Of a stretch of DNA of 64,000 nucleotides, positions 1 to 64,000 are shown piece by piece. The notes beneath the pieces are model-generated. The model saw nothing but the letters and a program-made list of their open reading frames with translations. It was not told the DNA's origin and did not search any database. Made by a program: the position numbers and the translations under genes. This DNA is from Planctomycetota bacterium (GTDB taxonomy: Bacteria > Planctomycetota > Planctomycetia > Pirellulales > Pirellulaceae): assembly GCA_026692865.1 (NCBI GenBank), contig JAPLNI010000056.1, forward strand, positions 1-64,000. Reading direction: 5' to 3'. Within the stretch, counting starts at the first letter, position 1. Every line of letters begins with the position of its first letter.

Positions 1-1041
1 AGCAAACATTCGGCCACCGTATTGTTTCAAGCATCGCGAGTAAAGGAGCCCTGTTTGGAACTCGCTGATAAACAATGCGTCGTTGCCGCGATCGATGGCG
101 CCGTTCGTGGAATTCGATCCACCGACTGGACTCGACAGAACAGCAGACGTTTGAGCCAACGCCGTGTTGTTTCCGAACACGTTACTGAGTCGACCGCCAC
201 CGTAGAGCGAAAAGCACTTGTTCGATATTGGACGAATGCCCATCAAACTGTAGGTCAAACCTGTTCCGTTAAATCGCGTCTGTGAAAGGGCGGAAAGAAC
301 ATAGGTGTCGCTGTTAACGGATTCGCCCAACGCGACCGAGTTCGTTGAATTGGTTAGCGAAGCGTGCCGCGCACCGAAAGTGCCCCAATACTGAGTATGA
401 CCGACTTGAAGTCGTTTCGTGGCTTCAATGTCAAATGTATAGGCGCGGAAACTTTCTTGAACATTGATCAAATTAAGATCAGGAACAGCGGCGGGGCCAG
501 CTAGAGGACCCGCAAAACCGGAACCAGCAATCGTGTTCATGCCCCAATAGCTCGTTTGGAATCCCCATCCATTGCAATTGGATTTGCCAAATGTCAATCG
601 CGGGGCGGCGGTCAATTGATTTGCATTCACTGTCGAAGCGAAGGGTGTAACTGTTGCGGGAGCAACTAAATCGCTCAAGACGTAGTTTTGTGAGGACGCA
701 CTGTTGATAGGTGCTAAAGCGGTCAGTTCTGAATTCAGGTACCAAAATGGAGTTTGGACTCCACACTGCGAGCCCAGACTCGATTCGCAAAGTCCTTTTT
801 TGAAGCCACACGCTTCCGCAGTAGAGCCGCATGATTCCGCAGTCGAGCCGCTAGCTTCGGCAGTCGAGTCGACCAGTACTGTTGATGAGGCGCACTGTGC
901 GATTGTCGGATCACTTGTTGAACCAGGTTCTGAGAACGCCGGGGGAGGTGTTGCAATTGAAAAAAGGTCGTAGGGCTCGCCAGCCTCACCCCTACCGACG
1001 GAGACCGCAAAGCAGAACGCGGCGAAACTTCGATAACTCAT
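1..1041 (-). CDS. Outer-membrane beta-barrel-like protein, C-terminus cut by window edge
   Basis: One open frame runs without a stop from the ATG at 1039-1041 off the left edge, so about 347 residues are visible and the C-terminus is missing. AAGGA lies about 8 nt upstream of the ATG. The start MSYRSFAAFCFAVSVGRGEA looks like a signal peptide. A Cys/Ser/Thr-rich stretch with three 21-bp repeats follows, then FWYLNSELTALAPINS, an RLTFGKSNCNGWGFQ stretch and alternating aromatic/polar segments (YTFDIEATKRL, YWGTFGARHASL, FSLYGGGRLSNVFG) typical of barrel strands. It resembles the Legionella-OMP/BBP7-type barrels common in planctomycetes, by recall only. Role unknown; probably outer membrane. 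It is divergent from the next gene. Confidence 0.7.
   Translation of the reverse strand, partial: MSYRSFAAFCFAVSVGRGEAGEPYDLFSIATPPPAFSEPGSTSDPTIAQCASSTVLVDSTAEASGSTAESCGSTAEACGFKKGLCESSLGSQCGVQTPFWYLNSELTALAPINSASSQNYVLSDLVAPATVTPFASTVNANQLTAAPRLTFGKSNCNGWGFQTSYWGMNTIAGSGFAGPLAGPAAVPDLNLINVQESFRAYTFDIEATKRLQVGHTQYWGTFGARHASLTNSTNSVALGESVNSDTYVLSALSQTRFNGTGLTYSLMGIRPISNKCFSLYGGGRLSNVFGNNTALAQTSAVLSSPVGGSNSTNGAIDRGNDALFISEFQTGLLYSRCLKQYGGRMFA
808..870 (-). repeat. Three tandem 21-bp units inside the outer-membrane protein gene
   Basis: Units at 808-828, 829-849 and 850-870 differ at only a few bases. On the minus strand they encode STAEAS, STAESC and STAEAC, each followed by G, i.e. seven-residue units with a variable Ser/Cys. 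They sit just after the signal peptide region, a place where repeat number may vary between strains. Confidence 0.75.
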
Positions 1042-1407
1042 TATTGATATCCTTATCAGAATCTTGGACAGTCCATTGACGCGTCATTCAGCCTTGAATG
1101 TTGACGCAATATAAACGTCGCTTCGGTACCCATGAGCCGACGCATTCAAGTATTGTTTACCGCAACTACTATTGGGCACATTCGCTGCAATTGATCCAAA
1201 TGGTTTTCGAGCTCGTACGCGTGGAGAATGGACTTGGGCCGGTACTAACAATTTTGCGGAACTCTCGGATTCCAGGGGCGCATCAACCTCGATTGCAGAA
1301 CGTTAGCATTGGATTCGATAGTGAACGATGTGGCAATGGACTTGCCTCCGTCTGGAGTTTCTCAATTGTGAAACTCATTCTGCAACAGGATTCAAAGGAT
1401 TGTTCCG
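1042..1407. other. Divergent intergenic region
   Basis: A 366-bp gap between two divergently transcribed outer-membrane protein genes, so promoters for both should lie here. No convincing sigma-70-like pair, operator palindrome or RNA gene was seen. The 106-residue frame at 1098-1418 has no ribosome site or recognisable protein character and overlaps the next gene start. Confidence 0.5.
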
Positions 1408-2568
1408 ATGTGTTGTAAATGGCTAGGCACTCTTACAGCGTTTGTGTTTTTTGGACTTCTTGTTCGTGTTTCCAATGCGCAGATAGATCAACCCTTTATC
1501 CCTCCCTCGCCTCAGATCGTTGCATCAACAAGCGGTTACGAAACGGCTCTGGAGACGCAAAACACGAGATCAGACGCTAGTCTCCAAGAGCCAGCCTACG
1601 AAAGCGAGCCGACCGATAAAGTGGATGTCGCAAAGACATCAAGCGAAGAATCCGAAAAACCGGAAGGTTCGGACTACCGAACCGAAGAAGAATACGAAGC
1701 AGCGCGCAATGATAACGAAAACGCTGTGGCTCGTAAACTTGAGTACGGTGAACGTCCCATCGACAATACTCGTGCGTTCCTTCGCACCCAAACGCCGTTT
1801 GTGCAGCCTGGAAAATGGCAGTTCGACTTCGGAGCTACCTATTCGGTCTTTGAATCGAAAATACCCATTCTTTCAGGTCTGACCTTGACCGAAGTCAATG
1901 CTAAACGTCGCCTCCTCGATGCTCCCGTGGGATTTCGATATGGTGTAACGGAACGACTACAGTGGTTCGGAAGCACGGCTGTTGGTTGGCAGGGAACGGA
2001 AGTGTCGGACGGCTTCACTGAGCAAACCAGAAATACGAATGGATTAGAAGATGTGTTGACTGGCTTCAACTATTTAATGCGCAAGGAATCAAAGGATTGC
2101 CCTGCAATCATTGGTTCCTGCGATGTGATTATCCCGACCGGCAATGCGGTGGATCCTCGGTTTCTGTTGGATTCGGGTCTCGGCAAAGGGGCTTGGAGTC
2201 TTTCGTCGCGATTACTCATGGTGAAATCGCTGGATCCAATTGTTGCGTTCTGGGGAGCTGGATACCGTTTTAACTTTGAGGACACCTACAACGGCGACAA
2301 GATCGATTTTGGAGACCAAATACAATACACGCTAGGAATCGGTTTCGGCGTGAACGACAAAGTGACATTAAGCTCCGCCCTAATCGGATCCTACATCACT
2401 GACTTTAAGGTAAATAGTTTTACAGTTCCTGGTTCAAGCGCGGACCTCATCTCCCTCCGATTGGCTTCAACCTTTTCCAATTGTCGAGGTATTACGGAAC
2501 CCTTCGTAAACTTTGGTTTGACCGACCTATCGCCCGGCGCATCGCTCGGTATTGTTTGGACTCGCTAA
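1408..2568 (+). CDS. Outer-membrane barrel protein, FapF/MetA-transporter-like
   Basis: 386 residues with a Sec signal (MCCKWLGTLTAFVFFGLLVR, cleavage near SNAQ). AAAGGA sits 8 nt before the ATG. Residues about 25-125 are acidic, Ser/Glu-rich and probably helical or disordered. From TRAFLRTQTPFVQPGKWQFD onward come alternating strands (FRYGVTERLQWFGSTAVGWQ, FWGAGYRFNFED, IQYTLGIGFGVND, ASLGIVWTR) ending in a barrel-like C-terminus. This layout and the start of the barrel resemble 'transporter' proteins of the phenol-MetA type and FapF, the pore for functional-amyloid export in Pseudomonas. A C39 peptidase gene follows after 53 nt, as FapD accompanies FapF. The barrel is likely; export of a specific cargo is inferred. 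Confidence 0.65.
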   Translation: MCCKWLGTLTAFVFFGLLVRVSNAQIDQPFIPPSPQIVASTSGYETALETQNTRSDASLQEPAYESEPTDKVDVAKTSSEESEKPEGSDYRTEEEYEAARNDNENAVARKLEYGERPIDNTRAFLRTQTPFVQPGKWQFDFGATYSVFESKIPILSGLTLTEVNAKRRLLDAPVGFRYGVTERLQWFGSTAVGWQGTEVSDGFTEQTRNTNGLEDVLTGFNYLMRKESKDCPAIIGSCDVIIPTGNAVDPRFLLDSGLGKGAWSLSSRLLMVKSLDPIVAFWGAGYRFNFEDTYNGDKIDFGDQIQYTLGIGFGVNDKVTLSSALIGSYITDFKVNSFTVPGSSADLISLRLASTFSNCRGITEPFVNFGLTDLSPGASLGIVWTR

Positions 2569-2621
2569 ACCTTCATTCTTCTCGCACGTTTGGCGGGACC
2601 ACACATCGTACGGAATTCAGC

Positions 2622-3305
2622 ATGGTTCGAAATCTATTGTTTTTTTTGATTCTGATCTCTGTTTCGACGAAGAGTTCGGTTGCACAGAGTTTAAGGTCGC
2701 CGGTTCGGGATCCCATTCGATCGTTTCAGCGTCCCGTCGTGTCGTGGACTGCAATTCGCGATCAAAATGTTGTTCTCCAACAAAAGGACTTCTCATGCGG
2801 TGCGGCAGCGCTCGCAACCGTTCTTCGGTACTATTGGGGAAAGGACATTCAAGAAGAAGATGTCCTCGATAGTGTATCGCTCGCCTTGAAACCAGAGGCG
2901 CTTAAAGAAAGAACGGAAAACGGTTTGTCGTTGGCGGACTTGAAAGTTGTATCGGACCGAATGGGCTATGACGCTGCCGTTGGAAAACTGGACAATCTTC
3001 AAAAGCTCGGCGAATCCAAAATTCCGCTGATCGTCCCAGTGAAACTTTCGGGAACGGATCATTTCGTCGTGTACCGCGGGATGTGCAATGGATTTGTATT
3101 TTTAGCAGATCCGATTCGCGGAAATGTCAGACTTGATGCTGCCGATTTTGAGAAAGCATGGATCCAAAACGCGGTATTGGTGGTCACGCTTCCCGATATG
3201 ACTTCCTCGGCAGTTTCACGACTGGGAATTCGATCCGAAGAAGTACATCTCGCTCGGCTCAATAGCCAAGTCATCCGCCGTCAGATTAGTTCGATCCAAA
3301 AATGA
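2622..3305 (+). CDS. Periplasmic C39-family peptidase (FapD-like)
   Basis: 227 residues from ATG 2622; an upstream in-frame extension to 2481 would overlap the barrel gene and bury the signal peptide MVRNLLFFLILISVSTKSSV. Papain-like C39 signatures are visible: VLQQKDFSCGAAALATVL with Gln53/54 (oxyanion hole) and nucleophile Cys59, His147 in TDHFVVYRG, and Asp163 in FLADPIRGN. There are no ABC-transporter domains, so this is a free exported protease, unlike bacteriocin exporters. C39 enzymes cut double-glycine-type leaders. The gene follows the outer-membrane barrel gene and faces a small exported protein carrying a leader-like sequence. Family assignment is firm; the substrate is inferred. 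Confidence 0.85.
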   Translation: MVRNLLFFLILISVSTKSSVAQSLRSPVRDPIRSFQRPVVSWTAIRDQNVVLQQKDFSCGAAALATVLRYYWGKDIQEEDVLDSVSLALKPEALKERTENGLSLADLKVVSDRMGYDAAVGKLDNLQKLGESKIPLIVPVKLSGTDHFVVYRGMCNGFVFLADPIRGNVRLDAADFEKAWIQNAVLVVTLPDMTSSAVSRLGIRSEEVHLARLNSQVIRRQISSIQK

Positions 3306-3329
3306 ACTTGGGGGCGGTGGCCCCCAAGT
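3306..3329. terminator. GC-rich hairpin after the C39 gene
   Basis: A perfect 10-bp stem, ACTTGGGGGC with GCCCCCAAGT, closes a GGTG tetraloop directly after the stop codon at 3303-3305. No T-run follows on either strand. It lies between convergent genes, so it could end transcription from both sides. Confidence 0.6.
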
Positions 3330-3397
3330 CGAATCGTCACTGATTTGATAATCAAGGATTAGATAATCAAGCGTCAATAGTCAATGAAACTCAGTAA

Positions 3398-3727
3398 TTA
3401 GAATCCGCCAGCAACCGACAGACCGCCAGCAAAGGCTGTAGGTCCTCTGGTAGAGCCAGCAACCGATAAATTGACACCACCAGCGGCTGTTCGTCCACCC
3501 GCGATGTAGCCGTTGGATGATGTCGCCGAGCTACCTCGTCGGTTAATCGTTGCGGTGGAAGCTCCCCACACAATCGCGCCTTGACCGCGAATCGACGAAG
3601 CTTGGGATTGTGAAATGCTCTTCATGGACCCGAGTCCGAGCGCGTTCAACTTTGGCTCGCCAGCAAACGCATTCGATGCGGAAAACATCGCACAAACAGC
3701 CAAAGCAATTAAGGCACACTTCTTCAT
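3398..3727 (-). CDS. Small exported Gly/Ala/Ser-rich protein, candidate C39 cargo
   Basis: 109 residues from ATG 3725-3727, preceded by GGAG 8 nt upstream; a longer frame to 3781 has no ribosome site and would bury the signal peptide. The Sec signal is MKKCALIALAVCAMFSASNA, cleavage near AFAG. Then comes GLGSMKSISQSQASSIRGQG, which resembles a double-glycine leader (Ile-Ser near -12/-11, Ile at -4, Gly at -2). The remainder (IVWGASTATINRRGSS, SNGYIAGGRTAAGGVNLSVA, GGLSVAGGF) is rich in Gly, Ala, Ser and Asn, like amyloid or adhesin subunits. It lies convergent to the C39/barrel pair. Not recognised as a named family; the cargo role is inference. Confidence 0.65.
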   Translation of the reverse strand: MKKCALIALAVCAMFSASNAFAGEPKLNALGLGSMKSISQSQASSIRGQGAIVWGASTATINRRGSSATSSNGYIAGGRTAAGGVNLSVAGSTRGPTAFAGGLSVAGGF

Positions 3728-4065
3728 AGCAGTAACTCCAAATTTAAAATCTCTTTTGCCGACCCACAACGGACAGGTCAACCCCTGTCCCCAGTCTAAT
3801 CAAGCTTTTTGTACCTTCAATAAGGCCTACAGTCGAAATCATAGGATTAATCAAATTAATTGAAAAAATATTTAATGTCGATAATTCGGAAGGTGCCCCC
3901 CGGAGGCAGCCGACAAAATTAGGCTCTTTTTAAAGAATTCCGAAAGCTAGCTTTTTGGAGTTTGCTCCAATCATATGGACTTTCTTCAGTACGATTCGGA
4001 AGTGTGTAATGGCTAGTTACCCTGTGGATCCGAAATAAATTGATACATCCGAGCTGTATTTTATA
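3728..4065. other. AT-rich intergenic region with a small hairpin
   Basis: The upstream region of the small exported protein and left flank of the transposase remnant, clearly richer in A/T than the surroundings. It contains a perfect 6-bp hairpin TTGGAG-TTTG-CTCCAA at 3955-3970. The 9-mer GCTAGTTAC occurs at 4012-4020 and again at 4863-4871, flanking the transposase remnant. No gene was recognised. Confidence 0.5.
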
Positions 4066-4856
4066 GGCTTTCATCGGTTGTTATCACGCAAGGTCGTTGA
4101 GTTAGGTCTTGTCGACTCGATCAGCCACGAAACCGTTCGTTCGACGCTTAAAAACATGGTATGACTAATCGAAAAATTCAGTACTGGGTGATTCCGCCCG
4201 AAGCTGACGCCGAGTTCGCTGCGTGCATGGAAGATGGCCTGGATGTCTATGAAAAACCCTACGATGCAAGCTCTCCGGTTTTATGTATGGATGAGCAACC
4301 GTTTCAGTTAATCAAGGAAGTTCGCGTTCCGATCCCTGCCACAAAATCGCACGTTAAACGCGTCGATTACGAATACCAACGAGTTGGTACGGCGAATAAC
4401 TTTATGTTTGCTGAACCGGTGGCTCTCTGGCGAAAGGTCTCAGTCCGGACGACAAAAACGAAGATTGATTGGGCTCTCGAAATGGGGCGAATGATGGAAG
4501 GTCGTTACGCAAAGTGCGGCAAGGTAATTCTTGTTTGCGACAACCTCAACACGCATACCAAAGGTGCTTTCTACGAAGTCTTCGAACCCGAGCGTGCTCG
4601 AGCGATGGTACGCCGCATTGAGTTTCATCACACACCTAAACACGGCAGTTGGCTTAACGTGGCTGAAAACGAATTAAGTTCGTTAACTCGACTTTGTGTA
4701 TCAGGTCGTCGCTTTGGTGATAGTGAAACATTATCATCAGAAACAGAAGCGTGGAGCAACGATGTAAACTCGACACAGCGAGGAGTCGATTGGCGAATGA
4801 AACTCGACGACGCCCGAGTAAAACTCAAGTCTGTCTATCCCCGTTTATCAAATTAA
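4066..4856 (+). pseudogene. IS630-type transposase, N-terminally truncated and frameshifted
   Basis: The 231-residue frame from 4161 carries the DDE core: CMDEQPFQL (first Asp), VILVCDNLNTHT (second Asp) and PKHGSWLNVAENELSSL (Glu). Upstream, in another frame, RLLSRKVVELGLVDSISHET runs into STLKN and a stop; a -1 shift in the A5 run at 4150-4154 joins it to the downstream frame as TLKKHGMTNRKIQYWVIPPE, the sequence expected for the family. The helix-turn-helix region of about 100 residues is absent upstream. The three catalytic acids persist, so decay may be recent. Programmed frameshifting is possible, but the missing N-terminus argues for a dead remnant. Confidence 0.85.
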
Positions 4857-5074
4857 CAAAGCGCTAGTTACAAAAGCACCGACAATATCCAGTTTTAATA
4901 AATTGATAGGCGTTAAAAGCATTTGTTCGAACGATTTTAAAACGAGCGGGCGTAGCGACACATTCTAATGAATGCCTAGGGAAATGAACTCGACTTTAGA
5001 GCTTGCGTTTCGTTCTATTCATTAGTTGCCAGAAGTCAATTCAAGTTCGCAGCAATCGGTCCTTGGTTTTAACG

Positions 5075-5749
5075 CTAGCCAGGGGGAGAGAAACCCCATT
5101 TGGATTGCAATGCGGCGAGCTCTCGTTGCTGGTCGGGAGTGAAGTACTGCAAGGGGCCAATTTGAGAAGCGAGAATTAGAATGCGGCAGTAGGAATCAAG
5201 CACTTCGGTCCACCAAAAAGCTTGTTCTAAATCTTTTCCGAGAGTCAAGGTACCATGATGAGCCAAGATAATCGCGTTGGAATCTTTTACGAAAGGGTGA
5301 ATGGTCTCGGCGAACTCGTGAGTGCCTGGTGCTTTGTAGGGTGCGATCGGGATGTAACCTAAAAAAATCTCGACCTCAGCGAGCACCCACCGAGGCAAGG
5401 AACGATTGGTAATGGCAAAGGCTGTCGCATGAGGTGGATGGCAGTGGACGACGGCTTGGATATCGGGGCGCTGTCGATAGGCTTCCAGGTGCAGAAGCGC
5501 CTCGCTGCTTCGTTGTTTAGCCCCCGCGACCAGCTCGCCTTCGCAATCGATCAATACGATGTCGTTCGGTTTCAGAGATCCCTTGCTCTGCATCGTTGGG
5601 GTACACAAAAAATATCCATCACCCGCACGCATGGTGATGTTTCCATCGTTGGCTGATGAAAATCCTTTGGCGTAAAGTCGATGACCGACTTCGCATATAG
5701 AGAGCTTTTGGTCTGCGAATTGTGTTTCAAAAGGTTTACTAAAGTCCAT
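5075..5749 (-). CDS. Class II aldolase/adducin family protein
   Basis: 224 residues from ATG 5747-5749 (MDFSKPFETQFADQKL); the frame also opens at 5791, but neither start has a clear ribosome site. Family marks: SSANDGNITMR (phosphate-binding loop), SSEALLHLEAYRQRP (catalytic Glu region), VVHCHPPHATAFA (zinc His pair) and ILAHHGTLTLG (third zinc His). It is closest in plan to L-fuculose-1-phosphate aldolase or L-ribulose-5-phosphate epimerase relatives: a zinc-dependent cytosolic enzyme of sugar-phosphate metabolism. No sugar kinase or isomerase lies beside it, so the substrate is unknown. Confidence 0.85.
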   Translation of the reverse strand: MDFSKPFETQFADQKLSICEVGHRLYAKGFSSANDGNITMRAGDGYFLCTPTMQSKGSLKPNDIVLIDCEGELVAGAKQRSSEALLHLEAYRQRPDIQAVVHCHPPHATAFAITNRSLPRWVLAEVEIFLGYIPIAPYKAPGTHEFAETIHPFVKDSNAIILAHHGTLTLGKDLEQAFWWTEVLDSYCRILILASQIGPLQYFTPDQQRELAALQSKWGFSPPG

Positions 5750-5905
5750 AAAACTGATTTTAGCACAGAACGGTTTGTTGCTTAGATGCAATCGCGAGGA
5801 GATTCGTTTGGAAACAGATTGTTAAAAAAGTCAGCACGCCTGACAATCGCGAATGGACCGGGCTAGCGCTTTGTCCAGATAAAAGACGGGGATTTATACT
5901 CGCAG

Positions 5906-5994
5906 CAGATGTCGTGAGACATCTGAAAACATCAGCTTTTGCGTTTGTTTTCATCGACTTCTAAATTCTTACGAATTCGGCTACCAAGATTTTT
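5906..5994. repeat. Dispersed intergenic repeat, copy 1
   Basis: Begins with a perfect hairpin CAGATGTC-GTGA-GACATCTG (5906-5925), followed by AACATCAGCTTTTG, a variable stretch, and AATTCTTACGAATTCGGCTA with CCAAGATTTT. The same order of blocks recurs at 8125-8215. The 422-bp gap 5750-6171 otherwise holds nothing recognisable. Confidence 0.75.
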
Positions 5995-6171
5995 AATTTG
6001 GACAAAGCACTAGCCCGAGAATTGCGGACAGGCGGAAAATTGAGGTGCCGCAAGTTAAAATATTGAGATTACGATTTGGCTAAGCCTTGCGTGCATCGAT
6101 AGAATGGGTGGGGAGAATAGCCAGTGTTGTTGAGTCGTTTTATCTGCATGCTCGCATCGAGGAAGTCAGTT

Positions 6172-7089
6172 ATGGCTAAAAAATTGTCTACATTCATGTT
6201 CGTTGCTTCGCTAGCTTGCATGCTTTGGTGTGTATGCTCGATTCGTATCGCTCAAGCTCAGTTCTTGGATTCGGTCCCTGGGTTTTCTCCCGCCTTCCGA
6301 GATGTTTCTAGATCGATCGGCCCGAATGGAGAGGGATATACAGTCTTCCAAGATTCCAATGGGGAATTGAATGCAGCGACCTACGGGCCAAGTCGAATGC
6401 AGTCGTATGTCGACTTTTCGAACGTACCGATCTACTACGGTCCACTCGTAAATCGTTACATGATGCCAAATCAAAGACTTTGGCAGCGCAACCTTGTCAG
6501 CAGCATGCGGAATGACCAAGAGCTTACCTTGAGCGAATCGGCAAACCCTTCAGCCGGCAAGACAAACAGAAAGCAGGACCGAATTCCGATGAATGCGAAG
6601 AACGCCAGAAAGGTTGCTAACGGTGTTCAGCCCGCAAATAACTTGGCAGCAAAAATCGTCGAGCCAAAACCAACTCCGATTCCGATGGTTTGGGATGCCA
6701 ACGGTAAAGCGCCGACGTGGCTTATTTCAGCGGTTGATTTCATTGACCGGTTTGTCAAAGCGGGCGATGTTTCGGATGCGTTAGGTGCCTGCGAACGACT
6801 AGTTGCAACGCGGTCCGAACTACCTAGCGACATTTACACACGAGCGGCTGTTTTGGCTTTTCTGGAAGGTCGCAACTTAGATGAAGTGGGTGCCTACGTT
6901 GCATTAGGGACTTCTGATGGAATGCGACTTTCGAGCCGGAACCTTCCCGGTGGCAGCTTGGAAAAGTACTTGAATCCCACCGAACGAAGGCGTTTCACTG
7001 AGACAGTAACCCGCCTACGCTCTCAAGCTCTCAATGGAGCGATGTCGGACGAGCATAAGATGGTCGTCGAGGCGTTGTTAGAACTTTAA
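6172..7089 (+). CDS. Secreted protein of unknown function
   Basis: 305 residues from ATG 6172, chosen because GAGGAAG lies 6 nt upstream and because the signal peptide (MAKKLSTFMFVASLACMLWC, ending near AQAQ) starts there. The mature part has a region with PNGEGYTVFQDSNGELN and PIYYGPLVNRYMMPNQRLWQ, then a basic linker. The C-terminal ~130 residues (WLISAVDFIDRFVKAGDVSD, ACERLVATRSELPSDIYTRA, AFLEGRNLDEVGAYV) look alpha-helical and TPR-like. Not recognised as a named family. It stands alone between minus-strand genes. Confidence 0.7.
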   Translation: MAKKLSTFMFVASLACMLWCVCSIRIAQAQFLDSVPGFSPAFRDVSRSIGPNGEGYTVFQDSNGELNAATYGPSRMQSYVDFSNVPIYYGPLVNRYMMPNQRLWQRNLVSSMRNDQELTLSESANPSAGKTNRKQDRIPMNAKNARKVANGVQPANNLAAKIVEPKPTPIPMVWDANGKAPTWLISAVDFIDRFVKAGDVSDALGACERLVATRSELPSDIYTRAAVLAFLEGRNLDEVGAYVALGTSDGMRLSSRNLPGGSLEKYLNPTERRRFTETVTRLRSQALNGAMSDEHKMVVEALLEL

Positions 7090-7168
7090 AGTGCTCGGTA
7101 GACCCAACTGTATCCGGAAGGGCAACACAAATTGCAAGCAGCACAAACTCAGTTTTAGATGCCCAGCC

Positions 7169-7918
7169 TTAAAGGAGGCTTTCCAATAAGAGCCTGAGTT
7201 TTCGGAGTTCCTGACGCGAGTCCATGCCTTCCATAGGCTGAATATCAACCGATAGAGCCCTGTCGTATCCAACTCGCTGAAGTTGCGTAATCAGCCGGCC
7301 ATACTCGATTTCTCCCTGACCGACTCGGACTTGGATTTGGTCTTTTTTCGAGTCGCGCAAGTGAACGTGGAAAACGTTTTTAATCAGCCGGTCGTAGTTT
7401 TTGTTTCGATTGGGGCTGCAATGGTACTGGCTTGGGTCTAACGCAAGTCCTAGCCCCGGAACGTAGTCGCAAATATTTTTGACCGTATCAGGATCTTCGC
7501 TTAACCGGCCAATCTGGCTTCGCATTCCAACGCGAACACCGTGCTCTTCTCCAAGCTCTACTAGTCGCTTGAGGTGCTCGATCTCCTCATTAAAGGGAGT
7601 TCCCTGAGGGGCGCTAGGAACCGTCAGGGTGACCACTTTCGTCGCCTTGGCAAGTTGGCAAACTAGCTTAAAACGCTCGTAGTGCTCTTCACCGGTTGAA
7701 TTGAGCCGGACGTCGTAGTTGCTGATATCCAGGCGGTGAGTATCGCGAACAAGCCGCAGGGTTTCGGCAAAGTCCGAGACAAGGCGTTCCGACGGAAGCT
7801 GGTCCGAATCGTCATGGATAGCGATCTCGACACAGGTGAATTCGAGGTCAATGAGAAGCTCTATCACCTCAGGCATCGGAACCTGAGGAAAACAAGCGGT
7901 CGTGGCTGCGACTAACAC
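7169..7918 (-). CDS. Sugar phosphate isomerase/epimerase (xylose-isomerase-like TIM barrel)
   Basis: 249 residues starting at GTG 7916-7918 with GGAG about 11 nt upstream. The AP-endonuclease-2/xylose-isomerase-like barrel is seen in FTCVEIAIHDDS, YDVRLNSTGEEHYERFKLV, VVTLTVPSAPQG, GVRVGMRSQIGRL, LGLALDPSQYHC and FHVHLRDSK, with VGQGEIEYGRLI and ALSVDIQP near the end. The Asp/His/Glu residues of these strands normally bind a divalent metal. Planctomycetes have many paralogs; the substrate cannot be told. Cytosolic. Confidence 0.85.
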   Translation of the reverse strand: MLVAATTACFPQVPMPEVIELLIDLEFTCVEIAIHDDSDQLPSERLVSDFAETLRLVRDTHRLDISNYDVRLNSTGEEHYERFKLVCQLAKATKVVTLTVPSAPQGTPFNEEIEHLKRLVELGEEHGVRVGMRSQIGRLSEDPDTVKNICDYVPGLGLALDPSQYHCSPNRNKNYDRLIKNVFHVHLRDSKKDQIQVRVGQGEIEYGRLITQLQRVGYDRALSVDIQPMEGMDSRQELRKLRLLLESLL

Positions 7919-8124
7919 GGGTGAGAGTACTCCATTCTTGCGTGATAATTATTTCTACACCAAGAGGATAGTCGCAATCCGCCCTTGAACACAAGAAGGC
8001 TCTCGGAGAAGTTCGATGTCACTACGATTAGCCGACAAGCTACCGAAAGGCCGCACTTTGCCCCCGAAAAATCAAAAATGAGGAGATTTGCAACACCAAA
8101 TTGCCCAATTTGGTGGATTCGTCT

Positions 8125-8215
8125 CAGATGTCCTAAAACATCTGAAGACTTCAGCTTTTTCTAGTATTCCCGGCGACATCTGAATTCTTACGAGTTCAGC
8201 TACCAGAGATTTTCT
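8125..8215. repeat. Dispersed intergenic repeat, copy 2
   Basis: Same block order as 5906-5994: hairpin CAGATGT-CCTAAA-ACATCTG, then ACTTCAGCTTTTT, a variable middle, and CTGAATTCTTACGAGTTCAG with CTACCAGAGATTTT. The last block is an imperfect hairpin around TTAC. It fills the end of the 309-bp gap 7919-8227, just beyond the stop codon of the DUF1573 gene; nothing else was seen in the gap. Confidence 0.75.
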
Positions 8216-8227
8216 AAACGTCGCAGG

Positions 8228-9208
8228 CTACTGTGCTATTCCGACACGGTACACGGCTCCGACTTCGACGACTTGGTCTCCAGGGAGATCAGTCGTGACG
8301 AAGATCTTGCCTTTGACTTCGCCAGTTCCGTTGCGAGGCGAAAGCGTCAAGGGGAGCGTGTGAAGCGGTTTGGCTTCCGAGCTTGGCTCAAACTTGATGT
8401 CAAACTCTTCGCTCATGATTTTGACAATATTGAACGGTTGGAAACCTCGCACAACTACGATTTGGCGTACCGAGTCGCCGGGCTTAATTTCGCCCAGTGC
8501 TATCATCTGCGGGCTGACGGCAACTTCCGATTGGACATTCGCATTCACTTTGATTGGAACGCGAGTCATATTGCGATCGTTGGTCCGGAGCATGACTTCT
8601 GTTTGCAGCAGACCGGAAGGAGCGGAACCGTTCAAGTTCACGATCAGCTTATATTTAGCTCGCCCACCAGATCGGCTTACTTGTTCTAACTTCGCGGCTA
8701 CGAAAGAATCTTGGGAAGTGACTTCCAAAAGTTTCCAATCGGATCGGCCTGCATAGTCGATGTCGATCGAAGCGGTGCTATCCTGGCCTTCGCGAACCGT
8801 TCCAAAGGAAACTTCGCCTGGGTTGGTGACCATATCGCTTCGAATATAGCCTTTTACGTGTAATTGGACTTCGGTGAACGTTGGGCGATCAATGCTGACG
8901 GTCAGGGTGGCTGATCTTGCACCTGTGAATGTCCCGGTGTTGAATCTTGCCAAGATGCTTCCACGACCGCCCGGGGGAACTGTCTCGGTCTCCACAATCG
9001 GTGTGGTACATCCGCAGCTTGCGCGGACTCCACGAATGTGAAGCGGTTGTGCGTACGGATTGTCGAATTCAAAGCGAACTTCGGTCTTTGCTGCACGCGC
9101 GACGGTACCGAAGTCGTGATTTGTCTTATGAAACATGCTGGAGGCAGGTGCGGCTGACAACTGCCCCGCAACTGCACAAACGAGAGCCATCGAAAAAATC
9201 GATCGCAT
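8228..9208 (-). CDS. DUF1573 domain secreted protein
   Basis: 326 residues with signal peptide MRSIFSMALVCAVAGQLSAA. The first Ig-like DUF1573 unit is diagnostic: HDFGTVARAAKTEVRFEFDN, LHIRGVRASCGCTTPIV and PPGGRGSILARFNTGTFTGA. A second (EVSFGTVREGQDSTASIDID) and third (MIALGEIKPGDSVRQIVVVR) repeat follow, so the protein is a chain of about three beta-sandwich domains. Such proteins are periplasmic or surface-associated and very numerous in planctomycetes; function is not established. Monocistronic. Confidence 0.9.
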   Translation of the reverse strand: MRSIFSMALVCAVAGQLSAAPASSMFHKTNHDFGTVARAAKTEVRFEFDNPYAQPLHIRGVRASCGCTTPIVETETVPPGGRGSILARFNTGTFTGARSATLTVSIDRPTFTEVQLHVKGYIRSDMVTNPGEVSFGTVREGQDSTASIDIDYAGRSDWKLLEVTSQDSFVAAKLEQVSRSGGRAKYKLIVNLNGSAPSGLLQTEVMLRTNDRNMTRVPIKVNANVQSEVAVSPQMIALGEIKPGDSVRQIVVVRGFQPFNIVKIMSEEFDIKFEPSSEAKPLHTLPLTLSPRNGTGEVKGKIFVTTDLPGDQVVEVGAVYRVGIAQ

Positions 9209-9825
9209 GGCGGAATATCCCTAAGAAGTTAATAAAGTTGACGACGAACGCAATGACACATGCAAAGACGAACGCAACAAGGTGCAGTTATTCATACTAT
9301 ATGGTTTCTGATAAGTTCGCGAAAGCGATGCGACTTTAAAGCAAAATGATCGATTGACCAAAGCCTTTTCAGCAAAGCCCATACCGTTAACGCAGGTGTC
9401 AGATCTTATCGGGGCTTATCAGGCTGCTTTTTATCGCGTATCCGACCGCGAAACTTCTATCTCGGGAAATTCCTTGCAGTGAATCTTTTGCTATACGTCG
9501 ATTTCTAAACTTCCACGGGTCTCTCTAAGGCCTGGCTGCGATTCTCAAACTTCCCTTCTGACTTCCGATCGCATTCGAATGATGCAATCCAAACCCCGCT
9601 CGAGTGAATTAAGTAATTCCGACTTAGGCATTCCCGCTTCGCACGAATCACAATCCGCCCGCAGGAAACCAAGTTTGGTTCGAGCCGCGTCACTTTCGGC
9701 AGTTCTTTTGTTGACGATCACCGCAAAAGGAACTCAAGTGATCAAAAAAGCATTCGCAATTGGCGAGAAGTCTCCCGCTTTCAACCAGGTTTATGCTGTT
9801 CTCAGGGACCTTGTTTCAAGCAGGA
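9209..9825. other. 617-bp region without a supported gene
   Basis: Lies upstream of the DUF1573 gene (so holds its promoter) and downstream of mutS. An 84-codon plus-strand frame (9579-9833) is open with one hydrophobic stretch (VRAASLSAVLLLTITAKG), but it has no ribosome site, no family resemblance and overlaps the mutS stop; it is not called as a gene. No RNA gene or strong repeat was seen. Confidence 0.45.
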
Positions 9826-12474
9826 TCAATTGACAGGCTGACCAGCAATTTCGTTGCTCCATTTTTCTAGCAACTGCAATGCGGCCATTGGGGTCAGTTG
9901 AGTGATGTCCAGCTCCTTCAATTGGTCGACGATCGGATGCTCGCCCATTTGAAATAGAGTCATTTGGATATGCGATCCAGTACGTTTCGGAGGTGGGCTG
10001 ATCTTTGATTGGCCATTGCGATCGAGATGATCGATTTCTAGCTGGCTTAAAATGTCCTTCGCGCGATCATTTACCGACGCGGGAATACCGGCGAGCCGAG
10101 CGACTTGGATACCGTAACTCTTGTCGGCACCGCCTTTGGTGATGCGATGCAGGAATACCAATCTGTCGTCCCACTCCTTGACTGCGACGTTGTAGTTACG
10201 AACTCCATCGTGGGATTGTTCTAGTTGCACGAGCTCGTGGTAGTGCGTCGCAAAGAGTGTCCGCGCGTTGAGCTTGTCATGCAAATGTTCAACAATGGCC
10301 CAAGCAAGCGATAGTCCGTCGTACGTACTGGTGCCTCGACCGATTTCGTCCAGGATAACGAGCGATCGACTGCTAGCGGTATTCAATATGCGAGCGGTCT
10401 CCACCATCTCGACCATGAAAGTACTTTGTCCTCGCGAAAGTTCATCACTCGCACCGACGCGAGCAAAAATCCGATCCGCAATTCCCACGGTCGCTTTATG
10501 AGCCGGTACAAAACTTCCCATTTGCGCCATTAACACGAGCAACGCTGTCTGACGAATGTACGTACTTTTTCCAGCCATGTTCGGACCGGTGATAAGCAAA
10601 ATACGACCGTGTTCCATTCCAACAAATGTGTCGTTCGGAACAAAGGTTCCCTGAGCCAACATTGCATCCAGAACCGGATGTCGTCCATCGCTCAGCTCAA
10701 GTCGCGGCTCATCGATAATCTTTGGCTTGACATAGTTCTGCTTTACCGCCAGTTCGGCAAGGCCGGCGAGAACATCCAATTCGGCAAGTGTATCTGCGGT
10801 GATTTGCAAACCAGCCGTATGTTGATGTACTGCTTCTCGAAGCTCAACGAACAATTCATACTCAACGGCCGCGGCTTGCTCTTCTGCTCCGAGTACTTTC
10901 TCCTCGTACTCTTTCAATTCGGGCGTAATGTAGCGTTCAGCATTCTTCAATGTTTGCTTACGAATGAAGTTTACCGGGATGCGATCGCGATGTGTGTTGG
11001 TGACTTCCAAGTAGTAACCGAAGACGCTGGTGAAACCAATCTTGAGCGACGAGATACCAGTGGCTTCGATTTGAGATGCTTGATATCTTGCGATCCACTC
11101 CTTGCCGCCACCGGCTAACCCTCTGAGCTCATCCAGCCGTTCGCTATATCCCGCGCGAATGTATCCGCCTTCACGCGTCAGTAACGGACATGATTCGACC
11201 AACGCCACTCGCAATTGCTGGGCAAGTGTTTCCATGCAGTCTATGCGCATACCGAGTTGGCACAGCCTATCACTTTCTCGACCTTCTAAGACCGCTTTGA
11301 TTTTCGGAAGCTTCTCCAAAGTGGTTCCAACTTGTTGCAAGTCACGGGGACCGCATCTCCCTGTCGCAACACGTCCTAGCAATCGCTGTAAATCATAGAC
11401 ATCTTGCAACTGAGTCCGTATCGTCTCGCGAAATCGTTTCTCTTTGACCAGCTCTTCGACTGCGTTCAAACGCGATTCGATTTGGATGCGATCGATTAAT
11501 GGTGACGCTAGCCACTGCGCGATCCGGCGGGCTCCCATCGGCGTCAGCGTTCGGTCCATCACCTCCAGCAGCGATCCCTGCCGACCCGAACCGCGAATCG
11601 TGTGGGTCAACTCGAGCGAAAGTCGCGTCGCTGCGTCAATTTCTAAGAAGCGACCTTGTCGTGCTGGAATAACCGATTGAATATGAGAGAGCGTGTTCCG
11701 CTGCGTCTCTAGAAGATAAGCCATCGCGGCTCCTGCAGCACGGATCGCTAATTCATCGCCGTCCTCCCATCCCATTCCGGCCAAATCACGGATCCCAAAC
11801 TGTTGACAAAGCACACGTTGCGATTCGTCGAGTCCAAATTGCCAAGAGGGCCGTTTCGCTTGAGCCCATGGTGGTGCATCGAGCGTTGAGGAGTTGGCGA
11901 TGGTCTTCGCGTAAGCCAAATCCTCTTCATGTGTGAGTACTTCAGCCGGTTCCAATTTGGCAAGTTCATCATGTAACTGTGAAGCATGATAAACTCCTGC
12001 CTCGAATCGCCCGGTGGATAGCTCGACCCACGCGATACCGACTAATCCACGACGTGAGTCTTGTTGCTTATCGTTCACAGATGGACAGATCGCAATGAGC
12101 AAGTTGGATGCTCGTGGATCAAGCAACGCGTCATCGGTCAGCGTGCCTGGAGTAACGATCCGAGTCACCTCGCGTTTGACGATCCCTTTGGCTTGTTTGG
12201 GATCTTCCATCTGCTCGCAAACTGCTGCGCGATAGCCACTCCGTATGAGCTTTGCGAGGTACCCTTCCAGCTGATGATGAGGAAAACCAGCCATCGGTAC
12301 GCGGTTCTCGCTCTTGTCACGACTGGTCAGAGTCAGCCCCAGAACGCGAGCAGCGATCTTTGCATCTTCATGGAAGAGCTCGTAGAAATCGCCCATTCGA
12401 AAAAACAGCAGCGCATCACCGCTTACCGCTTTCGCGTCCTCATACTGTCGCATCATCGGAGATAGTGTCGTCAT
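9826..12474 (-). CDS. mutS: DNA mismatch repair protein MutS
   Basis: 882 residues, full length for the family. The mismatch-reading motif Phe30-Tyr-Glu32 lies in RMGDFYELFHEDAK. Connector, lever and clamp regions follow, and the ABC-type ATPase has Walker A GPNMAGKST at about residue 630, ELSRGQSTFMVEM (signature region), Walker B LVILDEIGRGTSTYDG at about 705 and the TLFATHYHEL switch. It binds mispairs and small loops and uses ATP to recruit MutL. It stands alone: no mutL adjacent. Start ATG 12472-12474 agrees with the family N-terminus. Confidence 0.97.
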   Translation of the reverse strand: MTTLSPMMRQYEDAKAVSGDALLFFRMGDFYELFHEDAKIAARVLGLTLTSRDKSENRVPMAGFPHHQLEGYLAKLIRSGYRAAVCEQMEDPKQAKGIVKREVTRIVTPGTLTDDALLDPRASNLLIAICPSVNDKQQDSRRGLVGIAWVELSTGRFEAGVYHASQLHDELAKLEPAEVLTHEEDLAYAKTIANSSTLDAPPWAQAKRPSWQFGLDESQRVLCQQFGIRDLAGMGWEDGDELAIRAAGAAMAYLLETQRNTLSHIQSVIPARQGRFLEIDAATRLSLELTHTIRGSGRQGSLLEVMDRTLTPMGARRIAQWLASPLIDRIQIESRLNAVEELVKEKRFRETIRTQLQDVYDLQRLLGRVATGRCGPRDLQQVGTTLEKLPKIKAVLEGRESDRLCQLGMRIDCMETLAQQLRVALVESCPLLTREGGYIRAGYSERLDELRGLAGGGKEWIARYQASQIEATGISSLKIGFTSVFGYYLEVTNTHRDRIPVNFIRKQTLKNAERYITPELKEYEEKVLGAEEQAAAVEYELFVELREAVHQHTAGLQITADTLAELDVLAGLAELAVKQNYVKPKIIDEPRLELSDGRHPVLDAMLAQGTFVPNDTFVGMEHGRILLITGPNMAGKSTYIRQTALLVLMAQMGSFVPAHKATVGIADRIFARVGASDELSRGQSTFMVEMVETARILNTASSRSLVILDEIGRGTSTYDGLSLAWAIVEHLHDKLNARTLFATHYHELVQLEQSHDGVRNYNVAVKEWDDRLVFLHRITKGGADKSYGIQVARLAGIPASVNDRAKDILSQLEIDHLDRNGQSKISPPPKRTGSHIQMTLFQMGEHPIVDQLKELDITQLTPMAALQLLEKWSNEIAGQPVN

Positions 12475-12584
12475 GGCGCGTGTTTTACCATCTTTTTTGA
12501 GATTAATCAGCCGCCAAAGCTAGGACTGCGATGAACAACCTGTTTTTTAATTGCGGTATCGTACTGGTGCTCGATAGCCCCGAT

Positions 12585-12623
12585 TCGAGTACGAGTACCG
12601 TCTACGGCTGAGTACGAGTTCGA
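12585..12623. repeat. GAGTAC-rich dispersed repeat, copy A1
   Basis: TCGAGTACGAGTACC, a spacer with CTACGG, then CTGAGTACGAGTTCGA. The same plan appears at 45562-45598, 54531-54566 and 58762-58804, always between genes. This copy sits between mutS and the downstream end of the dehydratase gene. Confidence 0.8.
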
Positions 12624-12656
12624 AGGCATGAGGCCTTTTCGATCGGAATAAATCTT

Positions 12657-14684
12657 TTATGTTGCAGATGTCTTTTGTTTTGCTGCCATGCCTAATTTTA
12701 AGACTTCGATAATTTCGTCCACGTCATAGACACAGCCTCCCCAAGTGCCGCCACCGACTTGTTGAAGAGCGGCCCACAGACGGGTATCATCCGGTAGTCG
12801 CGGATCGGGCATTAGTTTTGGATGAAGAGGGCGATCGGCAAGCACCTTGGCTCCTTCTTCCCAAGTGATCGGTTGATCCTTGGAGCCCACAAAGTCTGCG
12901 CGACCGGTAAGCTTAATTGGATCGATTTCAATCTCGATCCAGTCGCCATCTTGAAGTCGTCCGATGGGACCACCGGCAAGAGCTTCCGGACCAACGTGGC
13001 CGATACATGCACCGGTGCTAACTCCGGAGAAGCGTGCATCGGTAATCAGTGCGACATGTTTTCCCCACTTCAAGTGTTTTAAGGCGCTGGTAACTTGATA
13101 GGTTTCTTCCATTCCTGATCCCATCGGGCCGCGTCCTAGCAGCACCATGACATCTCCGATTTGAATCTGTCGATGTTCAGGCTTGTCCGATTGGCCTTTG
13201 ATCGCAGCAATCGCATCGGGCTCGTTGGTGAAGACTCGAGCGGGACCACTTTTGCGATAAACCCCATCGGGATCGAGGACGCTTGAATCGATCGCTGTCG
13301 ACTTGATAACGGCCCCTTCTGGGCACAGGTTTCCGATCGGAAAGCAAACAGTACTTGTCAGTCCCATCGACTTGGCAACTTTCGGCGGAATGATGACTGT
13401 ATCGGCGTCGACGCCATCTTGTTGAAGCAATCGCTCGCGAAGCTCAGCACGTCTTGGTGAGACGGCCCAGACATCGAGAATTTCATTCCAAGTCTTCCCT
13501 GTTATTGTCTTGGCTTCGCATTTGGCGATCCCCATTTCGCGCAGGTGCCACATCACCTCGGGAACGCCACCAGCCATGAACAATCGCAATGTAGGATGGT
13601 ACATGGGGCCATTAGGAAGGCAGTCCACAAAGCGAGTGATCCGACGATTCAAATCGATCCATTGCTCAACACTTGGACGAGGAAGCCCGGCAGCAAACGC
13701 GATCGCAGGAACATGGATCAATAGATTGGTTGAACCACCACAAGCAGCGTGAACGGCGATTGCGTTGTGAAAGGAGTCCTCGGTTAGTATGTCGCCGAGT
13801 GTTGCCTTGCGTTCGTATTGGTCCCAAAGAACGCGTGCGCTTTGACGAGCCATTTCCATCCAGATGGGTTGTCCGCTGGGCATTAATGCAGCATGAGGAA
13901 CCGTCATCCCAAGAGCTTCCGCGATCACCTGCGATGTTGCTGCAGTCCCCAGAAACTGACATCCACCTCCCGCCGATCCACAAGCGCGACAGCCAGCCGC
14001 CGAAGCATCATCGAGCGATAATTCACCATGACTGTAACGAGCTCCGATCGATTGGACTTTTCCTAAATCTTCCGTATCGCGAGCCGGTAGAGTTACTCCA
14101 CCGGGAACAATCACACTCGGCAAATTCTTTGCACCGGCCAGCGCGAGCATCATCGCAGGGAGGCCTTTATCGCAAGTCGCCACACCCAACACGCCTCGCC
14201 GAGTTGGCAGAGAACGGATCAGCCTTCGAAACACAATCGCTGCATCGTTTCGATACGGCAAAGAATCGAACATACCGACTGTCCCTTGAGTTCGACCATC
14301 GCATGGATCGCTCACGTAGGCGGCGAAAGGAACACCCCCTTTCTCCTCGATCCACTCAGCCGCCGCGCGGACCATTAATCCGACTTCCCAATGCCCCGTG
14401 TGATAACCAAGGGCGATTGGATGACCGTCCTCGCGGCGAATGCCTCCTTGCGTGCTCAGCAGGAGGAACTGCGGACCGAGCATTTTTTGAATGTTCCATC
14501 CCATGCCAGCATTTTGCGTCCACCCAAAGAGATCTCCGCTCGACCAATTCCGAAGCATCTCATCGCTCAATGGTAACTTTCCTTGGGGGCCTTCCCCGCT
14601 GGTTTCAATGTTCCAGGTGCGGCTGGAATCGGACTGAAACCAGCTTTCCAGATTGAATGCTGGGCTATTCGATGAAGCGGTCAT
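12657..14684 (-). CDS. yjhG: YjhG/YagF-type dehydratase (IlvD/Edd family)
   Basis: 675 residues. Nearly all IlvD/Edd landmarks are readable: [37 protein letters not shown] and [20 protein letters not shown] supply the Fe-S cysteines, and [20 protein letters not shown] with [11 protein letters not shown] is the C-terminal signature. The start ([35 protein letters not shown]) matches E. coli YjhG/YagF, D-xylonate dehydratases, better than IlvD itself. It should dehydrate a sugar acid to its 2-keto-3-deoxy form. No other sugar-acid gene lies next to it, so the substrate is uncertain. Upstream neighbours are divergent. Confidence 0.9.
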
Positions 14685-14915
14685 TTGTTGGTACTTTAGG
14701 GTGGTCGGACGAGTCTGGCAGAGTTTAAAGATTAAACCGGTTGCGACATTGGCTTATCATAGCTTGAGTTAAGATGTATCGGAACGTCTCTGGTCTACCG
14801 AGCCTCCTGAAGATAAGATGTAGCGAGTCGTCGAGGACACGGTCACCCGGGTTCTTGACAGGTCCATAAAATATTTTCACGATACACACGCTACTTCTGA
14901 GGGTCGACGAAGACG

Positions 14916-15140
14916 ATGGACGTCATCGAAAAAGAGATTGTCGATTATTTGCGAAATGCTTGTGGTGGAAATCCACGCACCAGCGATTCCCTTGCGCTGA
15001 TCGGCATCGATTCAGTCGGCATGGCCGAATTGACCTTCGAACTTGAACAACGTTTCGCGATCCGCGTCGATGACGATGTTTTAGATGTGGAAACGGTCGC
15101 TGATCTAGCTACTTACGTCCGCGAACGGAAAACTTCTTAG
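14916..15140 (+). CDS. Acyl carrier protein
   Basis: 74 residues. Ser33 in LIGIDSVGMAEL is the expected phosphopantetheine attachment site; the usual Leu after Ser is Val here. Flanking helices (MDVIEKEIVDYLRN, LTFELEQRFAIRVDDDVLDV, VADLATYVRER) fit the four-helix ACP fold and the protein is acidic. GAGGG lies about 12 nt upstream. It is not in a fatty-acid synthesis cluster; it ends in a 4-bp overlap with the convergent MMPL exporter gene, suggesting a specialised carrier for an acyl or lipid product. Confidence 0.85.
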   Translation: MDVIEKEIVDYLRNACGGNPRTSDSLALIGIDSVGMAELTFELEQRFAIRVDDDVLDVETVADLATYVRERKTS

Positions 15141-17809
15141 TCTGAATCGCGGTCGGAACACGCTACCAGGACCGGCAACCACCAGAGGTTGCCGACAAGC
15201 CCCAGCAGCATACAAAGGGCCGCGGTCGTTCCGAAAATAACTGTCGGAACAAATTCACTTGTCGCAAGCGATCCAAATCCAATCACTAAAGTCGCAGTCG
15301 ATAGCATGAGCGGCACACCGACTCGCGATTGGCAATCGAGCAGCGACTGCTGTACCGATTTTGTTTCCTCGCGACGTCGCGTGTACTGACAAAGATAATG
15401 AAGCGACGAATCGACCGACAAACCAAGTGACACCGCAGCAATTAAGGCTGCTCCGAGATTCATCTTCATGCCAATCAGCCCCATTCCAGCAAGGATTCCA
15501 AGCGAAGGTAACGTATTGGGAACCAACGCAATCAACGCGAGCGACCATTTCCCAATCGCTAATCGCAACGCAAGAGCAATCGCCAACGTTGCCAACGCAA
15601 AGCATACCCACTGATCACTCACGACGCTGGCCACAAGCGACGCAAGCAACACGTAGTAGCCGGTGACTTGAAAGTTTTCGGCTGAAACCAAAGGTTTCTC
15701 TGAGCCGTCGGCGCTAGACGTGGGTTCCCTCCGTAATCGCGATTCCAATGAACGGGGGGAACCCGTGGCTAGCGCCATCGGCTCAGTTTTCATTACACCT
15801 GAGGCGTTGGGCTCAGCAATTGCTTCGAGCCAACTGGGACTGCTGGTATGCGATTGGACAATTTGCGTCACTTCGCGAATCAACGCTTGCTTGGTATCCG
15901 TGCTTACATTTTCTTTTGCTCGCAACATGATCCGTAGCCGACGCGGTGATATAGAAGCCAGGCCTTCTTTATCACCTGAGCCGTGGGCGCTAGCCCCGGG
16001 TGCCATCGGGACAGACATGCTTCCGCTATCACTGGTGGCTATCGCCACCCGGTCTGGGAGTTGAGGTGTTAAAAGAGAATCATAGAAAGCTGGAATCGCA
16101 CCTCGCATTGCACCCAGTCGAAGCGTTGGTGTAAGTCGCGCGAGGATCGGTGAATTGCGAGCCGCAGCTTCTGCGCCAGCGAGACTTATGACTTTCGTAA
16201 GCCCAATATCAGAAAGCTCCGACAGTTTTTTATGGAGCGCGGCGACTTCTGCGAGGTACTCACGTGTGATTACTTGCGGAGCGGGAACAATGACATCCCA
16301 CACACCGGCTCCTCCCAAGTGCTCTTCCACTACGCGATACCCTTGTACAAGTGGCGAGCTGCTTTTGAAATTCTTCAAAAAATCCGTTTCCACTTCGACT
16401 CGCCAAGTTCCAATTGCTGTGCATAGGACCCAAACTCCTAGAAACACCCAGGTCCAAATCGGACGCGCGAGTAGAAACACCAAAAAACGTTTGAGAAGAT
16501 TTCCTAACCGATTCTCCAGCCGCGCGAAGCTCGCTGAATGTGCTGTCATGTTTAATCTACTTGATCGGACTGGCAACCCTAGCAGAACGATCCCTGGGAC
16601 GATAGCAAGTATTCCTACAAAAACACACACGGATGCAACCGCCATCATCAATCCATAGTCACGCACGGGCTCAACGTGAGCAGCCATCAATGCCATGAAC
16701 GCGATCGCAGTCGTTGCGCAAGCCCAAAAGATCGGTACGATGAGTTCTTCCAATGAAAAAGTCAGTGCTTCGATGCTGTTTGACTTCGCGGTTACGGAAG
16801 CAATGGTTGCAGAACGCATGGATGGATTCGCCGAATCAACATCATTTGGAAGATCAGTTTGCTCCTCGTTTTTGGAGCGTTGATATGCGACGAACCAATG
16901 CATACATGTAGCGATACTGATAACGGTAACCATCGCGACCAGCATCGAAGAAACCATCGTCAGTTGCCAGCCTGCTATTACGCAGATAGCTCGCGTCATC
17001 CACAGGGACCAGTACACTACGGCAAGCGTTGCAAGCGTCCATCGAATCGTTCGCAAAAACAGAACTAAGAACAGCGACAACGCAATCGCCGAAGTCCAAC
17101 CCAATCGAACGCCATCGTTTTCGATTAGATCAAAACCTTCTTCAACTAGCACTGGCTCGCCAACCAGATAATAGTTCGAGTCAGATTTGAAATGAGCGCG
17201 GGCATTATTCCTCAACGCACCGATCACCGCTCCATTGGATTGTTTCGTTTCACTTGGCTCTAATATGACTGCCAGAGCAAGCCAGCCTCCAGTGGACGAA
17301 TGTGTGTAGCCCACGAAGGTTTGACGCATCGCGACGGCTAACGGAGTGGTTCCTCGAATGCCGGTCAGAACTTTTCCATCGGCATTTGGTTTCGGGCGAC
17401 GCGAGAACAAACCGGCGATCCCCGATTCTGCCGACTCGACTAGTTTGTCGATCTGCGACAAATCCATAACGGCCCGGACACCTTGGCTACCGCGAATCTT
17501 GTCGCCCAACTCTCGAAGTCGCTCCATCGATTCGTTTGAACCGCTCCAGAATTGGTCATCCGAGTACACGATTAGAACCACTTCATTGCCACCAAAGGAC
17601 TGCTCGAGCAACTGATAATCGCTCAAGACCTTCGAGCCGCGTGGAAACATGCTTTCCAAGCGACGATCCAGCCGAAAATCCTTGCTAATCCAAGCAGCAG
17701 TGAGCCCGCTTGCGATTGCCAACGCCAAGAACAAGAAACGCCAAGCGACGACAAATCGAGGAAAGCTTCGAGAAAATTCTCGATAATCGGCGTTGATTGG
17801 TGACGTCAT
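15137..17809 (-). CDS. MMPL/RND-family lipid-type exporter
   Basis: 890 residues from ATG 17807-17809 (MTSPINADYREFSRSF); a longer frame reaches 17998 but overlaps the divergent gene's start. Typical RND plan: TM1 near residue 25-45, a large periplasmic loop, five TMs (LGWTSAIALSLFLVLFLRTI onward), then a repeat with a second loop and a terminal bundle including MNLGAALIAAVSLGLSVDSS. MMPL proteins, HpnN among them, move hydrophobic molecules by proton drive. The second loop (about residues 585-611 and 674-703) is lengthened by two in-frame palindromic repeats. Convergent with the acyl carrier protein and divergent from the reductase. Confidence 0.88.
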   Translation of the reverse strand: MTSPINADYREFSRSFPRFVVAWRFLFLALAIASGLTAAWISKDFRLDRRLESMFPRGSKVLSDYQLLEQSFGGNEVVLIVYSDDQFWSGSNESMERLRELGDKIRGSQGVRAVMDLSQIDKLVESAESGIAGLFSRRPKPNADGKVLTGIRGTTPLAVAMRQTFVGYTHSSTGGWLALAVILEPSETKQSNGAVIGALRNNARAHFKSDSNYYLVGEPVLVEEGFDLIENDGVRLGWTSAIALSLFLVLFLRTIRWTLATLAVVYWSLWMTRAICVIAGWQLTMVSSMLVAMVTVISIATCMHWFVAYQRSKNEEQTDLPNDVDSANPSMRSATIASVTAKSNSIEALTFSLEELIVPIFWACATTAIAFMALMAAHVEPVRDYGLMMAVASVCVFVGILAIVPGIVLLGLPVRSSRLNMTAHSASFARLENRLGNLLKRFLVFLLARPIWTWVFLGVWVLCTAIGTWRVEVETDFLKNFKSSSPLVQGYRVVEEHLGGAGVWDVIVPAPQVITREYLAEVAALHKKLSELSDIGLTKVISLAGAEAAARNSPILARLTPTLRLGAMRGAIPAFYDSLLTPQLPDRVAIATSDSGSMSVPMAPGASAHGSGDKEGLASISPRRLRIMLRAKENVSTDTKQALIREVTQIVQSHTSSPSWLEAIAEPNASGVMKTEPMALATGSPRSLESRLRREPTSSADGSEKPLVSAENFQVTGYYVLLASLVASVVSDQWVCFALATLAIALALRLAIGKWSLALIALVPNTLPSLGILAGMGLIGMKMNLGAALIAAVSLGLSVDSSLHYLCQYTRRREETKSVQQSLLDCQSRVGVPLMLSTATLVIGFGSLATSEFVPTVIFGTTAALCMLLGLVGNLWWLPVLVACSDRDSD
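15700..15786. repeat. Palindromic repeat D1 inside the MMPL gene (87 bp, in frame)
   Basis: Left arm CTGAGCCGTCGGCGCTAG...GGGTTCCC and right arm GGGAACCC...CTAGCGCCATCGGCTCAG form an imperfect ~30-bp stem around a ~27-nt loop. On the coding strand it is read as EPMALATG at the start and SSADGSE at the end. Length is 29 codons exactly. The arms match elements at 22574, 55174 and 56311. Confidence 0.85.
15976..16056. repeat. Palindromic repeat D2 inside the MMPL gene (81 bp, in frame)
   Basis: Left arm CTGAGCCGTGGGCGCTAGCC plus CCGGGTG; the right arm, GGTGGCTATCGCCACCCGGT, is more diverged. Read on the coding strand as VAIATSD near the start and APGASAHGSGD at the end, the same frame as D1 and D3. 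Exactly 27 codons. Confidence 0.75.
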
Positions 17810-17954
17810 TCTTGGATGTGCATACTTTTTAAGAGTGCCCGATTGCAAGCCTGTCGATCCGCCGTTCCACTGATAATAGTTTCCGCCAGATCGTTTCGAC
17901 GATGACTGAGTCGCTTCACCGCTAGGAATTGAGAGAAACCCACAAAAACAAAGT

Positions 17955-18932
17955 ATGCGAATCTTAATAACAGGTGCGACAGGTTTACTTGGTAACAATA
18001 TAGTCCGTCAAGCGATAGACGACGGGCATGATTGTGTCGTATTGGTCCGGGATAACGGCGTTCCGAAATCGCTTGAGTCGCTGAACGTTCGGATTGCTCG
18101 CGGCGAAGTGAACGATCTCGAATCCATACTTCAAGCATCGGAAGGTGTTGACGCGATCTTACATAGTGCAGCTTACCTTCATATTGGTTGGAAAAATCTT
18201 GAAAAATCGATGCACATTAATCGTGACGGAACGAAAAATATCGTTGAAGCCGCTCGAAAGAATCGATCACGTTTGGTTCATGTGTCCACAGTCAACACCC
18301 TTGCAATTGGCAACCGCGAAGGAACTATTGATGAAACGGCGACGCACGACGAACAGATCCCGTGTACTTATGTCGCTAGCAAGCGTGCTACCGAAAAAGT
18401 CGTTGTCGATGCCGTGAAGGAAGGGTTGGATGCCGTTATTGTTCATCCAGGTTTCATGCTCGGTCCATGGGATTGGAAACGCAGTAGTGGCCGAATGGTG
18501 ATCGAATGCGGAAAACTGTGGACGCCACTAGCTCCATCTGGTGGTTGCAGCGTGTGCGACGTCCGCGATGTTGCACGGGGGGTCTTGTCAGCACTTGAAA
18601 AAGGGACTGCGGGTCGTCACTACATTTTAGGGGGCGAAAATCTAAGTTACTTCGATCTATGGACCAAGATCGCATTAGCCTTTCAAAAACGCCCACCGAT
18701 TACGGTGATGCGTTGGCCAGCACGCTTTTTGGCTGGATCTATCGGTGATTTGAAAGCGAGCATTTCCGGAAAAGAATCCGATGTGAACTCAGCCGCACTA
18801 GCCATGAGCGCACAATTTCATTGCTACAGCAGCCAACGAGCTATCGACGAGCTTGGTTTTCAAATCCGCCCAGCCGACGAATCACTCCAAGCGGCCATTA
18901 AATGGTTCCGCGACGTGGGGTACATCTCGTAA
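17955..18932 (+). CDS. NAD(P)-dependent epimerase/reductase, extended SDR
   Basis: 325 residues. Rossmann motif MRILITGATGLLGNNIV (TGxxGxxG at residues 6-13), ILHSAAYLHIG, VHVSTVNTLAIG and the active-site YVASK pair belong to the extended short-chain dehydrogenase family, near dihydroflavonol-4-reductase or HpnA-like sugar epimerases (VIVHPGFMLGPWDWK). The C-terminal half (HYILGGENLSYFDLWTKIA) closes the substrate pocket. Divergent from the MMPL exporter, with the acyl carrier protein nearby, so a role in modifying an exported lipid is plausible but not shown. Confidence 0.85.
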   Translation: MRILITGATGLLGNNIVRQAIDDGHDCVVLVRDNGVPKSLESLNVRIARGEVNDLESILQASEGVDAILHSAAYLHIGWKNLEKSMHINRDGTKNIVEAARKNRSRLVHVSTVNTLAIGNREGTIDETATHDEQIPCTYVASKRATEKVVVDAVKEGLDAVIVHPGFMLGPWDWKRSSGRMVIECGKLWTPLAPSGGCSVCDVRDVARGVLSALEKGTAGRHYILGGENLSYFDLWTKIALAFQKRPPITVMRWPARFLAGSIGDLKASISGKESDVNSAALAMSAQFHCYSSQRAIDELGFQIRPADESLQAAIKWFRDVGYIS

Positions 18933-19005
18933 AGAATAACATTCCCCAAAATCACCTAGCCGATCGATCTACGGTAGCGTTAAACTATCGTTCGCTAATA
19001 CTCAT

Positions 19006-19602
19006 ATGGTTCGTACAGCTAGCACAATGTTGCCCCTAGGTACCTCTGCTCCCGATTTTCGATTACTTAACATCAACGGCGAAAGGGTCTCGTTGGATAG
19101 CTTCAAAGGCAGCCGAGGACTCGTCGTCGTTTTCATGTGCAATCATTGCCCCTACGTCAAACACATCGCTCCCGAGCTCACGAAAGTTTCCAACGACTAT
19201 ATGGCGAAAGGGATAGCCTTTGTTGGAATCAGTAGCAACGACGTTGTCGCACATCCAGATGATTCACCAGAGATGATGAAACTAGAGGCCGCGAATCGAG
19301 GTTATCAATTTCCTTACCTCTATGATCCAACACAAGAAGTCGCGGTTTCCTACCGCGCGGCTTGCACGCCGGACTTCTTTGCGTTCGATGGGAACATGAA
19401 ACTTGTTTACCGAGGTCAGCTGGATGATAGCCGTCCTAAAACCGATAAACCGCTCACTGGTAAAGACCTTCGCAATGCGCTCGATTGCATTCTAAGTGGC
19501 GAATCTGTCCCCGAGCCGCATCGCCCGAGCATTGGATGTAACATTAAATGGCTGCAAGATAAACAGCCTGATTATTTCAATGCAGCCGGAATCCAAGCTT
19601 GA
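19006..19602 (+). CDS. Thioredoxin-like redoxin (AhpC/TSA type)
   Basis: 198 residues. Motif CNHCPY (Cys45 and Cys48) sits after the first strand GLVVVFM, as in the redoxin proteins of bacteria with CxxC after a short N-terminal domain (TSAPDFRLLNINGERVSLDS). KGIAFVGISSNDVVAHPDDS, DPTQEVAVSYRAACTPDFFA (cis-Pro loop) and VYRGQLDDSRP are characteristic. No signal peptide, so probably cytosolic. Likely a thiol-disulfide reductase or peroxidase. Its stop overlaps the TTG start of the next gene. Confidence 0.9.
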   Translation: MVRTASTMLPLGTSAPDFRLLNINGERVSLDSFKGSRGLVVVFMCNHCPYVKHIAPELTKVSNDYMAKGIAFVGISSNDVVAHPDDSPEMMKLEAANRGYQFPYLYDPTQEVAVSYRAACTPDFFAFDGNMKLVYRGQLDDSRPKTDKPLTGKDLRNALDCILSGESVPEPHRPSIGCNIKWLQDKQPDYFNAAGIQA

Positions 19603-20873
19603 ATCCATTCGTGCGTAGCGATGCTCGCGACGGGCGAATTCCCGATTCACCGGTCCACTGGGATACTGAATGTTATATCCCTGCAGATCCGCGTGATTTG
19701 ATCGCGTGGATTTCAACACACTCGACGTTTGAGCATGCAAAACACGTTCATTTTTTCAAGATTTGCGATTCCATTCGTCGCACCATTCACGATGACTTCC
19801 GAACGATCCATGATCGAATAACATTGGGTTATCGATCTGTCGATCCTGACAACGAAGAGCTTGCGGGTGAAGTCCAATCGCGATTGAGTTCCCATGGAAG
19901 AACAGTTGACAACAACGATGAAAAATTGGAGTCCAATATATCCTCGACTTATTGCGCAGACTTTGCGCTCGACGAGTCCATTGAGGAGCTTCTTGTTCGA
20001 GCGAACTATCGGAGATTGAATCCACGCGAGATTCAATCCGCGATGAGGACGGCCAGCTTTTGGGGAGTTCGATTGCGAGTCCAACTGTCCATGTTCCGTC
20101 GCTTGCGCGTTTTCGGACGCGGCGACATTATCGGTCGCAAGAGTCGGAGGCTGTGGAAGCGTGGTTTTCAATTAGAAGAGATCGACGTTCCAATCTATCG
20201 ACGGCTGGTCCTTGTTTTTCGAGTCAAGGAATCGCAGACCTTTCAAGAAACGCTCCATGCAAAAAATCTTCACCTTCGAATGTTCAAAAACATTCCCAAG
20301 CAAGATGTCGATATGTTGCTCCCCGCGGCGGGGGTTCAAATCAGTTGGATAGACAAAGGGAAAATCGGAATCCCTACCGTCTGGGGATTTGCAATTTTGG
20401 TCATGAAGCTTGCCAAGAGTCTTAGCCTGCTGGCGGTGCTCGGCACCTTTCGTTTCATGTCCTCCCTAGTCCTGATTGTTGCCGTTACTGTAGCGTCACT
20501 CTTTTACGGCGTTCGTTCGTTTTTCTCCTATCTAACCGCAAAGCGTCGCCATCTGCTGAATGTCGCTCAAAACCTTTACTATCAAAACCTTGACAATAAC
20601 TTGGGAGTTTTACTGCGAGTCTTGGAAGAAGCCGAACAGCAAGAGATTTGCGAGGCGATCATTGGCTACTATGTGATTTCAAACGCTCAGTCGCCAGACG
20701 GATTGAGCGAGCAAGAAATCTACCATCAATCGGTTCATAGTTTGCGAGAGTATATCGGGCTGGAAATCGACTTCGACGTGAAAGACGCAATCCGATCGCT
20801 ACTTGAGTTGCGAATCATTTTCGGGACCGCAAACGGTTATGTCGTCCGTCATGTGTCAGGAACCGATTGTTGA
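19599..20873 (+). CDS. DUF3754 (TMEM143-like) membrane protein
   Basis: 424 residues read from TTG 19599, which overlaps the redoxin stop by 4 nt (TTGA); a GTG at 19611 is an alternative and no ATG lies near the start. The central part (VPIYRRLVLVFRVKESQTF, LHLRMFKNIPKQDVDMLLPA) and two adjacent hydrophobic segments at about 255-300 (FAILVMKLAKSLSLLAVLGT, FMSSLVLIVAVTVASLFYGV) fit the DUF3754/TMEM143 family. The C-terminus (NLYYQNLDNNLGVLLRVLEE) is helical. Inner membrane probably; function unknown. Translationally coupled to the redoxin by position. Confidence 0.8.
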   Translation: MNPFVRSDARDGRIPDSPVHWDTECYIPADPRDLIAWISTHSTFEHAKHVHFFKICDSIRRTIHDDFRTIHDRITLGYRSVDPDNEELAGEVQSRLSSHGRTVDNNDEKLESNISSTYCADFALDESIEELLVRANYRRLNPREIQSAMRTASFWGVRLRVQLSMFRRLRVFGRGDIIGRKSRRLWKRGFQLEEIDVPIYRRLVLVFRVKESQTFQETLHAKNLHLRMFKNIPKQDVDMLLPAAGVQISWIDKGKIGIPTVWGFAILVMKLAKSLSLLAVLGTFRFMSSLVLIVAVTVASLFYGVRSFFSYLTAKRRHLLNVAQNLYYQNLDNNLGVLLRVLEEAEQQEICEAIIGYYVISNAQSPDGLSEQEIYHQSVHSLREYIGLEIDFDVKDAIRSLLELRIIFGTANGYVVRHVSGTDC

Positions 20874-20883
20874 TACAAAACTC

Positions 20884-21015
20884 CTTTGGAGTGCTTGTGA
20901 CTCGTCACAGCTTTGGGGGAAGCGATTCGACAACAATAAAAATCACGCGAGTTCGAACGTCATTGCGTGCGCCGATTGATGCTCCAAAGCTCCGATAGGT
21001 CGGAGCACTCCAAAG
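20884..21015. repeat. Nested inverted repeat between convergent genes
   Basis: Outer arms CTTTGGAGTGCT (20884-20895) and AGCACTCCAAAG (21004-21015) are perfect complements; inside lie AGCTTTGG (20909-20916) with CCAAAGCT (20984-20991) and CACGC (20944-20948) with GCGTG (20966-20970). Each arm also holds its own small hairpin (GTGAC-TC-GTCAC at 20897-20908; GCTCCG-ATAGGT-CGGAGC at 20989-21006). Could act as a two-way terminator or be a small mobile repeat. Confidence 0.75.
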
Positions 21016-21051
21016 AGTCAGAGCTTTTCAAAAAACTACGCAGTCGATCAT

Positions 21052-22023
21052 TTACTCGCGTGTTTTGTTTTCTTGAGAGGCTTTGGGTGTTTCGATTACG
21101 GTCGGAGTGGGACCGCTGTTGCTTGCGTAACTGAAAAAACCTTTGCCCGTCTTGACTCCAAGCTCACCAGATTTGACATAAGGCTGCAAAACATCAACTA
21201 GTTTTTGTATAGCCTCGTGATCGCCAACCCATCGCCCGTTACTCAAGACCTGTTGCACCAAATCTAAACCGATCGTGTCCATGATCCCAAAAGGACCGAC
21301 TGGCATGCGAGTGATCTTCTTCCAAACAAAATCGATTTCCTCGGGCGTAGCAATCTCACGATCAACCAATTGCAGAGCCGCAGTGATTAACGACTGGAGA
21401 AGCCAATTGTAGATATAGCCTGGGTTTTCTCGGTTCTCACGAATTGGATGTTGGCCAATTCGCCTTGCGAAGTCACACAGACGCACTGCGACATCATCTG
21501 AGGTTACTGGCGAGCACGCGACATCAACAACCGTCGAAAGATGAATCGGAGCATGAAAATGAAAGTGGGCATAACGCTCGGGGTTTTGAACATACTTCAT
21601 AAGAATCGAAGGGGTGAAGTAGGAACTGTTGGAGCAAAGGATCGTCCGCTCAGGAAATCGATTGCCCATCTGAGTGAGAACTCGACGCTTAATGCTCGCT
21701 TGTTCCGACACACATTCTAAAGCCATATCGAAACAGATTTCAAGGCTATCAGAGCGTTCCGATTTAGGCTTCGCGTTCCAATCGAATTTATGCAAATGCT
21801 TCTGATAGTTCTTTACAGAATCTGTCGACCAATTCGCTTCGGATGCAATGCTTCCAATATGAGCTGCAATCCAAAGCAGCGCGACATCGACTGTCGATTC
21901 GGAAGCATCCGCAAGATAGGTCTCAACACCATGACCTGCACACTGCGCTGCGATCTGCCGACCAGTCCAACCGGCTCCGACAATAAGAATTTTTTCAATT
22001 GGACGATTCATTCGAGAAAGCAT
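21052..22023 (-). CDS. 3-hydroxyacyl-CoA dehydrogenase family protein
   Basis: 323 residues. NAD site ILIVGAGWTGRQIAAQCAGH, then the family's AHFHFHAPIHLSTVVDVACS and the C-terminal domain (PGYIYNWLLQSLITAALQLV, GVKTGKGFFSYAS). This is the FadB/HBD type: oxidation of a 3-hydroxyacyl-CoA to 3-ketoacyl-CoA or the reverse. The active-site His lies in HFHFHAP, where classical enzymes have HFFNP. It follows the BatA-like gene by 11 nt on the same strand, so probably shares its transcript, although no functional link is evident. Confidence 0.85.
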   Translation of the reverse strand: MLSRMNRPIEKILIVGAGWTGRQIAAQCAGHGVETYLADASESTVDVALLWIAAHIGSIASEANWSTDSVKNYQKHLHKFDWNAKPKSERSDSLEICFDMALECVSEQASIKRRVLTQMGNRFPERTILCSNSSYFTPSILMKYVQNPERYAHFHFHAPIHLSTVVDVACSPVTSDDVAVRLCDFARRIGQHPIRENRENPGYIYNWLLQSLITAALQLVDREIATPEEIDFVWKKITRMPVGPFGIMDTIGLDLVQQVLSNGRWVGDHEAIQKLVDVLQPYVKSGELGVKTGKGFFSYASNSGPTPTVIETPKASQENKTRE

Positions 22024-22034
22024 TCAAAGGAGTT

Positions 22035-24377
22035 TCAATTCTGCGACTTTGGAAGACTCATCACTGCTTCCACTAACAAAGCGATGATAAGGATCATCAC
22101 GAACGTCCGCCATGATTCGCTTTGGAGATCATCGCGGCTTCCGGTTTGTTCTGACAAACGTTTTATCGGAACGCCCTCGAACAATCGATTCCAATCAGCC
22201 GTTTCAAGAGTTTTTGCTTCATCTTCCAATAGCGGACGATGCACGGAAACGAGCTTCGCACTCGCTCGAAATACGCCAGCGTGACTTTCAATTTGGTTGG
22301 AAAGAAATCGGTCGGTCGTTAGTAGCGGCTCCCATTGATCTCTAGATGGAAGACGCGAGCCGTTATTGGTCGTTTTAAAATCGTCTCCACTGGAAGATCT
22401 CGATTGTGCAATGTCCTGGACGATCGATTTGAGACTGCGAAGGCCTGACTCCAACGCTCTTTGGACAGCCACATACAAAACGACCCCTGAGGTGTAACCC
22501 AAGTTTGAAAAGTCCTCGGATGGAAAAGTCCCCCACATCACAGCTTCACCCTGGCTTGATGGAAAGCCACTCCCTGAGCCGTAGGCGCTAGCCTCGGGTG
22601 GCATTTGGTGAGTTGTAATTACGTCCACACCCGTGGCTATCGCCATCGGCTCAGGCTTTATTAACCCAGAGTCGCTGTGAAGAACGGCAAGAGATCCGAT
22701 CAGAATCTTTCCGTCGGCAAAGCTTGCGATCGGTTTCAGTTTATTCGCACTATTGATATCGACATTTTCTCGAACAGACATGGTGGCAAGCCTACGTACT
22801 TTCAGTTCTCCCATTTCTAACGAGGCACCACTTTGTGTTGATCGAAGTAAGCCCGTATCGGAAATCCAAGATGTTGGTGAGATTGGATCAGCCAGCGTGA
22901 GCCATTCTTCCCATCGGAATTGGCGAAGTGATGTTTGTGACGCTGCGATTTGTGAAATTACAAGACGATCGCTATTCGCATTTGGCTTCGGTGCAGCAAT
23001 TTGTTCTGCAATCAATTCTGGTGGGAAAAACCAAACGGTTCCTCCTCGTTTGATGAAGCTCTCGATCGCATCAAGTGATTTTTCATTCGGCAGGTCGGCT
23101 TGCCATACCAAGAATGCGACTCCATCAAGTTGTAGCTGATCAAAGAGGTTCGGCGTTACCGTACTGACCTCGGATTGAACATTTGCTTCGGACGGGGATT
23201 GGGCGGCGATCATCACAGGGAGAACATTAGCTACACGTTCCGAAACGATGAGTGTCTTTGCGATGGGTGAAACATCGACTGCAAAAAAGTCCTCGTTATC
23301 AGCTAAATTGCCATCGAGAGCCAATTGAACTCGCCCCCACGATTGACTCGATGAATTGCGATTACCAGCGTTTGTTGTGTCAGTTCCGTTGCGAGCTAGG
23401 TTGGAAACCGAACCAACGCGAAAGTCTTTTAGTTCGCCTCGTCCTGCAAGTATGTCTACTGAGACTTGTGTTTCGTTTCCTTGCCATGCAATTGTTACTG
23501 GAACGGTTGTTAAAGAGGATGCTGGGAGGACTGAGGCGGCGCTTGCTGTATCGTTATCGGTTGAAGTGTCTAGAACTAACATTGAAAGGAGTAGATCGAG
23601 CGAAACTTGTTTAGACGAATTGGCATCCGTGGCGGTTGGTACCCATCTCGCGTCGGTAACTCGGATCGCATAGTTTGAAGCAGGCTGTTCGGGGTATTCG
23701 ATCGATGTCCATCTGGTCGTTGTTTTTGCATCGCGGAGACGCTTTCGAATATCGCTCCAACGTGGTGAATCGACTTTGAAGTTGGTTGCTTGGAGATCCG
23801 ATACCATCCAGAGTTGAGCTTGACCGGGCTTTTCGCGATCGAGGTAAGCTATTGCCGATTCTATCATCGCAGGCCAGTCGCAAGCCGCATCACTTACTCG
23901 TAAATTCGGCGATTGAAGCAGAGAACTCGACGACGAAAAGTTGCTCGCTTTGAGAGAGTTGCTGTCTACCAAAACCCACTTTGACGCGTTGAACACAGCA
24001 AGTGACTTGGCGAGTTGGCTAAGTGCGGTTTTGTGCTTGGTAAGATCGTTCTGAGCGCCTGTTGCGAGCATGCTCGGCGAGCAGTCCACTAAGACAATCA
24101 CCGTATCGATATCACCACCACTAATCCAAGCCATCAGGCCCGACGAGATTGGTCGGCTGGCCGCTAAAATCAATCCAAGTACTGCGGCGACTCGCATGGC
24201 CAAGATCAACCAACTTCGCAGACGATCGAATCCTCGATCAAGCGTCTTTGCACGTAGCAGAAACATCATCGCAGCCCAAGGCTTGGTTTGATAACGCCAT
24301 TGATTCACCAAATGAATGACGATCGGAATCAATGCCAACGGAAGTGCGATTAAAAGCCATGGCTGTAGGAAACCCAT
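22035..24377 (-). CDS. BatA-type membrane protein with von Willebrand A domain
   Basis: 780 residues. The N-terminal BatA domain MGFLQPWLLIALPLALIPIV plus HLVNQWRY and a second membrane segment (LILAMRVAAVLGLILAASRP) are diagnostic. A VWA domain follows with the MIDAS-like VLVDCSPSMLATG. A long periplasmic part ends in one TM (FVMILIIALLVEAVMSL). Start overlaps the DUF58 stop (TAATG). Related operons encode MoxR-type assembly systems, but no MoxR ATPase is seen here. Residues about 574-601 are a palindromic repeat inserted in frame. Confidence 0.88.
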   Translation of the reverse strand: MGFLQPWLLIALPLALIPIVIHLVNQWRYQTKPWAAMMFLLRAKTLDRGFDRLRSWLILAMRVAAVLGLILAASRPISSGLMAWISGGDIDTVIVLVDCSPSMLATGAQNDLTKHKTALSQLAKSLAVFNASKWVLVDSNSLKASNFSSSSSLLQSPNLRVSDAACDWPAMIESAIAYLDREKPGQAQLWMVSDLQATNFKVDSPRWSDIRKRLRDAKTTTRWTSIEYPEQPASNYAIRVTDARWVPTATDANSSKQVSLDLLLSMLVLDTSTDNDTASAASVLPASSLTTVPVTIAWQGNETQVSVDILAGRGELKDFRVGSVSNLARNGTDTTNAGNRNSSSQSWGRVQLALDGNLADNEDFFAVDVSPIAKTLIVSERVANVLPVMIAAQSPSEANVQSEVSTVTPNLFDQLQLDGVAFLVWQADLPNEKSLDAIESFIKRGGTVWFFPPELIAEQIAAPKPNANSDRLVISQIAASQTSLRQFRWEEWLTLADPISPTSWISDTGLLRSTQSGASLEMGELKVRRLATMSVRENVDINSANKLKPIASFADGKILIGSLAVLHSDSGLIKPEPMAIATGVDVITTHQMPPEASAYGSGSGFPSSQGEAVMWGTFPSEDFSNLGYTSGVVLYVAVQRALESGLRSLKSIVQDIAQSRSSSGDDFKTTNNGSRLPSRDQWEPLLTTDRFLSNQIESHAGVFRASAKLVSVHRPLLEDEAKTLETADWNRLFEGVPIKRLSEQTGSRDDLQSESWRTFVMILIIALLVEAVMSLPKSQN
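22574..22654. repeat. Palindromic repeat D3 inside the BatA-type gene (81 bp, in frame)
   Basis: Arms CTGAGCCGTAGGCGCTAGCC plus TCGGGTG (22574-22600) and CACCCG plus TGGCTATCGCCATCGGCTCAG (22628-22654) pair over 27 nt with few mismatches around a 27-nt loop. Read on the coding strand as EPMAIATG at the start and PPEASAYGSG at the end. Exactly 27 codons; same frame and direction as D1 and D2. Confidence 0.87.
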
Positions 24378-25291
24378 TACATTCGACTTCCTTGCCTACC
24401 TGTTCCATTGAGTCTCGCGACTAGAAACTCCTTTAACGTCGATTCGACGCTTGCATCAATCGAGACACGCAGATAGTCCGTGCGAGTCTCCAAACAGGTT
24501 TGCTGAAGCGAAGAAAGAAACTCGTCGAGCGCGATATGATATCGCTCGCGAATATCGGATGGTTCGGCAAAGATCGATGCGTTCCCTTCCAAATCCGTAA
24601 AGCGGGTCGGGCGTTGAAAGTCGAACTGAAGCTCTTCGGGATCCATCAAATGAAACACGGAGACGTCATGCTTACGAAACCGCAAATGCTCGAAGCAATC
24701 TCGCCATAGTGACGGCTCAGCGAAAAAATCGGAGAACACGATCACCATCGCCCGCTGTAAAACAGTCTCCGCTAACTCATGCAACAGCCTTGGCAAGTGC
24801 GTTTCACCACCGGGAGTAACTTGCGAAACCAATTGCATCCAAGAAGCCAGATGAGCAGGATTCCGACGAGGCGGTAGTCGATGTGTGATTTCATTCGAAG
24901 CACATACCAGCCCGGCCGCGTCTCCTTGTTGAATAGTGAGATATGCGAGTGTGGAAGCCAATCGCGTCGCGTAATCCCACTTGCTCATCCCGACCGACCC
25001 GAAGCTCATCGACCCGCTGCTGTCCAAGATTAAGATACAACGCAAGTTCGTGTCGGCTTCAAATTCTTTTACGTAGAAGCGGTCCGTACGACCGTAAGCC
25101 CGCCAATCCAATCGCCGGAGATCATCTCCTGGAACATACTTCCGGTACTCCGCAAATTCTACACTCGATCCACGATGAGGACTCGTGTGCCGACCCGAGA
25201 CTCCACCAATCATCGCGCTGCGAGAAACCAATGGAATAGCCATTAGCCTCGCTGCGATAGTCGGATCAAAAAACGGGTACTGGGTTTGCAT
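24377..25291 (-). CDS. DUF58 domain protein
   Basis: 304 residues from ATG 25289-25291 (MQTQYPFFDPTIAARLMAIP), where homologs begin; an upstream ATG at 25336 with AGGA before it would add a hydrophobic lead and cannot be excluded. The DUF58 core is clear: HTSPHRGSSVEFAEYRKYVP, GDDLRRLDWRAYGRTDRFYV, KEFEADTNLRCILILDSSGS (a VWA-like Asp-x-Ser). Such proteins usually act with a MoxR AAA ATPase and BatA-type membrane proteins in envelope or metalloprotein maturation. Directly coupled to the BatA-type gene. Confidence 0.9.
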   Translation of the reverse strand: MQTQYPFFDPTIAARLMAIPLVSRSAMIGGVSGRHTSPHRGSSVEFAEYRKYVPGDDLRRLDWRAYGRTDRFYVKEFEADTNLRCILILDSSGSMSFGSVGMSKWDYATRLASTLAYLTIQQGDAAGLVCASNEITHRLPPRRNPAHLASWMQLVSQVTPGGETHLPRLLHELAETVLQRAMVIVFSDFFAEPSLWRDCFEHLRFRKHDVSVFHLMDPEELQFDFQRPTRFTDLEGNASIFAEPSDIRERYHIALDEFLSSLQQTCLETRTDYLRVSIDASVESTLKEFLVARLNGTGRQGSRM

Positions 25292-25510
25292 CTTTTGTAG
25301 TGTAACCAAAACTAGGGCGAAGGAGCCCAACAGCATTAATTTCCTAAGCCCCTCCATTGCAACCAAAACGACAATCATCTCCAACCCGTAATTTTAGGCG
25401 TTTTCATTTTGCCATTCGAATTTCGGTTACAATTCGTTTGGGGTAGGACGCAGCTTTCGGCCGCTTATCGCACCGAAACAATCACTTCAACAGAACAAAG
25501 GGTCAAGACG

Positions 25511-26377
25511 ATGCAGAGAACCACCAATCAACGGTCGGGAGGGATTTTTGCAGTTATCCTTTCTGTTCTTGTAGCTCCGTTGGCTACGGCTCAGTCGATA
25601 ACTCTACCGAAAAACGTAAAGAGTTCATTCGAAACCTTAGAAGGTTCGGTACTCCAGGTCTTTTCTGCCAAAGAAGATGACCATCGATTTGTTGCCTACC
25701 TCGTTAAATGGAAAGACTTTGAAGTCATTGTCTCCGACCCGTTGGCAAGGAGTGACTTGAAAAAGGGTGACGAAATCCGTTTTATGGCTCAGAAGGTCGA
25801 CTTGCCAAACGTGTCGACTTTGAACTTCACGATACTCCCGCTGACTACCACCAAAGATGGAGGTAAACCCGCTGTTTCAAAAGCCGAGCAGAGACGACTT
25901 GAGAGAATCGCCGCCGGGGAATTGGATGTAGCGCAGAATGAGACGGAAAGATTTTACGCGATGAATCGAGCCGCGAAGAAGGCGATTAAGGAGGGCAAGA
26001 CAGAGGAAGCATCAAAGCTGGCTGATGAACTACTGAAGGCCGCTGAGAAACAACCGAAAGATTGGAATTATGGGAACGCTATCCAAGATGGAAATCAAGT
26101 TCTGGGGCGAATCGCACTGGCCGCAGGGAACGTGGACGAGGCTAAGAAACGTTTGCTCGCATCGGCTGATAGCAAGGGATCTCCGCAAATGAACTCATTC
26201 GGCCCAAACATGCAACTCGCGTTGGACCTCCTGAAAGTAAACGAAAAGCAAGTCGTCTTGGACTACTTCGACCGATGCGGTTCCTTTTGGGAAATGGGAA
26301 CGGATCAACTCGCCAAATGGAAAGAAATGGTCGAAAAAGGCGAGGTGCCTGATTTCGGCGGAAACCTCGTGTACTGA
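25511..26377 (+). CDS. Secreted protein with TPR-like helices, unknown function
   Basis: 288 residues from ATG 25511, with AAAGGG 8 nt upstream; the earlier frame to 25409 hides the signal peptide (FAVILSVLVAPLATAQS). The N-terminal third is a small beta domain (LQVFSAKEDDHRFVAYLVKW, GDEIRFMAQKVDL). The rest is charged and helical (SKAEQRRLERIAAGELDVAQ, AAKKAIKEGKTEEASKLADE, GRIALAAGNVDEAKKRLLA), like two or three TPR units. No family recognised. Divergent from the DUF58 operon. Confidence 0.7.
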   Translation: MQRTTNQRSGGIFAVILSVLVAPLATAQSITLPKNVKSSFETLEGSVLQVFSAKEDDHRFVAYLVKWKDFEVIVSDPLARSDLKKGDEIRFMAQKVDLPNVSTLNFTILPLTTTKDGGKPAVSKAEQRRLERIAAGELDVAQNETERFYAMNRAAKKAIKEGKTEEASKLADELLKAAEKQPKDWNYGNAIQDGNQVLGRIALAAGNVDEAKKRLLASADSKGSPQMNSFGPNMQLALDLLKVNEKQVVLDYFDRCGSFWEMGTDQLAKWKEMVEKGEVPDFGGNLVY

Positions 26378-26478
26378 TGATAGCAGCAGGCAATCTGCAA
26401 CTCGTGATGCAGGGCCGCCCCCATCAGCCTGCGTGCTTTCGTGAGGCGTCTACCAATCGGCGACACTCTTCAATTGCC

Positions 26479-29400
26479 CTACGCTGTCTCGTAGCCGATG
26501 TTGGGCGCGAGCCATCGTTCCATTTCTCTGATCGACTTCCCTTTTCGGCGTGCGTAGTCTTGCACTTGATCTTGTGTCAGTCGATCCACTGCAAAATAAC
26601 GACTTTCGGGATGTGCGAAGTAAAATCCGCTCACTGCCGCGGCGGGCCACATCGCACACGACTCGGTGAGTTTCACGCCGATGTTCTTTTCGACATCTAA
26701 GAGCTTGAACAAGATTTCCTTTTCAGTGTGATCTGGGCATGCAGGATATCCAGGAGCAGGTCGGATGCCGCGATACTCTTCATCGATCAATTGATCGTTT
26801 GTAAGCGACTCGTTAGCACCGAATCCCCATTCCTCACGAGCCTTCTTGTGGAGCAGTTCAGCGAACGCTTCTGCCAACCGATCCGCGATCGCTTTGATCA
26901 TGATCGAATTGTAATCGTCGTTGGCTTTTTCATACTCGTGAGCCAGTTCATCGGCACCGTGACCTGTTGTAACAACAAAGGTTCCAAGGTAATCCTCACG
27001 CCCAGATCCGATGGGAGCGATATAATCAGCCAGCGACCGGAAGTCGTTTTGGCCTTTACGTTCCCACTGTTGCCGGAGGAAGTGGAACCGAGTTAGTTCA
27101 TGATTTCTCGACTCATCTGTGTAGAGCACCACATCATCACCATCGGAAGCGGCTGGCCAGAATCCGTATATTGCCTTGGCGGTCAGTTTTTTCTTCGAGA
27201 TGATATCGAGCAACAAGTCTGATGCGTTATCAAAAAGTTCTTTCGCTTGCTCGCCAACATATTCGTCTTGGAAAATCTTCGGGTATTTTCCTTTCAACTC
27301 CCATGCGTTGAAGAACGGCGACCAGTCGATGAACTTTGCAATTTCGGCTATCGAGTAGTTGTCGAGAACTCGGATGCCTGTGAATTGCGGCTTGTCAATT
27401 CGAACGCTGGACCAATCAGTTGCAAATCGCTTTTTGAACGCTTCTTGATACGGAACCAGTTTGACTTGCCGTGCTTCATAACTAGCTCGCATTTCTTTGT
27501 GAAGATCTTCGTTCTTGGCCGAGAAAGCTGGCTTCAGATCGGCATTCAACAACGAATCGACCACGCCGACGCTTCGAGAAGCGTCCAAAACGTGAACGAT
27601 TGGTTCCTTGTAATACGGAGCAATCTTTACCGCCGTGTGTTTCGCAGAAGTCGTCGCACCTCCGATTAGCAATGGAATTTCAATACCGCGTCGTTGCATC
27701 TCTTTTGCGACGTGGGTCATTTCGTCCAAGCTCGGAGTAATCAGCCCGGAAAGCCCGATTACATCAACCTTTTCTTTGACGGCTGTATCTAGAATCTTAT
27801 CTGCCGAACACATCACACCGAGATCGATTACTTCGTAGTTGTTGCACCCAAGTACCACACCCACGATGTTCTTACCGATGTCGTGCACGTCACCCTTGAC
27901 GGTTGCCATCAGAATCTTGCCTCGGAACGATTGGCTTGCAACGCCGAGGTTCTTCTTCTCTTCTTCCATGAACGGTTGCAAGTATCCGACCGCCTTTTTC
28001 ATGACGCGGGCGCTCTTGACGACTTGAGGCAAGAACATTTTTCCAGCACCAAACAAATCGCCGACTACACTCATACCAGCCATCAATGGACCTTCGATTA
28101 CTTCCAAACATCTTGTGCAATGTTGTCGTGCTTCTTCCGAATCTTCTTCGATGTACTTATCAATTCCTTGTATCAAGGCGTGCTTCAATCTCTCAGTAAC
28201 CGGTTTGGTTCGCCACTCGAGATTCTCAAGCGAGGTTTTCTTCGTTGAGTCGCCTTTGAAAGACTCAGCCAAGGTCAACATACGTTCGGTTGAGTCTGAT
28301 CGGCGATTGAGAAGCACATCTTCGACATGTTCGAGAAGTACTTTAGGAATCTCTTCGTAGACGGCCAATTGCCCCGCATTGACGATCCCCATGTCCATCC
28401 CCGCTTGGATTGCGTGGTAGAGGAACACGGAGTGCATCGCTTCTCGAACAACTTCGTTTCCTCGGAAGGAGAAACTGATGTTGCTTACACCGCCAGAGAT
28501 TCTCGCTCGCGGGCATTCTCGTTTGATGATCCGGCACGCATCGATGAAGTTGACTGCGTAGTTGTCGTGTTCTTCTATACCTGTAGCAACGGTAAGAATG
28601 TTTGGATCGAAAATGATGTCTTGTGGAGGGAATTGAACTTCACGGACCAATAGGTCATAGGCTTGCTTGCAGATTCTCACTTTCTCGCTTGTTTCAGTCG
28701 CTTGTCCATTTTCATCAAAGGCCATGACAACAACGGCGGCTCCGTACTGTCGAACCAATCGAGCTTTGCGAAGGAATTCGGGCTCGCCGTCCTTCAGGCT
28801 GATACTGTTGACGATGGCTTTGCCTTGGACGTTTTGTAGTCCAGCTTCTAAGACTTCCCATTTGCTGCTGTCGATCATGATAGGCACACTCGCAGCGACG
28901 TCATCACCTGCGATTAACCGCAAGAAACGAGTCATCGCTTCGGCACCATCCAGCAGAGCATCATCCATGTTGATATCGATAATGGTCGCGCCGTTCTCGA
29001 CTTGTTGACGAGCGACTTCCACAGCCGCATCGAATTGATCGTTGCGAATGAGCTTGGCGAAGGCGCGGCTACCGGTCACGTTAGTTCGCTCGCCGACCAT
29101 CGTGAATTGTGTCTCAGGGCGGAGCGTTGCAGCGAGCGTTCCGCTTAGTCGAGTCCACACGATAGGTTCAGGATCTTGGCGTGGAGGCATATTCACTAAT
29201 CGGCCAGCGATTGCCCGAATGTGGTCAGGAGTTGATCCGCAACACCCGCCGACGATGTTAAGCCAACCTTGCTTGGCAAAATCTTCGATGTAGTCGGCCA
29301 TCGCGGCTGGACCGAGATCGTAGGCCCCCATTTCGTTAGGAAGCCCTGCGTTCGGGTGGCAAGAGATACCAGTTTGAGCGACTTTCGACATTTCCTCGAT

Positions 29401-30180
29401 ATCAGCCCGCATCGCGGCAGGGCCAACAGCGCAGTTCATTCCGACTGTAAGCAGCGGGAAGTGACTGACTGCATTCCAGAAGGCTTCGACAGTTTGTCCG
29501 CTCACAAAGGTTCGGCCTAAGTTGAATGTGCCACTGGCCATGACGGGAACGCGGCGACCGGATTCACGGAAGTACTCGCTAATTGCGTACAGGCATGTCT
29601 TTAGGTTGAGCGTGTCGATGGCTGTTTCAGGCAAGAGGATATCGACCCCGGCTTCGACCAAAGCTGCGACTTGCTCTTTATAGCTAGCGACCATTTCCAT
29701 GTAGGTCACATCGCGATTGGCCGCGTCGTCGACTTTGACGCTGATCGCGAGTTGCTTGGTCGTTGGCCCGATACTTCCGGCAACAAATCTTTTTTTGCCC
29801 GGGAACTTCTTTTCGATCCGGTCGACTGCCTTTCGAGCGCAATCTACCGCCGCAAAATTCATCTCGCGAACCAGTTCGTTGGGCAAATCGAATTCGACCA
29901 TCCCGATTGGACTGGCACCAAAGGAGTTCGTTTCGACGATGTCCGCGCCGGCTTCTAGGTAGGCGTAGTGGATATCCGAGATCGCATCGGGGTTCGTAAG
30001 ATTTAATATATCGGAGAACCGCACCAAGTCTTTATGGTGACCTTTGAAGCGTTCGCCTCGCACAGCGGCTTCATTCAGCTTCAATCGCTGGATCATCGAC
30101 CCCATCGCACCGTCCAAAATCAGAAGGCGTTCGCGGATAAGTCCTGGCAGGATGTCGAATGGTTTCGAAGATTTGAGCAT
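26479..30180 (-). CDS. metH: Cobalamin-dependent methionine synthase
   Basis: 1233 residues, full length. Domains in order: homocysteine-binding ([12 protein letters not shown]-like [16 protein letters not shown], Cys in GMNCAVGP near 250 and GGCCGS near 312), pterin-binding ([31 protein letters not shown]), cap and cobalamin-binding with [14 protein letters not shown] (lower axial His near 763), and SAM-reactivation ([21 protein letters not shown]). It moves the methyl of methyltetrahydrofolate to homocysteine through methyl-cobalamin. No cobalamin riboswitch was seen upstream. Convergent to the preceding secreted protein. Confidence 0.97.
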
Positions 30181-30517
30181 GAGGCAACTATAACGTTGTT
30201 GAGAATCGGTGACGGCTACTGGGAAAACGTGGAAGTCCGATATCGAACTGAACCGGTAATCCGATGAAAGCCCGATTTTAAGTGAGCCTCCATAACTTTC
30301 CTAGTCAAATAAGCGAGATAGACCATATTGCAGGAGATCGATTCAAAGCCCCCAGATGACCTGGATTTTGTAAACGGAATATGTGTAAAGAATGACTGTG
30401 TTTCGAGCCGAATAAAAAGATTGAGCAAGTTGTAAGGAAAAAAACGACTGTAACGAGTTCGCGATCATTGACGCGAAGACTACCGGCTAGACAAACCGCG
30501 AAAAGGATTTTGCAAGC
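30181..30517. other. Divergent intergenic region upstream of metH
   Basis: A 337-bp gap serving as upstream region for metH (minus) and for the next plus-strand gene. It was read for a B12 box, SAM or SAH riboswitch and none was convincing. No repeat seen. Confidence 0.4.
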
Positions 30518-32206
30518 ATGGCCCGCGAATTTCAAAAACCTGGTGGATCTCAGAACGAAGCGTCTGCGAAGTCTTATCGTTTTGACACCTCCAAACATTC
30601 GTCAAATCGAAGGGCTTCTAGCGACGTTCCCGTCCTGTTCCGCCTACAAAACCTACAAAAAAGCCAGAATTTCTCCGGAACTACCGCTATGGCCAGCCCG
30701 GAGAGAAAATCGCCAGAAATGTCTATAGAGACGAAACAGCAAGCAAAGACCGTCTCCTCAGGGGCCACCAAAGCATCAGCCGTCCCACCAGCCAAGTCCG
30801 TCACTGCCCCTGCACCAGATTCAGCTGTACCTGCACAGAACATCGATCGCCGTTCGAATTCTGGCCGTCCGTGGTCGACCAATGTAATCTTGCTCGGAAT
30901 CGGATTCGCAGTAGTCGGTCTGCTCTTTAAAAATAGCGGCTCGAACTCGGCACCAGTCGCCAACAATCCAGCTGCAGCAAACGCACATGCAAACTCACCG
31001 TCGACTGTGGTCGCAGCAAATCTACCGCAAGCAACCGCTGTAACATCTGCTGATTCGCAACCCACAAAAACAGCCGATTTACTCATTAAAACGGAATTAA
31101 CCAAACCGGATCCGTCTTTCTCGCTCGAACCACTCGCCGCTCCGAAACTTCCCACTCCGATGATTCTCTCACTCGGCAACGAATCCAGCGGCGCTTTGAC
31201 ACCTTCATCTGATACCATGATCTCCTCTGGCGGTGATCTGGAGTCTGCTACCGCAAGTAAGAGCGTTACAGTTTCTTCACAAGACAATGTAACGATGGTC
31301 GAAGAGTCACTGAGCTTAGGCATCGCAACTCAGTCGTCGATCGATTTCATTGAAAATTCTTCTGCTTCCAAATCTTCATTGCAATCGGTTGCCATTCCCA
31401 ACTCCGTGACACGTGCTGAACCATCCGTCGCGCCGAAGTTTACCCAAACGAACTTTGCAAACGGATCAGATAGCACAAGCGATAGTGAGAAGACCTCATC
31501 GGGTTCAACCGTGATTACCAACACGCATGTCCTTGCATCGCGAGAACCTACCGCACCGAATGTGCTGGCTTCCTCGCAAGTCATCTCCACATCCACGCCG
31601 GATCTTGAAACGGAAGAGCTTTTCAAGCTTCGTACCCAACATAGCTTGGCAACCATGGAGAGCCAGCAACAAGCGATGGGCATGGGACGACAGCCCATGA
31701 CGATTGCCCCGCAGCAACAGCAAGCGACCGCTCAGTGGAACCCTGCCACTGGTACGTTCGGACCAAACGCAACCATGGTTTCTGGCCAAACACAATCGCG
31801 TCCATCTTACATCGCCCCCGCTGTCCAGTCGCCGACATCTAGCTACCAACCGGTGCAAACGGCACCGCAAGGCTATGGTGCTCCTCAAGTCTACGGTGCA
31901 CCGCAAACGTTCAGTGCTCCTCAAATCAACAGTGCTACTGCCAACATCCCGACCGCGGTGAATGTTCCATCATCCGCTCCAGTACAGAAATTTGCTACTG
32001 CTACAGCAACTGCCTCGGTTCGCCAACCCTACGTACCAATCTCTGGAAGCTTCAATCCCGAACGATTTGGCTTGCCTGAAACCGCTCCGAATCCTAATCA
32101 GCCAGCCATTCCGAGTTCTGGCCAAAATTCAACTCCAGTTCCTGTGTCTGGTGGATATCAACCACTAAGTCCTCAATTCCAATATCAACCCACAAACGGG
32201 AATTAG
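30518..32206 (+). CDS. Low-complexity Ser/Thr/Ala/Pro/Gln-rich protein with one membrane segment
   Basis: 562 residues from ATG 30518 (AAGGA 11 nt before); internal ATGs at 30689 and 30719 are possible starts. One hydrophobic segment, STNVILLGIGFAVVGLLFK near residues 125-143, separates an N-terminal 120 residues from a long Ser/Thr/Ala-rich region that turns Gln/Pro/Tyr-rich at the end (YGAPQVYGAPQTFSAPQ). Probably an inner-membrane anchor with a disordered tail. No family recognised. It is 10 nt before a CpsD-like ATPase gene and likely co-transcribed with it, suggesting a part in polysaccharide assembly. Confidence 0.65.
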   Translation: MAREFQKPGGSQNEASAKSYRFDTSKHSSNRRASSDVPVLFRLQNLQKSQNFSGTTAMASPERKSPEMSIETKQQAKTVSSGATKASAVPPAKSVTAPAPDSAVPAQNIDRRSNSGRPWSTNVILLGIGFAVVGLLFKNSGSNSAPVANNPAAANAHANSPSTVVAANLPQATAVTSADSQPTKTADLLIKTELTKPDPSFSLEPLAAPKLPTPMILSLGNESSGALTPSSDTMISSGGDLESATASKSVTVSSQDNVTMVEESLSLGIATQSSIDFIENSSASKSSLQSVAIPNSVTRAEPSVAPKFTQTNFANGSDSTSDSEKTSSGSTVITNTHVLASREPTAPNVLASSQVISTSTPDLETEELFKLRTQHSLATMESQQQAMGMGRQPMTIAPQQQQATAQWNPATGTFGPNATMVSGQTQSRPSYIAPAVQSPTSSYQPVQTAPQGYGAPQVYGAPQTFSAPQINSATANIPTAVNVPSSAPVQKFATATATASVRQPYVPISGSFNPERFGLPETAPNPNQPAIPSSGQNSTPVPVSGGYQPLSPQFQYQPTNGN

Positions 32207-32216
32207 GAATACATCC

Positions 32217-34106
32217 ATGAGTCAAATCGATCAAGCGTTTATCAAAGCCTACGCAAAAGACCGCGCACGTGCATCTTTTCCTACGACCACGACACCGCAG
32301 GCATTGCCACAGCAAAGATCGCAACAAATGGCAGCACCGGTTGCACAATCTAACACTCTCCTTCCATCGCAACAGGCAAAATTAAGCATTCCGATGGCTT
32401 CTCAGTCAGCCGGAAGCAACCTGTTCGCGCACGCTCCGAGCCCTATCGCCGCACCGCATGCGAGCGTAGCACCAAAGCATCCAACTGCGTCCTATCCAAC
32501 TGCGAGATCCGCAGCGACTGCGCAGCAAGCTACTACTCAATACCCAGTCCAGCAAACATTCCAGCCACCAACAGTGCAAGTGGCAAGGCCGAACGCAGCC
32601 AAGCCAGAGCCATCAATTCACCCCACATCCGCCGCATCGCGACAGCGTTCGTCATCGACGGTTCGTATCGATCCGCCAACGGTTCCAATGCCCACTTCTC
32701 CGATAGAAACCAGCCTTCAGACGACTCGAAAGACACTTTCCAGCTACTTTCAACAGGCCCGAGGAAACGTCGATCTCGCTCCACCTCCGGCAATCCCGAG
32801 CATACCAACGCGTTGGAGCAAGAACGAACCGCAAGCGTCACTCCCCACCTCGCCCCAATTAGCTCCAAAAGCACAAGTAGCACCGACTGCTCACGAAAGT
32901 GTTCATACCGCGTCAAATCATCAAGTCTTCAACGACTCAGTCGATCGTGGAGAAGAGTATAACGCTTGGCAATTTCAAGTCGTCGAACGTGGGGTGAAGT
33001 CCAATTCGACTTCTGATGGACCTTCAGCAAAAATCCGAAATCCAGGTAAGCCAAATTCGTTCATCCGCATTGATCGCCCACACCACGAAACTCAAGAATC
33101 GAACCCATTCACACGGCCACTCCCCGCTCCGGTGCAGCATTTTGTTCCGCCGACTTTTCCGGTTCCAAATCAACCAGTATCGCAGCGAATAACTCAGCCG
33201 TCATCTTACCCCACGGTTCAGGCTCAATCGCAGAACGTAGTTCAACCAACGGCTTATCACCACTCGGAGGCTGTAGCTCCAGTTCCGACTCATGCCTCAA
33301 TTCAACAACCTTCAATGCAATCCGAAGCAGTGGCGGTGACAGCTACAGCAGCAACCTTCATTCATACGCCCGTACCGAAGTCCTTCACGAAGACTGCGTC
33401 GACCAAGCCACTGACTGAGAACATTGCAAAACTGGCTTTGCCAGTCACACCAACTTGGGAAGTCGACGAATTCCTTTGGCCAGCTACCGTTTCTGGGTTA
33501 ATGCAAAATCAACCCGATGCGATTCGCGATATTGGACTCCATCTTCAACATGCATCTAGCAACGGACTCCGAACCCTTGCCATCACCAGCGGTGAGCGCG
33601 GCGTAGGACGTTCGACAGTTGCCATGTGTATTGCAAAAGCCGTTTCCAAAACGGGACTGCGTGTCGCGTTAGTAGACTGCGACTGCGAGTGCCCCAGCCT
33701 GGTAGATCAACTCAATTTGGAAGTGGCCCACGGCTGGCAAGAATGCATCCTGAATAATGTTCCGCTCGACGAAGTTGCCGTGCACGCGGTGAAGGAAAAG
33801 ATTACTTTCTTTCCATTGCTTTCTGCTTGGAGCAATTCACAGGTCGAGCAACATCAAATCAGAATCAATAAACTCTTGAAACGAATTGCTTTGGGATACG
33901 ACCTGGTCATCTTGGATTGCAATCGAATCCATGGCAAACAACAAACGCTTTGCGGGCTTGGCGACGAACAAGTTATCGATGCGGCGTTAGTCATCGTTGA
34001 TGCTCAACTTAGCCTCCGCCAACGTGTTGACGGAGCTATCGAAACGCTTCGACGTAGCAATATCAATTCCATCGGAATTGCCGAAAACTTCCATTCTCAA
34101 GGTTGA
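32217..34106 (+). CDS. CpsD/BY-kinase-like P-loop ATPase with long disordered N-terminus
   Basis: 629 residues; AGGA 9 nt before the ATG. Residues 1 to about 410 are Pro/Gln/Ala/Ser-rich without fold signals. The C-terminal 210 residues are a ParA/MinD-type domain: TSGERGVGRSTVAMCIAKA (P-loop), LRVALVDCDCECPSL (Walker A' region) and GYDLVILDCNRIHG (Walker B). This matches CpsD/Wzc-type kinases and the PEP-CTERM-locus TyrKin proteins that control exopolysaccharide chain length. No Tyr-rich tail is evident. The ExeA-like ATPase gene follows, the usual partner in such loci. Confidence 0.75.
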   Translation: MSQIDQAFIKAYAKDRARASFPTTTTPQALPQQRSQQMAAPVAQSNTLLPSQQAKLSIPMASQSAGSNLFAHAPSPIAAPHASVAPKHPTASYPTARSAATAQQATTQYPVQQTFQPPTVQVARPNAAKPEPSIHPTSAASRQRSSSTVRIDPPTVPMPTSPIETSLQTTRKTLSSYFQQARGNVDLAPPPAIPSIPTRWSKNEPQASLPTSPQLAPKAQVAPTAHESVHTASNHQVFNDSVDRGEEYNAWQFQVVERGVKSNSTSDGPSAKIRNPGKPNSFIRIDRPHHETQESNPFTRPLPAPVQHFVPPTFPVPNQPVSQRITQPSSYPTVQAQSQNVVQPTAYHHSEAVAPVPTHASIQQPSMQSEAVAVTATAATFIHTPVPKSFTKTASTKPLTENIAKLALPVTPTWEVDEFLWPATVSGLMQNQPDAIRDIGLHLQHASSNGLRTLAITSGERGVGRSTVAMCIAKAVSKTGLRVALVDCDCECPSLVDQLNLEVAHGWQECILNNVPLDEVAVHAVKEKITFFPLLSAWSNSQVEQHQIRINKLLKRIALGYDLVILDCNRIHGKQQTLCGLGDEQVIDAALVIVDAQLSLRQRVDGAIETLRRSNINSIGIAENFHSQG

Positions 34107-34111
34107 AGAAA

Positions 34112-34993
34112 ATGTATGCATCTTACTGGAAGCTAACGGAAAAGCCCTTCGAGGATCGTTTAACGTCGCGGTTTTACTATCCGTCGTCCACGCACCAGAC
34201 TGCACTATTGAAGATTCTTTATGCGATCGAGAATCGTCGCGAAGTAGTTGTGCTATGTGGTCCGAGCGGCGTTGGTAAGAGCCTTGTTCAGGATCAGCTC
34301 CGAGCACAACTTCCCGAGTTCGTCGGTCCGGTTATTTCGTTACCATACCCAGACCTAGACCGCGATCAATTGCTCGCATACTTGGCGATGCAACTATCTG
34401 ACGGAGCAGATCAGCAACAAACGAGCCCAGCTCTTTCCATTCGTCAGATTGAATCCGCAATTCGCAGGGCGAGTCTCGCGAAAAAGCAGATTTTGCTTCT
34501 AATCGAAGAAGCCGAGTGGATGGAAGCTCGTGGCGGTTTCGAAGCGCTGCGGCTTCTGCTGAACCTCGCGAAAATCCCAGCGAAAGCTCCTGTGTCGAAA
34601 GATACTGCCGAAGGTAATGCGGACGAGAGCTCCACAGGACAGACGGGGCTAACGATTCTCATGAATGGGCAACCGAGCTTGCTTCCGCAACTCGAACGCC
34701 AAGTATCGTTCAACCAACGAATCGCGGCGCGATGCATTTTGAATCGATTCAACGTCGAAGAGACCTATTCGTACATCACTCACCGGCTTCGCGCGGCGGG
34801 CGGTTCAGCGGATCAGATTTTTGAGTCGGCTGCGATCGATTCGATTCACTTCCTAACTGATGGTGTTCCGCGTCGCATTAATAACTTGTGCGACATGCTT
34901 TTGATGGTTGGTTATGCGCAAGAGAGTCAAAAAATATCTGCATCGATGGTGGAAGAGGTTCACCGCGATTTGACTCCTGTCTATGCATCATGA
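34112..34993 (+). CDS. ExeA/GspA-like AAA ATPase
   Basis: 293 residues from ATG 34112 (AAGG 9 nt before; a TTG at 34103 would overlap the previous stop). MYASYWKLTEKPFEDRL is the standard start of ExeA/PEP-CTERM secretion ATPases. Walker A VVLCGPSGVGKSL, Walker B QILLLIEEAEWM, sensor TILMNGQPSLLPQL, and NQRIAARCILNRF with GVPRRINNLCDMLL are family marks. Ends without a peptidoglycan-binding domain. Such ATPases sit in exopolysaccharide or secretion loci, here beside a CpsD-like ATPase. Its stop overlaps the start of the next gene (ATGA). Confidence 0.88.
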   Translation: MYASYWKLTEKPFEDRLTSRFYYPSSTHQTALLKILYAIENRREVVVLCGPSGVGKSLVQDQLRAQLPEFVGPVISLPYPDLDRDQLLAYLAMQLSDGADQQQTSPALSIRQIESAIRRASLAKKQILLLIEEAEWMEARGGFEALRLLLNLAKIPAKAPVSKDTAEGNADESSTGQTGLTILMNGQPSLLPQLERQVSFNQRIAARCILNRFNVEETYSYITHRLRAAGGSADQIFESAAIDSIHFLTDGVPRRINNLCDMLLMVGYAQESQKISASMVEEVHRDLTPVYAS

Positions 34994-35736
34994 ACGATGA
35001 ATCGTTTGTGGTACTTTCGATACTGACAATTCTGATTGCAGTTGTCGCGTTTCTTTACTCGTCAGTCGGTCACGCAGGTGCCTCCGGTTTTATAGCGGTG
35101 ATGTCGTTGATGGGAATGACTCCTGAAGCTATTCGACCATCGGCTCTCTCGTTGAATATCTTGGTTGCGACAATTACGTTCATTCAGTTTTATCGCGCTG
35201 GACATTTTTCTTGGAAGCTCTTTTGGCCCTTCGCAGTCTTGGCGATTCCGATGGCGTTTATCGGCGGTTTTCTTAAGCTGCCATCCGAGTTGCTCAAGCC
35301 AATCGTTGGTTGTGTGCTCCTGTTTTCCGCATATCGATTTTTTGTTCGTGCAAGTGACGATCCCGAAGCCGTCTCATGTCCAGCGGAAGTCGCATTGGCC
35401 ACTGGCGGAGCGCTTGGGTTGCTGGCTGGATTGACAGGAACCGGTGGCGGAATTTTTTTGACGCCGCTTTTGCTTTGGAATCGATGGTCGCGCGTAAAGA
35501 AAGCGGCTGCGGTCTCGGCGTTGTTTATCTTGTGCAATTCCGTTTCCGGGTTGGCCGGTCACATCATTAGCACCAAGACGCTGCCAACCACAGCAATCCC
35601 GCTTCTGGTCGCTGCGGCTGTCGGAGGTAGCACAGGTGCTTACCTAGGAAGCAAGAAACTTCCAACGACAACGATCAAAAGATTGCTTGCAGCCGTCCTT
35701 GTGATCGCGGGACTGAAACTTACGATGAACTGGTAG
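34990..35736 (+). CDS. TauE/SafE-family membrane permease
   Basis: 248 residues from ATG 34990, overlapping the ATPase stop by 4 nt. Roughly eight hydrophobic helices. Characteristic repeats: YSSVGHAGASGFIAVMSLMG in the first half and GLLAGLTGTGGGIFLTPLLL in the second, and ALSLNILVATITFIQFYRAG. The family moves sulfite, sulfonates or other anions across the inner membrane. Co-transcription with polysaccharide ATPases is suggested by the overlap; a functional tie is unclear. The 3' end overlaps the convergent aldo/keto reductase gene by 17 bp. Confidence 0.9.
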   Translation: MNDESFVVLSILTILIAVVAFLYSSVGHAGASGFIAVMSLMGMTPEAIRPSALSLNILVATITFIQFYRAGHFSWKLFWPFAVLAIPMAFIGGFLKLPSELLKPIVGCVLLFSAYRFFVRASDDPEAVSCPAEVALATGGALGLLAGLTGTGGGIFLTPLLLWNRWSRVKKAAAVSALFILCNSVSGLAGHIISTKTLPTTAIPLLVAAAVGGSTGAYLGSKKLPTTTIKRLLAAVLVIAGLKLTMNW

Positions 35737-36826
35737 GCCTGAAAGGCAACTCTTCTAAGAGTCGGTTATCGACCATTGCGATCCATAGCGATTCAGGAAT
35801 ATGCTTGGTCGCAGCATCGACTAACGCGGGAACGCGATCGTGGCGACTGGTGCTGAGCGCTATCGATCGAATCCCCAGATGCGACAGCCCATAAGAAACG
35901 GCAACATCAAACGGACTTAAAATGTGTGATTGGCAAACACGAAAGAAGCGATCCCGCCAAGCCAACTTCGCAGCATCAGAAGGATCTTGCGGATTCATCG
36001 GCTTATAGTCAAAGTACTCGGTCGGCGCTGATGAATGACCGCTCAAAGTGTCCCCGTTTGAAGAACCTCGACTTAAAAAACCCCCGTGCAATACGGCCGA
36101 GTTGATGATCGGAATTTGTCGGGCAGCTAAAGAATCCATAAGGTCCAAGAGCTCTTTGGGATGCGACATTACCGTAAAGCTATTTGCAAGCATCACCCAA
36201 TCAAACTTGCACAACCGATCTAGCTCGCGAACAACGCGCCAGTCCTTACAACCGATGCCAATCGCTTGTGCTTTGCCTTGCTTTTGTAAATCGTACAAGG
36301 CATCGTAGGCAGCGAGAATATCATCCAATCTTCGCTGTCGATCGGAAGCGTCTGTTGCGACCGCAAGATACTCGTCAGGGTCATGCACAGAAAGCATTTG
36401 TGCCGTGTAGTCACCGAGTAACTCACAGCCTTCTACCCAACACCGCATGATACCTTGATAACTGATGTCCTGAACGGCGTCATGCTTTAACCCAAGCCAG
36501 ACACCCGGCTCGAAGGTTGGTTCTGCTGCCCGCAGTGGAACTCGTCTCCAGCCGAGTTTATTACTTATCAACACGTGCTTCGGATCGACTGCGAGTCGTT
36601 TCAATTCTTGTCCGAGGACTTCTAAGGCAAGGCCCGCTCCGTACTTTCCTGCGCTATCGATCGCGACTGGAGAGTTAGCAACATGTGCAGGAGCAACGTG
36701 AGCCGGAATTGCCTTGAGCCATGCTTCTACTAATTTGCTTTTGTCAGCATCACTCGGCAAGACAAACAAGTTACCTAGCGTAGTAGTTCCAAAAACGACT
36801 CTTGGAAGTTTAATACGTTCGACCAT
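35720..36826 (-). CDS. Aldo/keto reductase
   Basis: 368 residues from ATG 36824-36826 (MVERIKLPRVVFGTTTLGNL). The catalytic tetrad can be assigned: Asp and Tyr in IDSAGKYGAGLALE, Lys in LISNKLGWRR, His in MLSVHDPDEYLAV. AQAIGIGCKDWRVVRELDRL resembles D-threo-aldose/L-fucose dehydrogenase relatives. It reduces or oxidises a sugar or aldehyde with NAD(P)H. Not in an operon. Overlaps TauE's end convergently. Confidence 0.88.
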   Translation of the reverse strand: MVERIKLPRVVFGTTTLGNLFVLPSDADKSKLVEAWLKAIPAHVAPAHVANSPVAIDSAGKYGAGLALEVLGQELKRLAVDPKHVLISNKLGWRRVPLRAAEPTFEPGVWLGLKHDAVQDISYQGIMRCWVEGCELLGDYTAQMLSVHDPDEYLAVATDASDRQRRLDDILAAYDALYDLQKQGKAQAIGIGCKDWRVVRELDRLCKFDWVMLANSFTVMSHPKELLDLMDSLAARQIPIINSAVLHGGFLSRGSSNGDTLSGHSSAPTEYFDYKPMNPQDPSDAAKLAWRDRFFRVCQSHILSPFDVAVSYGLSHLGIRSIALSTSRHDRVPALVDAATKHIPESLWIAMVDNRLLEELPFRPTSSS

Positions 36827-37044
36827 TTTATCTTCGTAACACGTGCAGTTTGCTTCTACCGACAAATACAAATCAATTGAATCACATGAATCAAGTGATA
36901 TCAGTCCATGTGACGATCAACCATCAATAAAAACGTTTTTCAAAACCTATCAACGCTATACAATTTTTGCAAGTCTCCACGATTTGTCCCCCACTGTCTT
37001 TGTCGCCGGTGAGCGATGCAGTTTACACGATGATTTCGTGAGGT

Positions 37045-38661
37045 TTATCTTGGCTCGACTTTCTTTCGAATCGACTTACCAAGAAGGGCGCCGGTCGGGA
37101 CACCTTCGTAGACAGCGAACTCGCCATTAATCAGGACGTGCTTTAGCCCTTTCGTAGGAAGGTATGGGCTTTCGAAGTTTGCTTGGTCACGAAAGTGGTT
37201 CGGATCAAAAATTGCAATGTCTGCAATCAGCCCTTCGCGTATTTGTCCACGATCTTCTAGACCTAGAATTTCCGCTGGCAACGATGTTGCACTGCGAATA
37301 GCTGCTTCAAGTGGAAGTACCTGCTCTGCGATCGCGTAGAATCCGATCTTGCGGGGGAAAGTTCCAAAGGAACGCGGATGTGGGACGGTCGCCGAGGCCA
37401 CTTTCGAGCTGCCGTCACTTGCGGTCGCAACCCAAGGCAATTTCATGGCAAGCCGAACATCATCTTCAAACATTCCAAAATTTATGACCGACGCGCCACC
37501 ATTGCTCTCAACCGACATTACGACATCCACCATTTCCATCGATTCCGCTGTCGCAATTTCATCCAAGCTTTTTCCGATCCATTCTGGACGAGCGTCGTGG
37601 CTTGCGATTTGAATACGGCTGCTGGTTTTAAGTTCTTCGGCTACTTCCTTACGAATACGTGCGGCCGTGACAGGATCGGCAAGCCGATTCTTCAATTCGG
37701 TTCGTCCACCTGCACGCGACCAACTTGGAAGCAATGTTGCTTCGAGCGAAGTACTGGAAGCCGTGTAGGGATATTGATCAGCCGTAATCTTCTTCCCTTC
37801 CATGCGTGCTTGATCAATCATTTTTACAGCCACGTGCAAAGAGCCCCAAGATTCCTTACCGGACGCTTTGAAGTGTGATATGTGCGTCGGAAGTTTTGCT
37901 TCAGTACCGATTCGGATGGCTTCTTCAACGCTTTGGAGCAAAGTCCGTCCTTCGCCTCGGATGTGACTCACATACAAGCCATTGTATTTGGCTACCAATT
38001 CAGCGATCGCGATTAGCTCTTCGGTTTTTGCAAAATTACCCGGAATATAGATGAGTCCTGTAGCCATTCCAAATGCGCCGTCTTCCATCGCTGTTTGGGC
38101 TAAGTCCTGCATCTTGCTGAGCTCCTCGGCAGTTGGAGGTCGGTCCTCTTTACCCATGACTTGCGCGCGCAAGCTACCATGCGGAAGTAGATGAGCGACG
38201 TTCGTGCCTGCGCCGGTAGCGTCGATCTGATCAAGATACTTCCCTACGGCGACGTGCCCCATACCGCAATTGCCAGTAACAATTGTCGTACAGCCTTGCA
38301 TTAGATAGTTGATGTTGCCACGCGTATCGCGTTGGAGAATAGGGTCATCGCTGTGCGTATGCAAGTCAATAAAGCCTGGCGCGACGACTAACCCTTTGCA
38401 ATCGATGATCATGGTAGCATTGAACACCAAGTCCTTCCCCACCGATACGATCCGCCCCTTCGTGATCGCGATATCGCCTTCGATAGGTTCACTGCCCTCC
38501 CCCTTGTGAATGACACATCCCTTGAGCAAAAGATCACAAGAATCGGCTCCCTTGACCAACAAGCCACTTGCTAAACATCCACAAAAAACGCACATACTTA
38601 GTGCGATCGGAATGCGTTGCATCATGGAGAACGAGAACGAACGTTTGCGTTTGCATATCAT
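37045..38661 (-). CDS. Exported D-aminoacylase-type amidohydrolase
   Basis: 538 residues from ATG 38659-38661 (AAGGA 9 nt upstream). The N-terminus (RIPIALSMCVFCGCLASGLL) looks like a signal peptide. Urease-like TIM barrel: LVVAPGFIDLHTHSDDPILQ (metal His-x-His), GCTTIVTGNCGMG (metal Cys, typical of D-aminoacylases), LYVSHIRGEG and PTHISHFKASGKESWG (metal His), ADQYPYTASST. N-acyl-D-amino-acid deacylases release D-amino acids from N-acyl forms. The substrate here is not known; the C-terminus (GLIADIAIFDPNHF) closes the small beta domain. Confidence 0.88.
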   Translation of the reverse strand: MICKRKRSFSFSMMQRIPIALSMCVFCGCLASGLLVKGADSCDLLLKGCVIHKGEGSEPIEGDIAITKGRIVSVGKDLVFNATMIIDCKGLVVAPGFIDLHTHSDDPILQRDTRGNINYLMQGCTTIVTGNCGMGHVAVGKYLDQIDATGAGTNVAHLLPHGSLRAQVMGKEDRPPTAEELSKMQDLAQTAMEDGAFGMATGLIYIPGNFAKTEELIAIAELVAKYNGLYVSHIRGEGRTLLQSVEEAIRIGTEAKLPTHISHFKASGKESWGSLHVAVKMIDQARMEGKKITADQYPYTASSTSLEATLLPSWSRAGGRTELKNRLADPVTAARIRKEVAEELKTSSRIQIASHDARPEWIGKSLDEIATAESMEMVDVVMSVESNGGASVINFGMFEDDVRLAMKLPWVATASDGSSKVASATVPHPRSFGTFPRKIGFYAIAEQVLPLEAAIRSATSLPAEILGLEDRGQIREGLIADIAIFDPNHFRDQANFESPYLPTKGLKHVLINGEFAVYEGVPTGALLGKSIRKKVEPR

Positions 38662-38699
38662 CGTTTAAAATCCTTACTTTCAAATCAATTGCCGAAATC

Positions 38700-40913
38700 C
38701 TAGCGAGTGCTGCGTTGCTTCAACCCCCTGACTTCATCGTCGAGCCATAGCGATAGCGCCATGGTTTGTAGGGCTTCGTGTTGGCTTATTTCTGAAGAAA
38801 TAGTTTGTAGTGGGCTCGAGTTAGCTGATGCCCACTCGCCCTCGCCAGATGGGCGACGGCCAAGGAAATTAATCACTCTGAGAACATCCAAGGGCGTTAA
38901 AAAATAGTCGCCGTCAGTGTCAATTGAGTATAGAACGGGCTGCTCAGGGATCGGAAGTAACCGAATCCCTTGCGATGCAATAGCGTTGATGACCAAAAGT
39001 ACATCCAGCGCAACGATAAACCCATTTCGGTCCACATCAAACGGGGAGGACGCGTTATGCCATGGACTTGTTGTATCGTCATCCAAGATGTTGATCGAAG
39101 TACTAGTACTAAAACTCAAACCGGTTCCGGTGATCGTCACTGATTCAGGGCCGTCGACACTAGTGTTATCCAAAATGGTAACGGCAAAAGATGCTGTCGA
39201 TTGGTTTGCAGGAATGGTTACCGAAGTAGGGACGCCGAGCTTCGATGGGTTATTGCTACTTAAGGAGACCGTGAGTGGTTCTCCAAGTGGTACACCAACT
39301 CGAGTCACTGTACCGGAAGCCGCACCACCTTTTTCGATCGTCAAAGTTGGATTTACAGAAATAGAAAACGGATTGGTAATCCGAACGTTTACTACTTGAA
39401 AATCAAAGAGCGTAGAATCATCTAGGTCGCTTTGCAAGAGTGGCCCACGCGCGACATAAACTGCAAACGCCGCTTCACCAACGAAGCCCGCGCTGGGTTG
39501 GACCACGATTGCACCCGTCTCGGAGTTGACGGTGATTTGAAGTGGCGAGTTTTGAGGAGGAGCAGCAAGATACCAGCGCGCATCACCTTCCTGGTCGGTC
39601 GACGTGAGTTGGTAATTCATCGGTGAATTTGTTGTTCCCTTCAGAACGGGTATATCCGCGAGAAATGGAGCTCCGTTCGAAGTGTCGTTGGAGACGGTGA
39701 CTGCAAAAGTCTGAGAGAACTGATTTCCCTCGCTATCACGAGCCGTCACTGTAACGTTGGATGTCGTACCGGGAGCACCTAACGAGATGATTCGCAACAG
39801 ACCATTTTCCGTGTCGTTGAAAATGGTTACGTTTTGAATGACGACAGGTGCGAGTGGTCTATCGTTCCCATCGACCGCGATCCGGTTGATACCCGCTCGA
39901 GCCCGATCTCCTTCGATCAGCTGTCCAAAGATCGAGTGGTTGTAATCGAGAAATCGGGTTGGTCCGGCAGTGACAAAGAATTGGGAGTCATTCGTGTCGT
40001 CAAACGATTTTGCGTAAGACAGAATACCCGAACGGTTATGCTGGAGATTTAAATTGAATTGATCATCAAAGTCTCCGAGTGTCGATCCACCTGTCCCCGT
40101 ACCAAGTGGATCTCCGCCTTGTATAACAAAATTCTGCACCGAACGATGGAATGTCATCGATCGGTTTGATGTTGTGTTGTAGAATCCGGCGTTCGCTAAT
40201 GTTACAAAACGTTCTACGACTCGTGGTGCTTCGGTGTTGAAGAGCTGGAACACCATTTCACCGTAGCCTTCCACAGTGACGCGTGCGCTTTGGTTGTTTT
40301 GAAGTATCTCTGCCGCCACGTTGCCCGGTTGGCTACTGGTAACGGTAAAGGTTAGTGGGTTGCCGTTCGGATCATACGCATCGATTGGAACATGCAGTGG
40401 CGAACCCTTTGCTACAACTTGCGACGAAATCGGAAAAAACGACGGGGTGTTTGAGCGAGGGATCGGAATGTTTGCGGCCGCCGAAAGCTCTGCCGGTGTG
40501 AAGATGGCAGGAACGTTTACGTTGTCACTAGCCTTCCAAGTTGGGACGGCGGTGATGTTCTGGGCAATGCCTATGCTGTTTTGCGTACGGTCCCCGTTGA
40601 AGGCTTCGAAGTAGTTTAGGTAGCGAGCTCCATCCTCGAACAGCTTGAGTTGGGTTGTGGTTTCCGAAGTCCAATCTGCCCCAAAAATGCGAATTCCTGC
40701 CGCGCTAATGGCTTTGGAAAAGGCGACCAAGTCGGGGGCCGCTTCGCCCTCCGCAGCGGAAGAGGCGACTGAAAACGCAAGGTCTCCGGCAAGGGCATAT
40801 CGCGAGTCGAGCTTTTCAAGCGACAACCGTCTGCGGGAGACCTTTCGCCGTTGGTATCCGCCCAGACGAGTCTTTCGAATCCAGCCCATAAATCTTGAAA
40901 AATCGCGAATCAT
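38700..40913 (-). CDS. Secreted thioredoxin-like/cyclophilin/Calx-beta/dockerin protein
   Basis: 737 residues from ATG 40911-40913; a GTG at 40928 is also in frame. RRLSLEKLDSRYALAG is the LE-x-L-x-R-like planctomycete export motif. A thioredoxin-like stretch follows (IRIFGADWTSETTTQLKLFE) in which the CxxC site reads Thr-Ser-Glu-Thr. Then a cyclophilin PPIase: YGEMVFQLFNTEAPRVVERF, FHRSVQNFVIQGGDP, SQFFVTAGPT. Cadherin-like and Calx-beta (PTLTIEKGGAASGTVTRVG, NILDDDTTSP) regions follow, and the end is dockerin-like (DVDRNGFIVALDVLLVINAI, DTDGDYFLTPLDVLRVINFL). Probably cell-surface. Confidence 0.85.
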   Translation of the reverse strand: MIRDFSRFMGWIRKTRLGGYQRRKVSRRRLSLEKLDSRYALAGDLAFSVASSAAEGEAAPDLVAFSKAISAAGIRIFGADWTSETTTQLKLFEDGARYLNYFEAFNGDRTQNSIGIAQNITAVPTWKASDNVNVPAIFTPAELSAAANIPIPRSNTPSFFPISSQVVAKGSPLHVPIDAYDPNGNPLTFTVTSSQPGNVAAEILQNNQSARVTVEGYGEMVFQLFNTEAPRVVERFVTLANAGFYNTTSNRSMTFHRSVQNFVIQGGDPLGTGTGGSTLGDFDDQFNLNLQHNRSGILSYAKSFDDTNDSQFFVTAGPTRFLDYNHSIFGQLIEGDRARAGINRIAVDGNDRPLAPVVIQNVTIFNDTENGLLRIISLGAPGTTSNVTVTARDSEGNQFSQTFAVTVSNDTSNGAPFLADIPVLKGTTNSPMNYQLTSTDQEGDARWYLAAPPQNSPLQITVNSETGAIVVQPSAGFVGEAAFAVYVARGPLLQSDLDDSTLFDFQVVNVRITNPFSISVNPTLTIEKGGAASGTVTRVGVPLGEPLTVSLSSNNPSKLGVPTSVTIPANQSTASFAVTILDNTSVDGPESVTITGTGLSFSTSTSINILDDDTTSPWHNASSPFDVDRNGFIVALDVLLVINAIASQGIRLLPIPEQPVLYSIDTDGDYFLTPLDVLRVINFLGRRPSGEGEWASANSSPLQTISSEISQHEALQTMALSLWLDDEVRGLKQRSTR

Positions 40914-41078
40914 GAATGAGAGGATCACGGGAAAGACACAGAATGTCGGGCGAACGGCGAATTGAAACCCTAGCCGACATTATACGCTATTCGAGATGTG
41001 TTGTCCAAGTTTTGCGCGAATCCCCTCCGCGGGGCTGATGAAACCTCTATTTTAAGTTTGGCACCCGAACAAAAACTC

Positions 41079-41645
41079 ATGCAAACGATTGAGCTTGCCG
41101 ATGGCGGTACGATGTTTTTCGACACCGAGTTTCTTCTAGAATCTTTGGCTAGTCGGTATTTCGATGCCCTTCGGGAAGAATGCGTTTGGGAGCAAAAACC
41201 GGGGATTTTTGGCCACATGCAGCCCCGGCTGATCGCTTCCTATGGCGATCCTGGTGTTTCGTATCGATACTCCGGGGTCGTGAACGTCGCCTTGCCGTGG
41301 ACACCAACGCTCCTAGATATAAAGGGTCGCGTTGAAGCAGTGCTAGGCAAATACAACTACTGTTTGCTGAATTGCTACCGTAACGGGGCCGACAGCATGG
41401 GTTGGCATGCAGATGACGAGCCGGAGATGGGGAACGTGATTGGATCGCTGTCTTTAGGAGCAACAAGAAAATTTCGGATACGACACAACGTAACCCGAGA
41501 AACGAGGACCTTTCTTGTTGATCATGGCACGCTGATCATTATGGCTGGGACCATGCAGGAGTTTTGGCAGCATGAAGTCCCGAAGACCAAACAGCTCGTT
41601 GGCGAAAGAATCAACCTCACGTTTAGGAGTATCGATGACCGATAG
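41079..41645 (+). CDS. AlkB-like 2-oxoglutarate/Fe(II) dioxygenase
   Basis: 188 residues from ATG 41079 (MQTIELADGGTMFFDTEFL); a GTG at 40998 would add 27 residues without support. Iron ligands are His and Asp in SMGWHADDEPEMG and His in EFWQHEVPKTK; the 2-oxoglutarate Arg lies in GERINLTFRSI. NCYRNG, QPRLIASYGDPGVSY and IGSLSLGATRKFRIRH match AlkB/ALKBH2-type alkylated-DNA demethylases. Cytosolic repair of 1-methyladenine or 3-methylcytosine is likely. Alone; the next plus-strand gene is 158 bp away. Confidence 0.92.
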   Translation: MQTIELADGGTMFFDTEFLLESLASRYFDALREECVWEQKPGIFGHMQPRLIASYGDPGVSYRYSGVVNVALPWTPTLLDIKGRVEAVLGKYNYCLLNCYRNGADSMGWHADDEPEMGNVIGSLSLGATRKFRIRHNVTRETRTFLVDHGTLIIMAGTMQEFWQHEVPKTKQLVGERINLTFRSIDDR

Positions 41646-41803
41646 GCAATGTCATTTAGACCGCTATTCGAGTCAGTGTCGATTTGGGTTATTTGCTCGA
41701 AAACGAAGCATTTACCTTGTAGTTACTGGTCTTTTCGCAATTGTTTGTGAATGATGGTGACAGGAATTCCAAGTAACAGACATCTTCGATTCGGAGAAAT
41801 TGC

Positions 41804-42727
41804 ATGGTATACTCGAATGATAATCAGGCAGATGACCGAAATCATAATAGCGGCGGGGACTCGGGTGCTGGTTTCGGGGAATTGGAATTCCAGAACACAA
41901 CTGATTCTGACCTGACTGATTCTGATCCGACTGGTTCTAAAGCGGCGATGAACGGTTCGTTCGTACAAGACGTGACTTGCAGAGAGAAGGCTATGAGATC
42001 GAACAAGCATTTGGACAACTTGCTCAAGGAGTGGGAGTTCGATCCAAAGATCCCATCGGTCCGATTGGTCAAGGGAGGCGACAATCGCGATGTCTTACAA
42101 ATGCGGGTCGACCTTGGGCTGCTCCAAATGGAGACTCAGGGACGGCCAGACGGAAGAAAACCCAAGGGCCACGCCAGCTACCTAGATTACCTGTTGGATG
42201 CCGAAGAACGCGACGCCGATTTCAACATGACCGACGAAGATTGCTTCGAAGTCGATCGCGAGTTTGTGCAGTACTATCAGCGAAGAATATCTTGGCTGCG
42301 TCTTCAGCATTACCATCGAGCCATCGAAGACGCCGACCACACACTCGCTTTGATGGATGTCTGTCTGGATCATTGCAATGACGAAGATTGGACTATCAGT
42401 CACGAGCAGTACCGACCGTTTGTTCTCTTCCAACGCACACAAGCAGCAGCCCTGGCGGCCCTCGATGATGCTGGTGCACAACCTGCTATCGCCGAAATCA
42501 ATAAAGGCCTTGAAGCGATGCTCCAAGTCTTCACCGAACACGACGCGGAAGACCAATTCGAGGATGACGAGATGGTTGAAAAGTTGACTGAGTTACGAAG
42601 CTCACTGCGCAATCAGTACAAGTTGGGTCCAAGCCTTGAGGAGCGACTCGCAGAGGCCGTTAAATCCGAGCAGTACGAACTTGCTGCCCAACTCCGCGAC
42701 GAACTCGCCAAGCAGGCACAGATCTAA
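41804..42727 (+). CDS. UVR-motif (UvrB/UvrC) domain protein
   Basis: 307 residues; GGAG 7 nt before the ATG. The first 60 residues are low-complexity Asp/Ser/Asn. HLDNLLKEWEFDPKIPSVRL and LQMRVDLGLLQMETQGRPDG begin the conserved part, helices follow (EFVQYYQRRISWLRLQHYHR, AEINKGLEAMLQVF), and the C-terminus is a UVR motif (SLEERLAEAVKSEQYELAAQ, LRDELAK). UVR motifs mediate UvrB-UvrC contact but also occur in unrelated regulators; function here unknown. Seventeen nt before the next gene, so probably co-transcribed. A start at Met near 41993 is possible. Confidence 0.75.
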   Translation: MVYSNDNQADDRNHNSGGDSGAGFGELEFQNTTDSDLTDSDPTGSKAAMNGSFVQDVTCREKAMRSNKHLDNLLKEWEFDPKIPSVRLVKGGDNRDVLQMRVDLGLLQMETQGRPDGRKPKGHASYLDYLLDAEERDADFNMTDEDCFEVDREFVQYYQRRISWLRLQHYHRAIEDADHTLALMDVCLDHCNDEDWTISHEQYRPFVLFQRTQAAALAALDDAGAQPAIAEINKGLEAMLQVFTEHDAEDQFEDDEMVEKLTELRSSLRNQYKLGPSLEERLAEAVKSEQYELAAQLRDELAKQAQI

Positions 42728-42744
42728 ACCGTGGGTTTCATTCT

Positions 42745-42996
42745 ATGGGTTTCATTTGGTTTATTTTTATAGGTTTGGCGGCTGGTTGGCTGGCTGGTCA
42801 AATTATGAAGACGGGCAGTTCTAGTTGGCTGCAATATCTCGTGGTGGGCGTTATCGGCAGTTTGCTGGGCGGCTTTGTTTTCTCGTTGATCGGGCTGGCA
42901 GCAACTGGACTGGTCGGCAGTTTAGTGACTGCGACCGTCGGGGCAATCCTGCTGATCGTCGCACTACGCGCATACGACAGACGTCGGTTAATGTAG
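42745..42996 (+). CDS. GlsB/YeaQ/YmgE-family membrane protein
   Basis: 83 residues with three hydrophobic helices: GFIWFIFIGLAAGWLAGQIM, WLQYLVVGVIGSLLGGFVFS and LVTATVGAILLIVALRAY. The G-x-x-x-G-rich pattern and terminal RRR are those of transglycosylase-associated proteins (PF04226), small inner-membrane proteins often induced by stress. No enzymatic activity is assured. Follows the UVR protein gene closely. Confidence 0.9.
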   Translation: MGFIWFIFIGLAAGWLAGQIMKTGSSSWLQYLVVGVIGSLLGGFVFSLIGLAATGLVGSLVTATVGAILLIVALRAYDRRRLM

Positions 42997-43123
42997 CCGG
43001 TTTTCGATATCGCTTGTTGATTCACTTTGGAAACGGATTCGGATCCGCGTCTTTCTGAATAGTGCGAACTTGCTAGGATAGCTCTTCGTTGATTTTGCCG
43101 CTTCCGCTACATCCTGATATCTC

Positions 43124-44326
43124 ATGAGCTCACAAAAACCGGACTCTTCCAACGTGCCAGATTCGTCTCTTGCGATGTCGGATGAACAGCTTCGAAAAAC
43201 AGTTATTGATCAAGCGGAGGTTTGGGTGATCAAGGTCGGGTCGCGTGCTCTGACGACTCCCGAAAGCCGGCTGGACCTGCAGCAGATCGAAAACCTGAGC
43301 AATCAGCTTGTCGATTTGGTCGAGCAAGGCAAACAAGTCGTCTTGGTTAGCAGCGGAGCGGTTGCTTCTGGAGTCGGACGCCTGGGACTACCGGGTCGAC
43401 CACGAGACCTCGCAACCTTGCAAGCTGTTGCTGCAGTTGGTCAAGCCTATTTGGTCCAGGTTTACGAGGAGTGCCTTACAAGACGTGGACATCACGCAGC
43501 TCAAGTTCTTCTGACCGCTTCTGACCTGGATGATCGCGTTCGATACCTTAATGTTCGCAACACACTTCACAGCCTTCACAAGCTTGGTGCGATTCCGATC
43601 ATCAATGAAAATGATACGGTAGCGGTTGACGAGCTGAAGACAACTTTTGGTGATAACGATCGACTTGCCGCGATGGTCGCAGGATTGTTCACACGCCCGA
43701 TGCTAGTGATTTTGAGTGACGTACGTGGGCTCTACGACCGCGACCCAATCGATCCGACTGCGGAGGTCATTCACACAATTCCGAAAGTCGATAGCTCTGT
43801 CGAAGACTTGGTACGCGATCGAAAGACGGGTGTCAGCAAAGGTGGTATGGCAAGCAAATTAGCCGCGGCAAGCTTTGTTACCGGTAGTGGTCAGGGAGTG
43901 ATCATCGCGTGGGGACGTGAGCCGCGAGTTCTTCCTCGACTTGCCGACGGCGAGCTATTGGGCAGCCTGTTTCTTCCTCAAGAAAAAACACTTACTCCCA
44001 AAAAACGTTGGATTGGATTTAGTGCTCAGTGTGCAGGCTCGCTTGTAATCGATGCCGGAGCCGGACGAGCCATGCTAGAGCAAGGAAAATCACTACTGCC
44101 GATTGGTATTCGTGAGGTCCAAGGCGATTTTGAAAAGGGGGATCCAATCTCGATTCTGAGCATCGACGGAGCCGAGTTGGCTCGAGGTCAGAGCAACTAC
44201 AGCTCTTCAGATGCAAAGAAAATTGCGGGCTGTCGCTCTGATCGTATCGAAGAGATCTTGGGAGTATGCCCCTATGAAGAAGTAGTCCATCGCGACAACT
44301 TAGTTTTGAGCCGAGCAAAAACCTAA
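43124..44326 (+). CDS. proB: Glutamate 5-kinase with PUA domain
   Basis: 400 residues. Amino-acid-kinase domain: VWVIKVGSRALTTPE, VVLVSSGAVASGVGRLGLPG, AQVLLTASDLDDRVRYLNVR, IPIINENDTVAVDELKTTFG DNDRLAAMVAG (substrate and ATP sites) and GVSKGGMASKLAAASFVTGS. The PUA domain follows (GSLVIDAGAGRAMLEQGKSL, GIREVQGDFEKGDPISILSI). It catalyses the first step of proline synthesis, ATP-dependent formation of glutamyl-5-phosphate; the PUA domain modulates activity. proA is not adjacent. The N-terminal 30 residues are an extension over E. coli ProB. Confidence 0.96.
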   Translation: MSSQKPDSSNVPDSSLAMSDEQLRKTVIDQAEVWVIKVGSRALTTPESRLDLQQIENLSNQLVDLVEQGKQVVLVSSGAVASGVGRLGLPGRPRDLATLQAVAAVGQAYLVQVYEECLTRRGHHAAQVLLTASDLDDRVRYLNVRNTLHSLHKLGAIPIINENDTVAVDELKTTFGDNDRLAAMVAGLFTRPMLVILSDVRGLYDRDPIDPTAEVIHTIPKVDSSVEDLVRDRKTGVSKGGMASKLAAASFVTGSGQGVIIAWGREPRVLPRLADGELLGSLFLPQEKTLTPKKRWIGFSAQCAGSLVIDAGAGRAMLEQGKSLLPIGIREVQGDFEKGDPISILSIDGAELARGQSNYSSSDAKKIAGCRSDRIEEILGVCPYEEVVHRDNLVLSRAKT

Positions 44327-44355
44327 CGAACCTTCCGGCAGAAGGTACTTACTGA

Positions 44356-45318
44356 TTACACACGTTCGCCAAGTGGGGTTACCGCGAAGAAGGTCTCATA
44401 GATTGCATCGCCGACTTCGTTCAATTCGAGTTGGAAGTTATCAACAAATTCGTGAAGGCCTTGCGTCATGATTTCGTCGATTGAAACGAAATCCAAAGCG
44501 GCTCGCATACGACCTAGTCGTTGCTCTGCGCGATTCGCAAAAGTTCCTTCGCGGCCGCCTGTGATCGCCAGCAGCGACTGCTCGGCGCGTCGAATACAGA
44601 AGTGGATGGAACGAGGAAAATCACGATTCAATATAAGGAATTCAACAACCGCTTTAGGATCCAATCGTCCATAGTGCTTTCGGTACATTTCCATCGCACT
44701 CGCACTCTTGAGTAGCAATCCCCATTGCATGATGTCGATAGGTGTTCCGACGTCTTGCGCCTCAGGCAGCAAAAGGAAATACTTGACATCCAAGATCCGT
44801 GATGTCTTGTCGGCTCGTTCGACCAAGGCTCCTAATCGGCTGAAGTGCCAAGGTTCGCCGTGTGACATTGTCCCGGTAGTAACTCCCTCGAGCGAATAAC
44901 CCGCTTGCTTGATCCGACCAAAAAACTCGTAAGGCGAAGTCAACGCATAGGAATCATTTCGTGCATCGCGTACGAAGAGATAAAACTTGTTCAGCTCCTC
45001 CCACATTTGCGAGCTAATCATTTCACGGCTGGTACGGGCGTTCTCGCGAGCGATTCGCAAGCATGACAGAATCGAGTTCGGGTTCTCGAGATCAAAGGTC
45101 AGAAACTTGATAACGTTTTCTTGAGTCGCAGCGCCGTATCGCTCGTAAAAAATCTCTTGGTCGCCGGTGGTGTAGATCAACGGATCCCACTGGCCTTGAA
45201 TCGACAACCCTTGCTCAAGAGCGAGATTTAACGTGACATCGATAAACCGCGCGACGTTCTCCGCCCGCTCGGTGTAGCGACTCATCCAAAAAATCGTTTC
45301 TGCAACTCGTGATAACAT
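44356..45318 (-). CDS. Alpha-E domain protein (DUF403)
   Basis: 320 residues from ATG 45316-45318, the family's usual start MLSRVAETIFWMSRYTERAE; the frame extends to 45360 without support. Other marks: NVARFIDVTLNLAL, LRIARENARTSREMISSQMW, WHFSRLGALVERADKTSRIL, FPRSIHFCIRRAEQSL. All-helical protein found with a circularly permuted ATP-grasp protein, thought to form or modify peptide bonds; its substrate is not established. Here the ATP-grasp gene lies upstream on the same strand, 355 bp away. Confidence 0.92.
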   Translation of the reverse strand: MLSRVAETIFWMSRYTERAENVARFIDVTLNLALEQGLSIQGQWDPLIYTTGDQEIFYERYGAATQENVIKFLTFDLENPNSILSCLRIARENARTSREMISSQMWEELNKFYLFVRDARNDSYALTSPYEFFGRIKQAGYSLEGVTTGTMSHGEPWHFSRLGALVERADKTSRILDVKYFLLLPEAQDVGTPIDIMQWGLLLKSASAMEMYRKHYGRLDPKAVVEFLILNRDFPRSIHFCIRRAEQSLLAITGGREGTFANRAEQRLGRMRAALDFVSIDEIMTQGLHEFVDNFQLELNEVGDAIYETFFAVTPLGERV

Positions 45319-45561
45319 ACGGAAAGAATATCTAGAAAAGCGGGGAGTGCCTAGGACCAAATCGAAGAAGGGCTAGGGTAAACGGGAATGTCCTTTCGTA
45401 CTTTGGCAGTGTCGTGACCTACGGGAAGTTTGATAATCCGGAACGCGATAGAAAGTGTCCCACTTGAAAAATCAGTGTAACTGCATTTTGTAATCGTACT
45501 CAGGCGTAAGCCGGTAATCGTAATCCGTACTTAGCCGGATTGCGGACGCATCGTGGTCGAA

Positions 45562-45598
45562 TCGAGTACGAGTACCATTTCATTGAGTACGAGTAAGA
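45562..45598. repeat. GAGTAC-rich dispersed repeat, copy A2
   Basis: TCGAGTACGAGTACC, spacer ATTTCA, then TTGAGTACGAGTAAGA. It lies in the 355-bp gap 45319-45673 between the two genes of a usually compact operon. The adjacent 45484-45540 holds CGTACTCAGG and related GTAC motifs, perhaps the other half of the element. Nothing else was seen in the gap. Confidence 0.78.
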
Positions 45599-45673
45599 AA
45601 TCTCGAGAAATCTTAATCGGACGCTCGGGGGACCAGTATTGCGAAACGCGTGTTTGCTCCGAATTCTGCACAA

Positions 45674-47245
45674 TCATGAGTTCTTGTGATTTTGCAAGAC
45701 CCATGTGTCCTTACTTCCGCCCCCTTGAGAAGAATTCACAACTAGCGAACCTTTGACGAGAGCCACGCGAGTTAATCCGCCCGGAAGCACGTAAATTTCT
45801 TCGCCGTAGAGAATGTAAGGTCGCAAATCGACGTGGCGACCTTCCAGACGGTCTCCACACAGGGTCGGAACGCGGGAAAGTGCGAGCATCGGTTGCGCGA
45901 CGTAGTTCCTTGGATTCGCTTTGATCAGTTCCTTGTACTTGATCAATTCATCTTTGGATGCTCTTGGACCGAGTAAAATTCCGTAGCCGCCCGACTCATT
46001 CGCTGGTTTTACTACCAAATCGGCGATGTTATCAAGGACATACTTACAATCCGTTTCGTCGCCACACAAGAAAGTTGGCACATTTGGGAGCGACATCTCT
46101 TCGCCCAAATAGTACTTGATCATCTTCGGTACGTAAGCGTAGACCGCTTTATCATCCGCGACACCGGTACCTGGCGCATTAACCAACGAGACTCGACCAT
46201 TTCGATATACTTCCATTAATCCCTTCACACCGAGTGTCGAGTCCGGGCGAAGCACGCTCGGATCCAAGAAATCGTCGTCCACACGTCGATAAATTACGTC
46301 CACACGCGAGAGACCACGCGTAGTGCGCATACAAACATAGCCATTGTTTACAATCAGGTCGGAGCCTTGGACTAGCTCCACTCCCATTTGCTGCGCTAAG
46401 AAACAGTGTTCGAAATAGGCCGAGTTATAAATACCCGGAGTGAGCACCACGACATTCGGATCGCGAACATTTTCTGGGGCGACATACTGCAACATCTTCA
46501 GGAGTTGCTCGGGGTAGCTTTCCACAGGAAGGATCGATTGACCATCGAAGAGTTGCGGGAAGGTCCTCTTCATCACTTCACGGTTTTCTAAAACGTATGA
46601 CACGCCCGATGGACAACGCAAATTGTCTTCCAAGACGTAGATTTTTCCGTCGGCTGCACGCACCAAGTCTGTGCCGGTGATGTGACACCAGATTCCTCGC
46701 GAAGGATTCATTCCTTTAATTTGCGTGAGGAATCCTTTGCTCGACTGAGCCATGTATTCAGGAACAATTTTATCGCGAATGATCTTTTGATCGTGATACA
46801 TGTCATCGATGAACATGTTCAAAGCGCGAATACGTTGCTTGAGACCCGCTTCGACTTGTGCCCATTCGGTGGCGTCAAGTATTCGGGGAATGAGATCGAA
46901 AGGCCAAACCTTTTCGGTTCCAGCTTCGTGGCCATAAACATTGAAGGTAATTCCCATGTTGATCAGCTCATGGTCGGCAGCCTTCTGGCGTTTTTGCATC
47001 TCAACTTGGTCGAGTGTGGCTAACCGTTGGACCAGGCGTTCGGCACTCGGGCGGGGCTTCCCCTCGACTGTGAACATTTCATCGTAGAAGCCGTCCGTAT
47101 CGTAACCGTTTAGAATGTTACTTGCGGACTCGACCTTTGCTGCTACCAGCGAGTCTCGTGAACCATCCTCCGTGCCGTTCGAACTACCAGTCGAGCCACT
47201 AGATGTGGAACTACTCGTTTGTGCCATGCTAGGCCCATTTGTCAT
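45674..47245 (-). CDS. Circularly permuted ATP-grasp protein (DUF404/DUF407 type)
   Basis: 523 residues from ATG 47243-47245; a start at 47293 is less likely. Ser/Thr/Gly-rich first 25 residues, then [20 protein letters not shown] and [15 protein letters not shown]-grasp features: [58 protein letters not shown] and [20 protein letters not shown]. These enzymes are paired with alpha-E proteins, possibly for making a small peptide. The expected transglutaminase gene is not in the window's neighbourhood. Confidence 0.93.
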
Positions 47246-47676
47246 CGTGCAAAACCTATCAAAAAATATGGACGACTCAGCCCGTCTCGCCAAAAGCCGA
47301 AACGAGTTTATCAGAGATTAGCCTTTATCTGCGCCGAAACCCACTCCGATATGCCCGAAAATCAGGCACATTCGGTACAAATAGTGAAGATAACCTTTAA
47401 CGGCTTCGATTGGGGGCCCGAGAGCAAAGATTAGACCAAAAGCAATTTGATCACCAACCGTAGGATGGGACCATTGTCCCGTCCGCGTGATTATTCAGGA
47501 CACTGCCCCCAAACTGCGGCCGTTATACACGAAAGGGAAAGCCGGCTTAAATTTTCAAAAAGGAGATGGATTCGTTGACCTGTTTGGTAACGGCGAATTA
47601 TACTTTTGCAATTGCCGTGCGATCCTCAAAATCAGGGCTATGGCGTTCCCTCACTGGTTTGGCGTATCTTCAAACG
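47246..47676. other. 431-bp divergent region
   Basis: Separates the ATP-grasp gene (minus) from a secreted-protein gene (plus), so two promoters are expected. A small hairpin GGGAC-CATT-GTCCC lies at 47466-47479. The plus-strand frame that runs into the next gene from 47566 lacks a signal-peptide start until 47677. No RNA gene seen. Confidence 0.4.
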
Positions 47677-48825
47677 ATGAATCCCCTACAGGCTCGCAAG
47701 ACTAACTCTGTATCGAATCGTTCTCGGTTCGTTTCTCTCGTGGCAGCTGCGGTGCCCAAGTTTTTGACCCTGCTGACAATTGTCGCCGGGACATTTTTCA
47801 CTGGAATTTTGCCAGACGAGATTTTGTCAGTTGGGCTCGGTACAGTCGCTTCTGCTCAAGATTCCGAGCTACGCGTCGGAGGCGTTGCCGATTCAGGGCT
47901 TTCGGTTCCTGTGGCTCGCAGCGTACCAATGCTGCCGGCTCGAGAATTGGCTGAAGGGGTTCTGACTATTATTCCGCCAAGCCAAAACGCGAATGATACT
48001 GCGATTGGACCATTGAGCTTAGACTACGTTGCGAAACATCCTGAGCTGGAGTGGAGCGGACCCGGGTTTCCAAAGTCAGAGCCAAACTTTGCTTCGCGAA
48101 GTGAAACGCTACTGGAGATGGGCCGCGACATTACGCTTCGGCATCCTGTTTGGGGGCTCGAGTTTGCATTTAAACCGCTTCGAACAATCGAAGCAGATGT
48201 ACCGATGGCTTCTGGAAATATGCAACGCAAGCTTGTTTGGTACTTGGTTTACCGAGTGAGATACATCGGCGGCGATCTGCTTCCGAATCTAACTGTAAGT
48301 GAAGATGGGGAATCGATTCCCGAGCCTCCTAAGTCAGTCATCTTCAATTCAGTTCGATTCCTTCCGCGGTTCACGTTGACCGATAATCAGACCAAAGTCG
48401 CTCGCGACTCTCAGATTCTTGCAACCGTTATTCCCCAGATCGCAGCCAAAGAGCGTATCGGGAAGCCCATCTTGGATACTTTCCAGATTTCAAGGACGGA
48501 AATCCTTCCGAGCAACGGCGACAAAGACAATCCGGTTTGGGGAATTGCTACTTGGACCGATGTTGATGGTCGTGCCGATTTCTTGACAGTTCAGGTGAAA
48601 GGGCTCACGAACGCTTACCAAGTCAAAGTCGATTCGGCGGGCAACAACGTTTACAAGCGAAAAACCCTTGAGCTGCACTTTTGGCGTCCTGGAGATTCTC
48701 TTTCCCAAACACAGGACCGTGTTCGGCTGGGGGTACCCGCTTTCTTGGATTCATCCGAGCAGCAGTACGTTCTGAAGCAATTTGGTCTTGAAAAACGCCT
48801 TGATTATCAATGGGTTTACCGATAA
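47677..48825 (+). CDS. Exported protein of unknown function
   Basis: 382 residues from ATG 47677 (MNPLQARKTNSVSNRSRF), with a long hydrophobic lead (FLTLLTIVAGTFFTGILPDE) ending near VASAQ. The mature part has WGLEFAFKPLRTIEADVPM, RKLVWYLVYRVRYIGGDLLP, SVIFNSVRFLPRFTLTDNQT, VWGIATWTDVDGRADFLTVQ and KTLELHFWRPGDSLSQTQDR, a beta-rich protein conserved in planctomycetes as far as I recall, without a named function. It stands 108 bp before rpmA on the same strand. Confidence 0.75.
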   Translation: MNPLQARKTNSVSNRSRFVSLVAAAVPKFLTLLTIVAGTFFTGILPDEILSVGLGTVASAQDSELRVGGVADSGLSVPVARSVPMLPARELAEGVLTIIPPSQNANDTAIGPLSLDYVAKHPELEWSGPGFPKSEPNFASRSETLLEMGRDITLRHPVWGLEFAFKPLRTIEADVPMASGNMQRKLVWYLVYRVRYIGGDLLPNLTVSEDGESIPEPPKSVIFNSVRFLPRFTLTDNQTKVARDSQILATVIPQIAAKERIGKPILDTFQISRTEILPSNGDKDNPVWGIATWTDVDGRADFLTVQVKGLTNAYQVKVDSAGNNVYKRKTLELHFWRPGDSLSQTQDRVRLGVPAFLDSSEQQYVLKQFGLEKRLDYQWVYR

Positions 48826-48933
48826 ACTCTCGATCCCTCGAGTGGGAAGAGTTACTATTTCCCAATGATTTCGTGGTCGATGTTCGTCAGTTTTCGGAAC
48901 GACCCCCACATAAATATTGATTGAGTTTGATAA

Positions 48934-49191
48934 ATGGCACACAAAAAAGGTCAGGGTTCGACACGAAACGGTCGCGATAGCAACGCTCAGCGACGTGGTG
49001 TCAAGAAGTTCGGTGGCGAGCTTGTAATTCCAGGCAACATCCTCATTCGACAAGTCGGTACCAAATGGCATCCAGGTCGTAATGTTGGAATCGGTACTGA
49101 TTACACCATTTTCTCACTTATCGAAGGCAACGTTTACTTCGACCAAGAAGGTCGCCGTATCAACGTGAAGCCACTCGCAGTATCAGCTTAG
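48934..49191 (+). CDS. rpmA: 50S ribosomal protein L27
   Basis: 85 residues beginning [20 protein letters not shown], with [20 protein letters not shown] and [20 protein letters not shown]: full-length L27. No N-terminal Firmicutes-type extension. The N-terminus reaches the peptidyl-transferase centre in the ribosome. The usual upstream partner rplU (L21) is absent; obgE follows at 183 bp, which is the common order. Confidence 0.98.
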
Positions 49192-49210
49192 ATCTGCAAT
49201 TTACAACAAG

Positions 49211-49271
49211 AAGTGGCATAGGCTTCCAGCCTGTGGAGAGGAAAAACACCGGGTGAAGGCCCATGCCACTT
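49211..49271. repeat. Hairpin element after rpmA
   Basis: Arms AAGTGGCAT (49211-49219) and ATGCCACTT (49263-49271) enclose a smaller hairpin GGCT-TCC-AGCC. GTGGCATAGGCTTCCAGCC is a phrase I recall from other planctomycete intergenic regions, so this may be a dispersed element as well as a transcript hairpin. Confidence 0.6.
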
Positions 49272-49300
49272 AATAATCGTTAGTCAAATTGCATCCGGAG

Positions 49301-49342
49301 GGAGCCTGATTTGGGTTCCCTTTTTTGTTTTAATCAGGCTCC
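49301..49342 (+). terminator. Stem-loop between rpmA and obgE
   Basis: Perfect 11-bp arms GGAGCCTGATT and AATCAGGCTCC around a 20-nt loop holding a T6 run. T-rich sequence follows the stem (GTTTCTTC). It may attenuate read-through from rpmA into obgE or protect a processed end. Confidence 0.6.
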
Positions 49343-49374
49343 GTTTCTTCACTTAAAATAAGTCTCCCATAACC

Positions 49375-50391
49375 ATGTTTGTCGATCGCGTTGAAATTGA
49401 AATCATCGCTGGCCGTGGTGGAAACGGCTGCATGGCGTTCCGTCGTGAAAAGCACGTGCCTCGAGGAGGTCCAAACGGTGGTGACGGTGGACACGGTGGC
49501 AACGTTATCATTCGAGCTCAAACCGGTGTGAACTCGTTGACCGAGTTTGCTCACCAACGTCAGTGGAGATCCGAACCGGGCGCCCCTGGACTGGGCAAAG
49601 ACTGCCACGGTCGTAATGGACGCGATTCGATTCTTTTAGTCCCGCCTGGAACGGTGCTGATCGATCACGCGTCGGGGATCGTGCTTCGTGATTTGGCCGA
49701 AGATGGGGCCGAAGCGATCGTTGCTCACGGTGGCCGAGGCGGTCTTGGAAATACGCACTTTAAATCGGCTCAGAATCAAGCACCCCGCGAAACCACCGGT
49801 GGCGGTGATGGCGAGCGAAGACGCGTGATCTTGGAACTCAAGACAATCGCAGATGTGGGCTTAGTAGGAAAACCTAACGCCGGCAAAAGCACGTTGTTAA
49901 GCCGACTCTCACGAGCTCGGCCTGAGATCGCCGACTACCCGTTTACGACGAAGTTCCCGAATCTCGGGTTAGTCTCTGTCGATATCGATCGCACGTTCGT
50001 CATGGCTGATATTCCAGGACTGATCGAAGGAGCATCCCAAGGGGTTGGTCTAGGGCATGATTTCCTACGTCACATTATGCGAGCAGGTATCTTGGTTCAC
50101 TTGGTAGAACCGATGCCAATGGATGGTACCGATCCAGTAACAAACTATCACACCATTCGTCGTGAGCTGACCGAATACAGTGACGAACTTTTGCTGCGTC
50201 CAGAAATCATCGCTATCACGAAAGCCGAACTCCCCGGAGCAGACGACGTTCATGCCGAGCTTCAAGCAAATCTTGGTCGCGATGACATCCACTTGATCAG
50301 CGCAGTTACAGGTGTCGGCTTGAATAAGCTTGCAAGTAGAATCGCGATGATGCTGAAAGAGCAAGTCAAAGAGCAAAATGTCTCTGTGTGA
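49375..50391 (+). CDS. obgE: Obg-family GTPase
   Basis: 338 residues. Glycine-rich Obg domain (RGGNGCMAFRREKHVPRGGP, NGGDGGHGGNVII, HGGRGGLGNTHFKSA), then the G domain: G1 GLVGKPNAGKSTLL, switch YPFTTKFPNLGLV, G3 ADIPGLIEGASQGVGLG, G5 ISAVTGVG. The G4 motif reads ITKAEL where NKxD is usual. No C-terminal OCT domain. It binds GTP and assists 50S assembly and stress control. Lies downstream of rpmA as in most bacteria. Confidence 0.97.
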   Translation: MFVDRVEIEIIAGRGGNGCMAFRREKHVPRGGPNGGDGGHGGNVIIRAQTGVNSLTEFAHQRQWRSEPGAPGLGKDCHGRNGRDSILLVPPGTVLIDHASGIVLRDLAEDGAEAIVAHGGRGGLGNTHFKSAQNQAPRETTGGGDGERRRVILELKTIADVGLVGKPNAGKSTLLSRLSRARPEIADYPFTTKFPNLGLVSVDIDRTFVMADIPGLIEGASQGVGLGHDFLRHIMRAGILVHLVEPMPMDGTDPVTNYHTIRRELTEYSDELLLRPEIIAITKAELPGADDVHAELQANLGRDDIHLISAVTGVGLNKLASRIAMMLKEQVKEQNVSV

Positions 50392-50441
50392 AAATGTATC
50401 TCTGTAAAGCTCTCAAAGTGTAATTGGACCCGCCAACCGAC

Positions 50442-51398
50442 ATGTCCAAGCTCGTTTCCTCGATTGAACCGGATGTATCGACGCGGCGTCTAGGCCTGGT
50501 TGATATTGGTAACAGCAATCTCAAGTCCGCGATCGTTCCCGCAACAAATGACCTCAGCCTCGCGAACAACGATTACCTAGCCAATCCAGGGCTCCTCGGA
50601 AGCGTACGCAGTATTCATTGGCTGCCAAGCGGTGAAACTTCAAAGCCACCTCCGCCGGAATGGATGTCAGCTCCTGAGTCGTGGGTTGTACCCCAAGACG
50701 TAGATGCATTTCTAGGGCTGCTTGAAAGGCTTCGAAGTGATTCGCAAGTCGATCGCAACGTGCCTATCGCCTGGAAGGTGAGCAGTGTTCAGCCGGCAGC
50801 ATATGAGTCCTTTCAAGAGTGCTTAAGGAAATACTTCCCAATCGACTCATTGCATCCGATCGAGCGATCGCAAATACCAATGCCGCTGGATGTAGAAGTT
50901 CCTGATCGTGTTGGTATTGATCGATTGCTTGCCGCGTGGGGAGCTTGGAAACATTACAGCGAACAAATTCAGTCGAAATCTTGTCAGAAAACTCCCTTGA
51001 TCGTTATTCAAGCTGGCACTGCTGTCACTGTAGATTGGATCAATGAAGAGGGAACTTTTTGTGGGGGAGCAATCATGCCTGGCCTCACGATGTCACTCAA
51101 GTACATGGCACTTGGAACCGCGCACTTACCATGGCTTGCACCACCGGATCGTCCTAGCGAATTGCCCATCCCGGGAAGAAATACACAGGCAGCAATACTC
51201 GCCGGTGCATCTGCTGGTTTTCTCGGCGGTATAAGCTACCTCGTCTCAAAGTACCGCTCGCAATGGCCCCGCGAACACGTCCCCGTGATTGTCTCAGGCG
51301 GCGACACACTTTCACTCGCCGAAAGCCTTACACAACCTTTCCAAGTAATGGACCATCTCGTCCTAGCCTCACTAGCATGCTTGCCAACGCCCACGTAG
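50442..51398 (+). CDS. coaX: Type III pantothenate kinase
   Basis: 318 residues from ATG 50442; a TTG at 50424 is also in frame. ASKHA-type fold: LGLVDIGNSNLKSAIV (phosphate loop with Asp), VPDRVGIDRLLAAWGAW (the family's DRxxN/A region), LIVIQAGTAVTVDWINEEG and FCGGAIMPGLTMSLKYMALG, with ILAGASAGFLGGI. It makes 4'-phosphopantothenate for coenzyme A. Insertions at about 40-90 make it longer than the ~255-residue norm. It follows obgE by 50 nt, so a shared transcript is likely. Confidence 0.9.
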   Translation: MSKLVSSIEPDVSTRRLGLVDIGNSNLKSAIVPATNDLSLANNDYLANPGLLGSVRSIHWLPSGETSKPPPPEWMSAPESWVVPQDVDAFLGLLERLRSDSQVDRNVPIAWKVSSVQPAAYESFQECLRKYFPIDSLHPIERSQIPMPLDVEVPDRVGIDRLLAAWGAWKHYSEQIQSKSCQKTPLIVIQAGTAVTVDWINEEGTFCGGAIMPGLTMSLKYMALGTAHLPWLAPPDRPSELPIPGRNTQAAILAGASAGFLGGISYLVSKYRSQWPREHVPVIVSGGDTLSLAESLTQPFQVMDHLVLASLACLPTPT

Positions 51399-51471
51399 CG
51401 AATGCGAAATCCGCCTGCCGCTTGTGATCGTTGGTCATCGATTACAAACAAATTGCTAAAAGCGATCGACT

Positions 51472-52113
51472 TTAAAGCTCGATAAAATTCTTGAGAAGTT
51501 GCAGTCCGTTGGCTTGGCTTTTCTCTGGGTGAAATTGAGTTGCGTACAGGTTCCCGCGACGGATTGCCGCGCAGAACTTTCCACCGTAGTCGGCCTCGAG
51601 CCAAATATCGGATTCGTTTTTTGGGACGGCGTAGTAGCTGTGTACGAAATAAAAGTGACGATCCTCTGCGACGCCCGCTAGTAAATCTCCCTTGGCTGCC
51701 GAATTTTGACTATCGCTGGATGATCGTGGTAAGACAACGTTCCAACCCATGTGAGGAACCTTGACTTCTTGTGGTCGCTGGAACCGAACCACTTCGCCCG
51801 GGATGATTCCTAATCCCGCTTGGCGTCCACCTTCGTCACCGAAGTCGAATAGGACTTGGAGTCCCAAGCAGATGCCGAGAAACGGACGTTCCGTTCTAAC
51901 GACATCGCGAATCGCATCCAATAAACCACGCGTTCGCAGTTCGTTCATGCAGTCTCCAAACGCCCCAACGCCTGGCAGGATTACTTTGTCAGCGGCCAAG
52001 ATCAATTTTGAATCTGATGTGATAGTCGCCGAGCCTCCGACGTGTTCGATCGCCTTTTGCACACTCCGCAAGTTACCCATTTGATAGTCGATGATCGCGA
52101 TTTTTGTGGTCAT
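51472..52113 (-). CDS. hisH: Imidazole glycerol phosphate synthase glutaminase subunit
   Basis: 213 residues. Class-I glutamine amidotransferase: IAIIDYQMGNLRSVQKAIEH, ILPGVGAFGDCM, the nucleophile elbow FLGICLGLQVLFD, VPHMGWN and YATQFHPEKSQANGLQLL (His-Glu). With HisF it makes IGP and AICAR in histidine synthesis by supplying ammonia. hisF is not in this window, which is unusual compared with his operons but common in planctomycetes. Convergent with coaX. Confidence 0.97.
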   Translation of the reverse strand: MTTKIAIIDYQMGNLRSVQKAIEHVGGSATITSDSKLILAADKVILPGVGAFGDCMNELRTRGLLDAIRDVVRTERPFLGICLGLQVLFDFGDEGGRQAGLGIIPGEVVRFQRPQEVKVPHMGWNVVLPRSSSDSQNSAAKGDLLAGVAEDRHFYFVHSYYAVPKNESDIWLEADYGGKFCAAIRRGNLYATQFHPEKSQANGLQLLKNFIEL

Positions 52114-52420
52114 GTATGAATTAGAACAAGTCTAGAAAGAAAGGTTCACAAAGGGATTACGAGAAATTGCGGAATGGAACGACCTCGAGGTGAGCATTGT
52201 ATTCAGGGGTTATCGCTCGAACAGGCTTTCCACGGCGATGGCGGTTTATTTCGCTCCACTTCAACCAGATTTCCCTAGTTACTTGAACAGCCTATTCTGC
52301 CGTGGCCTCCGTTTTTTTAAGCAAAACGACAAACTCTAACGACTCTTCTGAAGATACCGGTTGTAATGAGCCGACAACAAAGAGGAGGCGAGAAGCGTTT
52401 TTCTCTGGAAAGAAATCAAG
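52114..52420. other. Divergent region between hisH and the ExeA-like gene
   Basis: A 307-bp gap that must carry both upstream regions. No repeat, RNA or clear promoter was recognised. GGAAAG about 9 nt before 52421 serves as ribosome site for the plus-strand gene. Confidence 0.4.
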
Positions 52421-54427
52421 ATGCACGAAACATATTTTGGACTGCGCAAGCGACCGTTCCTGGCGACACCGACGCTAGATCGCTATTGCCCAATCGAATG
52501 TCAAGAATCTGCATATACGACAGCCGTTCGCGCGATTCAGCGAGCTGAAGGCCCTGTTTCGATTATTGGAGGCACTGGACTTGGCAAGTCGATGGTTTGC
52601 CTTCGGATTGCTGATACGTTTCGTCGAAGCTTTGAAGTGATCGTGCTCGCAAGTTCCCAATTGTGCTCGCGACGAGCTTTGTTGCAAAGCCTGCTTTTTG
52701 AGCTTCGCATGCCCTATCGCGATTTAAGCGAAGGCGAATTGAGGCTTTCATTGTTAGAACGACTGCAGCCCTCCAACGACAACCCAACAGATGGTTTAGT
52801 GCTCATTGTCGATGAAGCTCATACGCTGGCTCCGAAGTTACTGGAAGAGCTACGTTTGATCACAAATCTAACCCGCGATGGTGTTCCACGCGTGCGGTTG
52901 GTCTTGTGTGGCACGACGCGATTAGAGGAACTGCTTGGACATCCTCAAATGGAGTCGTTAAATCAAAGGCTCGCCGCGCGATGTTATTTGTTGCCACTAA
53001 ACTCACAAGAAACAACCCGGTATCTCACGCACAAGATTGAATTGTGTGGAGCTCCCATTTCAGCTGTCATCACTGAGGATGCGATCCGATTAGTTCATCG
53101 TGCAACCGATGGCGTTCCGCGTCTGATTGACCAAGTCGTCGACTCGGCCCTTCGTATTGCTGCAGAGCTTAAGCAACGCCCCGTCTCTGTCCAAACAATC
53201 GAAGCAGCATGGGCGCGGTCACAGCAACTTCCGCTTCCTTGGAGTGATAAAGCACAATCGATTTCAGATAGCCCGACATCCATTGAGTTTGGTTTACTGG
53301 AAGACGACACCGAACAGGACTTCCGAGGTAGTGACACTTCTTATGTTCATCACAACCCAGGAAAAGCAGTTCACAGTTCAGTGAGCGACGATGAGCTTTA
53401 CGGTCAAATTGATGAACCGGAAAACACTTCGACTCCACAAGCGACTTATGATTCCGAAATGGCCACATACGAAGAGTCGATCGGACTAGCTTCGAAGCCA
53501 ACCCAGCACCTACCACCAGTACCCTCAGCGGGAAGTGGTTTGAGCCGGTCAATTTCCAACGCATGGGATTCCTTTGTGGAGCCTGCTCCGAAAGGTATAG
53601 ACGACTCTTTCGACTATGCAGTCGATCATTCCAACGAACACTTGTTGATGCAAGCCTCAAGCCAATCGCCAAAATACTCCCAATCATTCGATGCTGAGCC
53701 TGCAGACAGGTATCCACAACACGGATCAGGAACTCAAAACAGCACCATCGCGAACGACATCTTCGGTATGGACTATGAAGAGGAATTGTGGCTGAGCGAA
53801 CCATCGGCCTCTACGTTGCCAATCAAACCGCCCTCGCAAAACCAATCGCCTCAAATCATATCGCCAATGACCGGTGCTTCGAGTGGCTTTGATGTGCCCA
53901 TCGATGTTGTGTCAGACGATACTATCGATAAACTGCTTTATGCTTTCCGGGATGCGCCGCAGCAGCAAAACGTATCCGGTCACACGGAGTTTCATAAAGT
54001 TCGTGCCTACCAAGACGAAACGGAATCAGCTCTAGAATTGCTCGACCAGATTTCATCTGTAAACCTGGAAGCGATGACAATGTCGACGCAGGACTCCAGC
54101 GGTGTGATGAATGGAATAACAAACCATCAAGAGCCAACCCTTGAAGTCGTAACCGAGAACAGTGTTGTACGAAGCCCGAAATCAAGCTTCGGTGGGGTGA
54201 AATCTGCGCATGCAACACTTTCACGACCACCGCGACCGTCGATCCTTTCATTCGCGGAAATGCAAAACGAATCGAGCGAACTGATCCGCGATGATCGTGA
54301 CCTTTTGGTTATCGAAGAAGATGTGTTGCAAATGAACGCAGGGGTTCCAGTCGGTGCCTCTCATGACAGCATGTCACAAGCTTCGGTTCATCCATACAAG
54401 CAATTGTTCAGTAAACTGCGCGGGTAG
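52421..54427 (+). CDS. ExeA/GspA-like AAA ATPase with long acidic tail
   Basis: 668 residues. MHETYFGLRKRPFLATPTLD is the ExeA-type start. Walker A ISIIGGTGLGKSMVC-like VSIIGGTGLGKSMVCLRIAD, Walker B GLVLIVDEAHTLAPKLLEEL, sensor VRLVLCGTTRLEELL, NQRLAARCYLLPLNSQETTR and DGVPRLIDQVVDSALRIAAE. The domain ends near residue 280; the other ~390 residues are Asp/Glu/Ser/Gln-rich without fold signals. This architecture (ATPase first, disordered tail) mirrors the CpsD-like protein at 32217 (disordered head, ATPase last). Heads a probable operon with a CpsD-like remnant and a sugar epimerase. Confidence 0.85.
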   Translation: MHETYFGLRKRPFLATPTLDRYCPIECQESAYTTAVRAIQRAEGPVSIIGGTGLGKSMVCLRIADTFRRSFEVIVLASSQLCSRRALLQSLLFELRMPYRDLSEGELRLSLLERLQPSNDNPTDGLVLIVDEAHTLAPKLLEELRLITNLTRDGVPRVRLVLCGTTRLEELLGHPQMESLNQRLAARCYLLPLNSQETTRYLTHKIELCGAPISAVITEDAIRLVHRATDGVPRLIDQVVDSALRIAAELKQRPVSVQTIEAAWARSQQLPLPWSDKAQSISDSPTSIEFGLLEDDTEQDFRGSDTSYVHHNPGKAVHSSVSDDELYGQIDEPENTSTPQATYDSEMATYEESIGLASKPTQHLPPVPSAGSGLSRSISNAWDSFVEPAPKGIDDSFDYAVDHSNEHLLMQASSQSPKYSQSFDAEPADRYPQHGSGTQNSTIANDIFGMDYEEELWLSEPSASTLPIKPPSQNQSPQIISPMTGASSGFDVPIDVVSDDTIDKLLYAFRDAPQQQNVSGHTEFHKVRAYQDETESALELLDQISSVNLEAMTMSTQDSSGVMNGITNHQEPTLEVVTENSVVRSPKSSFGGVKSAHATLSRPPRPSILSFAEMQNESSELIRDDRDLLVIEEDVLQMNAGVPVGASHDSMSQASVHPYKQLFSKLRG

Positions 54428-54443
54428 ATCTGAGTATTCCAGT

Positions 54444-54471
54444 CTGAGCCAGTGGCGCCAGGGCCACGGGT
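54444..54471. repeat. Palindromic repeat family, single arm (D6)
   Basis: CTGAGCCAGTGGCGCCAGGG followed by CCACGGGT, related to one arm of the D family. It lies 17 bp after the stop of the ExeA-like gene. The partner arm was not found nearby. Confidence 0.55.
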
Positions 54472-54530
54472 TTCGATTTTGACACATCGAATCGCTCATT
54501 TGACGAGGACAACTCGCAGGATTACGAATA

Positions 54531-54566
54531 GCAGTACGAGAACCATTTCGTTGAGTACGAGTACGA
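54531..54566. repeat. GAGTAC-rich dispersed repeat, copy A3
   Basis: GCAGTACGAGAACCATTTCG then TTGAGTACGAGTACGA. Close in sequence to the copy at 45562, including the spacer ATTTC. It lies in the gap upstream of the CpsD-like remnant. Confidence 0.78.
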
Positions 54567-54663
54567 TTGAAAGCAAAACCTGGTGGCGTTCGCCGAAAAG
54601 ATTCGGACCTGTTGCGACTTCATAGCAAATAATTACACCGAAAGCTCATGGCTTAACAACACA

Positions 54664-55137
54664 ATGGAACGCAGTCTTCAAGAATCCCTTCGCGACCAGC
54701 CATTGTCGATCATGGGTATGACGATGATCGACGATTGCGACGATCACATGCGTGTGTGCGTGGATTTCTGTGTACGCGTTCGAAACGCATTGCACGACGG
54801 CGGGCACTTGATCGTTTTGCGATCCGGACAAATTGATATGCTCGCGATTTCTTCCACTTGTCAGATCGAGACGGCTTCTTGGAATTCAATTGCTGATTCT
54901 GTACTGCTTGCCAAGAAGATTTCTGAATTGCGACGCGCCCACGAATGGGCCATCGTTGTGCTGGGCTCTATTGACAGTCCTTGGATTGAATCTGTTGGTC
55001 GGTTGTGTGATAAAGTATACTTATCGATTCCGTCAGGAACTGACAGCGGGTTTAACATGGTTCGGAAGCGATTGCTCAAGTTGCAGCACGCCGGAGTGCG
55101 AATCGCTGGAAGTTATGTGTCTCGATCGGCTGCGTAG
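54664..55137 (+). CDS. CpsD/ParA-like protein lacking the P-loop
   Basis: 157 residues from ATG 54664; the frame opens at GTG 54583, immediately after repeat A3, so the start is uncertain. The C-terminal half resembles the end of a CpsD/MinD fold: ISELRRAHEWAIVVLGSIDS (Walker B position), RLCDKVYLSIPSGTDSG and MVRKRLLKLQHAGVRIAGSY. Where a P-loop should be, after QPLSIMG, the sequence is MTMIDDCDDHMRV, so ATP binding is unlikely. Position after an ExeA-like ATPase fits a decayed or regulatory CpsD partner. Confidence 0.6.
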   Translation: MERSLQESLRDQPLSIMGMTMIDDCDDHMRVCVDFCVRVRNALHDGGHLIVLRSGQIDMLAISSTCQIETASWNSIADSVLLAKKISELRRAHEWAIVVLGSIDSPWIESVGRLCDKVYLSIPSGTDSGFNMVRKRLLKLQHAGVRIAGSYVSRSAA

Positions 55138-55173
55138 GTAGCTGGTACTCACTCGTTCTGGGCTGATAAAACC

Positions 55174-55253
55174 CGAGCCGATGGCGTTAGCCACGATTTT
55201 CGATTTCGCCACAATTTTGCCGATAGCACCCGAGGCTAGCACCAACGGCTCAG
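55174..55253. repeat. Palindromic repeat family, intergenic copy D4
   Basis: Arms CGAGCCGATGGCGTTAGCCA (from 55174) and CACCCGAGGCTAGCACCAAC plus GGCTCAG (to 55253) resemble D1 and D3. It lies between the CpsD-like gene and the epimerase gene and is 80 bp long, so unlike the intragenic copies it is not a multiple of three. Confidence 0.78.
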
Positions 55254-55344
55254 TGCCCCCCCCTTTTTTTCATCACCCCACACTCGTACTCTGTTACATC
55301 TAAGTCGCTGACAGCAGAGATTAATTACAACAAAGATTAATTTT

Positions 55345-56286
55345 ATGGCAAAATGTTTGGTTACTGGCGGTGCGGGCTTTATTGGATCGCACATTGTTCG
55401 CGGGCTACTGAATGCGGGGCATTCGGTTCGAGTCTTAGACAACTTGTGTACCGGCAACAAGGCGAATCTCGATGAAGTCGCATCGGATGTTGAATTTGTT
55501 AACGGAGATATCTGCGATGATTCGGCAGTGACAAAGGCTCTTCAAGGGGTCGAGAGAGTTTTTCACCAAGCCGCATTAGCGTCAGTACCGCTTAGTCTTG
55601 AGAAGCCGATGGATACGCATCGCAACTGTGTCACGGGAACGCTTAACATGCTCAGGCACAGCGTGGCGGCTAAAGTACAACGCTTTGTTTACGCAGCAAG
55701 CAGCAGTGCTTACGGAGATCAACCGACCTCCTCAAAACGTGAAACCGATCTGCCAATGCCATTGTCCCCTTACGCAGCCGCAAAGCTTGCAGGCGAGCTG
55801 TACTGCCAGTCCTACTGGCACAGCTTTGGACTTGAAACAGTTGGCATACGCTACTTCAATGTCTTTGGACCGAGGCAAGATCCCAACAGCCCCTACTCGG
55901 CGGTGATCCCATTGTTTGTTACCAAGATACTCTCGCAATCCCGACCGGTTATTTATGGCGATGGTGGCCAGTCGCGTGACTTTACGTATATTGCCAACAT
56001 AGTGCACGGGAACTTGCTCGCTTCGGAAGCTAAAGATGTTGGTGGAAAAACCTTCAATGTCGCAGACGGTCGCCAGACTTCACTGCTTCGGTTGCTAGAG
56101 TTGCTTTCGCAGATGCTCGGTAAAACCATCGAGCCGATCTTCGAGAAGGCCCGCGTGGGAGATGTTCGTGAAAGTCTTGCCGACATTTCGCAAGCTCGAA
56201 AGCATCTCGGCTTTGAACCGCAAGTCTCCTTTGACGACGGACTCAAGGCAACGATCGAATACTACAAGTCGATCGCTGCGGCATAA
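55345..56286 (+). CDS. UDP-sugar 4-epimerase-type NAD-dependent epimerase
   Basis: 313 residues. CLVTGGAGFIGSHIVRGLLN (NAD site), VLDNLCTGNKANLDEV, HQAALASVPLSLEKPMDTHR, catalytic YAASSSAYGD and YAAAK, VGIRYFNVFGPRQDPNSPYS, and IYGDGGQSRDFTYIANIVHG all match WbpP/Gne-type UDP-GlcNAc or UDP-glucose 4-epimerases. It supplies activated sugars for surface polysaccharide, fitting the ExeA-like gene upstream. Flanked on both sides by D-family repeats. Confidence 0.93.
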   Translation: MAKCLVTGGAGFIGSHIVRGLLNAGHSVRVLDNLCTGNKANLDEVASDVEFVNGDICDDSAVTKALQGVERVFHQAALASVPLSLEKPMDTHRNCVTGTLNMLRHSVAAKVQRFVYAASSSAYGDQPTSSKRETDLPMPLSPYAAAKLAGELYCQSYWHSFGLETVGIRYFNVFGPRQDPNSPYSAVIPLFVTKILSQSRPVIYGDGGQSRDFTYIANIVHGNLLASEAKDVGGKTFNVADGRQTSLLRLLELLSQMLGKTIEPIFEKARVGDVRESLADISQARKHLGFEPQVSFDDGLKATIEYYKSIAAA

Positions 56287-56310
56287 GTGATTAGACCGGA
56301 TTATTCATAC

Positions 56311-56409
56311 CGAGCCGTGAACGCTAAACCCGGATTCCCCGAGTTAAACTTTCCAGCAATTCCAATATTAATCACAGTGCGTCACCCGTGGCTAGCGCCA
56401 TCGGCTCAG
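56311..56409. repeat. Palindromic repeat family, intergenic copy D5
   Basis: Left arm CGAGCCGTGAACGCTAAACC plus CGG (56311-56333) is diverged; right arm CACCCGTGGCTAGCGCCATC plus GGCTCAG (56383-56409) is nearly identical to that of D1 and D3. Located between convergent genes for the epimerase and RimO, where a hairpin could end both transcripts. Confidence 0.75.
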
Positions 56410-56413
56410 AACT

Positions 56414-57856
56414 TTAGGAGACAGCTGCTCCAACTAGGTCATAGTCTTTAAAGGCGACGATTTCGACCGGGATGATATCTCCCTCGTTGATCACCGCGCC
56501 CGCTTGGCCAGTGACGAACACCGACGAGTCGACGTCAGGTGCATCAGCATACGATCGTCCGATCCAAACGTTCTTGTCTACATCGAACGGCTTATCAATC
56601 AAGATGTCCATCGTCGTGCCGACTTGCGAGCTACACCACTCGAAAGCGTTTTGCTGCTGTATCGCCATGAGCCGTTTCCTGCGTTCGTTTTTCACACGTT
56701 CAGGCAAATGGTCGGGAAGCTTAGCTGCCGGTGTATCGTGCTCGAGGGAGTAAGTGAAAACTCCCAATCGCTCAAACTTCATCTGCGAGACAAAATCTTC
56801 AAGCTCTTCAAACTGCTCGTCGGTTTCGCCAGGGAAGCCTGTGATCATCGTGGTTCGCATCGCGAGATTCGGGATGCCAACACGAAGCTTGTGAACGAAG
56901 TCTTCGATTTGAGCTCGGTTCACACGTCGCGACATACGTTTGAGCATCGTATCGTTCGCATGCTGCAAAGGCATATCAATGTAAGGAATGATCCGCTTGG
57001 CACCGCCGATCGTTTCAATGAGATGATCATCGATATACATCGGATAGAAATACATCAGCCGAATCCAATCAAAGCCTTCGATCTTGTCGAGCTCGGTAAG
57101 CAGTTCAGCAAGTCTTGGCTTTCCGTCGATATCAATCCCGTAGTAAGTCGTATCTTGAGCAACAATAATCAGCTCGCGAACACCGTTGTCTGCGAGTCGA
57201 TTTGCTTCGCGGAGAACCGAATCCATGGGCTTGCTTGCGTGCTTGCCTCGCATTTTCGGAATCGCACAAAACGTACAAAGCCGATCGCAGCCTTCCGAAA
57301 TTTTCAGATAAGCAAAGTGCTTCGGAGTAACTTGCAAACGATTCTCGTCGGCGAGAGCTCGAATGGGAGCTGGCCGAAAAACCGTGCGTTGCTCATCGAG
57401 TGTGCTGGTCAGGCTTCCCGTAAGCCGGTTGGCCATCGCCGTAATATCATCTCTACCAAAGACACCTACCAAGCCATCGATTTCGGGGCGTGCTTCGAGA
57501 AGCTGCTCGCGTTGACGTTCGGCTAAGCAACCTGAAACAATGACACCGCGAATCTTCCCTTGACGCTTCAGCTCGAGCATCTGGTCAATCGCACCAAACG
57601 ACTCTTTTCGAGCACTATCGATGAATCCGCAAGTGTTGATGACGACAAAATCGCTATGCTCAGGATTGCTCACCAGTCGGTAGCCGTCGTCCTGAAGCAG
57701 TCCAAGCATCTGTTCGCTATCGACCAGATTCTTAGGACAACCCAAGCTGATGAAAGAATACTTCCCTTTCGCCCGACCATCGACGAAGCCCATCGTGAGT
57801 TCGCTGTCGGGAGCCGAAGTGTTGTTGTTAGTAAGCTCGACGATCGGAAGTTGCAT
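56414..57856 (-). CDS. rimO: Ribosomal protein S12 methylthiotransferase RimO
   Basis: 480 residues from ATG 57854-57856; TTG at 57865 adds three residues. N-terminal cluster cysteines in [34 protein letters not shown] and [11 protein letters not shown]; the radical-SAM cluster in [41 protein letters not shown]-terminal TRAM domain ([14 protein letters not shown] onward). It places a methylthio group on the conserved Asp of ribosomal protein S12 (Asp88 in E. coli). The [12 protein letters not shown] motif separates RimO from MiaB. Start region of ~35 residues is an extension over E. coli. Confidence 0.95.
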
Positions 57857-58012
57857 GGAAACCAATACTTAGAAAATGAAATCCGAGGCTCTTTACGTTC
57901 CCGAGGACCCCACTTGTCCACTCGGAACTGAACCAATTCAAACGCCACCCGACAAAAAATGCCTAATCCCCTAGAATAGCCCTTTTGAGGAAAAACGGAA
58001 GGAACAAAATCG

Positions 58013-58624
58013 ATGTCCAGCGTCATAAATCGTTTCCCAGCAACGATTGTCGTAGCGGTTGCCCGAAACGGGGTGATTGGTCGCGATAATTCTCTCCCTT
58101 GGAAACTTTCCAGCGATCTACAACGCTTTAAACGGCTAACAATGGGCCATGCGTTGATTATGGGGCGGAAAACTTACGAATCGATTGGCAGGCCGCTTCC
58201 CGGTCGAACCACGATTGTCTTGTCGCGATCCGCGAAATCGCTTCAGTCCGCCCAGGATCAAAAGGAGCTCGAAGCACCAACCAAAGCCGCTTCACAGGGC
58301 CCAGCAACTCCGAAACTCCTCTACTGCGAGCACTTTGAAGAGGCGATTGATAAGCTTCCCCAAGGCACTCATCCCTTCGTCGTCGGCGGGAGCGAAATCT
58401 ACAAGCTGACTTTACCGCTGGTGAACCGAATTTGGATCACACGAATCCTCGCCGACGTTGCCGGTGACGCCTACATGCCCGAGTGGCCGAAAACGCCCAA
58501 CGCTGCGACCGAGTCGTCAATCAACTGGCCGCCCGGTGATTGGAAGCTCACTTTTCAAGAATCCGTTCCCGCCGGCCCCAAGGACGAATGGCCGACTTGT
58601 TTCGAGGAATGGGTGGCAATATGA
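58013..58624 (+). CDS. folA: Dihydrofolate reductase
   Basis: 203 residues; AAGGA 8 nt upstream. Motifs: IVVAVARNGVIGRDNSLPWK, the acidic SSDLQRFKRLTMG, ALIMGRKTYESIGRPLPGRT, FVVGGSEIYKLTLPLVNRIW and ADVAGDAYMPEWP. Reduces dihydrofolate with NADPH. A ~30-residue insertion after VLSRSAKS (LQSAQDQKELEAPTKAASQG) lengthens it compared with the 160-residue standard. thyA is not adjacent. Divergent from rimO. Confidence 0.94.
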   Translation: MSSVINRFPATIVVAVARNGVIGRDNSLPWKLSSDLQRFKRLTMGHALIMGRKTYESIGRPLPGRTTIVLSRSAKSLQSAQDQKELEAPTKAASQGPATPKLLYCEHFEEAIDKLPQGTHPFVVGGSEIYKLTLPLVNRIWITRILADVAGDAYMPEWPKTPNAATESSINWPPGDWKLTFQESVPAGPKDEWPTCFEEWVAI

Positions 58625-58761
58625 GGTATTCGACGAATTGAGCATTCGCATCCGCTGGTCTGCATTGCGTAAAGCATTTGTGTCGTCGATAGTCCAAAGG
58701 TACCTAGTCCAACGGACGTTACTCATACTCGAAACATACAATTTCGCTCAGTTTCAGTTAA

Positions 58762-58804
58762 TCGAGCACGAGTACGAGCACCGCTTCGCTGAGTACGAGT
58801 ACGA
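58762..58804. repeat. GAGTAC-rich dispersed repeat, copy A4
   Basis: TCGAGCACGAGTACGAGCAC then CGCTTCGCTGAGTACGAGTA plus CGA. Closest to A1 and A3. It lies in the gap between the convergent folA and Uma2 genes; the preceding 50 bp repeats ACTCATACTCG and TTTCGCTCAGTTTC, perhaps an older copy. Confidence 0.78.
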
Positions 58805-58881
58805 AAATGAGATTCGTTCGAATCAAGGAAACCGCACATGGTGAATCCGCGGCGGTATTGATAGGCAGCGACTAAGCGAAT

Positions 58882-59499
58882 TCAATCCCCTAAATCTGCC
58901 CAAATCGACGACAAATCCAAAACAAAGCCAGGTAAAACGTCTTCGCCACTCAATGGACAGTTCTCAGGCAACGCTTCCATCGCACGACCTTGTAGATACA
59001 CATAGACTTGTCGCTTATAGGGATCGATAAGCCAACCCAGCCGAACACCATTGGCAACATAATCGACCATTTTCTGCTGAAGGTCCACCAACCTGTCGGT
59101 TCTCGAACGCAGTTCAATAACAAAGTCCGGACAAATCGGAGCAAACCCCTCGCGATCTTCTTTGGATAACGCCTGCCATCGCTCCATTGAAATCCAAGAA
59201 GCATCCGGCCCTCGTTTCGAACCATCAGGAAGCTTAAAAAGTCCAGATGAGTCGAACGCTTTACCGCCATAATGCTTACACCAGCCATGCAACTGAAAGC
59301 AAATCTCAGAATTGCGACCCGCACTTTCGCTCCCTGCTGGTGACAAAATGACAATCTCCCCATTTGAATTTTGCTCAACAACCAGTTCCGGATTCAATGC
59401 GATAAAGTCCTCAAAGGACTCGGCAACCCGAATAACCGGAGGAGAGATTTGGTAGCGTTCTTGCTCCTCTCGGACTAATTGGTTCAAGTCGTTTCTCAT
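58882..59499 (-). CDS. Uma2-family nuclease-like protein
   Basis: 205 residues; AGGTGA 5 nt before the ATG. The DUF820 restriction-endonuclease-like fold is readable: LVVEQNSNGEIVILSPAGSE, RNSEICFQLHGWCKHYGG, FKLPDGSKRGPDASWISMER (catalytic Asp) and CPDFVIELRSRTDRLVDLQQ (Glu-x-Arg; normally ExK/ExR-S), MVDYVANGVRLGWLIDPYK. Family members are numerous in cyanobacteria and planctomycetes, often mobile; substrate unknown. Stand-alone gene beside repeat A4. Confidence 0.9.
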   Translation of the reverse strand: MRNDLNQLVREEQERYQISPPVIRVAESFEDFIALNPELVVEQNSNGEIVILSPAGSESAGRNSEICFQLHGWCKHYGGKAFDSSGLFKLPDGSKRGPDASWISMERWQALSKEDREGFAPICPDFVIELRSRTDRLVDLQQKMVDYVANGVRLGWLIDPYKRQVYVYLQGRAMEALPENCPLSGEDVLPGFVLDLSSIWADLGD

Positions 59500-59743
59500 A
59501 AGTCACCTGCAATCGAGACACAAACTTAGGCTTCAAGCATTCGTCTAAGCTATCAACTTACTCGTTTCCAATTCGAAATACAAACCAAGCAAGACAAATC
59601 ATCTTGCCTGTCTTCACTCCACCTCTCGACAGCTTCTATCCCCATCACAATCCCCAAACCGTCCCCCCTGCCCACAGCCAACTCCCAACTGCCAACTTCT
59701 CTCTCTTCCCCCCACCTTCCCGCGAATCTAAGATATACGCATC

Positions 59744-61132
59744 ATGGAAGGTCCAATCATCGAAAAAACAAACGAGCCAACGCCCGAGTATCTGCTATCG
59801 GAGATCCGACGGATCGCCGATGGCAATCTTGGCTTTCGACGAGCAGCAGAAAAAGTAAAAACCTTCCCGCAGACGCCTGGCATCTATCTCATGAAGGATG
59901 CAGCTGGAGTTGTGATCTACATTGGCAAGGCAAAGAATCTCCGCAATCGAGCTTCCAGCTATTTCCTCCAAGCGGCAGCGGTCGAAGCCCGTACTGCGGA
60001 TTGGATCGGAGATATCGCCGACATCGATTTCATGGAGTGCGAATCCGAAGTCGACGCGTTGCTGACCGAGAACCGTCTGATTAAAGATATTCAGCCGCGT
60101 CACAATAAAGATTTGAAGGACGACAAGTCATTCCCTTACCTGATGATTACCACTCACGAGGATTTCCCACGAGTCGAGATCACTCGCACCCCCAAAGATC
60201 GCGGGGCAAAACTCTACGGGCCATTCACCAGCGCTGGACAATTGCGAGGCGCTATTCAAGTCATGCAACGCGTCTTTAAATTCCGAACGTGCTCGCTCGA
60301 TATTGAAGAGAGTGATTCGCGTTGGAATTGGTTTCGACCTTGCTTGCTTGCGTCGATCAACCAATGCACGGCGCCGTGCAATCTTCGGATTAGCAAGGAA
60401 GACTACAAACGTGACATTCGGCGCTTGCAAACTTTTTTAGAAGGGGGCTCCAAGAAACTTCTTGCACAAATGCGGGACGAAATGTCCGAAGCAAGCAAGT
60501 CGATGGAGTTCGAGAAAGCAGCGCGACTACGAGACGAAATCAAGCTTCTAGAGAACCTTGACAAACGCGGCGAGATCGACACGCATGCTCAGCCCGAAGT
60601 ATTCTACATCGATCCTAAAAAAGGCGTTCGAGGGCTTCGCAAGGTGCTTGGCATGGATCGCGAGCCACGCGTCATTGAAGGCGTGGACATTGCTCACCTA
60701 GGCGGCACCGATACGGTGGCATCGCTCGTCCAATTCATCGATGGCTTACCATTCAAGCCCGGTTATCGCCGTTACAAAATTCAAGGCGTTCAGGGGATCG
60801 ATGATTTTCGAAGCATCCACGAAGTCATCTCACGACGATTTCGCATGTTGGAAGATCAGCAAGAATCGTTTCCTGATCTACTGATGATCGACGGCGGTAA
60901 AGGACAACTCAACGCAGCCCTAGCAGCCTTCCGTGACCAAGGAATTACTCCACCAGTGATGGTCTCGCTTGCCAAACGCGAAGAAGAAATCTACCGCCCC
61001 GGCGACTCCGAGCCCATTGTTCTCAAACGAAACGCCTTCGCCCTTCGCCTACTCCAATACGTTCGCGACGAAGCCCACCGCTTCGCGCAGCACTACCACC
61101 ACATCCTACGCCGCAAATCAACACTTGACTAA
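59744..61132 (+). CDS. uvrC: UvrC-type excinuclease lacking the C-terminal HhH domain
   Basis: 462 residues, against about 610 for E. coli UvrC. GIY-YIG domain: TFPQTPGIYLMKDAAGVVIY with IGKAKNLRNRASSYF; Cys-rich CLLASINQCTAPCNLRISKE; UVR motif EMSEASKSMEFEKAARLRDE; RNase-H-like 5' nuclease with VDIAHLGGTDTVASLV (Asp), LLMIDGGKGQLNAALAA (Asp) and HRFAQHYHH (His). It stops shortly after, so the tandem helix-hairpin-helix is missing. Both nuclease centres look intact. A C/T-rich stretch precedes the start. Confidence 0.9.
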   Translation: MEGPIIEKTNEPTPEYLLSEIRRIADGNLGFRRAAEKVKTFPQTPGIYLMKDAAGVVIYIGKAKNLRNRASSYFLQAAAVEARTADWIGDIADIDFMECESEVDALLTENRLIKDIQPRHNKDLKDDKSFPYLMITTHEDFPRVEITRTPKDRGAKLYGPFTSAGQLRGAIQVMQRVFKFRTCSLDIEESDSRWNWFRPCLLASINQCTAPCNLRISKEDYKRDIRRLQTFLEGGSKKLLAQMRDEMSEASKSMEFEKAARLRDEIKLLENLDKRGEIDTHAQPEVFYIDPKKGVRGLRKVLGMDREPRVIEGVDIAHLGGTDTVASLVQFIDGLPFKPGYRRYKIQGVQGIDDFRSIHEVISRRFRMLEDQQESFPDLLMIDGGKGQLNAALAAFRDQGITPPVMVSLAKREEEIYRPGDSEPIVLKRNAFALRLLQYVRDEAHRFAQHYHHILRRKSTLD

Positions 61133-61182
61133 ACCTCTGGCGCTAACGCACACGTTTTTCAACTAGTACAGCAAAACTATTG

Positions 61183-61210
61183 CGACGATTGGGGACGCCC
61201 CCGATTGTCG
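61183..61210. terminator. Hairpin between convergent uvrC and DUF1571 genes
   Basis: A 12-bp stem (CGACGATTGGGG paired with CCCCGATTGTCG, two G-T wobbles) closes a four-base loop. Located midway between the two stop codons. No T-run, so it would be a non-canonical two-way terminator. Confidence 0.5.
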
Positions 61211-61247
61211 ATTGCGGAGCAAGGTTTATCGAGGCTGCGAGGCCTGG

Positions 61248-62204
61248 CTATGGAAACTGATATTCTTTGTTCTTGGGATCAAAGTTAATATCGCTTAGGC
61301 CTACATTTAATAGCAAATCGCTGTAGCCGTACTCTTCCAACAGTTCTGGTGATTCGCTAGGGTTTTTCGGCCAATCGTACGACGCGTAGTAAAGCGGAAT
61401 CTCGTTACGCGGATCAATCCATACTTCCGCAATGTGAAAATCAAGACCGTCTTGCTTTTTAGGATGCACAATTCGAATGCGATCACAAGGGAGATCATCG
61501 AACAGCGAACCGGGCGTCACGGTCACTTCGGAGTGTTCCGATCGCTTGTCCTTTGTGCCACGCTCTATCAATTTCTCAAGCAATTTCTCAATACCAATTT
61601 CGGTGATGGGATATTTACTACCAACCATCGCCAGCGTTCCGTTCGGATCGAGATTCATGCTCATGAGGTTTAGCATGCCTGCTTCGTGCACGGTTATTTG
61701 ATTATCGTTTTTACCTTCGATCCATAGGACTTCACGTCCTGCAACGCTCGATGGTTTCGTGAATCGCAAATAGGCATGAAGGCCTTCGACTACTTTTGGA
61801 GTCGCAGCTGAATGAGTACTTTCTTCTAATGACGGTTCGTACTTGCGCGACCGAATCTTTATCGACATCGACTGGGGATCACCAAGTGAATTGCTGATTC
61901 TTTCGCGTTTAGTAAGCGTACCTGTGTAATCACGGACCTCGGAACGAAAACGCTTGAGCGACGCTTCCGCTCTCGCGATTACTGATTCCAGGCTAGATGT
62001 CTGTGCGACTAGCTCCTGAGCAGTCGTGTTCGATTTGGTAGCTGTGCTTGGTTTGCTTGCAGCAGGCTGATTACATCCGGTAACGCATAACGTCATAACC
62101 GATATTTTTACTAACGCTGAAGTCAACTTTGCGGTCAACTTTACTGAGAAGACTTTAAATGTAGTTAGTCGTGTAAGCCGAACTCGCGGCCTTGATCGAG
62201 CCAT
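61248..62204 (-). CDS. DUF1571 lipoprotein
   Basis: 318 residues taken from ATG 62202-62204, overlapping the upstream gene by 40 nt; the frame extends to 62306 and the true start is uncertain. VKISVMTLCVTGC looks like a lipoprotein signal with lipobox VTGC. The DUF1571 core follows: VRDYTGTLTKRERISNSLGD, PQSMSIKIRSRKYEPSL, LHAYLRFTKPSSVAGREVLW, FHIAEVWIDPRNEIPLYYAS, SDLLLNVGLSDINFDPKNKE. A family found largely in planctomycetes; periplasmic, function unknown. Confidence 0.82.
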   Translation of the reverse strand: MARSRPRVRLTRLTTFKVFSVKLTAKLTSALVKISVMTLCVTGCNQPAASKPSTATKSNTTAQELVAQTSSLESVIARAEASLKRFRSEVRDYTGTLTKRERISNSLGDPQSMSIKIRSRKYEPSLEESTHSAATPKVVEGLHAYLRFTKPSSVAGREVLWIEGKNDNQITVHEAGMLNLMSMNLDPNGTLAMVGSKYPITEIGIEKLLEKLIERGTKDKRSEHSEVTVTPGSLFDDLPCDRIRIVHPKKQDGLDFHIAEVWIDPRNEIPLYYASYDWPKNPSESPELLEEYGYSDLLLNVGLSDINFDPKNKEYQFP

Positions 62205-62767
62205 GGCTTTGATTCTTTCGTAGAGAGGGATTTGGCGAGATCGAATCCCCGTTGGGTTAGCGAGAAGTCTCGGTGCGTGTGATGAATAACGAGACCGTAA
62301 GCGCACAGTTGACGAAAACCTTCCAAAAAGCGAACCGTCACTTCAGGTCTCTCCGGATCCCGAAACGCAATTGTACGCGTGTCGTCAACTTCGATATAAA
62401 CCGCTAGCATCCGCGAAGGAGCTTCAAACGCTGTATGCGAACCCTTGATTTCAATTACCCCTCGAGCTCGAGCTGCTATGAGGATCGCCTTTGCTTCTCC
62501 TGAAAGTTTCTCAGGATCGCAGTCGGGTTGATCGATGATCGCTTGGCTGGTCAGTTGAGCCAGCGCTACCAAAACTGGTGCACCAGCTCCAATCGCCTCC
62601 CAGCTCCCGTGCAGATAATGATCGACGGGCATGAGTTTGGTTACTTTGCGGATCGGCAAAGCGAAGTCAGCGATCTCTTCCGCTGCTGCCGACTTTGCGA
62701 TAGCACTCAGTATCGGTGGCAAAGTCGTCTCTCCAAGATCGTTCGCTCGAGAAGCTTTGGGTGTCAT
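62165..62767 (-). CDS. Conserved-looking cytosolic protein of unknown function
   Basis: 200 residues. No signal peptide or membrane segment. Recognisable bits: MPVDHYLHGSWEAIGAGAPV, ILIAARARGVIEIKGSHTAF, ILAVYIEVDD-like MLAVYIEVDDTRTIAF and a C-terminal winged-helix-like stretch (LRQLCAYGLVIHHTHRDFSL-like RQLCAYGLVIHHTHRDFSLT). Not assigned to a family. Its start overlaps the ExbB-like gene stop (ATGA) and its end overlaps the DUF1571 gene, so the three form one operon. Confidence 0.7.
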   Translation of the reverse strand: MTPKASRANDLGETTLPPILSAIAKSAAAEEIADFALPIRKVTKLMPVDHYLHGSWEAIGAGAPVLVALAQLTSQAIIDQPDCDPEKLSGEAKAILIAARARGVIEIKGSHTAFEAPSRMLAVYIEVDDTRTIAFRDPERPEVTVRFLEGFRQLCAYGLVIHHTHRDFSLTQRGFDLAKSLSTKESKPWLDQGREFGLHD

Positions 62768-63954
62768 GATTTCGATGAACCGCCCTCTTTTCGAGTGGCT
62801 TCTTTCCGAGCGGCTTCTTGACGATTAGCTTCTTTTAGAGCAAGAGGTTGCACCGAGGTGTTGGAGTGCGTTTTCGATGCGGTACTCGTTGGTGACTTTC
62901 GCTCGTCATACAAAATCTCTGCCACGATGCTTCCCGAGCCGGCGTTTCCCGACGCACTTTTGGGAGCGTTCATTAGTGGCGAAGCGGCCGAATTCGAGGG
63001 TTTACTTCGACCGTCGATTGAACGCGGGACAAGTTCACTACCGATCGCATCGAAACGGACGCGGCCTTCGTAGCGTTCAAACTTCGGAATCAGCGCAAAA
63101 AGAATTTCTTCGATCTCGCCAAAAATTTTTGTGATACGGCCTTCGAAGTAATGTGCGAACAAAGCAGCAGGGATCGCGACAATCAATCCTGCGAGCGTTG
63201 TAACTAACGCTTCGTAAATGCCGCGTCCTAGATACTCTGCGCGGTTCTGTGTAGGCGACAATTGCGTCATGTCATGGAACGCTTGGATCAGCCCCCAGAC
63301 AGTTCCTAGAAGTCCCAGTAGCGGCCCCACTGCCGCGGCAAAGTTCAGCCATCGAACGCTCGCGTGGGCTTTTTCCGCTTCTCGTTGCAAGACCTCAGTC
63401 GCTGACGCCTGCATTTCCGATGTGGGTCGGCCGACTTTTAAAAGCATCGATCGAATGACTTTCGACGCCGATGAAGGGTGCTCGAGACAAACCGTGTTCA
63501 TGGTGCGTGGGTCGACTGATTCAGAATCGCGTGCGAGGCGACCAAGGCTCTTGACCAAGCGACGAGGCAGCAACTGACCACGACGAAGTCCAAACGAACG
63601 TTCGATAATCAACGTGAACGCCATGACCGATACCATCGCAATTGGTACCATGAACCAACCGCCCTTGAAGAGCAGACTTAGAAAATCAAGTCCTGCGGCT
63701 GGAGCAAGTTCCATGGCGGCGGGCTTTTCCTTGGCTGCCTGCGCGAGTTCAGCGAGGACTTTTGGATCGACGGCTGATGCGCTCGCCTCTTGCCCCAGCC
63801 TGGGCTGGATGTCGCTTTGTGCGTAAGCCCGTGAGGCCAATACGACGATCAAAGTGGCAAGGAAAAAAAGAACAGGAACAACATGGGATAGCCGCCAAAG
63901 AAAGCTACTCGGCATGAGATAATTACTATTGGAATTGAATTGGATTTGAGACAT
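62764..63954 (-). CDS. MotA/TolQ/ExbB-type proton channel protein
   Basis: 396 residues from ATG 63952-63954 (an ATG at 63915 is possible). Signal-like segment VVPVLFFLATLIVVLASRAY, then a linker and the channel: FLSLLFKGGWFMVPIAMVSV with MAFTLIIERSFGLRRGQLLP, FAAAVGPLLGLLGTVWGLIQ, MTQLSPTQNRAEYLGRGIYE and ALVTTLAGLIVAIPAALFAH: three TM helices of the family. ExbB-like proteins harness the proton gradient for outer-membrane transport with ExbD/TonB, which are not seen downstream. The C-terminal ~80 residues are Ser/Arg-rich. Confidence 0.9.
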   Translation of the reverse strand: MSQIQFNSNSNYLMPSSFLWRLSHVVPVLFFLATLIVVLASRAYAQSDIQPRLGQEASASAVDPKVLAELAQAAKEKPAAMELAPAAGLDFLSLLFKGGWFMVPIAMVSVMAFTLIIERSFGLRRGQLLPRRLVKSLGRLARDSESVDPRTMNTVCLEHPSSASKVIRSMLLKVGRPTSEMQASATEVLQREAEKAHASVRWLNFAAAVGPLLGLLGTVWGLIQAFHDMTQLSPTQNRAEYLGRGIYEALVTTLAGLIVAIPAALFAHYFEGRITKIFGEIEEILFALIPKFERYEGRVRFDAIGSELVPRSIDGRSKPSNSAASPLMNAPKSASGNAGSGSIVAEILYDERKSPTSTASKTHSNTSVQPLALKEANRQEAARKEATRKEGGSSKS

Positions 63955-64000
63955 TTTCTAGTCAACCGTTGCAAGCATTTCAGGCTGGTAGAGGCGACAC
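63955..64000. other. Window end
   Basis: Forty-six bases upstream of the ExbB-like gene; no feature visible. Confidence 0.3.

Follow-up and report, generated by a model that had tools for sequence, protein, structure and literature searches.

Two palindromic repeats lie in frame within an exporter gene

We analyzed a stretch of 64,000 nucleotides of planctomycete DNA, hereafter called the window, in which the gene for an MMPL/RND-like exporter contains two palindromic repeats, D1 and D2 (Table 1). The start of this gene, an ATG at 17809, is inferred by homology; the stop-to-stop ORF (15140-17998, minus strand) is longer than the 890-residue gene and has D1 and D2 inside it. On the plus strand, an ORF that we take to encode an acyl carrier protein-like product (14916-15140) converges with the exporter gene and overlaps its end, and a presumably NAD-dependent epimerase-like ORF (17955-18932) starts just upstream of it.

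An initial annotation of this DNA had described D1 and D2 as dispersed repeats inserted in frame in the second periplasmic loop of the exporter. Indeed, we found both to be dispersed repeats that are read in frame, are free of stop codons and have lengths divisible by three, and the residues that they occupy agree with those first proposed. A structural model places both between predicted helices 450-469 and 718-752, a region that we take, from what is known of RND proteins, to be the second extracytoplasmic porter region. The RNA fold of D1 has a z score of -9.2, and two other copies in the window reach -7.1 and -4.9, whereas the fold of D2 is no better than that of its shuffled versions (z = -0.24). 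In D2, the low-coordinate arm is the sole intact one. For the full D1 unit given in Table 1, we relied on two observations described below, the outer repeats that surround other copies and the gap seen in orthologous proteins.

Table 1. Position of the repeats and of the genes discussed with them. Coordinates refer to the window, except in the last line.
Feature	Coordinates	Strand	Remarks
MMPL/RND-like exporter gene, host of D1 and D2	15140..17809	-	Pfam MMPL, E = 4.7e-8; 890 aa from inferred ATG
D1, 87-bp REP dimer	15700..15786	-	In-frame peptide TEPMALATGSPRSLESRLRREPTSSADGSE; residues ~585-612 of 890
Inferred full D1 unit including outer flanks	15675..15801	-	Flanks ...SGVMK / KPLVSA...
D2, 81-bp REP dimer, one arm decayed	15976..16056	-	Peptide about LPDRVAIATSDSGSMSVPMAPGASAHGSG; residues ~675-704 of 890
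Third in-frame dimer	22574..22654	-	Peptide PEPMAIATGVDVITTHQMPPEASAYGSG; inside ORF 22038-24395(-) with BatA N-terminal domain
81-bp dimer	55173..55253	+	Outside called genes
100-bp dimer, one unit decayed	56310..56409	.	Outside called genes
Y1 HuH transposase gene, ~170 codons	C24:48048-48536		Between dimers at 47941 and 48627

The repeats are dimers of a REP-like unit

The arm GAGCCGTGGGCGCTAGC has eight matches in the window at three or fewer mismatches, compared with 0.14 expected. D1 and D2 had been reported to share their arms with other palindromes of the window, as they do; these palindromes had also been described as intergenic, which fits the two dimers beginning at 55173 and 56310 and is wrong for the one that is read in frame in the ORF with the BatA domain. 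An alignment of 74 arms defines a REP-like unit consisting of CCTGAG, CCG, one bulged base, N-GGC, the loop GCTA, GCC-N'-CGG and GT. The 5' foot of each hairpin arm is CTGA, which stands before the stem. Positions N and N' covary: they are complementary in 68 of the 74 arms, and all four pair types (T:A, A:T, C:G and G:C) occur. The commonest dimer length is 81 bp, and others have lengths of 87-90 bp or of about 100 bp. A copy in a purL-like gene (L100:3536-6565, minus strand) has the palindromic spacer GGGTTCCCCCCGT..ACGGGGGGAACCC in common with D1, which points to a subfamily among some of the 87-bp copies.

Genic copies share one reading frame

An arm pattern finds 227 sites in the whole genome (G000, 5.55 Mb) and none when the pattern is reversed. 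A genome-wide search for the arm, scored by reading frame, had been proposed in the initial annotation; ours covered 1.90 Mb, about one-third of the genome, split into sample 1 (1.23 Mb, including the window) and sample 2 (0.66 Mb). Units were located with a weight matrix; a fuzzy regular expression gave too few copies. Sample 1 yielded 141 units and 49 dimers, and sample 2 yielded 70 units and 23 dimers; the control gave one unit in either sample. The resulting 72 pairs are all inverted, the units standing head to head to form the long hairpin that characterizes REPINs. According to a home-made gene caller, 32 of the 72 dimers (20 in sample 1, 12 in sample 2) are located in ORFs. The 72 exclude D2, which was scored as a single unit because one of its arms falls below the threshold. 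The frame statistics cover dimers only; of single units, sample 1 has 43 (17 in ORFs) and sample 2 has 24 (5 in ORFs). ORFs cover 88% of sample 1 and 85% of sample 2, yet only 32 of 72 dimers are genic. Genes are thus depleted of dimers, but not free of them, as expected if insertions that break a gene get lost.

All 32 genic dimers are read in one common frame, an agreement that is partly forced because the arms contain the stops TGA and TAG, and most of them encode a recurrent peptide of about (K)PEPMALATG-x-PEASAYGSG(K). The stops in the arms bear less on dimer length. It is a multiple of three for 30 of the 32 genic dimers, the exceptions being two 110-bp copies in L218, compared with 20 of the 40 non-genic ones (P = 6.7e-5). 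When all six frames are considered, 20 genic dimers have one open frame and 12 have two, compared with none in 20, one in 16 and two in 4 of the non-genic dimers, the stop-free reading of genic copies being in part a consequence of the ORF definition.

We asked of each genic dimer whether both of its flanks score best of six in the frame that is read. This two-sided coding test is passed by 21 of the 32; the remaining 11 fail, partly through a short flank, and several of them are found near N-termini, the mfd copy included. The true genic number may thus be nearer 21. These copies would suit an artifact, in which the host frames are spurious ORFs or decaying pseudogenes, but we regard this as very improbable, since the exporter gene is strongly constrained outside its inserts, its frame is maintained in both species compared below, and conserved domains surround the inserts in tilS, acrB and other genes. 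Of the 20 sample 1 ORFs, 8 have Pfam domains that extend across the insert or lie beside it (amidohydrolase, AcrB, AMP-binding, PP-loop/TilS, CT_A_B, SpoU, GT4 and PSD); for TilS and CT_A_B, it is ortholog matches, rather than the position of a second Pfam stretch, that place conserved sequence on both sides. Dimers are found in acrB, spoU and purL and in genes for an AMP-binding enzyme and an amidohydrolase, and near the N-terminus in polA and mfd, where the mfd copy may precede the true start. One ORF contains a 129-bp unit three times in tandem and in frame (L217:9448-9786). Another array of three, with a period of 130 bp, lies outside called ORFs at C26:202881-203221.

Orthologs and empty sites reveal insertions

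We compared the exporter with its orthologs, an alignment suggested in the initial annotation as a check on whether the peptides are insertions. A protein search found matches in 41 of 199 family genomes, and of the 39 that remain when the genome itself and a congener are set aside, we aligned 28 orthologs from other genera. The D1 and D2 peptides are absent from all 28, in which a gap or a short unrelated linker is found instead, and the loci of these 28 orthologs contain no REP unit above threshold. We thus dropped the idea that D1 and D2 are old features of the protein. The congener is a metagenome-assembled genome, G059; over 5826 bp, its contig and one from H1_MAG_00040 are identical. Both D1 and D2 are present and in frame in G059, whose exporter gene has 81% DNA identity to ours. 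Its better-kept D2 arm is the opposite one from ours. The exporter of this sister species has one TAG in the aligned frame, and its open frame starts downstream.

In two other genes, the sister species has retained the empty site. Its open frame for tilS encodes 351 residues, compared with 405 here, and that for a carboxyltransferase 388, compared with 432. At both sites (2 of 2), the DNA joins are clean, and the insert is bracketed by a repeat of 8-9 bp that the empty site has once; the tilS repeat contains one mismatch. By alignment ends, the total insertion amounts to 162 bp in tilS and 129 bp in the carboxyltransferase gene, both divisible by three, and the insert peptide is absent from 10 of 10 and 4 of 4 outgroup sequences, respectively. 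These are therefore real insertions. On the simplest reading of the sequences, D1 and D2 would have entered the exporter before the two species split and after their genus left the sampled relatives. We assign a probability of roughly 85% to the reading that D1 and D2 are copies of a transposed mobile element, a REP dimer, that landed in frame in the exporter before the split of the two sampled species.

Outer repeats suggest a larger mobile unit

The shorter dimers are often enclosed by outer inverted repeats, TGGGCTGATGAAAAC and GAAAAATGCCCTTTTCATCAGCCCA, one at either side. Measured against random DNA, the outer flanks exceed the 99th percentile for 23 of the 45 dimers that are 80-92 bp long, compared with 4 of the 27 longer ones. 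The outer repeat TGGGCTGATGAAAA is found at 67 genome sites with at most one mismatch (5 in the reversed control), and three outer-repeat pairs span exactly 118 bp, so that the full unit would measure about 120 bp. At two or fewer mismatches, sample 1 contains 47 matches to the outer repeat, of which 19 are located far from REP units (control 9).

Such terminal repeats are a hallmark of MITEs, and the mobile unit could be a MITE that belongs to a conventional DDE insertion sequence, generates target duplications and carries the REP dimer as a passenger. The enrichment and spacing of the outer repeats speak for this possibility, as do the direct repeats at both empty sites; moreover, flank repeats matching at 10 of 12 bases occur in 6 of 38 dimers, compared with 1.0 expected and at most 3 in any shuffle (seven tandem copies omitted). 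On the other hand, a strict test found no 8-of-9-base repeat at a fixed distance in any of 27 copies, a test that also missed the carboxyltransferase case; a looser one at 8 of 9 bases found 9 of 38, compared with 3.7 expected and a highest shuffle of 9. Both looser comparisons, at 10 of 12 and at 8 of 9 bases, are only suggestive. The genome-wide evidence on target duplication is thus mixed, and the length of the direct repeats seems to vary from 8 to 14. We recognized no autonomous element with such ends, in the 1.23-Mb sample or, as judged by match positions alone, genome-wide, and hence dropped the idea that the outer repeats mark a known insertion sequence. Bacterial MITEs resemble the present element in being short, in their outer inverted repeats and in having direct repeats at some insertion sites; they differ in that here we recognized no autonomous partner and that the target repeats seen at two of two empty sites have mixed support across the other copies. 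A MITE origin of the unit is thus possible, but we consider it the less probable route.

A class 3 transposase may have spread the units

A gene for a Y1 HuH transposase is situated between two dimers on C24 (Table 1). Its product contains the motifs NHVH and Y----Q (YVIDCQ), the latter fitting the published class 3 motif YV[VI][AENY]EQ (PMC6006769) only in part. Profile matches are weak (28.6 bits for Pfam Y1_Tnp; 23.4 bits for NCBIfam IS200, below the cut-off of 55). As reported in the available part of PMC6006769, class 3 TnpA-Y1 proteins are HuH transposases of about 170 residues with NHVH and Y----Q motifs, occur mainly in Planctomycetes, and are encoded by genes flanked by hairpins of high copy number with a CnGA foot. 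The CTGA foot of our units agrees with CnGA, and the gene on C24 has both motifs and is flanked by units. We thus infer, from position and motifs, that the units spread by the class 3 route. That part of the source makes no mention of intragenic translated copies or of outer repeats in connection with class 3 proteins. Six dimers (98-113 bp) and three single units cluster around the transposase gene (C24, ~33.9-57.7 kb; L093-L094).

A class 3 Y1 HuH transposase would mobilize, or would once have mobilized, the REP units in trans. Whether by this or by a MITE-like route, insertions that break a gene would be lost, and those that fall in frame in flexible loops could persist as translated additions that are nearly neutral. 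With about 9 bp of repeated target, the commonest unit (about 120 bp) would add 43 codons. Our best reading is that selfish REP dimers are probably tolerated as ballast in the predicted translation products, much like the palindromic elements of Rickettsia. It is tempting, if rather unlikely, to go further and regard the element as adapted to life within genes in this genus: an 81-bp dimer in a 120-bp unit, 129 bp or 43 codons once the 9-bp repeat is included, a single stop-free frame, a mild disordered peptide and tandem growth in frame in one ORF might all indicate that coding sequence is a regular niche of this selfish element.

The exporter inserts evolve almost neutrally

We estimated omega between the two species. 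It is 0.09 over the 790 exporter codons outside the inserts, compared with 0.63 in D1 and 1.55 in D2. An AlphaFold model of the exporter (10-row alignment, mean pLDDT 69) has pLDDT values below 50 at residues 585-620 and 667-711, which is unspecific, since four other segments also fall below 50 and the inserts have no aligned relatives. The MMPL inserts thus evolve almost neutrally and are predicted to be disordered, which speaks for tolerated ballast. Their low dS (0.18 in D1 and 0.25 in D2, from few sites, compared with 0.81 for the gene) speaks against it and is unexplained by a purely neutral insert. Gene conversion, constraint at the DNA level and recency are candidate causes.

Alternatively, the peptides could have been recruited to serve, for instance, as flexible linkers or interaction segments, and be kept by selection. 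This would account for the retention of both inserts across two species at a gene dS of 0.81 and for a D1 that differs at just 11 of 90 nucleotides, but it agrees poorly with the omega values, with the modeled disorder and with the presence of a similar peptide in unrelated proteins. We consider recruitment improbable; the omega comparison gives no clear sign of a selected function in the MMPL inserts. The initial annotation had suggested that a REP-like element contributes new peptide segments to planctomycete proteins. In a literal sense this is so, as predicted proteins would be lengthened by a recurrent segment of about 27-43 residues, whereas for the MMPL inserts a contribution to function finds no clear support.

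Relation to known repeat families

Intragenic REP dimers of the GTAG and CGTC superfamilies were described in 2013 (PMC3733652). As stated in the available part of that report, they code for 20-30 amino acids, with many in repair genes; O. terrae, of the PVC superphylum, has the most GTAG cases and leads together with R. conorii; some REP dimers lie inside outer palindromes; and, according to the abstract, both superfamilies reach Planctomycetes. Our element likewise lies in ORFs and codes for short peptides. It differs in its CTGA foot, our unit consensus having neither the terminal GTAG nor the CGTC by which those superfamilies are recognized, and in the one frame and recurrent peptide of its genic dimers. 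In the available text of PMC3733652, figures and additional files aside, the names Pirellula, Rhodopirellula, Blastopirellula, Planctomyces, Gemmata and Isosphaera are absent.

The comparison with Rickettsia palindromic elements drawn in the initial annotation holds as a likeness in behavior, not as membership based on sequence. These elements (Ogata 2000, 2002) are palindromic, are inserted in frame in unrelated genes and encode a conserved peptide, and nearly half of the copies first described are genic (available part of PMC10969869); another in-frame element is mentioned in PMC5656822. Insertion in unrelated ORFs in one conserved frame is what we found as well, with a planctomycete in place of an intracellular alphaproteobacterium as host. 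The element may accordingly be described as a CTGA-foot REP dimer that behaves like Rickettsia palindromic elements. In the accessible portion of the open-licence literature on planctomycete or Pirellulaceae REP or palindromic insertions, we found no description of it. Intragenic REP dimers were already known; what looks new is the present family, together with its host and the strictness of its reading frame.

The element thus provides, far from Rickettsia, a case of the same puzzle, in which a palindromic repeat invades many genes and yet is read through. Sister species offer orthologous sites with and without the insert, at which the fitness cost and the fate of the inserted peptides become testable. 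A large REP population, coding in part, may also be linked to planctomycete class 3 HuH proteins, which have been little studied. For annotation, PEPMALATG...ASAYGSG segments in these proteins should not be taken for domains.

Distribution in the family

At least one match to the arm pattern occurs in 67 of 199 family genomes, many of which have few matches, a number comparable to that of the reversed control; at least 10 arm sites are present in 19 of the 199. Homologs of the C24 transposase are found in 76 of the 199. They are present in 14 of the 19 arm-rich genomes and in 62 of the 180 others (P = 0.002, counted by eye and ignoring relatedness), and 5 of the 19 lack one. The correlation of arm sites with the transposase across the family is thus weak.

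We also sampled 0.25 Mb of G066, from another genus, where only 2 of 23 exact-pattern units fall within called ORFs; one of the two is near an N-terminus, and the other is antisense. We therefore dropped coding insertion as a general trait of this REP in the family: the habit is seen in this genus and was not observed in the sample from the one other genus. G066 as a whole has 594 arm sites and 62% G+C, and some of its units stand in tandem at 24-bp spacing (L163-L182).
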